A stretch of DNA of 39,721 nt from positions 1 through 39,721 of the forward strand of contig SVQV01000007.1 of the NCBI GenBank assembly GCA_015065175.1, written 5' to 3'. This DNA is from Oscillospiraceae bacterium (GTDB taxonomy: Bacteria; Bacillota; Clostridia; Oscillospirales; CAG-272). Shown here piece after piece: positions 1 to 39,721 of this stretch (position 1 is the first letter of the stretch; the number at the start of each line of letters is the position of its first letter). The notes beneath the pieces are model-generated. The model was given only the letters and a program-made list of their open reading frames with translations, did not search any database and was not told where the DNA came from. Both the position numbers and the translations under genes were made by a program.

Positions 1-2354
1 AGGGAATTGCTCTGAATTCAATTCATAGCGGTACTATCATTTCCCCCTTGTTCATAAAGTCCTACGGTGACAGAGACGTAACTCTTACAAGTAATGTAAT
101 AGTAGACAGCTCGGGCTTCATTCCCGTCAGCAGTACGAACGATAAGTTAGCCTCCCGCATACCCGAAGAGGCAAAGGACAAAATCTTTTTCGTAAACCTC
201 TATGACCTCGGCTGGAAAGAGGATGATATAGTATCCATAACGAAGGAGAACGGTCCTGCGCGCGTATATGTTGACGGAGAGGAATTTACTCTTGCGCAGT
301 ACCCTAACGCCTATTACGAGGACGGCACGAAGACAGATATAAAGGATCTTTTATACTTCAAGTACGTATACGACACGGGAAGCGTTACTAAGCGTGACAA
401 CTCCGACCTTTACTGGCCTTGGGTAGAGCGCGCGAACGCTGACCCTGATCTTACACCGGATTCTGTGATTGGCTGGGAGATCCGTGTGCTTAACGAGCGC
501 GACGGACTTGCAGACAAGGGTGACGGTGTAATGGGCGATGAAATACTTTCCTGGGTAAATACGGGAGATATCTGGTATTACGGAAGCGTATTCGAGGGAT
601 GGGAATTCGGCTATTATAACATTGACCCCGAGTGTGTACACGGAAACGGACTTTTAGGTCAGGCCAAGGCAGGCGGATTCTATTCACTTAAATCAATGCA
701 GGCTAATCCTTGGGGATGTAAGGTTTCGGGCAACTCAAGCGCAGGCAGAAATACATATTTCTTATTCAACGCAATAGAAGCACTTGACGCTCCGGGTGAG
801 TGGTTCATAGATAAGGAGACGGGTAATTTCTATATTTATCCGAAGTCTGACGATATAACTAGTCAGCTTATAACCTATTCGGGCAGTAAGAGATTTGATC
901 TCGTTACGGTAGAGAGTGCTGCAAATATAGTGCTTGACGGAATAGGCGCAAACGGTGCTTCTCTTTCGGCTATACGCTTAAACAAATCGAATAACATTGT
1001 AATTCAGAACGCAACAACAAGAAACACCAAAGCACAATCGGTAATATTCAACAACACCACTAACAGCGCATTGCTTTATTCCAACCTTTCCTATTCTTAT
1101 GGGGCTATGGCATACATTGTAAATGAAGCATCGGTAAACGAGCTGAAGCCCATGAATATATTCATTCAGAACAACACCTTCTCGGACACTCCCTCTACGG
1201 TATCAAATGCGGTAGTTATCGGAGGTTGCCGCGCTATAGTTTCGCACAACTACTTTATAGACTGCTGTGTAAACGGACAAGGTGTGGAGCATATCGTTGA
1301 ATATAATCTGTTTGAGGGTGGAAATAAGTATATAACAGACGGCGGTATGGTGTATTTCGGTACTTATAACGCAAGAGGTGTTCATATACGAAATAACCTT
1401 TTCCATATGTTCAAGGCAACACATCAGGCAGTCTACTTTGATTCTATGGGTAGCGGAATGTACGCTTATAATAACGTGATAAGTCTGCTTGGTGCTCATA
1501 CGAATAATCACACCGCCTGGTATTCGTCATCAGGACACGGAAATGTATGCTACGGTAACATTATTGTTCTCCGCAACAGGGCACAGATAGACAAGCTTGA
1601 TGGCAAAGACACAAGCGAAGGAACGGAAGCAATCAAGAAGGGCGACGATATCAACGAATCAGGACTCTTCTACTACTATTACGGCAATAACGCAAGCGGT
1701 AACAGCTTAGCGGGTCATTGGTGGATGGGCTACAAGGAAAATGAAGTCAACGCACGCTTGGTAAACAGCGATCAGGATGCATGGAACGCGCGTTATCCTG
1801 AGTACATGAACTTCCTCGAAGGCACAAAGGCGATAAACGAGGCTTACGATTATAAGGATTATAAGGTTTACTATGAGCCGAAAAAGCTTTCGGGACTTAC
1901 TCACGTATTCAAGACTCATGACGATACTGTTATCTGGGTACCTCCTTACGAGTATCTTGACGAAAGCGGGGCAAAGCAGACAAAGACTGCACAAACCTTG
2001 AAGGCAGAAAACGGAGAGATCCTGCTTACATTCGACGATATAGCAGCAATGGAGCGCTTACGCCGCCAGCCTGCGTTCAGTGTAATTAAGAATAATCTTA
2101 TCCTGGGAGGCTCCAGCAATCCCGATAACGTTATTACTAACAACACCGATAATTACAAGGGAGTTATTAAAGACGTTACCATAAAGGAAAACAATTATTT
2201 TGAATTTGATTACGACAAAATAATGGCAGACGCCGAAAATTGTGACTACAGGATAAGCGACGAGACTTGGACTATGCTCGAAAAAGAGATGGGAAATGAG
2301 TTCGTATCTATCTTGAAAGCGCTTGATTATGAAAAGGCAGGACTCACGAAGTAA
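1..2354 (+). CDS. Right-handed parallel beta-helix protein, 3' part (5' end off window)
   Basis: The reading frame is open to the first bases of the window, so the true start lies upstream. The first possible start inside the window is a TTG at 48, which has no Shine-Dalgarno and should not be taken as the start. The visible ~784 residues contain repeated short Asn/Ile/Val strands with 'NN' turns (roughly residues 300-540 from the left edge), typical of right-handed parallel beta-helix or pectate-lyase-like proteins. Before the helix is a segment of the type 'APGEWF.D..TG..Y.YP', which I know from large secreted beta-helix proteins thought to act on or bind polysaccharides. I see no C-terminal anchor (no LPXTG, no SLH repeats). 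The enzyme activity and substrate cannot be read from the sequence. It ends just before a hairpin array. Family is fairly secure, function unknown. Confidence 0.8.
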   Translation, partial: GIALNSIHSGTIISPLFIKSYGDRDVTLTSNVIVDSSGFIPVSSTNDKLASRIPEEAKDKIFFVNLYDLGWKEDDIVSITKENGPARVYVDGEEFTLAQYPNAYYEDGTKTDIKDLLYFKYVYDTGSVTKRDNSDLYWPWVERANADPDLTPDSVIGWEIRVLNERDGLADKGDGVMGDEILSWVNTGDIWYYGSVFEGWEFGYYNIDPECVHGNGLLGQAKAGGFYSLKSMQANPWGCKVSGNSSAGRNTYFLFNAIEALDAPGEWFIDKETGNFYIYPKSDDITSQLITYSGSKRFDLVTVESAANIVLDGIGANGASLSAIRLNKSNNIVIQNATTRNTKAQSVIFNNTTNSALLYSNLSYSYGAMAYIVNEASVNELKPMNIFIQNNTFSDTPSTVSNAVVIGGCRAIVSHNYFIDCCVNGQGVEHIVEYNLFEGGNKYITDGGMVYFGTYNARGVHIRNNLFHMFKATHQAVYFDSMGSGMYAYNNVISLLGAHTNNHTAWYSSSGHGNVCYGNIIVLRNRAQIDKLDGKDTSEGTEAIKKGDDINESGLFYYYYGNNASGNSLAGHWWMGYKENEVNARLVNSDQDAWNARYPEYMNFLEGTKAINEAYDYKDYKVYYEPKKLSGLTHVFKTHDDTVIWVPPYEYLDESGAKQTKTAQTLKAENGEILLTFDDIAAMERLRRQPAFSVIKNNLILGGSSNPDNVITNNTDNYKGVIKDVTIKENNYFEFDYDKIMADAENCDYRISDETWTMLEKEMGNEFVSILKALDYEKAGLTK

Positions 2355-2520
2355 GCTATAATTGCCCTTACGGGCAAGTTATAAGTTATGCTACGCTGCG
2401 CGCAGTTATGATGTGACATTGTCACATCTTGAAGCAAGAAAGGCAATCATATCATAACTTTTGCGCAAGCAAAATCATAACAGCGAGCTTTTGCGAGCCT
2501 CATAACTCTAAACCACATTA
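2355..2520. repeat. Interspersed hairpin array with TCATAAC/GTTATGA cores
   Basis: This gene-free stretch after the beta-helix gene is made of a short core (TCATAAC, or its complement GTTATGA, with the related tataa/ttata at the left end) that recurs every ~20-30 bp. Small perfect palindromes lie between cores: TTGCCC-ttac-GGGCAA, GATGTGAC-att-GTCACATC and TTTTGC-gcaa-GCAAAA. The cores are alike while the hairpin stems all differ. The layout matches the array near 19.6-19.75 kb, which uses a different core. I see no reading frame here. Function is unknown; it resembles REP/BIME-type intergenic elements in size only. Confidence 0.65.
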
Positions 2521-2535
2521 ACTAAAAAAATTATT

Positions 2536-2595
2536 GATCCCCTCAATGCGGATAAAGGAAGAGGCAAAACCCTTCCGGACTGCAACAAGGGGATC
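2536..2595 (-). terminator. Extended Rho-independent terminator after sigG
   Basis: An 8-bp perfect outer stem (GATCCCCT at 2536-2543 with AGGGGATC at 2588-2595) encloses further complementary GGAAG/CTTCC segments. On the minus strand it is followed by a U-rich tail (A-run at 2524-2530 on the plus strand). It lies 6 bp after the sigG stop. Confidence 0.75.
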
Positions 2596-2601
2596 TTTAT
2601 T

Positions 2602-3375
2602 TTACAGTTCTTTTCTCATTTTATCTATCGCGCTTTTTTCGAGTCTTGAGACCTGCGCTTGAGAAATTCCTATTTCGTTCGCTATCTCCATTTGTGTTTT
2701 TCCGCTGTAAAAGCGTTTCGTTATAATAGAACGTTCCCTCTCGCCTAATTTTTTAAGGGCTTCCTTTAGGGCTATGTCCTCTATCCACTGCTCGTCCGAG
2801 TCATCCGAGTTTTTTATCTGGTCTATTACATAGACAGACTCGTCTCCGTCATTGTAGACCGACTCGAAAAGCGAGACAGGCTCTATTATAGCTTCCATAG
2901 CGCGCACAACGTTTTCCTTTTTTTCTCCTATTTTTTCGGCTATTTCATCGGTAGTAGCATCTCGCTGCTTTTCTCTCTGTATTTCCTCTCTTGCCTGTAA
3001 CGCTCTGTAGGCAAGGTCACGAAGCGAACGGCTGACACGTATCGAATTGTTATCTCTTAAATATCTGCGCACCTCGCCTATTATCATAGGCACGGCATAG
3101 GTACTGAATTTTACATCTAATTCAGTGTTAAAATTATCTATTGACTTTATAAGACCTATGCAGCCGACCTGAAAGAGATCGTCCAAGTTTTCCCGTCTGT
3201 TTGTAAAGCGCTGAATTATGCTCAGAACAAGGCGCAAATTTCCGCATATAAGCTCTTTTCTCGCCTCGGAATCGCCCTTTTTTGTCCTTAAAAGCAATTC
3301 CCTTTTTTCAGAATCCGAAAGTGTCTTTAGCTTTGATGTATTTATCCCGCAAATTTCAACTTTATTATTATACAT
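2602..3375 (-). CDS. sigG: RNA polymerase forespore sigma factor SigG
   Basis: This 257-residue sigma-70-family protein opens with the 'NKVEICGINTSKL' signature that marks SigG, the late forespore sigma factor of endospore formers. Region 2 is intact ('DDLFQVGCIGLIKSIDNF', 'FSTYAVPMIIGEVRRYLRDN'). The C-terminal region 4 helix-turn-helix is also intact ('TQMEIANEIGISQAQVSRLE'). I chose the ATG at 3375 because GGAGG lies 7 nt upstream; the in-frame GTG at 3381 would be only 1 nt from it. In Bacillus spoIIIG follows sigE; here it stands alone with its own promoter, which matches the SigF consensus (3404-3433). A strong terminator follows. SigG is held inactive until engulfment and then drives late forespore genes, so the host probably sporulates. 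Confidence 0.96.
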   Translation of the reverse strand: MYNNKVEICGINTSKLKTLSDSEKRELLLRTKKGDSEARKELICGNLRLVLSIIQRFTNRRENLDDLFQVGCIGLIKSIDNFNTELDVKFSTYAVPMIIGEVRRYLRDNNSIRVSRSLRDLAYRALQAREEIQREKQRDATTDEIAEKIGEKKENVVRAMEAIIEPVSLFESVYNDGDESVYVIDQIKNSDDSDEQWIEDIALKEALKKLGERERSIITKRFYSGKTQMEIANEIGISQAQVSRLEKSAIDKMRKEL

Positions 3376-3403
3376 TTCCACGCCTCCGAATATTTGTCAA
3401 TTA

Positions 3404-3433
3404 AAGTATTGACATGCTTGTCTTTCTGTATGC
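3404..3433 (-). promoter_or_regulatory. SigF-type forespore promoter of sigG
   Basis: Read on the minus strand, GCATA (3433-3429) is followed after 15 bp by GTCAATACTT (3413-3404). These fit the SigF consensus GYWTA-N15-GGNRANANTW at all but one defined position. The -10 ends ~29 nt before the chosen ATG. In Bacillus subtilis sigG is transcribed by SigF, so context and sequence agree. SigG recognises a similar consensus, so autoregulation is also possible. Confidence 0.65.
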
Positions 3434-3523
3434 GATTTGCCTAATAGGAAAAAACAGGATAATCGCAAAATTCAAAAATTCACAAATTTCGCAGAAATAT
3501 TTAAAAGTATGCCTATATAGCGG

Positions 3524-3552
3524 TTGACATCGGGGCTTTTTTGAGGTATAAT
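3524..3552 (+). promoter_or_regulatory. Consensus sigma-A promoter of the kinase-argS-yebC operon
   Basis: TTGACA (3524-3529), a 17-bp spacer and TATAAT (3547-3552) form a perfect consensus housekeeping promoter about 40 bp upstream of the GTG start at 3593. It supports a constitutive, strong operon promoter. Confidence 0.9.
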
Positions 3553-3592
3553 ATATTATTATAATAATTACATAACATGGGGAGATTTAGCT

Positions 3593-4414
3593 GTGAATTT
3601 AAAAATTACTCTTGCAGGCGACCTCGGAAGCGGAAAAAGCACTGTGTCGGACATTATCGTCGCTCGCACAGGTGCGGAATATCACGCCACGGGCTTGATT
3701 GCAAGAAGGGTTGCGGAAGAACATAACATCGATGTTTTGGAAATAAACAAATATATGGAGACCCATCCCGAGCTTGACCGTGAAATAGATGACGGCTTAG
3801 TGGCTCTTTCCGACATTGATAAAATGATGGTCATTGATTCCCGCATGGCTTGGCATTTTGTTAAAGGGAATTTCAGCGTATATATGACTACCGAGCTTGA
3901 GACGAGCGCTACAAGAATTTTCCTCGCGGGCAGAGCGCAGGAAAAATACGCATCTGTCGAAGAAGCCATGGTCAAGATAAAGGAACGCGAGGCGAGCGAG
4001 AAAAAGCGTTATAAGGAAAAATACGGTGTTGACCGTATGGATCTTTTCAATTATTCATTGGTTATCGACACAACAAAGGCAACGCCCGACGAGATATGCG
4101 ACTGCATATTGAGCTGTGCGGATATGTGGTGTATAGACAATAACTTCCGCGCTTGCTATATTTCCCCCTTGCGCTTGAATTATCCTGCCGATAATTTAGA
4201 TATAGAGAAAATATCCGAATATTCTCGTTGCATCGAGCTTGGCAAGACTGTGCCGAAGATCAAGGTCTTTGAGCATGAAGGCTCTTTCTATGTTGCGGAA
4301 GGTGCGGAAAGCGCAGTCGCTTATTCTCTCTGCGACTCGACATTCGTTCCCTGCGAGCTTGTAAAGGGCACGCCTGACGGCACAGAGTACGTAAAAATGA
4401 AGGATTCTCTTTGA
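3593..4414 (+). CDS. Cytidylate-kinase-like P-loop protein with C-terminal ParB-like domain
   Basis: This 273-residue cytoplasmic protein starts at GTG with GGGGAG 8 nt upstream. Residues 1-178 form a P-loop kinase of the cytidylate kinase-like type: Walker A GDLGSGKST (9-17), 'VIDSRMAWHF' near 80-89, and the lid-like 'REASEKKRYKEKYG' near 132-145. That family usually phosphorylates CMP or a related nucleoside monophosphate. Residues ~189-255 are not part of the kinase fold and resemble a ParB/sulfiredoxin-type domain ('ISPLRLNYP', then 'PKIKVFEHEGSFYVAEG' and 'VPCELV'). A true cytidylate kinase is ~220 residues, so this is probably a specialised paralogue. It is first in an operon with argS (30 bp gap), hinting at a link to translation or RNA, but the substrate is unknown. 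Confidence 0.75.
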   Translation: MNLKITLAGDLGSGKSTVSDIIVARTGAEYHATGLIARRVAEEHNIDVLEINKYMETHPELDREIDDGLVALSDIDKMMVIDSRMAWHFVKGNFSVYMTTELETSATRIFLAGRAQEKYASVEEAMVKIKEREASEKKRYKEKYGVDRMDLFNYSLVIDTTKATPDEICDCILSCADMWCIDNNFRACYISPLRLNYPADNLDIEKISEYSRCIELGKTVPKIKVFEHEGSFYVAEGAESAVAYSLCDSTFVPCELVKGTPDGTEYVKMKDSL

Positions 4415-4444
4415 TAACTACTATAAAAACATAAGGATATAGAT

Positions 4445-6151
4445 ATGAAGAAACTAAAAAAAGAAGCGGAAGCATTACTTATTGAGGCAATAGGCAAAAG
4501 CTTTCCTAACATTCAGGGCGAGCTTAATATATTTGATATGCTTGAATATCCGCCCGACACATCTATGGGAGACTTAGCACTTCCCTGCTTTAAGCTGAGC
4601 AAGGTCCTGCGCTCCTCCCCTGTAAAAATAGCCGAAATGCTCTCCGAAAATATTGAAAGCGGAAGCTTCTCTGATATCACCGCAGTAAACGGATATCTTA
4701 ATTTCCGTATGAACGCATCCGTCTTTGCCAAGCGTGTTGTCGATGACATATGCGCACAGGGCGAAAATTACGGCTCACCTATGAACGGCGACGGAAAGAC
4801 TGTTGTTCTGGACTATTCTTCACCCAACGTCGCAAAGCCCTTCCATATAGGACATTTGGGCACGACTGTCATAGGCCATTCGCTTAAGCTCCTGCACGAA
4901 TTCGCGGGCTATAAGTGCGTAGGTATAAACCATTTGGGCGACTGGGGCACTCAGTTCGGAAAGCTCATCACAGCTTATAAGAGATGGGGCAACAAGGACG
5001 AGGTAGAAAACGGCGGAATTGACGAGCTTGTAAGACTTTACGTGCTTTTCCACACCGAAGCCGAAAAGGACGAAGCCCTTAACGATGAAGCAAGAAAAGA
5101 ATTTTCCAAGCTTGAAAACAATGACGAAGAAAACCTCTTGCTCTGGAGATGGTTTATAGACATAAGCATTGCCGAATACAAAAAGACCTACCGCCTTTTG
5201 AATATCGAGTTTGACAGCTACAACGGTGAGAGCTTCTACACCGACAAGATGCCTGCTCAGATACAGGTAATGAAGGACAAAGAGCTTCTTACTATAGACG
5301 ATGGCGCATCTGTCGTTAATCTTGAGGAATGGAATATGCCCCCCTGTCTTATTCTTAAGAGAGACGGCTCTACTCTTTATCCCACACGTGATATTGCGGC
5401 TGCCGTATATCGCAAAAACACCTATGACTTCGAAAAGTGTATTTATGTAACGAGCGCAGGTCAGTCGCTCCACTTTGCGCAGTGGTTCAAGGTCGTTGAG
5501 CTTATGGGGTATCCTTGGGCAGACAAGCTCGTGCACGTTCCTTACGGCACTGTAAGCATAAACGGCGCGAAGTTGGCTACACGAACAGGAAACGTAATTC
5601 TTTTGAAGGACCTTTTTGCGCAGGCTATTGAAAAGGTAAAGGCTATCACCGCTGAGAAAAATCCCGCACTTGCGGAGCGTGACGATATAGCCGAGGCTGT
5701 CGGTGTGGGCGCTATCGTGTTCCACTATCTTTCAAACAACCGCATGAGAGACATCAACTTCATTTTAGAGGATGCTCTTTCGTTTGACGGAAACACAGGA
5801 CCTTACGCTCAGTACACCTACGCGAGAACATGCAGTATCCTCGAAAAGTCTGCGGACGAGGGTGAAATTTGCGGCGGCGAGATATGCGAGGAGGAAAAAG
5901 AGCTTGCAAAGGCGTTGGCTCTCTTCCCTGATAGTGTTTCGGAGGCTATAGCGCAGTATGAGCCTTCACTTATTACAAGATATATACTCGACCTGTGCGC
6001 AGCATTTAACCGCTTCTATCACAACTGTCAGATACTTTCCTGCGAGGACGAAAGCGTAAAGCGTCAGCGTATAAAGCTGACCGCCTGTGTTCGTCAGGTG
6101 CTTGGAAAATCGCTTGAGCTTATTTGTATGAAAAAAACAGAAAAGATATAA
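4445..6151 (+). CDS. argS: Arginyl-tRNA synthetase
   Basis: This 568-residue class Ia aminoacyl-tRNA synthetase charges tRNA-Arg in the cytoplasm. Visible marks are the N-terminal additional domain with 'MGDLALPCF' (41-49), the HIGH motif HIGH (134-137) preceded by 'SSPNVAKPF', and the KMSKS-equivalent loop 'AKLATRTGN', a relaxed form common in ArgRS. The C-terminal DALR anticodon-binding domain begins with 'GPYAQYTYAR'. Length is normal for the family. It lies 30 bp after the kinase-like gene and 15 bp before yebC, so the three are co-transcribed. Confidence 0.97.
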   Translation: MKKLKKEAEALLIEAIGKSFPNIQGELNIFDMLEYPPDTSMGDLALPCFKLSKVLRSSPVKIAEMLSENIESGSFSDITAVNGYLNFRMNASVFAKRVVDDICAQGENYGSPMNGDGKTVVLDYSSPNVAKPFHIGHLGTTVIGHSLKLLHEFAGYKCVGINHLGDWGTQFGKLITAYKRWGNKDEVENGGIDELVRLYVLFHTEAEKDEALNDEARKEFSKLENNDEENLLLWRWFIDISIAEYKKTYRLLNIEFDSYNGESFYTDKMPAQIQVMKDKELLTIDDGASVVNLEEWNMPPCLILKRDGSTLYPTRDIAAAVYRKNTYDFEKCIYVTSAGQSLHFAQWFKVVELMGYPWADKLVHVPYGTVSINGAKLATRTGNVILLKDLFAQAIEKVKAITAEKNPALAERDDIAEAVGVGAIVFHYLSNNRMRDINFILEDALSFDGNTGPYAQYTYARTCSILEKSADEGEICGGEICEEEKELAKALALFPDSVSEAIAQYEPSLITRYILDLCAAFNRFYHNCQILSCEDESVKRQRIKLTACVRQVLGKSLELICMKKTEKI

Positions 6152-6166
6152 TTTAGGAGAAAAAAG

Positions 6167-6892
6167 ATGTCAGGACATAGCAAATGGAACAATATTAAGA
6201 GAAAAAAAGAAAAGACCGATGCGCAGAAGGCCAAGGTCTTCACAAGAATAGGTAAGGAAATGGCGGTTGCCATCCGCGCGGGCGGTCCTAACCCCAACAA
6301 CAACGGAAAGCTCCGCGACCTCATCGCTAAGGCGAAGGCGAACAACGTACCTAACGATAACATCGAAAGAATTATAAAGAAGTTCTCGGACGATGACAGC
6401 ATCAACTATGAGGAAATAACATACGAGGGCTACGGCGCGGCAGGTGTTGCGGTAATCGTTGAAACAGCGACAGACAACAGAAACAGAACCGCGGGAAATC
6501 TTCGTTCCTACTTCAGCAAATTCCACGGAAACATGGGTCAGAACGGCTGTGTAAGCTTTATGTTTACCGAAAAGGGACTTATCGAGATTGCCGACGAGGA
6601 CAACGAGATAGACGAGGACAAGCTCATGGAGGATGCGCTCGAAGCAGGTGCCGCAGATTTCGAGGGCGAGGACGGATACTACTCTATCTACACCGAGCTT
6701 GATGATCTTGTCTCTGTCACAGAAGCGCTTCAGGGCTTGGGATATAAAATAGAGTCCTCCGACAGAGCGATGATACCTTCTACTTACGTAGACGTTACAG
6801 ACGAAGAAGACATAAAGATGCTCGAGCTGCTTCTCGAAAAGCTCGACGATGACGATGACGTCCAGAACGTTTTCCACAACTGGAACAACTGA
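6167..6892 (+). CDS. yebC: YebC/PmpR family (TACO1-like) protein
   Basis: This 241-residue protein has the invariant start 'MSGHSKWNNIKRKK' and the following 'IRAGGPNPNNNGKLRDLI' and 'NVPNDNIERIIKK' blocks of the YebC family. The acidic C-terminal third is also typical. Members were long annotated as transcription regulators; later work on bacterial YebC and mitochondrial TACO1 points to a role in translating difficult (proline-rich) stretches. Its place directly after argS fits a translation role. An AGGAG site lies 7 nt before the ATG. It is the last gene of the operon, ending 16 bp before a perfect terminator. Confidence 0.96.
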   Translation: MSGHSKWNNIKRKKEKTDAQKAKVFTRIGKEMAVAIRAGGPNPNNNGKLRDLIAKAKANNVPNDNIERIIKKFSDDDSINYEEITYEGYGAAGVAVIVETATDNRNRTAGNLRSYFSKFHGNMGQNGCVSFMFTEKGLIEIADEDNEIDEDKLMEDALEAGAADFEGEDGYYSIYTELDDLVSVTEALQGLGYKIESSDRAMIPSTYVDVTDEEDIKMLELLLEKLDDDDDVQNVFHNWNN

Positions 6893-6908
6893 TAAAAAAG
6901 CATAAAAT

Positions 6909-6949
6909 AACCCTTAAAGTGCAAATACACTTTAAGGGTTGTTTTTTTT
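6909..6949 (+). terminator. Perfect Rho-independent terminator after yebC
   Basis: A 13-bp perfect stem (AACCCTTAAAGTG, 6909-6921, with its complement at 6928-6940) has a 6-nt loop and is followed by eight T residues (6942-6949). The same hairpin lies just past the stop of the converging tyrosine kinase gene and could serve it too, with a poorer U-tail. Confidence 0.95.
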
Positions 6950-6955
6950 AAAGAA

Positions 6956-7705
6956 TTATTTTTCCCTATTTTCATAACCGTATTTACGGTAGCCGTATCT
7001 ACCGTAACTGTACCTACCATATCTACCGTATCTGGTATAACGGTAATGACCTACTCCGGCACTCTTAATATTGACATCATTTAATACAAAGCCTGCGATA
7101 TTCGCATTAGAATTTTCCATAATGTCAAGAGTCATTTCCACACTCTGTAATTTATCTCTTCCGCAACGTACAACTACAATATACGAGGTAACAAACTGAG
7201 CCGGAACAATTGCATCGACCACTATTCCGACAGGGGGGAAGTCCACAAAAATCACATCGTAAATATCTTTAAGAATATCAAGCAATTCTTTAAAGTTATC
7301 ACTCGCAAGAAGCTCGGAAGGATTAGGAGGAATATGCCCCGCTGTAATGATATCCAAATTCTCTATATGAGTATGAATGATATCATTTTTTATGTCTGCG
7401 CTTATTCCTGCCAAAAGCTCACTGATTCCTTCATTGTTCTTAACTTGAAATATCTTATGTTGAACAGGTTTTCTTATGTCACAGTCGAGCAAAACAACTT
7501 TTTTTCCAAGCTGAGCAAAAGACTGAGCAATATTAGCTAAAACGATAGACTTACCCGCATCCATGTCAGAGCTTGTCACACCGAAAACAGGACATTTTTC
7601 ATTCTTTCCTGTGTATAACATATTTGTACGTATAGCCTTAAAGGATTCTGTCAGGGCAAAGGGTGAAGAAGTGTTTACAAGAACGTTTTCATAATTTTTA
7701 ATCAC
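6956..7705 (-). CDS. CpsD/CapB-type bacterial tyrosine kinase
   Basis: This 249-residue MRP/MinD-fold kinase has a Walker A variant TSSDMDAGKS (44-53), Walker A' 'VVLLDCDIRKP' (70-80) and Walker B 'VIFVDFPP' (151-158). It ends in a tyrosine cluster with ten Tyr between residues 221 and 244, spaced by Arg and Gly. In CpsD-type BY-kinases this tail is autophosphorylated and controls polysaccharide export or polymerisation, with a CpsC-type membrane partner as activator. That partner is encoded 15 bp upstream. The GTG start has GAGGTGAG placed well. The odd point is context: no glycosyltransferase, flippase or polymerase gene is nearby, only glycolytic genes. Confidence 0.92.
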   Translation of the reverse strand: MIKNYENVLVNTSSPFALTESFKAIRTNMLYTGKNEKCPVFGVTSSDMDAGKSIVLANIAQSFAQLGKKVVLLDCDIRKPVQHKIFQVKNNEGISELLAGISADIKNDIIHTHIENLDIITAGHIPPNPSELLASDNFKELLDILKDIYDVIFVDFPPVGIVVDAIVPAQFVTSYIVVVRCGRDKLQSVEMTLDIMENSNANIAGFVLNDVNIKSAGVGHYRYTRYGRYGRYSYGRYGYRKYGYENREK

Positions 7706-7720
7706 TTATACTCACCTCTT

Positions 7721-8455
7721 TCAGGACTTTGTTTCAAAGTGCTCGTTTTTAGAGAGTCTTTTCTTTGAAGCAGAATCTGTCTCCATGGTAGGCACAGAGC
7801 CAAGAAAAGGTATATCAAATCTGCGCAGATCATCTTCAGAATGAATACGTGTATCAAATATGGATAAAATGACAAAGGCGCCATAGACAAGCGCTGCGCC
7901 AAAAAATGCAGCCACCATAACAGTTCTTACAATGTTAGGAGAATCGGGATTCAGGGATAGGAGGGGAGGATTTAACACCTTGACATTTCCTGCCTCTACG
8001 AAATTTATCATTTCAATAGGTCCTATATCCTCTATCACTCTGGCTATATTATAAGATATTTGCGGATCAATGCTTGTCACCTTAACAGAAAACGCTTCAC
8101 TTCCGATCGAAGAAACAGAAATCATAGAGCGCAACTGAGAAGGAGTATATGATAAGCCTGACTGCTCCGCAACCTTCCTTAAAAAGCTATCGCTGTTTTT
8201 TACGACTACAGAATAGGAATCTATAAGCGCCTGCGCAGCCTCCAACTCAGTGTTAAGATAGTGTGCGCTCGTACGGTCTATGACAACGTAAAACTTGACC
8301 GTAGAGGAATATGTTTTGCTTACAAAGAGAGATGTATATACAGCCGCAACCAAAGCAAACACAAGTGCCACCAAAATAATATAGATCCAGCATTTCCTCA
8401 AAACGCCTATAAAATCAATACTTTTCTCGAAAACAGAGTTGTTTTTTTCTTCCAT
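7721..8455 (-). CDS. CpsC/Wzz-type chain-length determinant, activator of the tyrosine kinase
   Basis: This 244-residue membrane protein has a cytoplasmic N-terminus, a first membrane helix near residues 26-50 ('CWIYIILVALVFALVAAVY'), and an extracytoplasmic Wzz domain. A proline-rich stretch ('VLNPPLLSLNPDSPN') precedes a second helix near 175-200. The short cytoplasmic tail ('FLGSVPTMETDSASKKRL') is the part that activates CpsD kinases in Gram-positive systems. GGAGG lies 7 nt before the ATG. It is translated just ahead of the kinase, as in capsule and exopolysaccharide operons, but the rest of such an operon is missing here. A possible weak promoter (TATAAT near 8494) lies between tpiA and this gene. 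Confidence 0.9.
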   Translation of the reverse strand: MEEKNNSVFEKSIDFIGVLRKCWIYIILVALVFALVAAVYTSLFVSKTYSSTVKFYVVIDRTSAHYLNTELEAAQALIDSYSVVVKNSDSFLRKVAEQSGLSYTPSQLRSMISVSSIGSEAFSVKVTSIDPQISYNIARVIEDIGPIEMINFVEAGNVKVLNPPLLSLNPDSPNIVRTVMVAAFFGAALVYGAFVILSIFDTRIHSEDDLRRFDIPFLGSVPTMETDSASKKRLSKNEHFETKS

Positions 8456-8528
8456 GTTTTCCTCCTTAATTTTATGCTTAACTCAAGCATTATACGAAAC
8501 AAAGGTTTATGCCTTTACTTATTTTTTA

Positions 8529-9284
8529 TTAGTTTGCGGCATTAACTATAGCGGTGAATTTATCTGTCTTAAGAGAAGCTCCGCCTATAAGACCGCCGTC
8601 AACATTTTCCTTTGCGAGAAGCTCTTTCGCGTTTGCGTCGTTCATAGAACCGCCGTACTGAATGATTATTTCCTCGGCAGCCTTTTCACTGTAAAGGTCG
8701 GCGATTACGTCTCTTATGATCTTGCATGCTTCGTCAGCCTGCTCGGGAGTAGCCGTCAAGCCTGTGCCTATAGCCCATACAGGCTCATAAGCTATAATAA
8801 TATTCTTGAGATCTTCTTCGGGGATACCTGCGAAGTCGAGCTTTGTCTGCATTGAAACTATCTCTTCTGTAATACCTGCCTGTCTTGCTTCAAGAAGCTC
8901 ACCCAAGCAAAGAATTACCTTAAGGCCTGCCGCAAGAGCCGCCTTTGTTCTGAGGTTTACCGTTTCATCTGTCTCTGCGAAATACTGGCGGCGTTCGCTG
9001 TGACCTACGATAACGTATTCAACGCCTACCTCTTTAAGCATAGCAGCGGAAATCTCGCCTGTGTATGCGCCGCTTTCCTTAAAGTGAACATTCTGAGTTC
9101 CTATCTTTATATTTGTACCCTTTGCGGCTTCTATAGCCGTTGCGATATCAACAAAAGGAACGCAAAGAACTATATCGCATTTATCCTTCCCTTTAACCAT
9201 GGGAGCAAGTTCTGTAATGAAGCTCTTGGTCTGGGAGGGGGTCATATTCATTTTCCAGTTTCCTGCAATTACTGTCCTTCTCAT
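8529..9284 (-). CDS. tpiA: Triosephosphate isomerase
   Basis: This 251-residue TIM-barrel enzyme interconverts dihydroxyacetone phosphate and glyceraldehyde 3-phosphate in glycolysis. All catalytic parts are present: 'AGNWKMN' with Lys11, 'VGHSERR' with His95, 'AYEPVWAIGTG' with Glu167, and the phosphate-binding 'QYGGSM' and 'GLIGGASL'. Length is normal. It starts 17 bp after the pgk stop with a GAGG site, so pgk-tpiA form one operon. A short weak hairpin near 8497-8513 may slow transcription before the downstream cpsC-like gene. Confidence 0.98.
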   Translation of the reverse strand: MRRTVIAGNWKMNMTPSQTKSFITELAPMVKGKDKCDIVLCVPFVDIATAIEAAKGTNIKIGTQNVHFKESGAYTGEISAAMLKEVGVEYVIVGHSERRQYFAETDETVNLRTKAALAAGLKVILCLGELLEARQAGITEEIVSMQTKLDFAGIPEEDLKNIIIAYEPVWAIGTGLTATPEQADEACKIIRDVIADLYSEKAAEEIIIQYGGSMNDANAKELLAKENVDGGLIGGASLKTDKFTAIVNAAN

Positions 9285-9301
9285 AGCTCTGTCCTCACAA
9301 A

Positions 9302-10603
9302 TTATTTATCGAGAAGGCAAGCTACACCGGGAAGCTCTTTACCTTCAAGGAATTCAAGAGAAGCGCCGCCACCTGTGGAAATGTGTGTGATCTCCTTAGC
9401 GAAGCCGAGCTGCTCGCAAGCTGCCGCAGAGTCGCCGCCGCCTACTATAGTGATAGCGGAGGAGTCAGCCAAAGCCTGTGCTACTGCTATTGTACCCTTT
9501 GCGAGTGTGGGGTTCTCGAATACGCCCATAGGACCGTTCCAGACAACTGTTGCGGCATTCTTAGCGGCATCAGCGAAAAGCTCTCTTGTCTTGGGACCGA
9601 TATCCAAGCCCATCATATCAGCGGGAATAGAGTCGGAGGGAACTGTCTCTGTAGCTATCTCAGCGTCGATAGGATTGGGAAATTCCTTAGCGATAACCGT
9701 ATCGATAGGAAGGAGAAGCTTAACACCCTTTTCTTCAGCCTTCTTCATCATATCCTTGCAGTAATCGATCTTTTCGGAATCGAAAAGGGACGTACCGATG
9801 CTATAGCCCTTAGCAGCGAGGAATGTATATGCCATACCGCCGCCTATTATAAGTGTATCGACCTTTGTAAGAAGATTGTCAATAACATTGAGCTTATCCG
9901 CAACCTTAGCACCGCCGAGGATAGCAACGAAGGGACGCGCGGGATCTGCCAAAGCCTTACCCATGATGCCGATTTCCTTCTGAATGAGGTATCCGCATAC
10001 AGCGGGGAGATAATCCGCTACACCTGCGGTTGTGGCATGAGCTCTGTGAGCCGTACCGAATGCATCGTTTACATAAATATCAGCGAGGGAAGCAAGCTCT
10101 TTAGCAAAATCGGGAGCGTTCTTCTCTTCTCTTGCGTCAAAACGCACGTTTTCAAGCAAAACAACATCTCCGTCCTTCATAGCGGCAATTTTTGCCTTTG
10201 CATCATCACCAACGATATCAGACGCAAAAACGGTTTTTACACCAAGCTCATTGAGCTTGTCCGCAACAGGCTTCAAGGAATACTTGGTTCTGTCCTTTTC
10301 TGCCTTCTTAAGAGCGTCTGCCTTAGCCTGAGCCTGCTCTGCTTCGGGCAATGCTTCAATAGCCTTCTTTTCCTTCTTTGTCAAGCCGAAGCCTTCTGTA
10401 AAGATATTATGAGGCTTACCCATATGAGAGCAAAGAATAACCTTCGCACCCTTTGAGGTAAGATACTTGATTGTGGGAAGCGCTTCTACAATTCTCTTAT
10501 CGCTTGTGATAACTCCGTCCTTGAGCGGAACATTGAAGTCACAACGAGCCAACACCTTCTTGCCCGCAACGTCAATGTCTTCAATTGTTTTCTTGTTGTA
10601 CAT
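9302..10603 (-). CDS. pgk: Phosphoglycerate kinase with an N-domain insertion
   Basis: This 433-residue enzyme makes ATP from 1,3-bisphosphoglycerate. Family motifs are complete: '[12 protein letters not shown]' (19-30), 'LCSHMGKP' (57-64), 'LLENVRF', '[13 protein letters not shown]', '[11 protein letters not shown]', '[10 protein letters not shown]' and the C-terminal 'GGGDSAA' and 'STGGGASLE'. Most bacterial PGKs have ~390-400 residues. The extra length sits between the SHMGKP loop and 'KYSLKPVA' (~residues 66-106), a Lys/Glu/Ala-rich stretch predicted to be helical. The ATG has AAGGAG upstream and a good sigma-A promoter. Confidence 0.97.
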
Positions 10604-10647
10604 AAATTTATCTCCTTAATATATAATAATTTTTACAATCATCATTT

Positions 10648-10676
10648 AGTATAGCACATTTTGCGGTGATAGTCAA
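10648..10676 (-). promoter_or_regulatory. Sigma-A promoter of pgk-tpiA
   Basis: On the minus strand TTGACT (10676-10671) is followed by a 17-bp spacer and TATACT (10653-10648), about 45 bp upstream of the pgk ATG. Only one base in each box departs from consensus. Confidence 0.85.
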
Positions 10677-10737
10677 CATTTTAACAAAAAAATTTTTAAA
10701 AAATGCAAATTGAACCGAGCAAAACCCAAATCACAAG

Positions 10738-10792
10738 CAGAAAGAGCAAACACGCAAGGTTAAAAGACTCTTGCGCATCTGCTCTTTTTCTG
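10738..10792 (-). terminator. Terminator-like hairpin after the giant secreted protein gene
   Basis: CAGAAAGAGCA (10738-10748) pairs with TGCTCTTTTTCTG (10780-10792), and inside it CGCAAG (10753-10758) pairs with CTTGCG (10770-10775). It lies between the stop of the 10839 gene and the pgk promoter. The U-tail on the minus strand is modest. One flank closely matches the terminator-like hairpin at 19762-19803. Confidence 0.65.
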
Positions 10793-10838
10793 TTTGTAAA
10801 AAGTGTTATTCTTTGTTGAGTTGCAAAACCGATCCTTT

Positions 10839-13800
10839 TCAGGACAGGGGCAATGTAATTGTTGTGCGAACGCTTCCATGGTAATGAGCGCGTGCTCCGC
10901 TTACCTCTTCACCGTTTACTGTACGTGTCCAGTCTGTGGTTCGTACCCAGTTGTTATAGGTGTAGCTCGTATATGCGCCGATACCCTTACATTGGTCGCT
11001 TTCAAATCTATCCGCACTCGTTCCCCAGAAGCATATCTTAGGATCGATGAGTTGATAAAGACCGAGGTCACCGCCGCTCACACCATGATGTGTTACCTGG
11101 AGTATATCGGATTCAAGTGTTTCTCCGTAAACGCTTGCCATCCACTTACAGCGTGCATCTGTCAGGTCGCCAAGGTAGACGACGCTCGTGTCTCCCAAGG
11201 TAATGCGCCAGGTACTGCTCGTGTCATTACCGTTTGAAGTGCGCGCAGGGTAATAGTCCTCATGGCTGAAGAGGATTTCTATCTCCGCGCCCGCTACAGA
11301 ATATTTCTGTCCTGTGCGGGGAATCCATCTCTCAACATCGGGATAATAGCGGTCAAGCACATCGTACACACGGGGAGCGCAGGTAGCAATACCGGGACCC
11401 TGATATGTGTAGATCTCCTCCGACATATCAAACGATTCGTAAAGCGGGAAGTTGAACGCTACCGCTTTAAGCACCATATCATCCTTATACTTTGCAATAA
11501 AATCAACAAACAGGAGAACGTGATCCTGATGTCCGTGTGTAAGCATCCAAAGCGAGATAACCGGCTTTTCTCCTTCGGGAGCAAGGCTTGTGAGATGATC
11601 CCACATCTTATCCATTGCGCCCCTGCGGTTAAGGTCGCCTCCGTCTACGATAATGAAGCTACCATCCTCAAGCTGCATCACATAAGAGCAAAGCTCGTGG
11701 TCCATAAGAGTAACGCTTGGAGTTACGCTTGCATTCTTCTTATATGGCGCCGCTTCTCCTGTCGGAAGGAAGGTGTCATTGGTCTGGATAATAATCTTCA
11801 TATCTGAAGTCGAGGGATAGAAGGATAGGATAATTGAGCACGCTTGGCTCTTATATGTCGCGAAGAGATTTTCGTTTATCTCATTATCCGCCACCTTTTC
11901 AAAGCCGTTTTCGGCAAGAAGAGTGCAATACGCAAGATATTCCGCCTCGGTTACATCCGAATAAGCAACTACATAGTTATTCTCGTTCGCATCGTATATT
12001 TCATTGCCCGCAAGAGTGCCATTCGTTGCGAGGTGCGGCACGCCTTCGCCTAAGCCGAAGTCACATTTAAGTGTTATATCGGTAGGGATAACTCCGTTGT
12101 CGGATACCGAAGCGACAAGAGCTGAAAGTGACGCGCGCAATGCGATATCGGAATATGCGCTTACTAATATGTCATCCCCGGCGGCAATTATTTCATATCC
12201 TGTATAGGAGCTATCCTCAAAGATTGCTGCCGCCGCTTCGTTATCGGCTGATGTCTTAACTAAGATGCGGCGTCCGCTTACAGCTTTGTCATCGCTGACA
12301 ACGGTAAGCGTTATTCCCGTACGGGAAGCAAGCGATGTAATGTACTCGTTTACCAGATTACGGTGAGCCGTATCCATGCTTGAGGGAAGAACTACTGTAA
12401 AGTCGGATACCGAAGCCGTACTGCTTCCGAGATTATTTACGGAAAGCATAGCGGGCAGATAAAACTTATCTAAATTATCGTTCTTCGCATCATCAGTCTT
12501 ATTGTCAGTGACAGATGCGAGAAGGACGGATAGCGCATCGGATAGCGCCAGACTGTCGGAAGCATACACAAGAATACGCTCTCCCGAGACGCCTATAGCG
12601 TAACTGTATCCTGCAGAGGCAGACGCTGTGGCAAATTCCGATGCATCAGCTCTTGTAGAGCCGTTCGCTATAACTATCTCGCGGTCACAGCGAGTCGCCG
12701 TTTCTTCGACTGTCTCAAATTCAGCTCCCGTTAAAGCATCAAGCTCTGTAACGAAGCCTTCAATTGCCGCTAAATCGGTGTCGGTAATGTTTTCCGGAAC
12801 TGTAACTTTATATTGCGCTTCAGCATTTGCCGAAAGTACGAGCTTACCTATCCTTGCTTCCTCGATAGCGGTTTCTTCGGGTATGAGTAAAAGCATTTTC
12901 TTAACCAAAGAGTCATTCTTATGCAAGCCTTGCATTTCGTCATTTCCTTCTTTTCCGAAATAGCTGTAAAGCTCTTTCGCATTCACTGTATTTCCAAAGC
13001 GTTCCGACTCTGCGGTGCTTGTAAAGACATAGGTGTGGCCGTCCTTTGTCAGAGTAATCGCATATTCATACGCAACCTCAAAGGAGATAAGCTCCGCAAC
13101 TCTTTCATCGGTGAGCGGCACTCTGTTGCCATCTGTGCCCGATGCATAGAGGACTGTTACTACATAGCATTCGCCCACACCATCAATGGTCTGCTTCTTT
13201 GCCGCGTAGGAAGCTCCGTTGTATATCGGTATCGCAACAGGCTTTCCGCACAAGGTGTGATCGAGCTGAGCATTTCGTGTAATAACATCAACTTTTACGG
13301 TGTAGCCTTTGCTTTCAAGGTCGGTAACAATGTCGGGATCGACAATGAAGATGGCACGCATACCCGCATAAGCATTCGTTGCTTCATTCTCGGTGCCTGA
13401 AATACGGACCTGATAGCCTTCAAATGTTACTATTTCATTAGCCTCTGCGCGAAGCTCGCCAAGGGTGCTGTTCTCAGAAAGGAATGCGTTGCGGAAGCTG
13501 TCATAGATATTCTGTATATCTGCACGCTGTCCGTCAAAGTCACAGTCTGCCATTTCTGCATAAAGCTCGCTTGCCGCCTCTTCGGAGCAAAGTATAAGGT
13601 CGATGTCCTGAAGGTCAAGGCGATAGAACTTAGCGATGTCCGCAAAGTGATTCTGCGCCTTTTGCTCAGCAGTCAACTCGGTGCGGTAATAGCGGATAGC
13701 ATATACCGCTCCCGCAAAGCTGTTAGACTGACCAAACACGGCGATATCCTTCACGTCCTCCATAGCTGTGCCTTCGGCAAAAAGAACGTCGACACCGTCT

Positions 13801-16800
13801 ACAGAAAGCTTGATGGATGCAGCCTTGCCAAGACCGGCGTTAGTAGCCGTCAATGTGTAAGCAGAGGTGGTGCCAAGTGTTGCCGCCGCTCCTACTCCGC
13901 TGCTTGCGGTAACATTATATAGTCCGCTCGGTGAGGTATAGACACCGTCGATGACACCAAGCGAGATGCCCGAAAGTGAAAACAGCTTTTCGTTTGCAAC
14001 ATCAGTCCGAAGCACGGCTTCGAGCGTAATTTTTTTGCTATCGCTCAGCCCCGAAGCTACTAAACCATCGGCGGGGCGATTATTGCCTCCAAAGAGCAGG
14101 AAGCCTCCGTTTCCGCGATGAGCACCTGCAGGAACTGCGAAAGGAGTTTCGTCACTCTCGTGAAGGATAGCAAGTCTTCCCTTCACAGAGAAGCGGTCAA
14201 AGCATCTGACACCGTCACATGTAAGACTTTCCCAGCTTGTTACTGATGTGTCTGCGGGCAAATAATCTGCGACACGTTCAGCGTTCCAATAGGAGTTGAG
14301 CGCGAAGAAGTCATATGCGATAACGAGATTGCCGTCGTTGTAGTAAAGAGAATCGTAAGATCTGTATTTTTCCTCATCGAAGCTCCAGTATGCCGAAACG
14401 GCATCTGTGATAGCCTCCTGAGTAAGAGAGTCGCCCGAAAGCGCATAGATATCACCGCGTGCTGAAAGCGGGATAGAATAGATAGCATCGAGCGAAAGTG
14501 GAGTACCGCCATTTTTTCTGTACTTTTCAATACAAGCATCAATAAAAGTGTTATGCAACTTGTATTCGTCGCCTGTGAGATAATGTGCCTCATATCTCTC
14601 GATCGTTATAGCCAATGTAATATCATTATAAGCCTTTTGCGCCTCAATATAGGTAGCATCTCCTATTGTATAGGATGCGAAAGCTTCATAAATGCGTTGT
14701 TTTTCGGCTTGGGTGTAGCTCTCAATGCCGTCAATGTCAAGTCTGAACCATTTTGCAATATCAGCGAAATGGTTCTGCGCACGCTCATCCTTGGTCAATA
14801 TATCGGAATAGTAGCGGGCTGCGTAAATCTTTCCTTCAACCAGTGAGCCATAGAATCCGAAATAGTTTCCTGCCGCAAGTCCCTTTGCACCAACCGTCAA
14901 TCCGGCTTCCAGAAGCTTATCTGCACCGTTATACATTACAAAGTCACCTGTATCCCCCGCAACTCCCGACACGTCTACGTTATATGTAAGTGTGGTGACC
15001 GAATCATACGGAGCAGGTGAGCCATTTACGGCATTCGTAAAATAAAGAAAATCACTATTGCCGTTTCCGCTTATATAGAAGGTCTTGGTAACGTTGTCCT
15101 TCTTTGCCGCAAGGTAAAGAGAGTTTATCAAGAGATAATTTGATCCTATATTTTGACCCAGCTCGGATATCATTTCAAGCGTCTTTATCTCTCCGCCGAA
15201 GGATCCACCCAAAATCAAGCCGCTACTGGTGTACATTCTGCCGCTTGAAGGCATGGTTATATATCCGCTTTCTATAGTTCCTATCGCAGAGCGTGCAAGT
15301 CTGTGACGGTCACCGCCCGAGGCAGTACCAAAAGCAGAATCCTGAGTTGCATAGTAGTATTTATCATTGGAGGTATTTCTGAAGTTAAGGAAAAATGCCT
15401 TGTCCTCCACTTTCCATGCATCCACGGCACGGCCCCACGCTGCATTAAGCACCTTGTTGGCACCGTTCATCTTTACTTCCGCTTTATAGGTCACGCCCTC
15501 TGCCGTCGGCATCGCCTCAATGGCCGCCATCGCCTCGACTTCGCCGAGATACTCACCTACCGTAATCGTTCCGTTTGCATCTGTTTTTGTAACCGTATAT
15601 ACAAAGCGATTGTTTTCAACCGTGAAATCAAAGGTCTTTCCCGTACCGTTTTTGCCGTTGTCCACATAATTATCGTTATCCGCAGGACCTGTAGGAATTA
15701 CGTAGTCGTGGTTTCCGTCGGGACACCAATATTCGTTGAGCTTGTAGAAGTCTATCGAATACATAAGATTGTCGGAAACGTAAAGAGAATTATAATATTC
15801 CTCATCCTTATCCGAAAGCTTTATTGTTGCTTTCAGTTCCGCAATTGCCGCTTTTGCTATCGCCTCTACCTCTCCGCGGGTATCTTCGAGAGTAAGAGAC
15901 GCGAATTCATTATAGAAATTTACAACATCTGCGTCCTTGCAAAGAGGAAGGCATTTAATATATTCAGAAATGTCAAGCCTGTAGAATTTTGCAATATCGG
16001 CGAAATGGTTCTGCGCGCGCTCTTCGGCATCCAATATGTCGGAATAATAGCGAACAGCGTAAAGCTTTGCACCCGTCAAGGAAGTTCCGTAACCGATGTA
16101 GTTACCCGAGCCTATACCACTTGTTCCGGGCTCATACTCGACACTCATAACCTTTTCTGCACCGTCAAACATTTCAAATGTTCCGCTTCCCGTTCCTCCG
16201 CTCATAGTGTAGGTGAGCGTAGTCAGCTTATCGTAGGATGCATAATGCGGAGCTTCGGGATTTCCTAATGTTACCGAGCCTTTGAAGGACACGTATTTGG
16301 GATTGTTGTTTTCGCTGATATAAAAGGTGTTACCGGGCTTTTTTGTTATTCTGACATAAACGGAATTCATCAAAATATAGTTGTCGGTCTTTATATTACT
16401 GCCAAGCACCGAGACCATTTCAAAGGTCTTGATTTGACCGTGATTAGCATTTATTGACAATCCGCTTCCGTAATAAGTTTGAGGGAGCGTAATATATCCG
16501 TTTTCAAGTGAAGCCACAGCCGAACGCGCCATGTCCAAGCGAGCATCGTTGACCGTGAAAGAATTTTGAGTTTTTATAGCAATTTTGCTATCGGGAGTAT
16601 TATTGAAATTTTTGAAAAAATCTCCGTCGGCTGTTACCCAATCTGACATAGCGCGCCCCCATGCCTTATTCAGCGTTGTTCCCTTGACTGCTGTATAGGT
16701 TGCGCCTTCCTCCTTGGTCATGCCGTCAATTGCAGCATTCGCATCATCCAAGCCGAGATATGTCCCCGACAACGTGGTGATGGTTTCACCGACCGTTTTG

Positions 16801-18335
16801 GTAATCGTATAATCAACTCGGTTTTCTGCTTTGGTAAAATCAAAGGTCTTTCCCGTACCGCCTACACCGTCATCCACGTAATTATTGTTATCTGCAGGAC
16901 CTGTAGGAATTACGTAGCCGTGGTTTCCGTCGGAGCACCAATATTCGTTGAGCTTATAGAAGTCCAACGAATACAGAAGATTGTCGGAAACGTAGAGCGC
17001 ATTATAGTCCTCAAGCTCAAAGTCAGGATAACTGAGCTCCGCATCAAGAGCAGCGTAAGCCGCATCAGCCACTGCCTGAGCTTCTTCACGCGTAGAGTCA
17101 AAATTGAGCGTGGCAAAGGCGTTGTAATACGCAGAAACATCATCAAGATTAAAGTGATTTTTCTTTGCGGCAAACTCGGAAACGTCAAGGCGGAAGAATT
17201 TAGCCATATCAGCGAAATGGTTCTGCGCACGCTCTTTTTCGGTAAGAACATCATAATAATAACGGGCAGCGTAAACCTTTGTTTCTGCCGAGTTGGCACC
17301 CCAGCCAATATAGTTGGATTTAGACAAATCTCCCGTTATACTATAGGTAGCATCCAAGACGGTCTCCGTGCCGTTATAAATAAACACCTTGCCGTTTTCC
17401 ATTGTATAGGTAAGAGTTATTGGCTTTTCATACGAAAAGGGCTTAGCGGAATTTACAGTCTCGATCTTTGTGGCACGCGCTGTAGATCCTGTAATTGTAT
17501 AGGTGCCGCTTGCTTCGTCCTTTTTCGGGCTAAATCCCATATTGTTGAAAAGGACATATGCCCCTTTAAGTGAATCTCCAAGAACGGAAACAATTTCTGC
17601 CGTACCGAGCATTGCGTCTATCGGGGAAACCTGAAGTCCCGAGCCTTGCTTATAAGAGACATCATAGGGGAGGAGCTGCACGTAGCCGTCGCCTAAGGTA
17701 TCTATCTGCGAACGTGCATATCTGTAGCGCGTATTACTTGTAACTGTTCCAAAGGCGGCGTTGTTAGTGTAAAACTCGGGATTGGTGGCACTAACCGAGG
17801 GGTTCGTGAAATTGAGGAACTGCTTGAAAAAGTTTTTGTCAGCAATGATCCAGTCGTTTACCGCGCGATTCCATGCGGCGTGTAATTCAGTACCCTTGAC
17901 TGCGGTATAGGTGACACCGTCTGCGGGTGTCATTTTGGCAATAGCAGCATTTGCATCAGCCTCGCCAAAATATGTACCGTCTAACGTAACCGTTCCGTTT
18001 GCATCGGTTTTTGTGATGGTATAGACAAACTGGTTGTTCTCAACGGTGAAATCGAAGGTCTTTCCCGTACCACCCTTGCCGTCATCAACATAATTTTTGT
18101 TATCTGAAGGTCCTATCGGAATTTCATAGCTATGTCCGTCAGGACTCCAGTATTCGTTCAGCTTAAAGAAGTCAATGGAATATGCAATGTTGTCCAGAAC
18201 GTACAATGCATTATACTCATCAGCGGTCATTTCCGTGTTTTCTTCCGCAGACGAGACGAATGACAGAACGCCAACAGGCATTGCGGTCACAAGGAGAGCA
18301 AAAAGTAAAAGTAAGGAAATCAAACGTTTTTTCAT
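10839..18335 (-). CDS. Giant secreted modular protein: four repeats, C-terminal metallo-beta-lactamase fold
   Basis: This 2498-residue protein has a clear signal peptide (MKKR, then a Leu/Ala-rich core to ~residue 30). Four related modules follow, at ~40-437, ~443-841, ~847-1240 and ~1325-1615. Each opens with 'D(F/Y)xKLNEYW' (63, 466, 870; degenerate at 1350) and closes with 'AQNHFADIAKFYRLD' (369, 773, 1185, 1559). The strand-rich interior ending in 'YAARYY' suggests a LamG/concanavalin-like fold; that is inference. Residues ~1842-1943 and ~1978-2078 are two similar alpha/beta segments. The C-terminus (~2200-2498) is a metallo-beta-lactamase domain with HxHxDH (2267-2272), Asp2390 in 'YLGDLTD' and 'THHG' (2415-2418), closest to the ComEC/Rec2-type group. 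No cell-wall anchor is visible. AAAGG precedes the ATG. Substrate unknown; hydrolysis of an extracellular polymer is plausible. Confidence 0.9.
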   Translation of the reverse strand: MKKRLISLLLLFALLVTAMPVGVLSFVSSAEENTEMTADEYNALYVLDNIAYSIDFFKLNEYWSPDGHSYEIPIGPSDNKNYVDDGKGGTGKTFDFTVENNQFVYTITKTDANGTVTLDGTYFGEADANAAIAKMTPADGVTYTAVKGTELHAAWNRAVNDWIIADKNFFKQFLNFTNPSVSATNPEFYTNNAAFGTVTSNTRYRYARSQIDTLGDGYVQLLPYDVSYKQGSGLQVSPIDAMLGTAEIVSVLGDSLKGAYVLFNNMGFSPKKDEASGTYTITGSTARATKIETVNSAKPFSYEKPITLTYTMENGKVFIYNGTETVLDATYSITGDLSKSNYIGWGANSAETKVYAARYYYDVLTEKERAQNHFADMAKFFRLDVSEFAAKKNHFNLDDVSAYYNAFATLNFDSTREEAQAVADAAYAALDAELSYPDFELEDYNALYVSDNLLYSLDFYKLNEYWCSDGNHGYVIPTGPADNNNYVDDGVGGTGKTFDFTKAENRVDYTITKTVGETITTLSGTYLGLDDANAAIDGMTKEEGATYTAVKGTTLNKAWGRAMSDWVTADGDFFKNFNNTPDSKIAIKTQNSFTVNDARLDMARSAVASLENGYITLPQTYYGSGLSINANHGQIKTFEMVSVLGSNIKTDNYILMNSVYVRITKKPGNTFYISENNNPKYVSFKGSVTLGNPEAPHYASYDKLTTLTYTMSGGTGSGTFEMFDGAEKVMSVEYEPGTSGIGSGNYIGYGTSLTGAKLYAVRYYSDILDAEERAQNHFADIAKFYRLDISEYIKCLPLCKDADVVNFYNEFASLTLEDTRGEVEAIAKAAIAELKATIKLSDKDEEYYNSLYVSDNLMYSIDFYKLNEYWCPDGNHDYVIPTGPADNDNYVDNGKNGTGKTFDFTVENNRFVYTVTKTDANGTITVGEYLGEVEAMAAIEAMPTAEGVTYKAEVKMNGANKVLNAAWGRAVDAWKVEDKAFFLNFRNTSNDKYYYATQDSAFGTASGGDRHRLARSAIGTIESGYITMPSSGRMYTSSGLILGGSFGGEIKTLEMISELGQNIGSNYLLINSLYLAAKKDNVTKTFYISGNGNSDFLYFTNAVNGSPAPYDSVTTLTYNVDVSGVAGDTGDFVMYNGADKLLEAGLTVGAKGLAAGNYFGFYGSLVEGKIYAARYYSDILTKDERAQNHFADIAKWFRLDIDGIESYTQAEKQRIYEAFASYTIGDATYIEAQKAYNDITLAITIERYEAHYLTGDEYKLHNTFIDACIEKYRKNGGTPLSLDAIYSIPLSARGDIYALSGDSLTQEAITDAVSAYWSFDEEKYRSYDSLYYNDGNLVIAYDFFALNSYWNAERVADYLPADTSVTSWESLTCDGVRCFDRFSVKGRLAILHESDETPFAVPAGAHRGNGGFLLFGGNNRPADGLVASGLSDSKKITLEAVLRTDVANEKLFSLSGISLGVIDGVYTSPSGLYNVTASSGVGAAATLGTTSAYTLTATNAGLGKAASIKLSVDGVDVLFAEGTAMEDVKDIAVFGQSNSFAGAVYAIRYYRTELTAEQKAQNHFADIAKFYRLDLQDIDLILCSEEAASELYAEMADCDFDGQRADIQNIYDSFRNAFLSENSTLGELRAEANEIVTFEGYQVRISGTENEATNAYAGMRAIFIVDPDIVTDLESKGYTVKVDVITRNAQLDHTLCGKPVAIPIYNGASYAAKKQTIDGVGECYVVTVLYASGTDGNRVPLTDERVAELISFEVAYEYAITLTKDGHTYVFTSTAESERFGNTVNAKELYSYFGKEGNDEMQGLHKNDSLVKKMLLLIPEETAIEEARIGKLVLSANAEAQYKVTVPENITDTDLAAIEGFVTELDALTGAEFETVEETATRCDREIVIANGSTRADASEFATASASAGYSYAIGVSGERILVYASDSLALSDALSVLLASVTDNKTDDAKNDNLDKFYLPAMLSVNNLGSSTASVSDFTVVLPSSMDTAHRNLVNEYITSLASRTGITLTVVSDDKAVSGRRILVKTSADNEAAAAIFEDSSYTGYEIIAAGDDILVSAYSDIALRASLSALVASVSDNGVIPTDITLKCDFGLGEGVPHLATNGTLAGNEIYDANENNYVVAYSDVTEAEYLAYCTLLAENGFEKVADNEINENLFATYKSQACSIILSFYPSTSDMKIIIQTNDTFLPTGEAAPYKKNASVTPSVTLMDHELCSYVMQLEDGSFIIVDGGDLNRRGAMDKMWDHLTSLAPEGEKPVISLWMLTHGHQDHVLLFVDFIAKYKDDMVLKAVAFNFPLYESFDMSEEIYTYQGPGIATCAPRVYDVLDRYYPDVERWIPRTGQKYSVAGAEIEILFSHEDYYPARTSNGNDTSSTWRITLGDTSVVYLGDLTDARCKWMASVYGETLESDILQVTHHGVSGGDLGLYQLIDPKICFWGTSADRFESDQCKGIGAYTSYTYNNWVRTTDWTRTVNGEEVSGARAHYHGSVRTTITLPLS

Positions 18336-18387
18336 AATAATTTACCTTTCAAAAAAGTGCATCATAGCAGTGTATAAATATACATAT

Positions 18388-18416
18388 ATATTATATCCCC
18401 CCGCAAAATTTGTCAA
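18388..18416 (-). promoter_or_regulatory. Sigma-A promoter of the giant secreted protein gene
   Basis: On the minus strand TTGACA (18416-18411) is followed after 17 bp by TAATAT (18393-18388), or after 15 bp by TATAAT (18395-18390). It lies ~55 bp upstream of the ATG. The leader is short and AU-rich. Confidence 0.75.
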
Positions 18417-18467
18417 TATAGTTTTTGAAAATTTTTTGATTTTTGCAAATATGATGTGAAAAACTGC

Positions 18468-18522
18468 AAAAGGGGCATCCTCGATGTCATAAAATTCACA
18501 TCTTTCGAGAATGTCCCTTTTT
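18468..18522 (-). terminator. Rho-independent terminator after the TIM-barrel gene
   Basis: AAAAGGGGCATCCTCGA (18468-18484) pairs, with single mismatches, with the TCGAGAATGTCCCTTTT segment ending near 18522. A U-rich tail follows on the minus strand. The stem is A/U-flanked on both sides, so it could also act on the plus strand. Confidence 0.85.
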
Positions 18523-18545
18523 ATACTCAATTAAAAATCAAGTGC

Positions 18546-19412
18546 TTATTTTGCTAACTTCTCCGCTTCCCATTCGTTGAATACGGAAACGTTCTCGGTA
18601 AGCTGGTCATGGTATTTCTGGAATACGCCCATAACACCTGCATCGTTTGGCTTAAGAGCAGAGAAAACGGTATCGTAAGCGTCCTTTATTGCCTCTCTTC
18701 TCTCCTCTTCGGTCTTTTCGGCAAGCATCTGTCCGCCTGCGAAAAGCTTAAATGCGAGTATGGGCTTCTTAACTCCCTGCAATGCTTCAAGCATTTCTCC
18801 TCGGTCTGTTGCGTGGAAGTCTATGTCTCCCTTGGACTTACCCGTAAGGAAGCCGCTCTCCTGACCCTCGCGGTTACGGCGCGCATTGTACATACATGCC
18901 ATATAGAAGTCGAAGTCCCAGCCCTCGCCGTTTTCAAACTCGGCTATATTCTCGGGACGGTGTGTACAAATACCAAGCGGAATGCCCATAGCTCTCATCC
19001 TGCCGAGCATATCCTTTATTTCCTGATCTCTGCCTGTCTCACGGCGAACGTCAACAAATGTACCCGAAAGGTAAACGCCGATAGGCTCTACCTCCTGCAT
19101 ATGACGCATGGTAACGCCCCAAAGCTCAGGTGTCATCAGAGGTCCCCATGTCTGGAAGATAAAGTTCATCTTACCTCCGTTATTGCGATAATGAGAAAGA
19201 ACACGTATCATGAAAGGATCGGCAAGCGGAAGCATCGTATTGATGCCAAGCTCCTCCATCTTGTGCATAGCTTCAAGTATCTTTTCCTCGGTGTAGTACA
19301 TCTTCATATCCGAACCCGGAACAAATTTAGGAATGTAAGACCAACCGTTAAAGGGATTATCTCCAACGATAAGCTTGGAAACCTTATGACCGAAAAAATC
19401 TACGTTAAACAT
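18546..19412 (-). CDS. TIM-barrel protein of aldo/keto-reductase-like type, function unknown
   Basis: This 288-residue cytoplasmic protein begins with 'KLIVGDNPFNGWSYIP', a signature I recognise from uncharacterised Clostridia proteins sometimes labelled aldo/keto reductase. Alternating strand-helix segments ('LGINTMLPLADPF', 'KMNFIFQTWGP', 'PIGVYLSGTFVD', 'IPLGICTHRPE', 'KKPILAFKLFAGG') fit a (beta/alpha)8 barrel. The Asp-Tyr-Lys-His tetrad of true aldo/keto reductases is not obvious, so a reductase call would be unsafe. It is a single-gene unit with its own consensus promoter, an AAGGAG ribosome site and a terminator. Confidence 0.7.
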   Translation of the reverse strand: MFNVDFFGHKVSKLIVGDNPFNGWSYIPKFVPGSDMKMYYTEEKILEAMHKMEELGINTMLPLADPFMIRVLSHYRNNGGKMNFIFQTWGPLMTPELWGVTMRHMQEVEPIGVYLSGTFVDVRRETGRDQEIKDMLGRMRAMGIPLGICTHRPENIAEFENGEGWDFDFYMACMYNARRNREGQESGFLTGKSKGDIDFHATDRGEMLEALQGVKKPILAFKLFAGGQMLAEKTEEERREAIKDAYDTVFSALKPNDAGVMGVFQKYHDQLTENVSVFNEWEAEKLAK

Positions 19413-19448
19413 ATTTTCTGCTCCTTTTGTTTTTTATTTTACAACCAA

Positions 19449-19477
19449 ATTATATATGCTTTTATTATTTATGTCAA
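19449..19477 (-). promoter_or_regulatory. Consensus sigma-A promoter of the TIM-barrel gene
   Basis: TTGACA (19477-19472), a 17-bp spacer and TATAAT (19454-19449) on the minus strand are a perfect match, ~37 bp before the ATG at 19412. Confidence 0.9.
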
Positions 19478-19556
19478 TAAATACATTCTATTTTAAGAAT
19501 TTTCTTCCTGTTTTCAAAAAAATTTCTCTTGCTTGCAAAGAAAAAACACCTATGAC

Positions 19557-19750
19557 AATGCGTGTTATCCTTAACGGAGAACACGCAATGAATTGCAACC
19601 TTGCACTTGCATGAATTGAAAGCTTTGCTTTCGTGAATTACCTGCGGCATGAATTGTGCCAAACGGCACATTGGTTGTAATTCAATTCATGGAGCGAAGC
19701 GAGAAATCATAGCGAAGCCAATTCATGATGCGCAAGCATCAATTCATCTA
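19557..19750. repeat. Interspersed hairpin array with ATGAATT/AATTCAT cores
   Basis: Seven to eight copies of ATGAATT, its complement AATTCAT or one-base variants lie at ~20-35 bp intervals. Between them are different perfect small hairpins: TGCAA-cc-TTGCA, GAAAGC-ttt-GCTTTC, GTGCC-aaac-GGCAC and GATGC-gcaa-GCATC. The left end carries a longer hairpin, TGCGTGTT to AACACGCA (~19559-19587). The architecture matches the 2355-2520 array but the core word differs. One stem-loop (stem + GCAA + stem) uses the same GNRA-type loop as TTTTGC-gcaa-GCAAAA there. No coding potential is seen. Confidence 0.7.
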
Positions 19751-19761
19751 TAATAACGAAC

Positions 19762-19803
19762 AGAGCAAGAATAGAAGGGAGTTTATCCTTTTACTCTTGC
19801 TCT
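19762..19803. terminator. Terminator-like hairpin downstream of the XRE-GlmM gene
   Basis: AGAGCAAGA (19762-19770) pairs perfectly with TCTTGCTCT (19795-19803), with an inner GGA/TCC pair. Its right flank (TGCTCTTTCTGCTTGT) is identical to the reverse complement of the left flank of the 10738-10792 hairpin, so this is a repeated terminator-like element. The U-tail is moderate. Confidence 0.55.
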
Positions 19804-19927
19804 TTCTGCTTGTAATATGGGTTTGGGCTTAACCCAAGTACATTTGAATAGTCAAATGTGATGCTCGCACTGCGTTGAATATTCAAATTCTCCGCTAAGA
19901 ACATCACTCTAAGCATCATAAGTGAAT
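19804..19927. other. Gene-free stretch with further perfect hairpins
   Basis: Between the repeated hairpin and the XRE-GlmM stop I see TTGGG-cttaa-CCCAA (~19823-19837), ACATTTGA-atag-TCAAATGT (19840-19859) and a long-range GATGCT/AGCATC pair (~19860 and ~19912). There is no open frame with a ribosome site. It may be a continuation of the hairpin array with other cores, or a complex 3' region. Confidence 0.5.
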
Positions 19928-21538
19928 TCAGATACTGTAGCCCTTTTCTTTAACTACCGACACTACCTTTTCGCAAAGCTCGGCGCAGAGGGCTTCACTT
20001 TCGCTTTCTACCATGACTCGAACACAAGGCTCGGTGCCGCTTTCACGGAAAAGGACTCTGCCCTTGCCGTTGATTGTTTTTTCGGCTTCAGCGCAGGCTT
20101 TTTTTACATCGGGATCGTTTGCCGCCGCACGCTTATCCTTTACTTTTACATTTACCGTCTTTTGTGGGTATATCATAATATCCTCGACCAACTTGCTGAG
20201 TGTACTTTTCCTGTCGCAAAGCTCCTCGCATACCATCATAGCGGTAAGGATTCCGTCGCCTGTGGTGGCGTATTTTTTGATTATAATATGTCCCGACTGC
20301 TCGCCGCCTAAGCTGTAGTCCTCCTTCTGCATACATTCATAAACAAAGCGGTCGCCGACAGATGTCTGCACACACTCTATTCCTATCTTTTTAAGAGAAG
20401 CCACAAGCCCGCTGTTTGACATAACAGTGTTTACGAGAGTGTTTTTATTCAACATTTCCCTCTCTTTTAAGCGCTTGGCGAGCAGATACATAATAGAGTC
20501 TCCGTCAACTACGTTTCCGTTCTCGTCAACGGCTATGCATCGGTCTGCGTCCCCGTCAAAAGCAAATGCTAAGTCGAGATGCTTTTCTTTTACCAAATTA
20601 CAGAGGTTTTCGGGGTGTGTAGAGCCGCAATTCTCGTTTATATTGAAGCCGTTAGGCTCTGCGCCTATCACTACGGTCTGCGCTCCCAAAGCATCAAAAA
20701 CCGCTTTTGCTATCATCCAGGATGCTCCGTTTGCGCTGTCTATGCCTATGCGCATCCTTCTGTATGAATGGGACGCGAGCGAGATAAGATATCCCACATA
20801 TCTGTTTCTGCCCGAAACGTAGTCGATAATAGAGCCTATGCGCTCACGCTTTGCCATAGGCAGATCATCCCCATCCACGCCAAGCGCCGAAAGGTCTCCG
20901 TCGATATAACTCTCTATGTATGAGGTAATATCGTCGTCTAATTTCTCTCCGTAGCGGTTTATCACCTTTATTCCGTTATCGTAGAAGGGATTATGCGAGG
21001 CGGTTATCATAATTCCGCAGTCAAACTCCTCCTGCCGTGTAACGTATGACACGCTCGGTGTTGTGGTAACGTGCAGCATATAAGCGTCGGCGCCCGAGGC
21101 GGTAATTCCCGCAACTATCGAGTATTCGAGCATATAGCTCGAACGTCTTGTGTCCTTTCCTATAACGATACGGGGACGGTAACTCGGACTCTGACATCCC
21201 GAAAGCTCAGAGGAATAATACCAACCGAGGAAGCGTCCCACCTTATACGCCTGTATCGAGGTAAGATTGAGGTTTGCCTCTCCTCTGAAGCCGTCCGTGC
21301 CAAAGTATTTATTCTTCTTTTTCTCTCCCTTGCTTACAGTCAATTTATCACGCATAAGCTCGTCACAGGAGATAGAAAAGGTATCGCATAGCTGTATTAT
21401 TTTATCTATCTGCGGTAATACCTGATCCATTTCCCATTTTGATATCGACTGACGGGAAACTCCCAGCTTTTCCGCAAGCGCTTCCTGAGATATATTGTAT
21501 GCCGTTCTCAGATGTGCAATTTTTTCGCCTATCGTCAT
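19928..21538 (-). CDS. XRE-family helix-turn-helix fused to phosphoglucosamine mutase (GlmM-like)
   Basis: This 536-residue protein joins two known parts. Residues 3-62 are a complete HTH_3/XRE DNA-binding domain ('ISQEALAEKLGVSRQSISKWE', helices 2-3 intact). After a ~14-residue basic linker, residues 77-536 are a full phosphoglucosamine mutase. It shows 'FGTDGFRGEAN', the active-site serine loop TASHNP (Ser181), the metal loop DGDADR (328-333), the sugar loop GGEQSGH (411-417) and the phosphate loop RESGTEP (498-504). GlmM makes glucosamine 1-phosphate for cell-wall UDP-GlcNAc. The start is secure: GAGG lies 8 nt before the ATG, and the Met near 62 has no ribosome site. Usual cdaA-cdaR-glmM neighbours are absent. 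It may be an enzyme-sensor that also regulates transcription. Confidence 0.93.
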   Translation of the reverse strand: MTIGEKIAHLRTAYNISQEALAEKLGVSRQSISKWEMDQVLPQIDKIIQLCDTFSISCDELMRDKLTVSKGEKKKNKYFGTDGFRGEANLNLTSIQAYKVGRFLGWYYSSELSGCQSPSYRPRIVIGKDTRRSSYMLEYSIVAGITASGADAYMLHVTTTPSVSYVTRQEEFDCGIMITASHNPFYDNGIKVINRYGEKLDDDITSYIESYIDGDLSALGVDGDDLPMAKRERIGSIIDYVSGRNRYVGYLISLASHSYRRMRIGIDSANGASWMIAKAVFDALGAQTVVIGAEPNGFNINENCGSTHPENLCNLVKEKHLDLAFAFDGDADRCIAVDENGNVVDGDSIMYLLAKRLKEREMLNKNTLVNTVMSNSGLVASLKKIGIECVQTSVGDRFVYECMQKEDYSLGGEQSGHIIIKKYATTGDGILTAMMVCEELCDRKSTLSKLVEDIMIYPQKTVNVKVKDKRAAANDPDVKKACAEAEKTINGKGRVLFRESGTEPCVRVMVESESEALCAELCEKVVSVVKEKGYSI

Positions 21539-21576
21539 AATTATTCCTCACCGTTCTAAATATTTTCACTTATTAT

Positions 21577-21620
21577 TATACTACGTACTTATAAAATATT
21601 GTCACATATATTGTAGTATA
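21577..21620 (-). promoter_or_regulatory. Putative promoter with flanking operator-like boxes of XRE-GlmM
   Basis: TATACTAC (21577-21584) and its perfect complement GTAGTATA (21613-21620) bracket a 28-bp AT-rich spacer ~40-80 bp upstream of the ATG. On the minus strand the proximal box overlaps a TATAAT-like -10 (GTAGTATAAT). The -35 is weak (GACAAT at 17 bp). The arrangement suits a dimeric XRE protein regulating its own gene, but this is inference from one site pair in AT-rich DNA. Confidence 0.4.
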
Positions 21621-21782
21621 TTTTGCAAAAAAAATCAACCTATTTGACTTTGAATATAAATGCAACCTCAGGTTGCGGTTTTGCTTATTTTTTCGACGAC
21701 AAGAATAATTTTAAGGATGCGCGAAAATTGTTTTTGCAAAATGCTTTTAACAATGTCGAATTATGCGATTTCAGACAAGAAG

Positions 21783-22174
21783 CAAAAAAAGAAGTGACCC
21801 TTGATCGTGATTTGTAAATTCACAACCAAAGGTCACTTCTCGTTCTCCTTTGTATCTAACATCTTTTGGTTATCCTCGCTTTCTATAGTCTGCCCTGTCA
21901 CATTTTACCGCATCCTCTACCCAAGCTTACAGTTTGTATGTTCTCTACGGAGAATAACTAATTGGTGGTGTGTAGTATTTGTTTAAGGGCGCTGTTTTGA
22001 TTTTTTGCGAAGTGCTTTCCTGATCCGATTTCTTCTTTTTTATCTACTTCCAAATTCAAGTGACTCGGACTTTTATTGTCCTCACTTCATCCGTTTGGAT
22101 CATCTCCTGTCGGCGCTCTCTTCGTAAAAAATCCTTTTTTACTGTTTCATTGGAGTGTACCTCTCTTTCCTTGT
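21783..22174 (-). ncRNA. Candidate ~380-nt structured non-coding RNA
   Basis: A gene-free interval carries all marks of a stand-alone RNA gene on the minus strand: a sigma-A promoter (22181-22209), no credible reading frame, and a strong terminator (21784-21840). Near the 5' end lies a perfect 8-bp hairpin, GTAAAAAA-gga-TTTTTTAC (22124-22142). Further in is a three-tier stem (22049-22099): TCCAAA/TTTGGA, AAGTGA/TCACTT and GGAC/GTCC around a 7-nt loop. A TTCTC-cgta-GAGAA hairpin also lies near 21940. I do not recognise tmRNA (no GGGG start, no CCA end), RNase P, SRP or a known riboswitch core. A pseudogene of a small protein is the main alternative. Confidence 0.55.
21784..21840 (-). terminator. 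Rho-independent terminator of the candidate ncRNA
   Basis: A 10-bp perfect stem (AGAAGTGACC 21790-21799 with GGTCACTTCT 21831-21840) continues inward through TTG/CAA and GTGA/TCAC pairs separated by symmetric internal loops. On the minus strand it is followed by seven U residues (A-run at 21784-21790). Confidence 0.85.
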
Positions 22175-22180
22175 GTCTTA

Positions 22181-22209
22181 ATTATAGCATACATTTTCAG
22201 AAAATTCAA
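22181..22209 (-). promoter_or_regulatory. Sigma-A promoter of the candidate ncRNA
   Basis: On the minus strand TTGAAT (22209-22204), a 17-bp spacer and TATAAT (22186-22181). The predicted start is near 22174, with no gene downstream before the terminator at 21784-21840. Confidence 0.75.
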
Positions 22210-22283
22210 TTGGCAATTTGTAAAAACTTGACAATATTTTTTTGTGCAAAATGGAGTTTTTGTGTAAAATCACCATAAAAGTA

Positions 22284-22312
22284 TTTACAAGAACAAAGTT
22301 TTATGATATAAT
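22284..22312 (+). promoter_or_regulatory. Sigma-A promoter facing directly into a terminator
   Basis: TTTACA (22284-22289), a 17-bp spacer and TATAAT (22307-22312) predict a start near 22319. Only a terminator hairpin lies downstream, so any transcript would be ~55-60 nt. Confidence 0.65.
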
Positions 22313-22329
22313 AGAAATGTTGAGATTAA

Positions 22330-22376
22330 AAGCGACTGTCATATTCTGTACCGAACGTGACAGTCGCTTGTTTTTT
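22330..22376. terminator. Bidirectional Rho-independent terminator
   Basis: A 12-bp perfect stem (AAGCGACTGTCA 22330-22341 with its complement 22358-22369) is followed by six T (22371-22376) on the plus strand. It lies 5 bp past the stop of the minus-strand GDPD gene, with an AT-rich flank on that side, so it can end both transcripts. Confidence 0.9.
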
Positions 22377-22380
22377 GTAT

Positions 22381-23202
22381 TCAATTTGCGTCGAAATTTT
22401 CGAAAATTACGGTATACCCTTCACTTTCTGCCTGCTTCATATCCGTAATGCTTCTTATAGTCCAAGCAAAGCCTTTTATTTTCCACAACTTGAGGGCAAT
22501 CTGATTTGATAGGTCTTTGCGATGTTCAAAATTATACGCTATAAAATCCGGCCTTGTATAGAAGTTTAAGACGAGGGCGTGTAAAAAGAACTTCAAAACG
22601 ACAGATAATTTTACATTCTTATCTTTAAAGAAGTTTTCCGCAAGCTGCCCCCTTACGACGCAAGGCGCGTTTTTCTTGAAGAATGCTACACATCTTGGGT
22701 CAAAGGATTCTACACAATATTTGCCTTTATAACCCTTTAACTGCTCTATAGCTGTGCGGCAAAGCTCTTTCACGTTTCCTTCTGACTTTAGCTCTATCAA
22801 CAGAGGTACCCTGCCGTCTACAAGAGCTAAGACCTCTTTTAAGGTAGGAATATGCTCGTCTGAGTCTTCGAGGGTGTATTTTTTCAGCTCGTCACAGGTT
22901 AAGTCTTCTATAAAAATGTCTGCGCCTGCGGTTCTTTTAAGTGATGCATCGTGAATTACGGCTAATTCTCCGTCTGCCATAAGATGAATATCAAGCTCTA
23001 TTCCGCAGCCGTTTTCTACAGCCAAAGAAAAAGCGGAGAGACTGTTTTCGGGAATTTTCGGCTTATCATGCAAGCCCCTGTGAGCATATCTCACCCCCGT
23101 AAAATACTCTGCTTCGGGATTTTTCCTGTTTCCCTTAAGGCACAGTACATACAATGCGAAAATAATGAGAATTACAGATAAACAAATAAGAAAGGTCAGC
23201 AT
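22381..23202 (-). CDS. Membrane-anchored glycerophosphodiester phosphodiesterase
   Basis: This 273-residue protein has an N-terminal membrane helix (~2-23) followed by a GDPD TIM barrel. Catalytic marks are present: His41-Arg42 in 'YAHRGLHD', 'PENSLSAF', Glu69 and Asp71 in 'GIELDIHLMADG', and His84 in 'VIHDASLKRT'. The family cleaves glycerophosphodiesters to glycerol 3-phosphate and an alcohol, or acts on lysolipid or teichoic-acid-like substrates. The helix suggests action at the membrane surface. The ATG begins 1 nt after the stop of the upstream MFS gene, so translation is coupled and the pair likely share a substrate pathway. Confidence 0.92.
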   Translation of the reverse strand: MLTFLICLSVILIIFALYVLCLKGNRKNPEAEYFTGVRYAHRGLHDKPKIPENSLSAFSLAVENGCGIELDIHLMADGELAVIHDASLKRTAGADIFIEDLTCDELKKYTLEDSDEHIPTLKEVLALVDGRVPLLIELKSEGNVKELCRTAIEQLKGYKGKYCVESFDPRCVAFFKKNAPCVVRGQLAENFFKDKNVKLSVVLKFFLHALVLNFYTRPDFIAYNFEHRKDLSNQIALKLWKIKGFAWTIRSITDMKQAESEGYTVIFENFDAN

Positions 23203-23203
23203 C

Positions 23204-24538
23204 TTAATCCTCTACATCAAAGGCTTCCAAGCCTTTTTTTATTTGTACTTCAGTGTCGCCGTGCTTTACAAAGCACATTGTGACGAATGCTAAAAGTGAA
23301 AACGAAGCCGAATATAAGAACAGAACGTTATATCCAACATTCTCAAGAAGGTAGCCCGCAAGGATTGGGGTTATAATCTGGGCTGACATTGAAAAGGCGT
23401 AGTAATAGCCTGTAAACTTGCCGACATCGGCACCTGAGCAGATCTCCACTACCATAGGCAGGCTGTTAACGTTTATCATTGACCAGCCCAAGCCGACGAA
23501 TGCAAAGATGACATAAAGAACAGGATTGAAACGGTCGAATATAAAAGTGCATACAAAGCCTGACGCAAAGCAAAGCGCAAGGATAAGCACGCCTATCTGA
23601 ATAGCTCTTTTTCTGCCTGTTTTTTCGGCTAATGCGCCCGACGGAATAAATCCGACAAACGCGCCTGCCGTGGCTACGGTAAGGCACATAGAGGCTAAGC
23701 CAATATCCATATCCCAGACCTTTTTTGCATATGTCGTAAACCATGTGGAAACGCCGTTATAGGCTATGTACCAGAGCGCAATTGAAAGCAAAATGAAGAT
23801 CAGGCTTTTTTTCACCGCCTTAGGCAATGTTGCCTTGCTGTTTTCGTCTTTTTTCTCTGTAAGGTCTGATTCGGGGTGAGCTGCTTCATATTCCTCCTGC
23901 TTTTTACAGAGCGCAGGCTCGTTTACAAAGATCATCACAACAGCCAATGCTATAAGCATAATGAACGCAACTATTAAAAAGAGGACGAGGTAGCTTATAT
24001 GCTCAAGGTCTTCTGTTTTTGACTGTGAATACAATACCGAGGTCAAGACGAGATAGATAATACCGCCGAGCGCGCCCATTACGTTTATAATAGCGTTAGC
24101 CTTGCTTCTTAAGGGCTTGGGTGTGACGTCGGGCATAAGCGCGACTGCGGGGCTTCTGTAGGTTCCCATAGCGAAAAGCACTAAGGCAAGCACTATTACA
24201 AAGAATACTATTTTTGAAGCGGAAGGAGCGGCATAATAGCTGTCATCGATTATAGGGAGAAAAACCATAAAAGCGACGGCAAGCAGAGTGCCGAACAAAA
24301 TGAACGGACGTCTACGCCCCATTTTGAACTTACTCCTATCGGAGAGTCCACCGAAGAATGGCAGAAGGAAAAGTGCGAGGACATTATCTGCCGCCATTAT
24401 ATAACCCGAAACAGACTCGGATATTTTAAAGGTTTCGGTCAAAATTTTTGGAATTATACCGTCATACATCTGCCAGAAGGCGCATATTGCCATAAAGGCA
24501 AAGCCGACTAAAACAGTAGTTTTTGTGTTTAGCTTCAT
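23204..24538 (-). CDS. MFS transporter (SLC45/sugar-type)
   Basis: This 444-residue, 12-helix major facilitator has the loop 2-3 signature 'GGLSDRSKFKMGRRRPFI' of the sucrose/maltose-type (SLC45-like) or glycoside-permease branch. 'MGTYRSPAVALMPDVTPKPLRSKANAI' is found in the fourth/fifth helix region. I set the start at ATG 24538, which has AAGGAG 6 nt upstream; the in-frame GTG at 24568 lacks a site. Charged residues fill the central cytoplasmic loop. It is co-transcribed with the membrane GDPD, so a glycerophosphodiester or sugar-phosphate-derived product is a possible cargo, but the substrate is not readable from sequence. Confidence 0.88.
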   Translation of the reverse strand: MKLNTKTTVLVGFAFMAICAFWQMYDGIIPKILTETFKISESVSGYIMAADNVLALFLLPFFGGLSDRSKFKMGRRRPFILFGTLLAVAFMVFLPIIDDSYYAAPSASKIVFFVIVLALVLFAMGTYRSPAVALMPDVTPKPLRSKANAIINVMGALGGIIYLVLTSVLYSQSKTEDLEHISYLVLFLIVAFIMLIALAVVMIFVNEPALCKKQEEYEAAHPESDLTEKKDENSKATLPKAVKKSLIFILLSIALWYIAYNGVSTWFTTYAKKVWDMDIGLASMCLTVATAGAFVGFIPSGALAEKTGRKRAIQIGVLILALCFASGFVCTFIFDRFNPVLYVIFAFVGLGWSMINVNSLPMVVEICSGADVGKFTGYYYAFSMSAQIITPILAGYLLENVGYNVLFLYSASFSLLAFVTMCFVKHGDTEVQIKKGLEAFDVED

Positions 24539-24592
24539 AGTTTTCTCCTTTTTGTCTTGCAGAAGCACAGAGCTTTTGTTACATATAAGATT

Positions 24593-24621
24593 ATTATAAT
24601 ACTGTCTTACAAAAAAATCAA
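24593..24621 (-). promoter_or_regulatory. Sigma-A promoter of the MFS-GDPD operon
   Basis: On the minus strand TTGATT (24621-24616), a 17-bp spacer and TATAAT (24598-24593), ~55 bp upstream of the ATG at 24538. The spacing to the start supports the shorter MFS reading frame. Confidence 0.75.
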
Positions 24622-24634
24622 TACAAAAATCAAA

Positions 24635-24672
24635 TAAAAAGAGATGCTACCGAAATAACATCTCTTTTATTA
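24635..24672 (-). terminator. Rho-independent terminator after the Na/Pi transporter gene
   Basis: AAAAGAGATG (24637-24646) pairs with CATCTCTTTT (24659-24668), with A/T-rich extensions giving a U-tail on either strand. It lies just past the stop at 24676. Confidence 0.8.
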
Positions 24673-24675
24673 CTA

Positions 24676-26475
24676 TTACTGCTGATCCATGAATACAGTG
24701 GACAAAGCATATTTTTCCGCATACATCTTATGGTTCTCGGCGAATGCTTCGTCGGCTTCCTTGATGTCGTGCAGATAGCTGTGTATATCGAGCTTTTCAT
24801 TCTTGGACATTTCAATAAGACAACCTGCGATGTTGGAGCAGTGGTCAGAAACACGCTCGAGGTTTGTAAGGATATCCGCAAGAATAAATCCGTGTTCTAT
24901 CGAGCATAGGCTCTTCTGGAGTCTTATTGTATGGCGAAGCTTTATCTGATCTCTCAGCTCATCTACCACCTGTTCAAGAGGCTCAACCAACGACGCCTTC
25001 TGGAAATCGGAATTTACAAACGCTTCCTCGGTTATCTGAATTATTTCGTTTACCGCATCGCACATAACCTTAAGGTCGGCGCGTCCGTACTCGGAGAACG
25101 CAACATTTTTATCTCTCATTTCCTCAACAGACTCTATAACGTTTACCGCATGGTCGGAAATTCGCTCAAAGTCTCCTATCATATGGAGGAACTTGGTTAC
25201 ATCCGCGCTGTCGCTTTCGGGCAAGGGCTTCGCCGATATTTTGACGAGATAGGAACCAAGCTCGTCCTCATAAATATCGACTTTATCCTCTTCATTTCTT
25301 ATTTCGTCCATTAACCTTGAATCGTACTTCTCGAAAAGTCCTATAGACTTACGGAAGGAGCCAAACGAAATCTCGCTCATTTTACAAGCTACTATTCTTG
25401 CATTTTCGATAGCTACGGAAGGTGTTTCGAGCAAGCGCTCGTCAAGCATTGCTGTATATTCATCCCCCTTCTTGTCGCTACCCTTGATAGTAGATGTCGC
25501 AAGCTTTTCAAGAAGCTTGGTAAAGGGCCACATAAGACCTACAGCCAACAGCTTGAAGATAGTATGAACGGCGGCTATGCCCCACATGTTTATAGTGTTG
25601 CCGTTCGCTATTTCAAATATATCTATCAAGCCTGTCATACCGAATATCCAGCCTACGAGATAGTACATCAAGAGCCAGAAAGCAACACCGATAACGTTAA
25701 AGTAAAGATGCGCAACGGCGGTTCTCTTACCGTTCTTGTTAGCGCTGATGGATGAGATCATAGCGGTAACACATGTACCGATATTCTGACCCAAAATTAT
25801 CGGAATTGCCGTAGCGTAGGAGATAGCGCCTGTCACGGACAGTGCCTGCAAAATACCTATAGAAGCAGAGGACGACTGTACGATAGCGGTAAGAGCCGTA
25901 CCTGCAAGCACACCCAGGATAGGATTCTTGAAAAGGAGGAGTATCTGAGTAAAGTCCTCGTTGTTCTTAAGTCCCGAAACCGCATCGGACATAAGAGTCA
26001 TACCTACCATAAGTATAGCGAAGCCCATAAGGATAGTACCAACGTTTTTGGTTTTATCCCTCTTCGCAAACATAATAAGACACATACCTATAAGAGCAAG
26101 TATAGGCATCCAGGAGTCAGGCTTGAGATAGCTCAAAAACGCTGTAGCGTCCGCGCCGCCCTCAATACCGTTCAGAGCGGTAAGCCAAGCGGTAACCGCG
26201 GTACCGACATTAGCGCCCATGATGACGCTTATAGCCTGAGAAAGAAGCATCGTACCCGAGTTTACAAAGCCGACTACCATGACCGTCGTAGCAGATGACG
26301 ACTGAATGATAGCGGTAACAGCGAGACCGAGCAAAAAGCCCTTGAATTTACTTGCAGTAAGCTTTCCCAAAATTGTTTTCAGTTTTCCGCCGGCGCTCTT
26401 TTTAAGACCCGCCCCCATGGCATCCATACCGTAGAGGAAAAGCGCAAGGCCGCATACAAGACCTAAAATATCCAT
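24676..26475 (-). CDS. Na/Pi cotransporter (NptA-type) with C-terminal PhoU domain
   Basis: This 599-residue protein contains two inverted PF02690 repeats, each with the QSSS signature ('AIIQSSSATT' near 59-68 and 'AIVQSSSASIG' in the second half). Multiple membrane helices are followed by a cytoplasmic PhoU-like helical domain (~residues 340-580; 'FERISDHAVNVIE' and 'LERVSDHCSNIAG' are PhoU repeat cores). The family exchanges Na+ with phosphate; the PhoU part is thought to gate or signal. An AGGAG site precedes the ATG, and a perfect sigma-A promoter lies upstream. It is a single-gene unit. Length and domain order are normal for Firmicutes. Confidence 0.95.
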   Translation of the reverse strand: MDILGLVCGLALFLYGMDAMGAGLKKSAGGKLKTILGKLTASKFKGFLLGLAVTAIIQSSSATTVMVVGFVNSGTMLLSQAISVIMGANVGTAVTAWLTALNGIEGGADATAFLSYLKPDSWMPILALIGMCLIMFAKRDKTKNVGTILMGFAILMVGMTLMSDAVSGLKNNEDFTQILLLFKNPILGVLAGTALTAIVQSSSASIGILQALSVTGAISYATAIPIILGQNIGTCVTAMISSISANKNGKRTAVAHLYFNVIGVAFWLLMYYLVGWIFGMTGLIDIFEIANGNTINMWGIAAVHTIFKLLAVGLMWPFTKLLEKLATSTIKGSDKKGDEYTAMLDERLLETPSVAIENARIVACKMSEISFGSFRKSIGLFEKYDSRLMDEIRNEEDKVDIYEDELGSYLVKISAKPLPESDSADVTKFLHMIGDFERISDHAVNVIESVEEMRDKNVAFSEYGRADLKVMCDAVNEIIQITEEAFVNSDFQKASLVEPLEQVVDELRDQIKLRHTIRLQKSLCSIEHGFILADILTNLERVSDHCSNIAGCLIEMSKNEKLDIHSYLHDIKEADEAFAENHKMYAEKYALSTVFMDQQ

Positions 26476-26544
26476 TTGGTTTCTCCTAATATAATAAAAA
26501 TTTACACATTAAAAATCGCAAACTTACCTATTTTAACATATCAT

Positions 26545-26573
26545 ATTATACTCCAAAAAAATACATTTGTCAA
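26545..26573 (-). promoter_or_regulatory. Consensus sigma-A promoter of the Na/Pi transporter gene
   Basis: TTGACA (26573-26568), a 17-bp spacer and TATAAT (26550-26545) on the minus strand form a perfect consensus, ~70 bp upstream of the ATG. Confidence 0.9.
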
Positions 26574-26654
26574 CACAGATATGAAACGAGAGAAAAATTC
26601 GACAGATTTAACAAAAATGAACATTGGCAAAAGAAAAAAATTCGACATAATTAA

Positions 26655-26697
26655 ACGGCAGAAATCTCCTTTCACAAAAAAGCGAAATTTCTGCCGT
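26655..26697 (-). terminator. Rho-independent terminator after yitT-like gene
   Basis: An 11-bp perfect stem (ACGGCAGAAAT 26655-26665 with its complement at 26687-26697) lies ~11 bp past the stop at 26708. The minus-strand tail is U/A-rich. Confidence 0.8.
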
Positions 26698-26707
26698 CAA
26701 TATAAGG

Positions 26708-27559
26708 CTACCTGTCAAAGTGTCCGTGTACCCCCATAACATCCGAATAATAAACGAATGCGTCGGGATATTTTTTCAGTATCTTCATAAGATCGCTCAG
26801 CTGTCTTATGCTTATAACTACTATAAGGAATTTTTTGCTTTCTCCCGAATAAAGCCCCTTGCCGTCAAGTACGGTGGCGGCATGATTGAGGGTGATCAAA
26901 ATGTCGTCTTTTATACTGTCAGTCTCATCTGTGACTATCTTTACCTCTATAGCGTTTCTCGTGTCCTTGAGTAGTGCCTTTATTGTAATCTCTGTACTGA
27001 ATATCTGTATAGCGGAAAGAAGAATACAGTTGAGGTCTTTATAAATGAATATGGAGGATGCCACTATTATATAGCTCAAAAAGCTGACTATCCGCTCAAT
27101 TCTTATATGACCCTTTTTCTTTTGTATTATAGCGGCAACTATGTCGAGCCCTCCACTCGATGCCTTCTGCCTGAGCATAAGACCTATACTTACTCCGCCG
27201 AGTATTCCCGCAAAGAGCGCGCTTACCATAGCGTTCGTCGGGTGTGTATACTGATAAAAACGCATCTCTTCAAAGACTATGCACATCAAGGATGAGGTGA
27301 CAGTAAAAAACGCGGTATATATAACGTATCTTTTGTTTATGAAAAACCATGCGATTATAAGCAGGATAATGTTGATAATGAGGTTGAAATATCCCGCATT
27401 CAGATTTGTAATCTCCTGTAAAGAAACTGCTATTCCGTCAACGCCGCTCGGCACGAAATCATAAGGAAATACAAACACCCATAAGCCGAGCGCGGATATC
27501 GCTCCCGCAACTACTGTCAAAAGCAGAAAGCCTGCTTCTTTTTTAATATCAAGCTTCAT
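26708..27559 (-). CDS. YitT family membrane protein (DUF161 + DUF2179)
   Basis: This 283-residue protein has five or six membrane helices (residues ~8-195) with the family marks 'FVFPYDFVPSGVDGIA', 'GGVSIGLMLRQKASSGGLDIVA' and 'KKKGHIRIE'. A cytoplasmic DUF2179 domain (~220-283, ending 'YSDVMGVHGHF') follows. The family is common in Firmicutes with several paralogues per genome; the substrate remains unknown. GGGAGG lies 6 nt before the ATG. It is transcribed divergently from the EamA operon, with back-to-back promoters 20 bp apart. Confidence 0.93.
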   Translation of the reverse strand: MKLDIKKEAGFLLLTVVAGAISALGLWVFVFPYDFVPSGVDGIAVSLQEITNLNAGYFNLIINIILLIIAWFFINKRYVIYTAFFTVTSSLMCIVFEEMRFYQYTHPTNAMVSALFAGILGGVSIGLMLRQKASSGGLDIVAAIIQKKKGHIRIERIVSFLSYIIVASSIFIYKDLNCILLSAIQIFSTEITIKALLKDTRNAIEVKIVTDETDSIKDDILITLNHAATVLDGKGLYSGESKKFLIVVISIRQLSDLMKILKKYPDAFVYYSDVMGVHGHFDR

Positions 27560-27605
27560 ACTTTACCTCCCTTTTATATTTGTCATAAGCCGAAGAAACA
27601 ATAAA

Positions 27606-27634
27606 ATTGTAGCATAATTTAAAAAACTTGTCAA
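27606..27634 (-). promoter_or_regulatory. Sigma-A promoter of the yitT-like gene
   Basis: TTGACA (27634-27629), a 17-bp spacer and TACAAT (27611-27606) on the minus strand. It is paired back-to-back with the promoter at 27653-27681. Confidence 0.85.
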
Positions 27635-27652
27635 CAACTTACAGAATATTTA

Positions 27653-27681
27653 TTGACTTTTATTTTCGCTTAAAGTATAAT
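27653..27681 (+). promoter_or_regulatory. Sigma-A promoter of the EamA-metallophosphoesterase operon
   Basis: TTGACT (27653-27658), a 17-bp spacer and TATAAT (27676-27681). The predicted start near 27688 rules out the in-frame upstream start at 27628 and supports ATG 27745. Confidence 0.85.
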
Positions 27682-27744
27682 TGTATTATTGCAGGCGATT
27701 CGGTTTTATGTGACCGAAAATTTTTCTTGCTGCTTGGTGTTAAT

Positions 27745-28620
27745 ATGAACGGTTTAAAAAGCTCGCGGGTAAAAATGATTTTTTCCATGACCGTATTCGG
27801 TACGATAAGTCTTTTCGTAAAGAAAATCCCTCTTGTGTCGGGAGAAATAGCGCTTTACAGAGCGTTCCTCGCATTTATTCTTATCGGTGTCTATCTGCTT
27901 GTGAAAAGACAGAAAATCCATTTCAGAGAAATGGAAAAAACGCTTCCGCTGTTAATTCTTTCGGGATGTGCTATGGGTATTAACTGGATACTGTTTTTCG
28001 AGGCCTTCAATTACACGACTGTATCGGTCGCCACTCTGAGCTATTATTTCGCGCCTGTAATAGTAACGCTCGCCTGCCCTGTCATTTTTAAAGAAAAAAT
28101 GGGCGCAAAGCAATGGATTTGCTTCTTTATGGCGACACTCGGCATAATTCTTATAACAGGCTTGGATATAAACAGCGAAAACGACAACATTACGGGCATT
28201 CTGTTCGGTCTCGGCGCAGCCTGCCTGTATTCTGTTGTTATTATACTCAACAAGTTCATAAAGAACGTAGACGATATACAAAAGACCTTTATACAGTTTG
28301 TATCGGCGGCAGCAGTGCTTCTGCCGTACGTATTACTGACAAGCGGAATAAATATAGCTTCTCTTTCGGGCGGCGGTCTTATATCTCTGCTCTTTGTCGG
28401 ACTTTTCCATACGGGAGTGACCTATTGCTTTTATTTTTCCGCAATGAAGGGTCTTTCGGGTCAGGAGACGGCAATTCTGAGCTATATAGACCCGCTTGTT
28501 GCTGTTCTTGTGTCTGTTGTTATACTTAAGGAAGAAATGACTCTTATGCAAATTATAGGCGGAGTTATAATTTTAGGCTTTACGCTCTGGAACGAAATTA
28601 AAGGGAAAAAGGATTTATAA
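27745..28620 (+). CDS. EamA/DMT-family transporter
   Basis: This 291-residue protein has ten membrane helices in two EamA repeats. The first holds 'FGTISLFVKKIPLVSGEIALYRAFLAF' split over helices 1-2; the second includes 'FHTGVTYCFYFSAM' and 'YIDPLVAVLVSVVILKEEMT'. The drug/metabolite transporter superfamily mostly exports amino acids or metabolites. I chose ATG 27745 because the promoter lies inside the longer reading frame; the ribosome site is weak (GGTG). The stop is 1 bp before the first metallophosphoesterase ATG, so the two are translationally coupled. The cargo may be linked to what those enzymes cleave. Confidence 0.9.
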   Translation: MNGLKSSRVKMIFSMTVFGTISLFVKKIPLVSGEIALYRAFLAFILIGVYLLVKRQKIHFREMEKTLPLLILSGCAMGINWILFFEAFNYTTVSVATLSYYFAPVIVTLACPVIFKEKMGAKQWICFFMATLGIILITGLDINSENDNITGILFGLGAACLYSVVIILNKFIKNVDDIQKTFIQFVSAAAVLLPYVLLTSGINIASLSGGGLISLLFVGLFHTGVTYCFYFSAMKGLSGQETAILSYIDPLVAVLVSVVILKEEMTLMQIIGGVIILGFTLWNEIKGKKDL

Positions 28621-28621
28621 A

Positions 28622-29551
28622 ATGCAAAAAGTAAAATTTTCAGTATTTTCCGACATTCATATTGATGAACACTGGACATCGGACGGCACAGACCGCCTTA
28701 ACGCCATTTTAGCCCGCGCCAAAAGAGAAAACGTTGATTTTATTATCGACTGCGGAGATTTCGGCTACCCCTCACAAATCGGGCGGGCGCTCGACACTTA
28801 TAACAATTTTGAGATCCCCACCTATCACGTCTTGGGAAATCATGATCTCGACAAGGCTACGCTCGATGAAGCCGTAAAGGCGTTCAATATGCCGAACGAA
28901 TACTATTATTTCGACAAAAACGGCTTCCGCTTTATAGCTTTGAATGAAAACTACTGCCGTGTTGACGGCGAGGATATTCCCTACTCTATGGGAAATTACT
29001 TCAAAATGGGCGAATACCGAGATTATATTTCAAAGGAGCAGATAGAATGGCTCTATGATGTCGTAATGTCGTCACCTTATCCTATGGTAATTTTCAGTCA
29101 CGGAAGCCTTCAACTCGAGGATATATACGGCGACGCTGTAAAAAACCGTGAGGATGTGCAGAATATTTTCCGAAAAGCTCACAAAAACGGAAAGCGTATT
29201 CTTATGTGCTTAAACGGTCACTATCATGTTGACTATATGAGAATTTACGAGCATGTATGCTATTTTGACGTCAACTCTGCTACAATGTACTGGATGAGTA
29301 ATACTCATGATAAATTCGGTGAGGAATTTCACAAGAAGCATATAGGCGCTTGCCATACCGTAATATACAATGACCCTCTCAGCGCAATAGTAACACTCTC
29401 GGAGGACGGAAGCATTGAGATAGAAGGCACGGAAAGCAGCTTCTATATGGGGATTTCGAAGGAAGATGTTTCGGGAAACAGTTGTCATAATGCTATAAAA
29501 TGCACTCCCAAGATTATGAGCGAAAAGCTGAGATTGCCGATAGAATTATAA
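28622..29551 (+). CDS. Calcineurin-like metallophosphoesterase, copy 1
   Basis: This 309-residue cytoplasmic protein has no signal peptide. The dimetal motifs are all present: D-x-H in 'SDIHID' (11-13), GD (45-46), GNHD (72-75), 'SHGS' and the closing 'NGHYH'. The family hydrolyses phosphomonoesters or diesters, including cyclic nucleotides and nucleotides; the exact substrate is unknown. It is nearly the same length as the next gene and most residues match by eye, so the two are a tandem duplication. It overlaps functionally with the exporter gene before it (1-bp gap). The region between metal motifs and the C-terminal tail ('CHNAIKCTP') is family-specific. Confidence 0.88.
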   Translation: MQKVKFSVFSDIHIDEHWTSDGTDRLNAILARAKRENVDFIIDCGDFGYPSQIGRALDTYNNFEIPTYHVLGNHDLDKATLDEAVKAFNMPNEYYYFDKNGFRFIALNENYCRVDGEDIPYSMGNYFKMGEYRDYISKEQIEWLYDVVMSSPYPMVIFSHGSLQLEDIYGDAVKNREDVQNIFRKAHKNGKRILMCLNGHYHVDYMRIYEHVCYFDVNSATMYWMSNTHDKFGEEFHKKHIGACHTVIYNDPLSAIVTLSEDGSIEIEGTESSFYMGISKEDVSGNSCHNAIKCTPKIMSEKLRLPIEL

Positions 29552-29573
29552 TAATCAAGAAAGGAAAACAAAA

Positions 29574-30515
29574 ATGCAAAAGGTAAAATTTTCGGTATTT
29601 GCCGACATTCATATCGAAGACCATTGGGCGCCTGACAGTATAGGCCGCCTGAACGCTATTTTAGATCGTGCAAAAAAGGAAAATGTTGACTTCGTAATTC
29701 ATTGCGGAGATTTTTGCACTCCGCCCGACTATCCGAACGCTCTTGAAATATATAATAATTTCGAAATTCCAACATATCATGTTTTGGGAAATCACGACTT
29801 AGACAAGCGTCCGCTTGAAGATGTGGTAAAAGCCTTCGGTATGCCGCACGAATACTATTATTTTGACAAAAACGGATTCCGCTTTATAGTTTTAAATGAA
29901 AATTATTGCCGCGTTGACGGAGTTGACATTCCTTATTCCTCAGGAAATTATTTCAAGCTCGGACCATATCGCGACTACATTTCGCAAGAGCAAGTGGAGT
30001 GGCTTGATGATGTCGTTATGTCCTCGCCCTACCCCATGGTTGTTTTCAGCCACGGAAGTCTGCAAATTGAGGATATAAACGCCGATGCTGTAAAAAATCG
30101 CGAGGACGTACAGAACATTTTCCGAAAGGCTCATAAAAACGGCAAGCGTGTCCTTATGTGCATTAACGGTCATTTCCATACCGATTACATGAGAATTTAC
30201 GAGCATGTCTGCTATTTCGACCTCAACTCCGCTACAATGTATTGCGTATGCGACAAGCACGAGCCGCACAATAAATTCGGCGAAGAATTTCACAAGAAGC
30301 ATCCGGGTTCAGCTCACCTTGCGATATACAATGATCCGATACATGCGGTAGTAACCATTTCTGACGACGGATGCATAGAGATAGAAGGCATGGAGAGCAG
30401 CTTCTTTATGGGTGTATCCAAGGAGGATATTTCCGGAAAAAGCTGTCATAACGGCATAAAATGCACTCCTAATGTATTAAGTGAAAAGCTGATATTGCCA
30501 ATGAAATTAAATTAA
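29574..30515 (+). CDS. Calcineurin-like metallophosphoesterase, copy 2
   Basis: This 313-residue paralogue of the preceding gene follows after 22 bp and has its own AAGGA site. All metal ligands are kept: D-x-H in 'ADIHIED' (11-13), GD (45-46), GNHD (72-75), 'SHGS' and 'NGHFH'. Differences cluster at residues ~15-25 and ~47-60 and in a four-residue insertion near 220 ('CDKHEPHN'), close to where substrate-specificity loops usually sit in this family. This suggests both copies are active and may differ in substrate. The nucleotide sequence is clearly diverged, so the duplication is not recent. Confidence 0.88.
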   Translation: MQKVKFSVFADIHIEDHWAPDSIGRLNAILDRAKKENVDFVIHCGDFCTPPDYPNALEIYNNFEIPTYHVLGNHDLDKRPLEDVVKAFGMPHEYYYFDKNGFRFIVLNENYCRVDGVDIPYSSGNYFKLGPYRDYISQEQVEWLDDVVMSSPYPMVVFSHGSLQIEDINADAVKNREDVQNIFRKAHKNGKRVLMCINGHFHTDYMRIYEHVCYFDLNSATMYCVCDKHEPHNKFGEEFHKKHPGSAHLAIYNDPIHAVVTISDDGCIEIEGMESSFFMGVSKEDISGKSCHNGIKCTPNVLSEKLILPMKLN

Positions 30516-30575
30516 ACGAGGAAGTTATAGTTGCATAAAATGACCTCAAACGAAAATCCGAAGGCAAGGAAATAA

Positions 30576-30656
30576 GAGCCTTTCTTTCTGACGTCCGGAA
30601 AACAATGAAAAACAGCATAAATTGCGCTCCGGCGGTCTCGCCAAGCTTTATGAAAA
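30576..30656 (+). pseudogene. Possible 3' relic of a third metallophosphoesterase copy
   Basis: Just after copy 2 the plus strand can be read, across one frame change, as 'EPFFLTSGK' then 'KNSINCAPAV'. This matches the C-terminal 'ESSFFM...SGKSCHNGIKCTP' of copy 2 in order and spacing, with a small deletion. No upstream part of such a gene is visible. The match is short and found by eye, so chance similarity is possible. Confidence 0.35.
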
Positions 30657-30669
30657 GAAATAAAAAAAC

Positions 30670-30710
30670 AATGCAGCGTTATGTATTAAAAGCAAACGCT
30701 GCATTAAATT
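30670..30710. terminator. Bidirectional Rho-independent terminator
   Basis: AATGCAGCGTT (30670-30680) pairs perfectly with AACGCTGCATT (30695-30705). It is followed by AAATTTTTAT on the plus strand and preceded by an A-run that gives a U-tail on the minus strand. It separates the converging metallophosphoesterase and PHP operons. Confidence 0.88.
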
Positions 30711-30711
30711 T

Positions 30712-31707
30712 TTATAGTTCATCGGGCGTATACATACGGGTATACGCTCTTTTTCCTTCCGCATCTATTATTTCAAGGCGGAAAGGAACATTTTTATCAT
30801 TCAACTCAAATTCGAACTCGGTAAAGGTCTCACTGCCGTCACGGCGGATCCTTCTTCCCTCTCTGCCATGGGTAACGAGTGCGGCATCCGATACGGGAGA
30901 GGTTTTTGCCTTCAAAATTCCGTCCTCTACGTAAAGCTCGTAGAAAAGAGGTCCTGTTGACGCATAGGTATCTCCGCGAAGGAGCGCGTCCATAACATCC
31001 TCATAGGAAAGGCTCTTTGCCTTTATCATATTGAAGCCTCTGAAGGAGTCGCACTTCGGACTCTCAAAGGGGGAGCTGTTATGATTGTCATCTGCCGCAA
31101 TAGGAATAAGCTCGGGAGATCTTCTGAGCATTTGAGTATATACAACAGAGTTATCGTCAAAGGTTGAATATTTCACACACGCGCCGTTATAGCACTCGAC
31201 ACCGTAAAGACCTTTGAGCTCTCCGTAATCCTCATAGGTCTGGAGCGACCAGAGAGGATGATTGTAATTTACTATAAATCCGTTTTCGTTCGCCTGTCTT
31301 ATAATATCGTTTATACAGTCTGTCGAATACTCATAATCATAAAAACCGCCTATATATTTTACAAAAGGTATATAGGGCTGTGAATATATACGCGCGATTT
31401 TTGGATTAAAGCAGACCTGCGCTTCAACTTTGGGGGACTTTGCTATAAGATTGAGGTGATATGTTCTTGAATCGACTGTGTTATCTATATGAAGCTCATA
31501 TCCTTTAAGCGCCAAAAAGTCCTCGTCATTGAGATAGGAATGGTCTACCATACAGATATGATCGGTAAAGGCGACTATAGAATATCCTTTATCCTTATAT
31601 CTTCTTTTTATCTCATCGGGGGTACATTTTCCGTCCGAGACTGTAGTATGGCAGTGCAAATTTGCTTTATAAAATTTACCTTCCTGTGAAAAAAGATGCT
31701 TTTTCAT
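30712..31707 (-). CDS. PHP-domain metal-dependent phosphoesterase
   Basis: This 331-residue protein begins with the PHP metal motifs 'NLHCHTTVSDG' (His18, His20, Asp25) and 'FTDH' (Asp49, His50). Further His/Asp ligands follow ('YNHPLW', 'AADDNHN'), then 'ASTGPLFYEL'. The last ~70 residues form an Ig-like or beta-rich tail seen in PHP proteins of the 'CehA/McbA' type. PHP enzymes hydrolyse phosphoesters; the substrate here is unknown. The ATG overlaps the Nudix stop by 4 nt, so the two are co-translated. It is the last gene of an ABC exporter-Nudix-PHP operon. Confidence 0.87.
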   Translation of the reverse strand: MKKHLFSQEGKFYKANLHCHTTVSDGKCTPDEIKRRYKDKGYSIVAFTDHICMVDHSYLNDEDFLALKGYELHIDNTVDSRTYHLNLIAKSPKVEAQVCFNPKIARIYSQPYIPFVKYIGGFYDYEYSTDCINDIIRQANENGFIVNYNHPLWSLQTYEDYGELKGLYGVECYNGACVKYSTFDDNSVVYTQMLRRSPELIPIAADDNHNSSPFESPKCDSFRGFNMIKAKSLSYEDVMDALLRGDTYASTGPLFYELYVEDGILKAKTSPVSDAALVTHGREGRRIRRDGSETFTEFEFELNDKNVPFRLEIIDAEGKRAYTRMYTPDEL

Positions 31708-32264
31708 TTGTTTTTCTCCTTTTGCTTCATAACGTACACACGAAGCACAGCCGCCTGTGTTTTTCCGTCGGGAACTTCGCCTCTGAGAACCATTTCTGCT
31801 AATTCTTCAAGCGGAATTTTATCGAGAGACATAAATTCGTCCTCGTCATAATCACATTCGCCGTATGTCAAGTCCTCAGCGAGATACATATGTATTCTTT
31901 CATCAAGCATAGCGGGAGAGCCTACATATTCTCCCATATAGGTCATTTTACCCGCAAGCACTCCTGTCTCCTCACGAAGCTCACGCTTTGCCGCTTCGAG
32001 TGGGTCCTCGCCCACAAAATCGAGCTTGCCCGCAGGGATTTCAAGCAATACCGTATTTAAAGGATATCTGAACTGTCGCTCGACAATGACATCTCCCTTT
32101 TCTGTCAGAGGGAGTATACAGACCGCACCCTTGTGGCGAAGAAGCTCACGTGTCGCTTCCTTTCCGTTAGGGAGTCTTACCGTGTCGAGCTGAACGGTCA
32201 TGATCTTTCCGCAAAATATATCCTTACTTGTCAATTTAGTTTCTATAAGCTTGCTTTCGTCCAT
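31704..32264 (-). CDS. Nudix hydrolase, ADP-ribose pyrophosphatase type
   Basis: This 186-residue enzyme has the family lead-in 'ERQFRYPLNTVLLEIPAGKLD' (split over residues 62-82) and a Nudix box ending 'AAKRELREETG' (91-101). Enzymes of this group hydrolyse ADP-ribose to AMP and ribose 5-phosphate. The first part of the box has one extra residue (G79 to E86 is G-x6-E instead of G-x5-E), a variant I know from Clostridia homologues, so activity is likely kept. It sits 26 bp after the ABC exporter gene and overlaps the PHP gene. AAAGG precedes the ATG. Confidence 0.92.
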   Translation of the reverse strand: MDESKLIETKLTSKDIFCGKIMTVQLDTVRLPNGKEATRELLRHKGAVCILPLTEKGDVIVERQFRYPLNTVLLEIPAGKLDFVGEDPLEAAKRELREETGVLAGKMTYMGEYVGSPAMLDERIHMYLAEDLTYGECDYDEDEFMSLDKIPLEELAEMVLRGEVPDGKTQAAVLRVYVMKQKEKNK

Positions 32265-32290
32265 TTCAATACCTTTTCGTAAATAAATGT

Positions 32291-34015
32291 TTACATATCC
32301 GAGTTAGCACGGAACTGCAATTTATACAGGTCCGCATAGACTCCGTTATTGTCAAGAAGCTCGTTGTGAGTTCCCTGCTCTATAATTCTTCCGTCCGAAA
32401 CGACCGCTATTTCATCGGCGTTCTTGATAGTGGAAAGTCTGTGAGCGACAACCAAGGTTGTCCTTCCGCGGCAAAGCTCGTCAAGTGCCTGCTGAATAAG
32501 TATCTCGGTCGTATTGTCAAGAGCGCTTGTCGCCTCGTCGAGAATAAGAATAGGAGGATTTTTAAGGAACACACGGGCAATAGAAAGTCTCTGCTTCTGA
32601 CCGCCCGAGAGACGAACGCCTCTTTCTCCTATCTGCGAATCGTAGCCGTCCTCAAGGCTCATTATATAATCGTGAATATTGGCGCGCTTTGCCGCCTCGT
32701 ATACCTCTTCATCGGTAGCGTCCAATCTTCCGTAGAGAATATTTTCTTTAATCGAAGCATTGAAGAGATAAATATCCTGCTGAACAATTCCTATGTTACG
32801 CCGTATAGACTCGTTTGTAAGAGTGTGTATTTCTTTTCCGTCAATAAATATCTCACCGGAGGAGATATCGTAAAAATGAGGAATGAGGTGGCAGATAGTG
32901 GTTTTACCGCCTCCCGACGGACCGACGAGCGCGAAGGTCTTGCCCTTTTCGATATTGAGGCTTATGCCGTTCAAGACCTCCTTTTCCGAGTCATACGAGC
33001 ATTTTACGTCTCTTAATTCTATATGCCCCTCCGCGACTCCTATATCGACAGCGCCTTCGCTGTCTCTCTCAGGCTCTGAATCCAATATTTCGATAAAGCG
33101 CTCAAAGCCCGTGACACCGTTCTGATACTGCTCCATAAAGTTAATGAGAGTCATAACGGGGCTGATAAACAAATTAACCGAAACGATAAACGCGGAATAA
33201 TCTCCGAAGTCAATCTTACCGTTGTAGAGGAAAAGACCGCCCGCAATAAGAACTATGACATTAAAGACGTCGGTTATAAAGGAATTTGCGGAATGGAACT
33301 GTCCCATAGCCTTGTAGGCTTCCTTTCTCGCACTGACAAAGGACTCGTTTCCGCTTTCGAATTTTTCGGTCTCCTTTTCGGAATTGTTGAATGCCTTAGT
33401 TACACGGATGCCCGAAACACTGCTTTCGAGTGAAGCGTTTATCTGCGCGATAGACTCTCTGCTCTTTTTAAAGGCGGAGCGCATTCTTGTCCTGAGTGTA
33501 AGCGATACGATAAAAAGGAACGGTACACACGCAAAAATTATGAGCGTAAGATATATGTTTATACTCGACAAATAGACAAATGAGGTTATGACCGAAATAG
33601 AGGATATTATAATATTCTCGGGACCGTGATGCGCAAGCTCACTTATATCCATAAGGTCGTTTGTCATTCTCGACATTATTTTACCTGTTTCGTGATTGTC
33701 ATAAAAGCTATAGGGGAGCTTTTCAAGATGCGAAAACATATCGCTTCTCATCTGTGCCTGCATACGTACACCCATAACATGTCCGTAATACTGAATGAAA
33801 TAATTGAGCAGCATTCTTATGCCGTAAAGGGCAAGAAGCGCGCATCCGAAAATGACTATCATTTTATACTGTCTGTCGGGGATAAGCTCATTAAGCATTT
33901 TTCTCGTTACTATAGGATATAAAATTCCTATAAGCGAAACGAAAAGCGCCGCTAACATATCGAGCGTAAAAATCAGCTTGTGCGGCTTATAATAAGCCAA
34001 AAATCTTTTTAACAT
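32291..34015 (-). CDS. ABC exporter, fused membrane and ATPase domains
   Basis: This 574-residue half-transporter has six membrane helices (~12-300) followed by an ATPase domain. The latter holds Walker A GPSGGGKT (365-372), Q-loop 'VQQD' (411-414), signature LSGGQ (469-473), Walker B ILILDE (489-494) and the H-loop His525. It resembles the BmrA/MsbA-type multidrug or lipid exporters and should work as a homodimer, since no partner gene is nearby. I set the start at ATG 34015: the frame runs open to 34234, but the promoter at 34071-34099 lies inside that extension, which encodes no recognisable domain. It leads the operon with the Nudix and PHP genes. Confidence 0.93.
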   Translation of the reverse strand: MLKRFLAYYKPHKLIFTLDMLAALFVSLIGILYPIVTRKMLNELIPDRQYKMIVIFGCALLALYGIRMLLNYFIQYYGHVMGVRMQAQMRSDMFSHLEKLPYSFYDNHETGKIMSRMTNDLMDISELAHHGPENIIISSISVITSFVYLSSINIYLTLIIFACVPFLFIVSLTLRTRMRSAFKKSRESIAQINASLESSVSGIRVTKAFNNSEKETEKFESGNESFVSARKEAYKAMGQFHSANSFITDVFNVIVLIAGGLFLYNGKIDFGDYSAFIVSVNLFISPVMTLINFMEQYQNGVTGFERFIEILDSEPERDSEGAVDIGVAEGHIELRDVKCSYDSEKEVLNGISLNIEKGKTFALVGPSGGGKTTICHLIPHFYDISSGEIFIDGKEIHTLTNESIRRNIGIVQQDIYLFNASIKENILYGRLDATDEEVYEAAKRANIHDYIMSLEDGYDSQIGERGVRLSGGQKQRLSIARVFLKNPPILILDEATSALDNTTEILIQQALDELCRGRTTLVVAHRLSTIKNADEIAVVSDGRIIEQGTHNELLDNNGVYADLYKLQFRANSDM

Positions 34016-34070
34016 TCCTTCTTTTTTCCTCTTACTGAAAACGATAAACATATTGCTTAATATACTATAT

Positions 34071-34099
34071 ATTGTATCACAATACGCCCTTACAGTCAA
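34071..34099 (-). promoter_or_regulatory. Sigma-A promoter of the ABC-Nudix-PHP operon
   Basis: TTGACT (34099-34094), a 17-bp spacer and TACAAT (34076-34071) on the minus strand, ~55 bp upstream of ATG 34015. It begins 11 bp past the stop of the preceding hypothetical gene, with no terminator between, so read-through is possible. Confidence 0.8.
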
Positions 34100-34109
34100 T
34101 AATTTTCTT

Positions 34110-34553
34110 TTATTTTTTCTTGTGTTTTTTGTGTTCCTTGTTCGAAAGGATGTGAGGCGGCACAAGCTTGCCTGTACGCTTACACCAGACGTGAGTAAAA
34201 TGCTTTTCGTACAGTATTCTTCCTTTTCGCGCAAAGAAAAGTTTACATTTTACGGATATATATTCTTCGTTTTCCTCACTTGTGTCACAGGAAAATTTAT
34301 AGCTGTATGGGCGGAATGAAAAGCGTTTTCTTGTGTCATCGCTGTTCTCGTATTCGGTTTTTATATCACAGAGAAGCTTGTTTTTCGCATACTCATATAC
34401 CGAATGCGACAGCTCGGAATAAAAAGAGTTTATCTTCTCAGCACCCTTTCCGTCTGACAGGATTTTTATGTGTTCTGTAAAAAGTATGAGAAAAGTTATT
34501 CCGTTTTCCGAAAACGACTCTTCGGCTTTTATCTTTTCAGTATCAAAATTCAT
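34110..34553 (-). CDS. Hypothetical cytoplasmic protein
   Basis: I do not recognise this 147-residue protein. It has no signal peptide or membrane helix. The N-terminal half is helical and acidic, the middle is strand-rich with alternating charged and hydrophobic residues ('YISVKCKLFFARKGRILYEK'), and it ends in a Lys/His tail ('KEHKKHKKK'). The layout vaguely recalls DUF3298-type domains, without any motif to prove it. The ribosome site GAGGGG lies inside one arm of a 17-bp inverted repeat (34554-34628). It is the last gene after the glycyl radical enzyme, activase and GDPD genes. Confidence 0.7.
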   Translation of the reverse strand: MNFDTEKIKAEESFSENGITFLILFTEHIKILSDGKGAEKINSFYSELSHSVYEYAKNKLLCDIKTEYENSDDTRKRFSFRPYSYKFSCDTSEENEEYISVKCKLFFARKGRILYEKHFTHVWCKRTGKLVPPHILSNKEHKKHKKK

Positions 34554-34628
34554 TATAAGCCCCTCTTTATTTGTACTGTTAAATCATATTCAAAGGAATA
34601 TTTTTTAATACATAAAGAGGGGCTTATA
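34554..34628 (-). promoter_or_regulatory. 17-bp perfect inverted repeat masking a ribosome site
   Basis: TATAAGCCCCTCTTTAT (34554-34570) and its exact complement (34612-34628) enclose a 41-nt AT-rich loop. On minus-strand transcripts from the GDPD side the second arm contains the GAGGGG ribosome site of the 34110 gene, immediately before its ATG. The first arm lies 7 nt past the GDPD stop. Folded RNA would hide the site; the hairpin lacks a U-run, so it is not a classic terminator. Confidence 0.7.
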
Positions 34629-34635
34629 TTTATAT

Positions 34636-35361
34636 TTAAACTTCTATCATATCGGGCTCAAAGCTATACGCTTCCCACAAGTCATAGGGATTGCATATAT
34701 TTGCAATGCCGAGGCGCGCTACCTTTTTTACTGCCTCGCATTTTTCTTTTGAAGCCTTTCTTCTTGCATCAAGCCAGGAGAAATTCGGCTTGTCCATATA
34801 GAGCCATACGTTAAGATTTTCGGGCTTTACACATTTCAAGACCTTCTCGAAATCTTCACCGCTCGGAACTCCGTCATAATCTATTCTCGCATTGGGAAAA
34901 CGCTTTAAAACAGTGTCTACTCTGTAGAAATCCTCGCACAAAAAGGAAACTTTAGTTTTATATTTTTCGACGAGGTCAAAAAGAGGGGCCATATTATCGG
35001 TAGGAATTCTTTTATCAAGTACTATTACGGTGTCTGTCCCTTCAGCAAGAGCAAGAAGGTCTTCGAGGCGAGGTATCTTCACACCCTTGAACTGCTCGCC
35101 CATAAAAATACCCGCATCGTATTCCAAGATTTCGTCGTATGTAAGGTCTTTGCGGTAAAGCGTTTTTTCTATTTTTGAGCCATCCTTATTGCGACAGGTT
35201 CTATTCAAGGTCTGGTCGTGCAAAAGGATTATAACTCCGTCCTTTGTGTAGCAAGGATCGGTTTCTATTTGCGGAAAGCCCTTTTCCAGCGCATCCTTGA
35301 AAGCCGGCATTGTGTTTTCGGGAGTATAATAGACTCCTCCTCGGTGTGAACGGTAGATCAT
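34636..35361 (-). CDS. Glycerophosphodiester phosphodiesterase, cytoplasmic
   Basis: This 241-residue soluble GDPD has 'RSHRGGVYYTPENTMPAF' with the catalytic His-Arg pair, 'QIETDPCYTKDG' in place of the more usual 'ElDv..TkDg', and 'LLHDQTLNRT' with the second catalytic His. It lacks the membrane helix of the other GDPD at 22381. The family releases glycerol 3-phosphate and an alcohol from glycerophosphodiesters. It follows the activase stop by 23 bp with an AAAGGAG site, so it belongs to the glycyl radical enzyme operon; the link might be supply of the radical enzyme's substrate alcohol, which is inference. Confidence 0.9.
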   Translation of the reverse strand: MIYRSHRGGVYYTPENTMPAFKDALEKGFPQIETDPCYTKDGVIILLHDQTLNRTCRNKDGSKIEKTLYRKDLTYDEILEYDAGIFMGEQFKGVKIPRLEDLLALAEGTDTVIVLDKRIPTDNMAPLFDLVEKYKTKVSFLCEDFYRVDTVLKRFPNARIDYDGVPSGEDFEKVLKCVKPENLNVWLYMDKPNFSWLDARRKASKEKCEAVKKVARLGIANICNPYDLWEAYSFEPDMIEV

Positions 35362-35384
35362 GATAATTTCTCCTTTTATAATTT

Positions 35385-36200
35385 TTATTTGATATGAGCG
35401 TTTTTAAAAATTGATGGGTCTATACTGTTATTCTGCGTTTTGGTTATTCTGTCGGTAAAGGTTCTGCCGACCGACTGATATTTTGCGCCTGCCAGAGAGT
35501 TATACGGAAGCAGTTCAACTTCCGAATCCTTAGCTAAACGGGCAATAGCTCTTAAGTTTTCTTCCGTGTCGGTAATATCGGGAATAAGCGGCACACGTAT
35601 TTTATGGTCTATTCCGCTATTCTGAAGGAAATAAAGATTTTCAAGTATGATGTCATTATATACGCCTGTATATTCCTTGTGCGCTTCCCTGTCTGCTAAT
35701 TTCAAATCCATATAGACTGTGTCGAACGCCGAAACTGTCCTTTTAAAGACCTCATGCGGAGCATATCCGCTTGTTTCAAGCAGAGTATGTACATCTAAAT
35801 ACGCTATCAATTCAAGGAGAAATTCGTGCTGTAACAGCGGTTCTCCGCCCGAAACGGTAACTCCGCCTCCCGTTTCTTCGAATATATCCCGTCCGCGCAG
35901 AATTTTCTTCGCCAGCTCATCTGCTTCTATATAGCGACCTACAACACTTACAAGGTCTCTCGGGCAGGTATGCAGGCATCTGCCAAACGGCTTACACTCC
36001 TCATGCGCACAGGGCTGATAGCATTTTTTACATCCGAGACAGCCTGTGCTTTTTACCGAAAGCTCGGGATAGGGATTGAGTCCCTCGGGATTATGGCACC
36101 ATATGCAAGAGAGGGGGCAGCCCTTCAAAAACACCGTGGTACGAATGCCCTCGCCGTCGTGGATAGCAAATTCCTTGATATCAAAGACAAGCCCCTTCAT
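35385..36200 (-). CDS. Glycyl radical enzyme activase (radical SAM)
   Basis: This 271-residue radical SAM enzyme carries the CxxxCxxC cluster motif C28-x3-C32-x2-C35 ('GCPLSCIWC'), 'HDGEGIRTTVFLKG' before it, and the SAM-binding 'GGGVTVSGGEPL'. After the radical SAM motif it has a ferredoxin-like insert with C54, C57, C60 and C64, and a second, incomplete set (C69, C75, C79). Typical inserts hold two full CX2CX2CX3C motifs, so the second cluster may be degenerate. It generates the glycyl radical in its partner by abstracting hydrogen. The ATG overlaps the partner's stop by 1 nt (TAATG), which ensures paired expression. Confidence 0.94.
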   Translation of the reverse strand: MKGLVFDIKEFAIHDGEGIRTTVFLKGCPLSCIWCHNPEGLNPYPELSVKSTGCLGCKKCYQPCAHEECKPFGRCLHTCPRDLVSVVGRYIEADELAKKILRGRDIFEETGGGVTVSGGEPLLQHEFLLELIAYLDVHTLLETSGYAPHEVFKRTVSAFDTVYMDLKLADREAHKEYTGVYNDIILENLYFLQNSGIDHKIRVPLIPDITDTEENLRAIARLAKDSEVELLPYNSLAGAKYQSVGRTFTDRITKTQNNSIDPSIFKNAHIK

Positions 36201-38170
36201 TAAACGGTATACTCCTGACGTGCTATAACGTGATCCTGATATTCCTTTTCAAGCTCTACGAAGTATGCGCTCCATCCCCAAATTCTTACCACTAAATTGC
36301 GATAACATTCGGGGTGCTTCTGCGCTTCTCTCATAGCATCGGGGTCAACAGTGTTAAGCTGAAGCTGATGTCCGCCTCGGTCTATGAAATACTTTACGAG
36401 ACGTGCAACCTTCTCTATACCGTCCTCGGAATTAAATACCGAGCAGGCAAATTCAAGCGTAAGAGGTCCTCCGTTTGCGACTCGCTTAAAATTCTGCTTG
36501 GAGAAGGATCTTATGACTGATACGGGGCCGTCAACCTTCGCAAAAAGGTTGGGCGCAAAGTTAGTGCCGAAGGGCTCGCCCTTTCTTCTTCCGTCGGCGG
36601 TAGCGCCTACCTCGGCGGCATGCCAGAGATAGAACATGGCAGAGCCTGTGCCCGGACGGTAAATACCGCCGCAGCAGTTCTTTTTCCCTGCAAGAGAGTC
36701 CGCAAAGCTATCGAGAATAAAGGTGCAAAGCGCATCTGTTTCGTCGTTATCGTTACCCATTTTTGGGGATTCATATCTTAAAATATGTAAAAGCTCGGCA
36801 TCGTTTTCAAAATCGTTATCCAAGCCCTTTATAAGTCTTTCGGGCGTTATCTTCTTTTCGTCAAAGATATTCTTCTTGACTGCCGCCAAGGCGTCTGATG
36901 CAGAGGAAAGACCTGTGCCGTGAATTCCGAAATTCTTATATTTTATATCATCTAAAAGCAGTGACATAAAGGGAGAGGGTACGAACCAGAGGTCGTGAAT
37001 ACCGTCTGTGACCTTATCACATTCAGCCTTTAACTGTACTTTTACCTCGTCAAGAACGCAAGAAAAATCTTTTGCCTTCGGAAGTGAATTTCTTATAGCT
37101 CTGTCAACTACAAGCGGCATATTTACTGCGCCTATATTATCTATGTCGAAGGCGCACTTCGGGATTATAAACTCCCAGCAAGCCGCAACCGTATAATTAA
37201 CTGCATCCTTATAATCGTAGCCGAAATCAACGAGTGCGGGAATTACTACGTCATCGTTTGAATACTGCGGAAATCCAAGGCCTGCACGTGTCAGCTCTGT
37301 GCCAAGCTCATAAATGCGCAGAGGTGTATTCTTGTTTACACGGAGGTTTATTTTGGGGTCTATCATATTAAGTCTGCCGCTTGCGCGCAGAGCAAGCTCG
37401 GAGAGAATGTTGAAAACCTCGTTTCCGTTCTCGTCAAGACCGCCGAGCATCATGCTCTGCCCGTTATCTCCCTGCTGAACTCCGACGTAAAGGTCGGAAT
37501 CTCGGTTAAAGGAGAGGAAAAAGTCGCAGAGAAGCTCATATGCGCTATCCTCGTCAAGAAGCCCGCTTTCGAGATCTTTTTTTAGATAGGGATACATATA
37601 TCGGTCAAAGCAACCGACGGTATTATGATAGTTACCCTCAAGCCAAAGCGAAAAATGAAGAATTCTGAAGAACTGCAAGGCTTCACGGAAGGTTCTCGCA
37701 CTGTATCTCGGCACACGTGTCAGAACCTCGGCTATATCGTCTCTGCCCACCTTTAACGCTTCCTCGCGGTATCTGTCACAGAGGTCTATTATCGCATCTA
37801 TCGCACGCTTTCCGTACTCGTCGGCGGTATTTCTCATTTCAAGCAGACCTGTGGCTATAGCGCGCTCGTAGTTAGGAGAAAGGTTTGAAATATAGCCAAG
37901 CTCGTGAATGTAATGCTCGGAGCGTATCTTTTTCCACTCATCCTCGGTAAACACGTCGGGAATATTCGTTGTTGTCCTCAAAAGAGTTATCATTTCTCCG
38001 TCAAGAATGTGCGGAGTCTGCGCCCGCATCAGACGCTCAAAGCGGTCTGCCATTCTCTCTTCGGGAGAAAGCCCCTTTTCACTGTAAAGCTTCGAAAGCT
38101 CTTCTTTATATTCACAACGGAAGTCGTGGTGCTTCTTTTCAAGTATAAAGGTGTAAAGCTCGTTTTTCAT
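36200..38170 (-). CDS. Glycyl radical enzyme of the PFL/dehydratase superfamily, substrate unknown
   Basis: This 656-residue enzyme belongs to the pyruvate formate-lyase superfamily. The active-site loop reads 'AACWEF' with thiyl Cys331 and Glu333 (CxE, as in dehydratases and C-C/C-N lyases; pyruvate formate-lyase itself has two adjacent Cys). The C-terminal radical motif is 'VRIWGWSAYFVEL' with Gly632. A Trp before that Gly is unusual; small residues are normal. At 656 residues it is well below the 750-850 typical of characterised members. Its activase is directly downstream. Oxygen-labile radical enzymes imply anaerobic life. Not PFL; possible substrates include polyols or amino-alcohols, but this is open. 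Confidence 0.9.
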   Translation of the reverse strand: MKNELYTFILEKKHHDFRCEYKEELSKLYSEKGLSPEERMADRFERLMRAQTPHILDGEMITLLRTTTNIPDVFTEDEWKKIRSEHYIHELGYISNLSPNYERAIATGLLEMRNTADEYGKRAIDAIIDLCDRYREEALKVGRDDIAEVLTRVPRYSARTFREALQFFRILHFSLWLEGNYHNTVGCFDRYMYPYLKKDLESGLLDEDSAYELLCDFFLSFNRDSDLYVGVQQGDNGQSMMLGGLDENGNEVFNILSELALRASGRLNMIDPKINLRVNKNTPLRIYELGTELTRAGLGFPQYSNDDVVIPALVDFGYDYKDAVNYTVAACWEFIIPKCAFDIDNIGAVNMPLVVDRAIRNSLPKAKDFSCVLDEVKVQLKAECDKVTDGIHDLWFVPSPFMSLLLDDIKYKNFGIHGTGLSSASDALAAVKKNIFDEKKITPERLIKGLDNDFENDAELLHILRYESPKMGNDNDETDALCTFILDSFADSLAGKKNCCGGIYRPGTGSAMFYLWHAAEVGATADGRRKGEPFGTNFAPNLFAKVDGPVSVIRSFSKQNFKRVANGGPLTLEFACSVFNSEDGIEKVARLVKYFIDRGGHQLQLNTVDPDAMREAQKHPECYRNLVVRIWGWSAYFVELEKEYQDHVIARQEYTV

Positions 38171-38199
38171 AACTTCTCCTTTTTGCTTTTATTACAGTA

Positions 38200-38228
38200 A
38201 TTATAATGCTATAAAGGATTTTTGTCAA
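38200..38228 (-). promoter_or_regulatory. Consensus sigma-A promoter of the glycyl radical enzyme operon
   Basis: TTGACA (38228-38223), a 17-bp spacer and TATAAT (38205-38200) on the minus strand, ~30 bp before the ATG with its AAGGAG site. A perfect consensus suggests high expression unless a repressor acts. Confidence 0.9.
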
Positions 38229-38289
38229 CTGTATTTTTGTTAATTATATACTTATTTTGCAATGCAAAACAATTCAAAGTTGCCCACAC

Positions 38290-38318
38290 TTGACATTTTC
38301 TGAAAAACATGATATAAT
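38290..38318 (+). promoter_or_regulatory. Consensus sigma-A promoter of the rod-like ncRNA
   Basis: TTGACA (38290-38295), a 17-bp spacer and TATAAT (38313-38318). The predicted +1 near 38325 coincides with the first base of the closing stem of the downstream RNA. Confidence 0.9.
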
Positions 38319-38324
38319 GACTAT

Positions 38325-38529
38325 GCCAAACAATCTTAATATTCATAGTTATAGGTCTTTTTTGTTATGGGAAAACTATAGCTTTTTTCGCTATGCAATT
38401 AAGCAAACCTCGTTTTGGTAAAAACGCAGCTCCTGCTTGATTGTATAGTTAACCTATGCTATGAAGGATTGTTTGGCGACAATTGGAGTTTGCGTTTTTC
38501 GGTGCGCTGACTTCGGTTGGCGCACTTTT
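38325..38529 (+). ncRNA. Candidate ~205-nt rod-like structured RNA (6S-like or raiA-like size)
   Basis: A perfect promoter and a strong terminator bracket a 205-nt region with no reading frame that folds into one long rod. An 11-bp closing stem (38325-38335 with 38467-38477) is followed inward by TTCATAG/CTATGAA and ATAGG/CCTAT. Next is a large U-rich bubble, then AACTATA/TATAGTT, then a second bubble. A 10-bp CAATTAAGCA/TGCTTGATTG stem encloses an apical hairpin (CGTTTT/AAAACG). The single-stranded tail (38485-38499) can pair with apical segment 38420-38433 over ~13 bp, giving a pseudoknot or alternative fold. Closing stem, bubble and size recall 6S RNA; size also fits raiA RNA. Neither is proven. 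It could also be a leader of the gene at 38560. Confidence 0.7.
38502..38529 (+). terminator. Rho-independent terminator of the rod-like ncRNA
   Basis: GTGCGC (38502-38507) pairs with GCGCAC (38520-38525), with an inner AC/GT pair and a ttcg loop, followed by TTTTATTATAT. It ends the RNA 30 bp before the next gene. Confidence 0.85.
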
Positions 38530-38559
38530 ATTATATATTAAAATTAGGAGTTCAGAGAA

Positions 38560-38940
38560 ATGATAATTATTTATATGCTTTTTTTAGCCTTACTCTTTTT
38601 TATTCAATACAAAGTGGCAAAAATGTTTGAAGCAATTGCATTTGATAAAGGATATGACAAAAAAGCTCATCCTTTCGCTTTGTGTTTTTGGCTTGGAATT
38701 ATCGGTTACATATATGTCGCCGCGATGCCAAAATTAACAGCAACCGATATTCAAGAAAGAACTTATCGTAATGCAGAAGAAACTTATCGTAGAGCGGTCA
38801 AAATAATGAAAGAAGGCGACGAATATAATAGTGCGGAAGTTTATAAAGATGCTATAAAACTATTTAACACTATTACAAATCACAAAGACACAAATGAACT
38901 TATCGCATATTGTGAAAGAAAAATACAGGAATTAAAATAA
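38560..38940 (+). CDS. Small membrane protein with TPR-like C-terminus
   Basis: I do not recognise a family for this 126-residue protein. It has two membrane helices (residues ~2-18 and ~40-56, the second 'PFALCFWLGIIGYIYVAAMP') and a soluble ~65-residue tail of helix pairs ('YNSAEVYKDAIKLFNTITNHKDTNELIAYCERKIQELK' in pieces) that resembles a TPR-like repeat. TAGGAG lies ~9 nt before the ATG. It has no obvious promoter other than the ncRNA promoter upstream, so it may depend on read-through of that terminator. Base composition is more AT-rich than in neighbouring genes. Confidence 0.8.
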   Translation: MIIIYMLFLALLFFIQYKVAKMFEAIAFDKGYDKKAHPFALCFWLGIIGYIYVAAMPKLTATDIQERTYRNAEETYRRAVKIMKEGDEYNSAEVYKDAIKLFNTITNHKDTNELIAYCERKIQELK

Positions 38941-38990
38941 TAAAACTAATATGTATACCGTAGACCGAAATATCGGTATGACATAAAATC

Positions 38991-39019
38991 AGCGAGCCGT
39001 TTTTTTGCGGCTCGCTTTT
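38991..39019 (+). terminator. Rho-independent terminator after the small membrane protein gene
   Basis: AGCGAGCCG (38991-38999) pairs perfectly with CGGCTCGCT (39008-39016), with a T-rich loop and TTT after. It also lies just past the stop of the converging aldolase gene. A second hairpin, ATACCG/CGGTAT, lies at ~38954-38979. Confidence 0.85.
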
Positions 39020-39038
39020 GATGTATTATTAGTTGTTA

Positions 39039-39721
39039 TTATTTAGTAACAAGGTGTACCGCAAAGCCGCAGATCTCGTCCTTCAAGTAAACGAACTTCG
39101 GCTTGCCCTTATCGTCATATGTAATGGTGGACTCATCAACTTCTACGCCTATACGCTTGAAGTATGCGATAGCACGGTCAACGAAGTTTGTCTTTATAGC
39201 GATATGTCCCATTGTGCCGGGGCCCTTGGACATCATAAGCTCGAAAGCATCGCCCGCAAAGTAGCTCTTGCTTGTCTCTCTCTGTGAGAAGCCGAAAAGC
39301 TTGCAGAAGGTTTCAGCACCCTTAACTGCTGCTGCGTTATCGGGATTGTTGATGCCGATATGTGCAAACTCGAAGCCGAGAAGTGTCTTTACAGCCTTGC
39401 GGGTAAGCTCCTCGATCTTATCGAACTCTCCTGCCTTAACAAGATCGTCCTTAACCATAAAGCTTCCGCCGCAGCAAAGGATCTTATTGAACTTGAGGTA
39501 AGAAAGGATATTATCCTCATTAAGACCGCCTGTAGGCATAAACTTGATGTTACCGTAGGGAGCGCTCATTGCCTTAAGCATGGGCAGACCGCCTGCAGCT
39601 TCCGCGGGGAAAAACTTAACTGTATCAAGTCCAAGCTCAATAGCCGCCTCGATGTCCGAGGGAGAGGAGCATCCGGGGATAACGGGAATGTTCTTCTCTA
39701 CACAGTATGCAACAGTCTTGG
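39039..39721 (-). CDS. KDPG/KHG aldolase fused to a VOC (glyoxalase-like) domain, 5' end off window
   Basis: The frame is open to the right edge, so the N-terminus is missing. The first part is the end of a class I KDPG/KHG aldolase: 'PVIPGCSSPSDIEAAIELG', the Schiff-base lysine in 'TVKFFPAEAAGG', and 'FMPTGGLNEDNI' as phosphate-binding loop. After ~80 residues a VOC domain begins ('FEFAHIGINNPDNAA') with 'MGHIAIKT' and ends 'FAVHLVTK'. The aldolase splits 2-keto-3-deoxy-6-phosphogluconate into pyruvate and glyceraldehyde 3-phosphate in sugar-acid use. The role of the VOC part is unknown. I recall similar fusions in Clostridia. Genes upstream, probably a sugar-acid kinase, lie outside the window. 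Confidence 0.93.
   Translation of the reverse strand, partial: KTVAYCVEKNIPVIPGCSSPSDIEAAIELGLDTVKFFPAEAAGGLPMLKAMSAPYGNIKFMPTGGLNEDNILSYLKFNKILCCGGSFMVKDDLVKAGEFDKIEELTRKAVKTLLGFEFAHIGINNPDNAAAVKGAETFCKLFGFSQRETSKSYFAGDAFELMMSKGPGTMGHIAIKTNFVDRAIAYFKRIGVEVDESTITYDDKGKPKFVYLKDEICGFAVHLVTK

Follow-up and report, generated by a model that had tools for sequence, protein, structure and literature searches.

A phosphoglucosamine mutase with an N-terminal XRE domain and a candidate operator in its own promoter: a putative self-regulating GlmM in Oscillospiraceae and relatives

Enzymes which possess their own DNA-binding domain are already known, with BirA and BzdR as examples. BirA belongs to other helix-turn-helix (HTH) and enzyme families than the protein described here, an HTH fused to phosphoglucosamine mutase (HTH-GlmM). 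Both join a complete enzyme and a DNA-binding domain in one chain, which for HTH-GlmM is read from the sequence alone. BirA, the Group II biotin protein ligase of E. coli and B. subtilis, is an enzyme with its own DNA-binding domain, and its Group I sister enzymes are devoid of that domain (PMC4016012, excerpt), likewise stand-alone GlmM. BzdR of Azoarcus resembles HTH-GlmM in having an N-terminal XRE domain, a linker and an enzyme-derived C-terminal part, which in BzdR has lost catalysis (PMC3602430, excerpt). In HTH-GlmM the catalytic residues are invariant, which would place it outside the BzdR subfamily. Stand-alone GlmM (TIGR01455) possesses the same whole mutase with the same loops and has neither the HTH nor the upstream palindrome reported below (0 of 46). 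In S. aureus, GlmM inhibits the c-di-AMP cyclase DacA through protein contact (PMC6368335, excerpt). GlmM belongs to the housekeeping enzymes of peptidoglycan synthesis.

Three known types of control are also relevant to this locus. The glmS ribozyme (RF00234) exerts control where amino-sugar synthesis begins; it is an RNA which acts on glmS. The cdaA-cdaR-glmM operon of Firmicutes places glmM beside the gene of a DAC cyclase. Repressors of the lambda/P22 type share the HTH superfamily with the fusion and have operators upstream of the -35 element of their own gene, but they possess no enzyme domain and their operator sequence is different. On the lambda PRM promoter CI occupies positions -66 and -42, and OR2 is the recruited site. 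In the titles and abstract openings of the open-licence literature searched, neither an HTH-bearing GlmM nor GlmM as a transcription factor was announced, and automatic annotation may already display the architecture. The new element is a likely DNA target, a palindrome, for the HTH of GlmM.

The window, a 39,721-nucleotide stretch of contig SVQV01000007.1 from an Oscillospiraceae bacterium (GCA_015065175.1), carries the fusion gene on the minus strand at 19928..21538. The open reading frame starts with ATG at 21538, ends with a stop codon at 19928-19930 and has 536 codons without any internal stop. The first-pass annotation described it as an XRE HTH joined to a complete GlmM, and Pfam (HTH_3 and PGM_PMM I-IV) and NCBIfam (TIGR01455) agree on this architecture. 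HTH_3 was found at residues 8-61 with 49.6 bits against a cut-off of 23, and PGM_PMM I-IV together span residues 77-526, all four over their cut-offs. The XRE-type HTH is formed by codons 1-62 (21353..21538, minus), followed by a variable linker of codons 63-76 (21311..21352, minus) and the complete mutase of codons 77-536 (19931..21310, minus). The mutase body scored 502.1 bits with TIGR01455 against an equivalog cut-off of 447.55, which assigns it to GlmM, and the solved structures nearest to it are the GlmM chains 7ojr and 3pdk. The catalytic loops listed in that annotation were all found, namely Ser181 within ITASHNP, DGDADR, GGEQSGH and RESGTEP, which are the phosphoserine, metal, sugar and phosphate loops. 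Ser181, D328-G329-D330, D332-R333, E413, S415-G416-H417, R498 and S500-P504 do not vary across an alignment of 46 sequences (40 fusions and 6 stand-alone proteins). The fusion protein probably keeps its mutase activity. The good ribosome site claimed for the start codon was recovered as the Shine-Dalgarno-like GGTGAGG, seven bases 5' of the ATG (21546..21552, minus), and the claim that no internal start is supported also held. An in-frame start in the linker with a Shine-Dalgarno-like sequence was observed in only 1 of 63 fusions and residue 62 is methionine in 2 of 64, so that initiation inside the gene is not conserved in the family.

The HTH part resembles solved proteins such as P22 C2 (1adr, E 2e-5; 3jxb, E 5e-5) and also the Xre regulator of ICEBs1. 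An AlphaFold2 model made from 46 aligned sequences had a mean pLDDT of 88.9 with a well predicted GlmM body, and its N-terminal part is a five-helix fold with helices at residues 3-13, 18-25, 29-36, 44-54 and 58-62. Within the recognition helix (about residues 28-36), R29, Q30, S33, W35 and E36 are invariant in 64 fusion rows, and this complete fold with a conserved recognition helix assigns the domain to the XRE / HTH_3 family. The linker is different in both respects, as pLDDT falls below 50 at residues 70-74 and mean column entropy is 2.61 bits at residues 62-76 versus 1.16 for the HTH (64 fusions). The model thus suggests a folded HTH, a flexible linker and a folded GlmM.

A search for other XRE-GlmM fusions, which the first-pass annotation had proposed as a check, gave 63 further loci, 56-74% identical and with the HTH in frame. 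Including that of the window, 64 of 110 glmM places are fusions and the remaining 46 are stand-alone; the places comprise the best 80 from a contig scan and the loci from a search of near genomes, so the sample is not random, and it contains duplicates among the fusion loci (rows L013/L055 and L022/L083 are identical). Among the best 80, the named sources of fusions are Clostridia MAGs, many from ruminant gut, and MAGs labelled Erysipelotrichaceae, Bacillales, Bacilli and Acholeplasmatales. Of 59 near genomes, 12 possess the fusion (source genome included); 10 of these have a single GlmM match at 1e-30, and the exceptions, G007 and G034, add a second, stand-alone GlmM. The same check for a second stand-alone glmM in the source genome (2.34 Mb, 92% complete) found none, the next mutase-like protein being 24% identical, and the fusion is the only GlmM detected there. 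Stand-alone relatives of the fusion GlmM show 39-70% identity among the listed matches in near genomes. A tree was constructed from the GlmM part of 106 rows, since 3 of the 110 were left out of the conservation alignment for short frames and one more was left out of the tree. The fusions are clustered in it, with 5 state changes against a shuffle average of 33, and 6 when six long rows are removed. Separate origins were considered because the tree needs 5 changes, yet constraining the fusions to a single clade was not rejected (AU p 0.378), so a single origin with or without losses is compatible with the tree.

Upstream of the gene lies the palindrome GCAACCTGAGGTTGC (21662..21676, minus), a predicted operator named here O1 on the basis of exact match, conservation and geometry. 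The exact form GCAACYNNNRGTTGC occurs at this one site only in the source genome, ahead of the fusion gene; about 0.6 sites are expected by chance (own arithmetic, equal base frequencies), so it is the position of O1 and not the number which counts. A large regulon in the source genome was rejected on the same single site, from a scan for exact matches. The pattern GCAACYnnnRGTTGC, first spotted by eye and then counted in the very upstream regions that had revealed it, is present within 300 bp upstream in 46 of 63 testable fusions (L064, with 6 bp of upstream sequence, was set aside) and with one mismatch in 4 more. It is absent within the same distance of all 46 stand-alone glmM genes, one of which (L111) offers only 27 bp, and the difference in counts has a Fisher p of 1e-16 with kinship among loci ignored. 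The palindrome is also missing upstream of the stand-alone genes nested in the fusion clade or adjacent to it (L020, L024, L030, L032, L033, L081, L088 and L092). The 17 fusions without an exact copy consist of the 4 with one mismatch, 10 Bacilli-type and 3 others, which means that the operator varies in sequence within the family. In the Bacilli-type fusions (L072-L078, L082, L084-L087 and L089-L091) another dyad, GTAAA-N6-TTNAC, is found within 200 bp upstream in 14 of 15; the remaining 48 fusions show it in 3 cases and the 46 stand-alone genes in none. Like O1 and the O2 dyad described below, it was defined after viewing the sequences in which it was counted.

Columns aligned on the palindrome are near random beyond short A/T-rich flanks and the promoter elements. 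An RNA hairpin or terminator was also considered, as the palindrome is terminator-like on both strands by scan. Its letters 6 and 10 do not covary (CG 15, CA 11, TG 9, TA 9; p 0.76), and this free combination looks like two protein-bound DNA half-sites and not like an RNA stem. The six positions 3' of the palindrome on the sense strand of the relatives are A in 153 of 264 cases and T in 59, which argues against a terminator.

The best explanation for this arrangement, to which we give a probability of roughly 0.78, is a bifunctional GlmM, a mutase which would bind O1 in its own promoter via the N-terminal XRE domain and control the transcription of its own gene and of those that follow. DNA binding and autoregulation are what we infer here, and a conserved operator beside the gene, as predicted, agrees with an XRE / HTH_3 protein. 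In some relatives the protein would also bind a weaker site, O2, ending one base before the -35 element. The controlled genes in relatives would be mostly a GlmU-type N-acetyltransferase gene, often nagB and in a few cases glmS; in the source genome they would be reduced to the lone fusion gene, and the protein may act in trans on an acetyltransferase gene situated on a different contig. Signalling from the mutase domain to the HTH, by way of substrate or phosphorylation state, is a guess, and so is the idea of the first-pass annotation that amino-sugar phosphate flux could control transcription through the DNA-binding form. Its proposal of a DNA-binding form of GlmM appears well supported as far as sequence goes, with an intact and conserved HTH and a palindrome which tracks with it. 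The probe chosen there, 21540-21640, lies outside the predicted main site at 21662-21676.

The most serious competitor, to which we give somewhat less than an even chance, is plain homeostatic autoregulation, in which O1 and O2 are bound in proportion to the level of the protein and the mutase senses nothing. The single exact target site in the source genome agrees with it, as do the lone position of the fusion gene there and the linker, which is variable, predicted to be flexible and devoid of any recognisable conserved surface for signalling. Plain homeostasis fits less well with the spread of the fusion, found in at least 31 of 394 genomes of the order and in seven families by matches starting at residue 1-3. 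It also fits less well with the correlation of HTH and GlmM distances (Mantel r 0.67, 56 sequences, permutation maximum 0.23), which suggests that both parts were passed on together. Moreover, ligand sensing is frequent among fused enzyme-regulators whose function is known, and the fusion goes with genes of its pathway.

An acetyltransferase gene lies directly 3' of the fusion in 55 of 62 loci with enough sequence; it also follows 19 of 44 stand-alone glmM genes, so this linkage is older or wider than the fusion. Its product is a left-handed beta-helix protein of about 220-230 aa which scored 141 bits with the C-terminal part of archaeal GlmU (TIGR03992), under the whole-protein cut-off, and matches the chains 2ggo and 5z09, which are sugar-1-phosphate nucleotidylyltransferases. 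We read it as a putative GlmU-type GlcN-1-P N-acetyltransferase. The nagB gene is found within 1.1 kb downstream of 25 of 55 fusions versus 1 of 38 stand-alone genes, the one being L020, a possible case of HTH loss; the operon NagB scored 278 bits with TIGR00502 (cut-off 237). In the window, neither gene follows the fusion, which stands alone. The intergenic region behind it (19683-19888) shows a short direct repeat on CAATTCATG together with inverted repeats of 17 and 14 nt. Farther along on the minus strand, 10839-18335 is a 2498-aa open reading frame with a signal-peptide-like start, internal repeats and, by eye, a C-terminal HGHQDH motif resembling metallo-beta-lactamase folds; no Pfam match was obtained for it at 0.001. 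In the source genome nagB is on a different contig (403 bits), and no O1-like site was found at it, the best candidate having 5 mismatches. The acetyltransferase gene is detached on contig C129 (48% identical). A degenerate O1, GAAAACAACGGTTGC, with two mismatches, is situated 178 bp ahead of its start and is followed by an exact CAA-N7-TTG (L163:1320-1356, C129). In dinucleotide shuffles of this upstream region a degenerate O1 appeared in 1.4% and O1 plus O2 in 0.02%, two genes having been examined, and the pair hints that the detached gene may be controlled in trans.

The statement in the first-pass annotation that no cdaA, cdaR or glmS gene is nearby was right. The only DAC domain found in the source genome is on contig C127 and the fusion is on C136, which sets this locus apart from the cdaA-cdaR-glmM operon. 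Full-length glmS was not found in the source genome (92% complete), where the best match had 56 bits against a cut-off of 418 and 14 of 14 controls were positive. The glmS ribozyme RF00234 was found neither there nor in 24 genomes of the same genus, and with both glmS and RF00234 unfound in the source genome, the pathway is not recognizable there as ribozyme-controlled. In most same-genus genomes searched, fused or not, glmS was not found, and many of these genomes are incomplete. Among near genomes, glmS is present in 1 of 12 with the fusion versus 20 of 37 with stand-alone glmM (one of the 20 by a partial match). Across the order the figures are 10 of 31 fusion genomes, 31 being a lower bound, versus 240 of 363 others (Fisher 3e-4, kinship and completeness uncorrected). 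Fusion genomes often lack glmS. A simple story of absent GlmS is countered by four loci, since glmS takes a slot in the operon of the fusion L019 (G011), lies 12 bp behind the fusion in L093, and has a 36-37% relative 2-3 kb upstream in the Bacilli-type L074 and L090. In Akkermansia, which has no GlmS and needs GlcNAc, NagB was unable to produce GlcN-6-P under physiological conditions (PMC5902328, excerpt). NagB as the maker of GlcN-6-P in fusion operons is only a possibility.

The direction of the control by a self-regulating GlmM can be approached from the layout of the promoter. In the window a sigma-70-like promoter was predicted with a -35 element TTGATT (21633..21638, minus) and a -10 element TACAAT (21610..21615, minus) separated by a 17-base spacer, which places the centre of O1 at -66 of the predicted start site. 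A degenerate second dyad, CAAATAGGTTG, of the form CAA-N5-TTG, overlaps the -35 element (21636..21646, minus) and is weak in the source genome. When the best such promoter was sought downstream of O1 in the 39 distinct fusion upstream regions having an exact O1 at least 75 bp from the ATG, 34 had the O1 centre between -62 and -68, against a mean of 3.8 and a maximum of 10 in 300 shuffles. When it was sought across the whole upstream region, the median position of O1 was -65 with quartiles of -66.75 and -64.25 (42 palindromes). Of 40 regions, 14 have the O2 dyad CAA-N7-TTG after O1, where 2000 shuffles gave a mean of 0.24 and never more than 3; its exact form is missing from the other 26 and from the window. 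CAA-N11-TTG is equally common, with 14 of 40, because TTGnTTG, present in 32 of 40, puts two TTGs four bases apart. The distance between the centres of O1 and O2 is 22 bp in 11 of 15 cases, and the exact O2 is centred at -43 or -44 and ends one base before the -35 element in 12 of 14. The core promoters match the consensus at a mean of 4.2 and 5.0 of 6 positions, with a finder which accepts no fewer than 3 and 4 matches and favours a 17-base spacer. In the Bacilli-type L074 and L076-L078 the GCAAC palindrome is close to the ribosome site, 28-29 bases 5' of the ATG and downstream of the predicted promoter, with a copy at +12 in L076 and at +27 in L078.

Negative autoregulation is favoured at about even odds, since the predicted core promoters are fairly good and the palindrome is downstream of the promoter in some Bacilli-type relatives. 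Positive autoregulation is its close rival and has roughly a one-in-three chance, as the positions of O1 and O2 are close to those of lambda CI on PRM. The layout resembles that of CI on OR1 and OR2, so activation is possible. In the specific form of this idea, a dimer at the strong O1 (-65) would help a second one to the weak O2 (-43), which would touch sigma as at PRM; we regard it as tentative and on the whole unlikely. The position of the O1 centre and of the exact O2 in the relatives is as it would require, and CI itself prefers OR1, recruits further CI and activates PRM (PMC9295150, excerpt). Against such an activator stand core promoters which are rather good for an activated promoter, even with a finder of those demands, the exact O2 in only 14 of 40 regions and the copies at +12 and +27, which look like repression sites.

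A broader extension of the self-regulating GlmM is speculative, and we give it a rather low chance, about one in five. HTH-GlmM would read the flux of the pathway and switch an operon of hth-glmM, N-acetyltransferase gene and nagB through PRM-like O1 and O2 sites. The precursors of UDP-GlcNAc would be made without GlmS, with NagB working towards GlcN-6-P or with scavenged GlcNAc, and the system would replace the feedback of the glmS ribozyme and would have spread horizontally among gut Clostridia and Bacilli. The glmS-like gene near two Bacilli-type fusion loci slightly lowers its odds.

Analysis of the palindrome at other genes gave an independent line of evidence on what may bind it. A scan of 59 near genomes revealed 41 sites in 29 genomes versus 11 for a reversed control pattern, and 29 of the 41 were read, one per genome; only these two data sets and the scan of the source genome are independent of the regions in which the palindrome was found by eye. 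A gene for an XRE protein with a recognition helix of the type RQ[AST]x[AS][KR]WE starts within 260 bp downstream in 20 of the 29 loci, comprising 7 fusions and 13 other XRE genes. With the fusions set aside, 13 of the 22 remaining loci are closely followed by a gene for an XRE protein of this helix type without a mutase part. At L139 a fourteenth XRE gene, whose helix deviates a little from the pattern, was recognised by eye, and a downstream XRE gene is missing in 9 of 29 loci by pattern and in 8 of 29 by eye. The loci L125, L127-L129, L133, L134, L137, L141, L142, L144-L146 and L148 are stand-alone RQA-type XRE genes with the palindrome upstream of their own start. O1 lies at -64 to -67 in 5 of 11 non-fusion XRE genes scored. 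XRE domains of the helix type of the fusion may therefore bind the palindrome, which is a candidate operator shared across a broad subfamily of XRE genes. The same observations could mean that O1 is bound mainly by another XRE regulator and that GlmM carries its HTH as a passenger, as the palindrome is common to many stand-alone XRE genes and the source genome has other XRE genes (12 further HTH matches). This reading is improbable, since none of the 46 stand-alone glmM genes has the palindrome upstream, including those where the HTH seems lost, and the fusion HTH is conserved at the recognition helix.

It is very improbable that the mutase part has lost catalysis and serves only as a sensor in a purely regulatory protein. 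BzdR, with an XRE and a shikimate kinase-like domain, went that way (PMC3602430, excerpt), but the catalytic residues of HTH-GlmM are invariant in the 46 aligned sequences, the score is over the GlmM equivalog cut-off, the fusion is the only GlmM found in the source genome and 10 of 12 fusion genomes have a single match at 1e-30. An assembly or sequencing artefact, such as a frameshift or chimaera joining two genes in a genome of 187 contigs with 5.7% contamination, is refuted by the 63 further in-frame fusion loci from many assemblies.

For a self-regulating GlmM, the palindrome offers a direct and cheap test of whether a sugar-phosphate mutase can regulate itself, and natural controls are at hand in relatives that are fused, unfused or apparently unfused again. 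The link of the fusion to glmS-poor genomes raises the question of how such gut bacteria make or scavenge their amino sugars.
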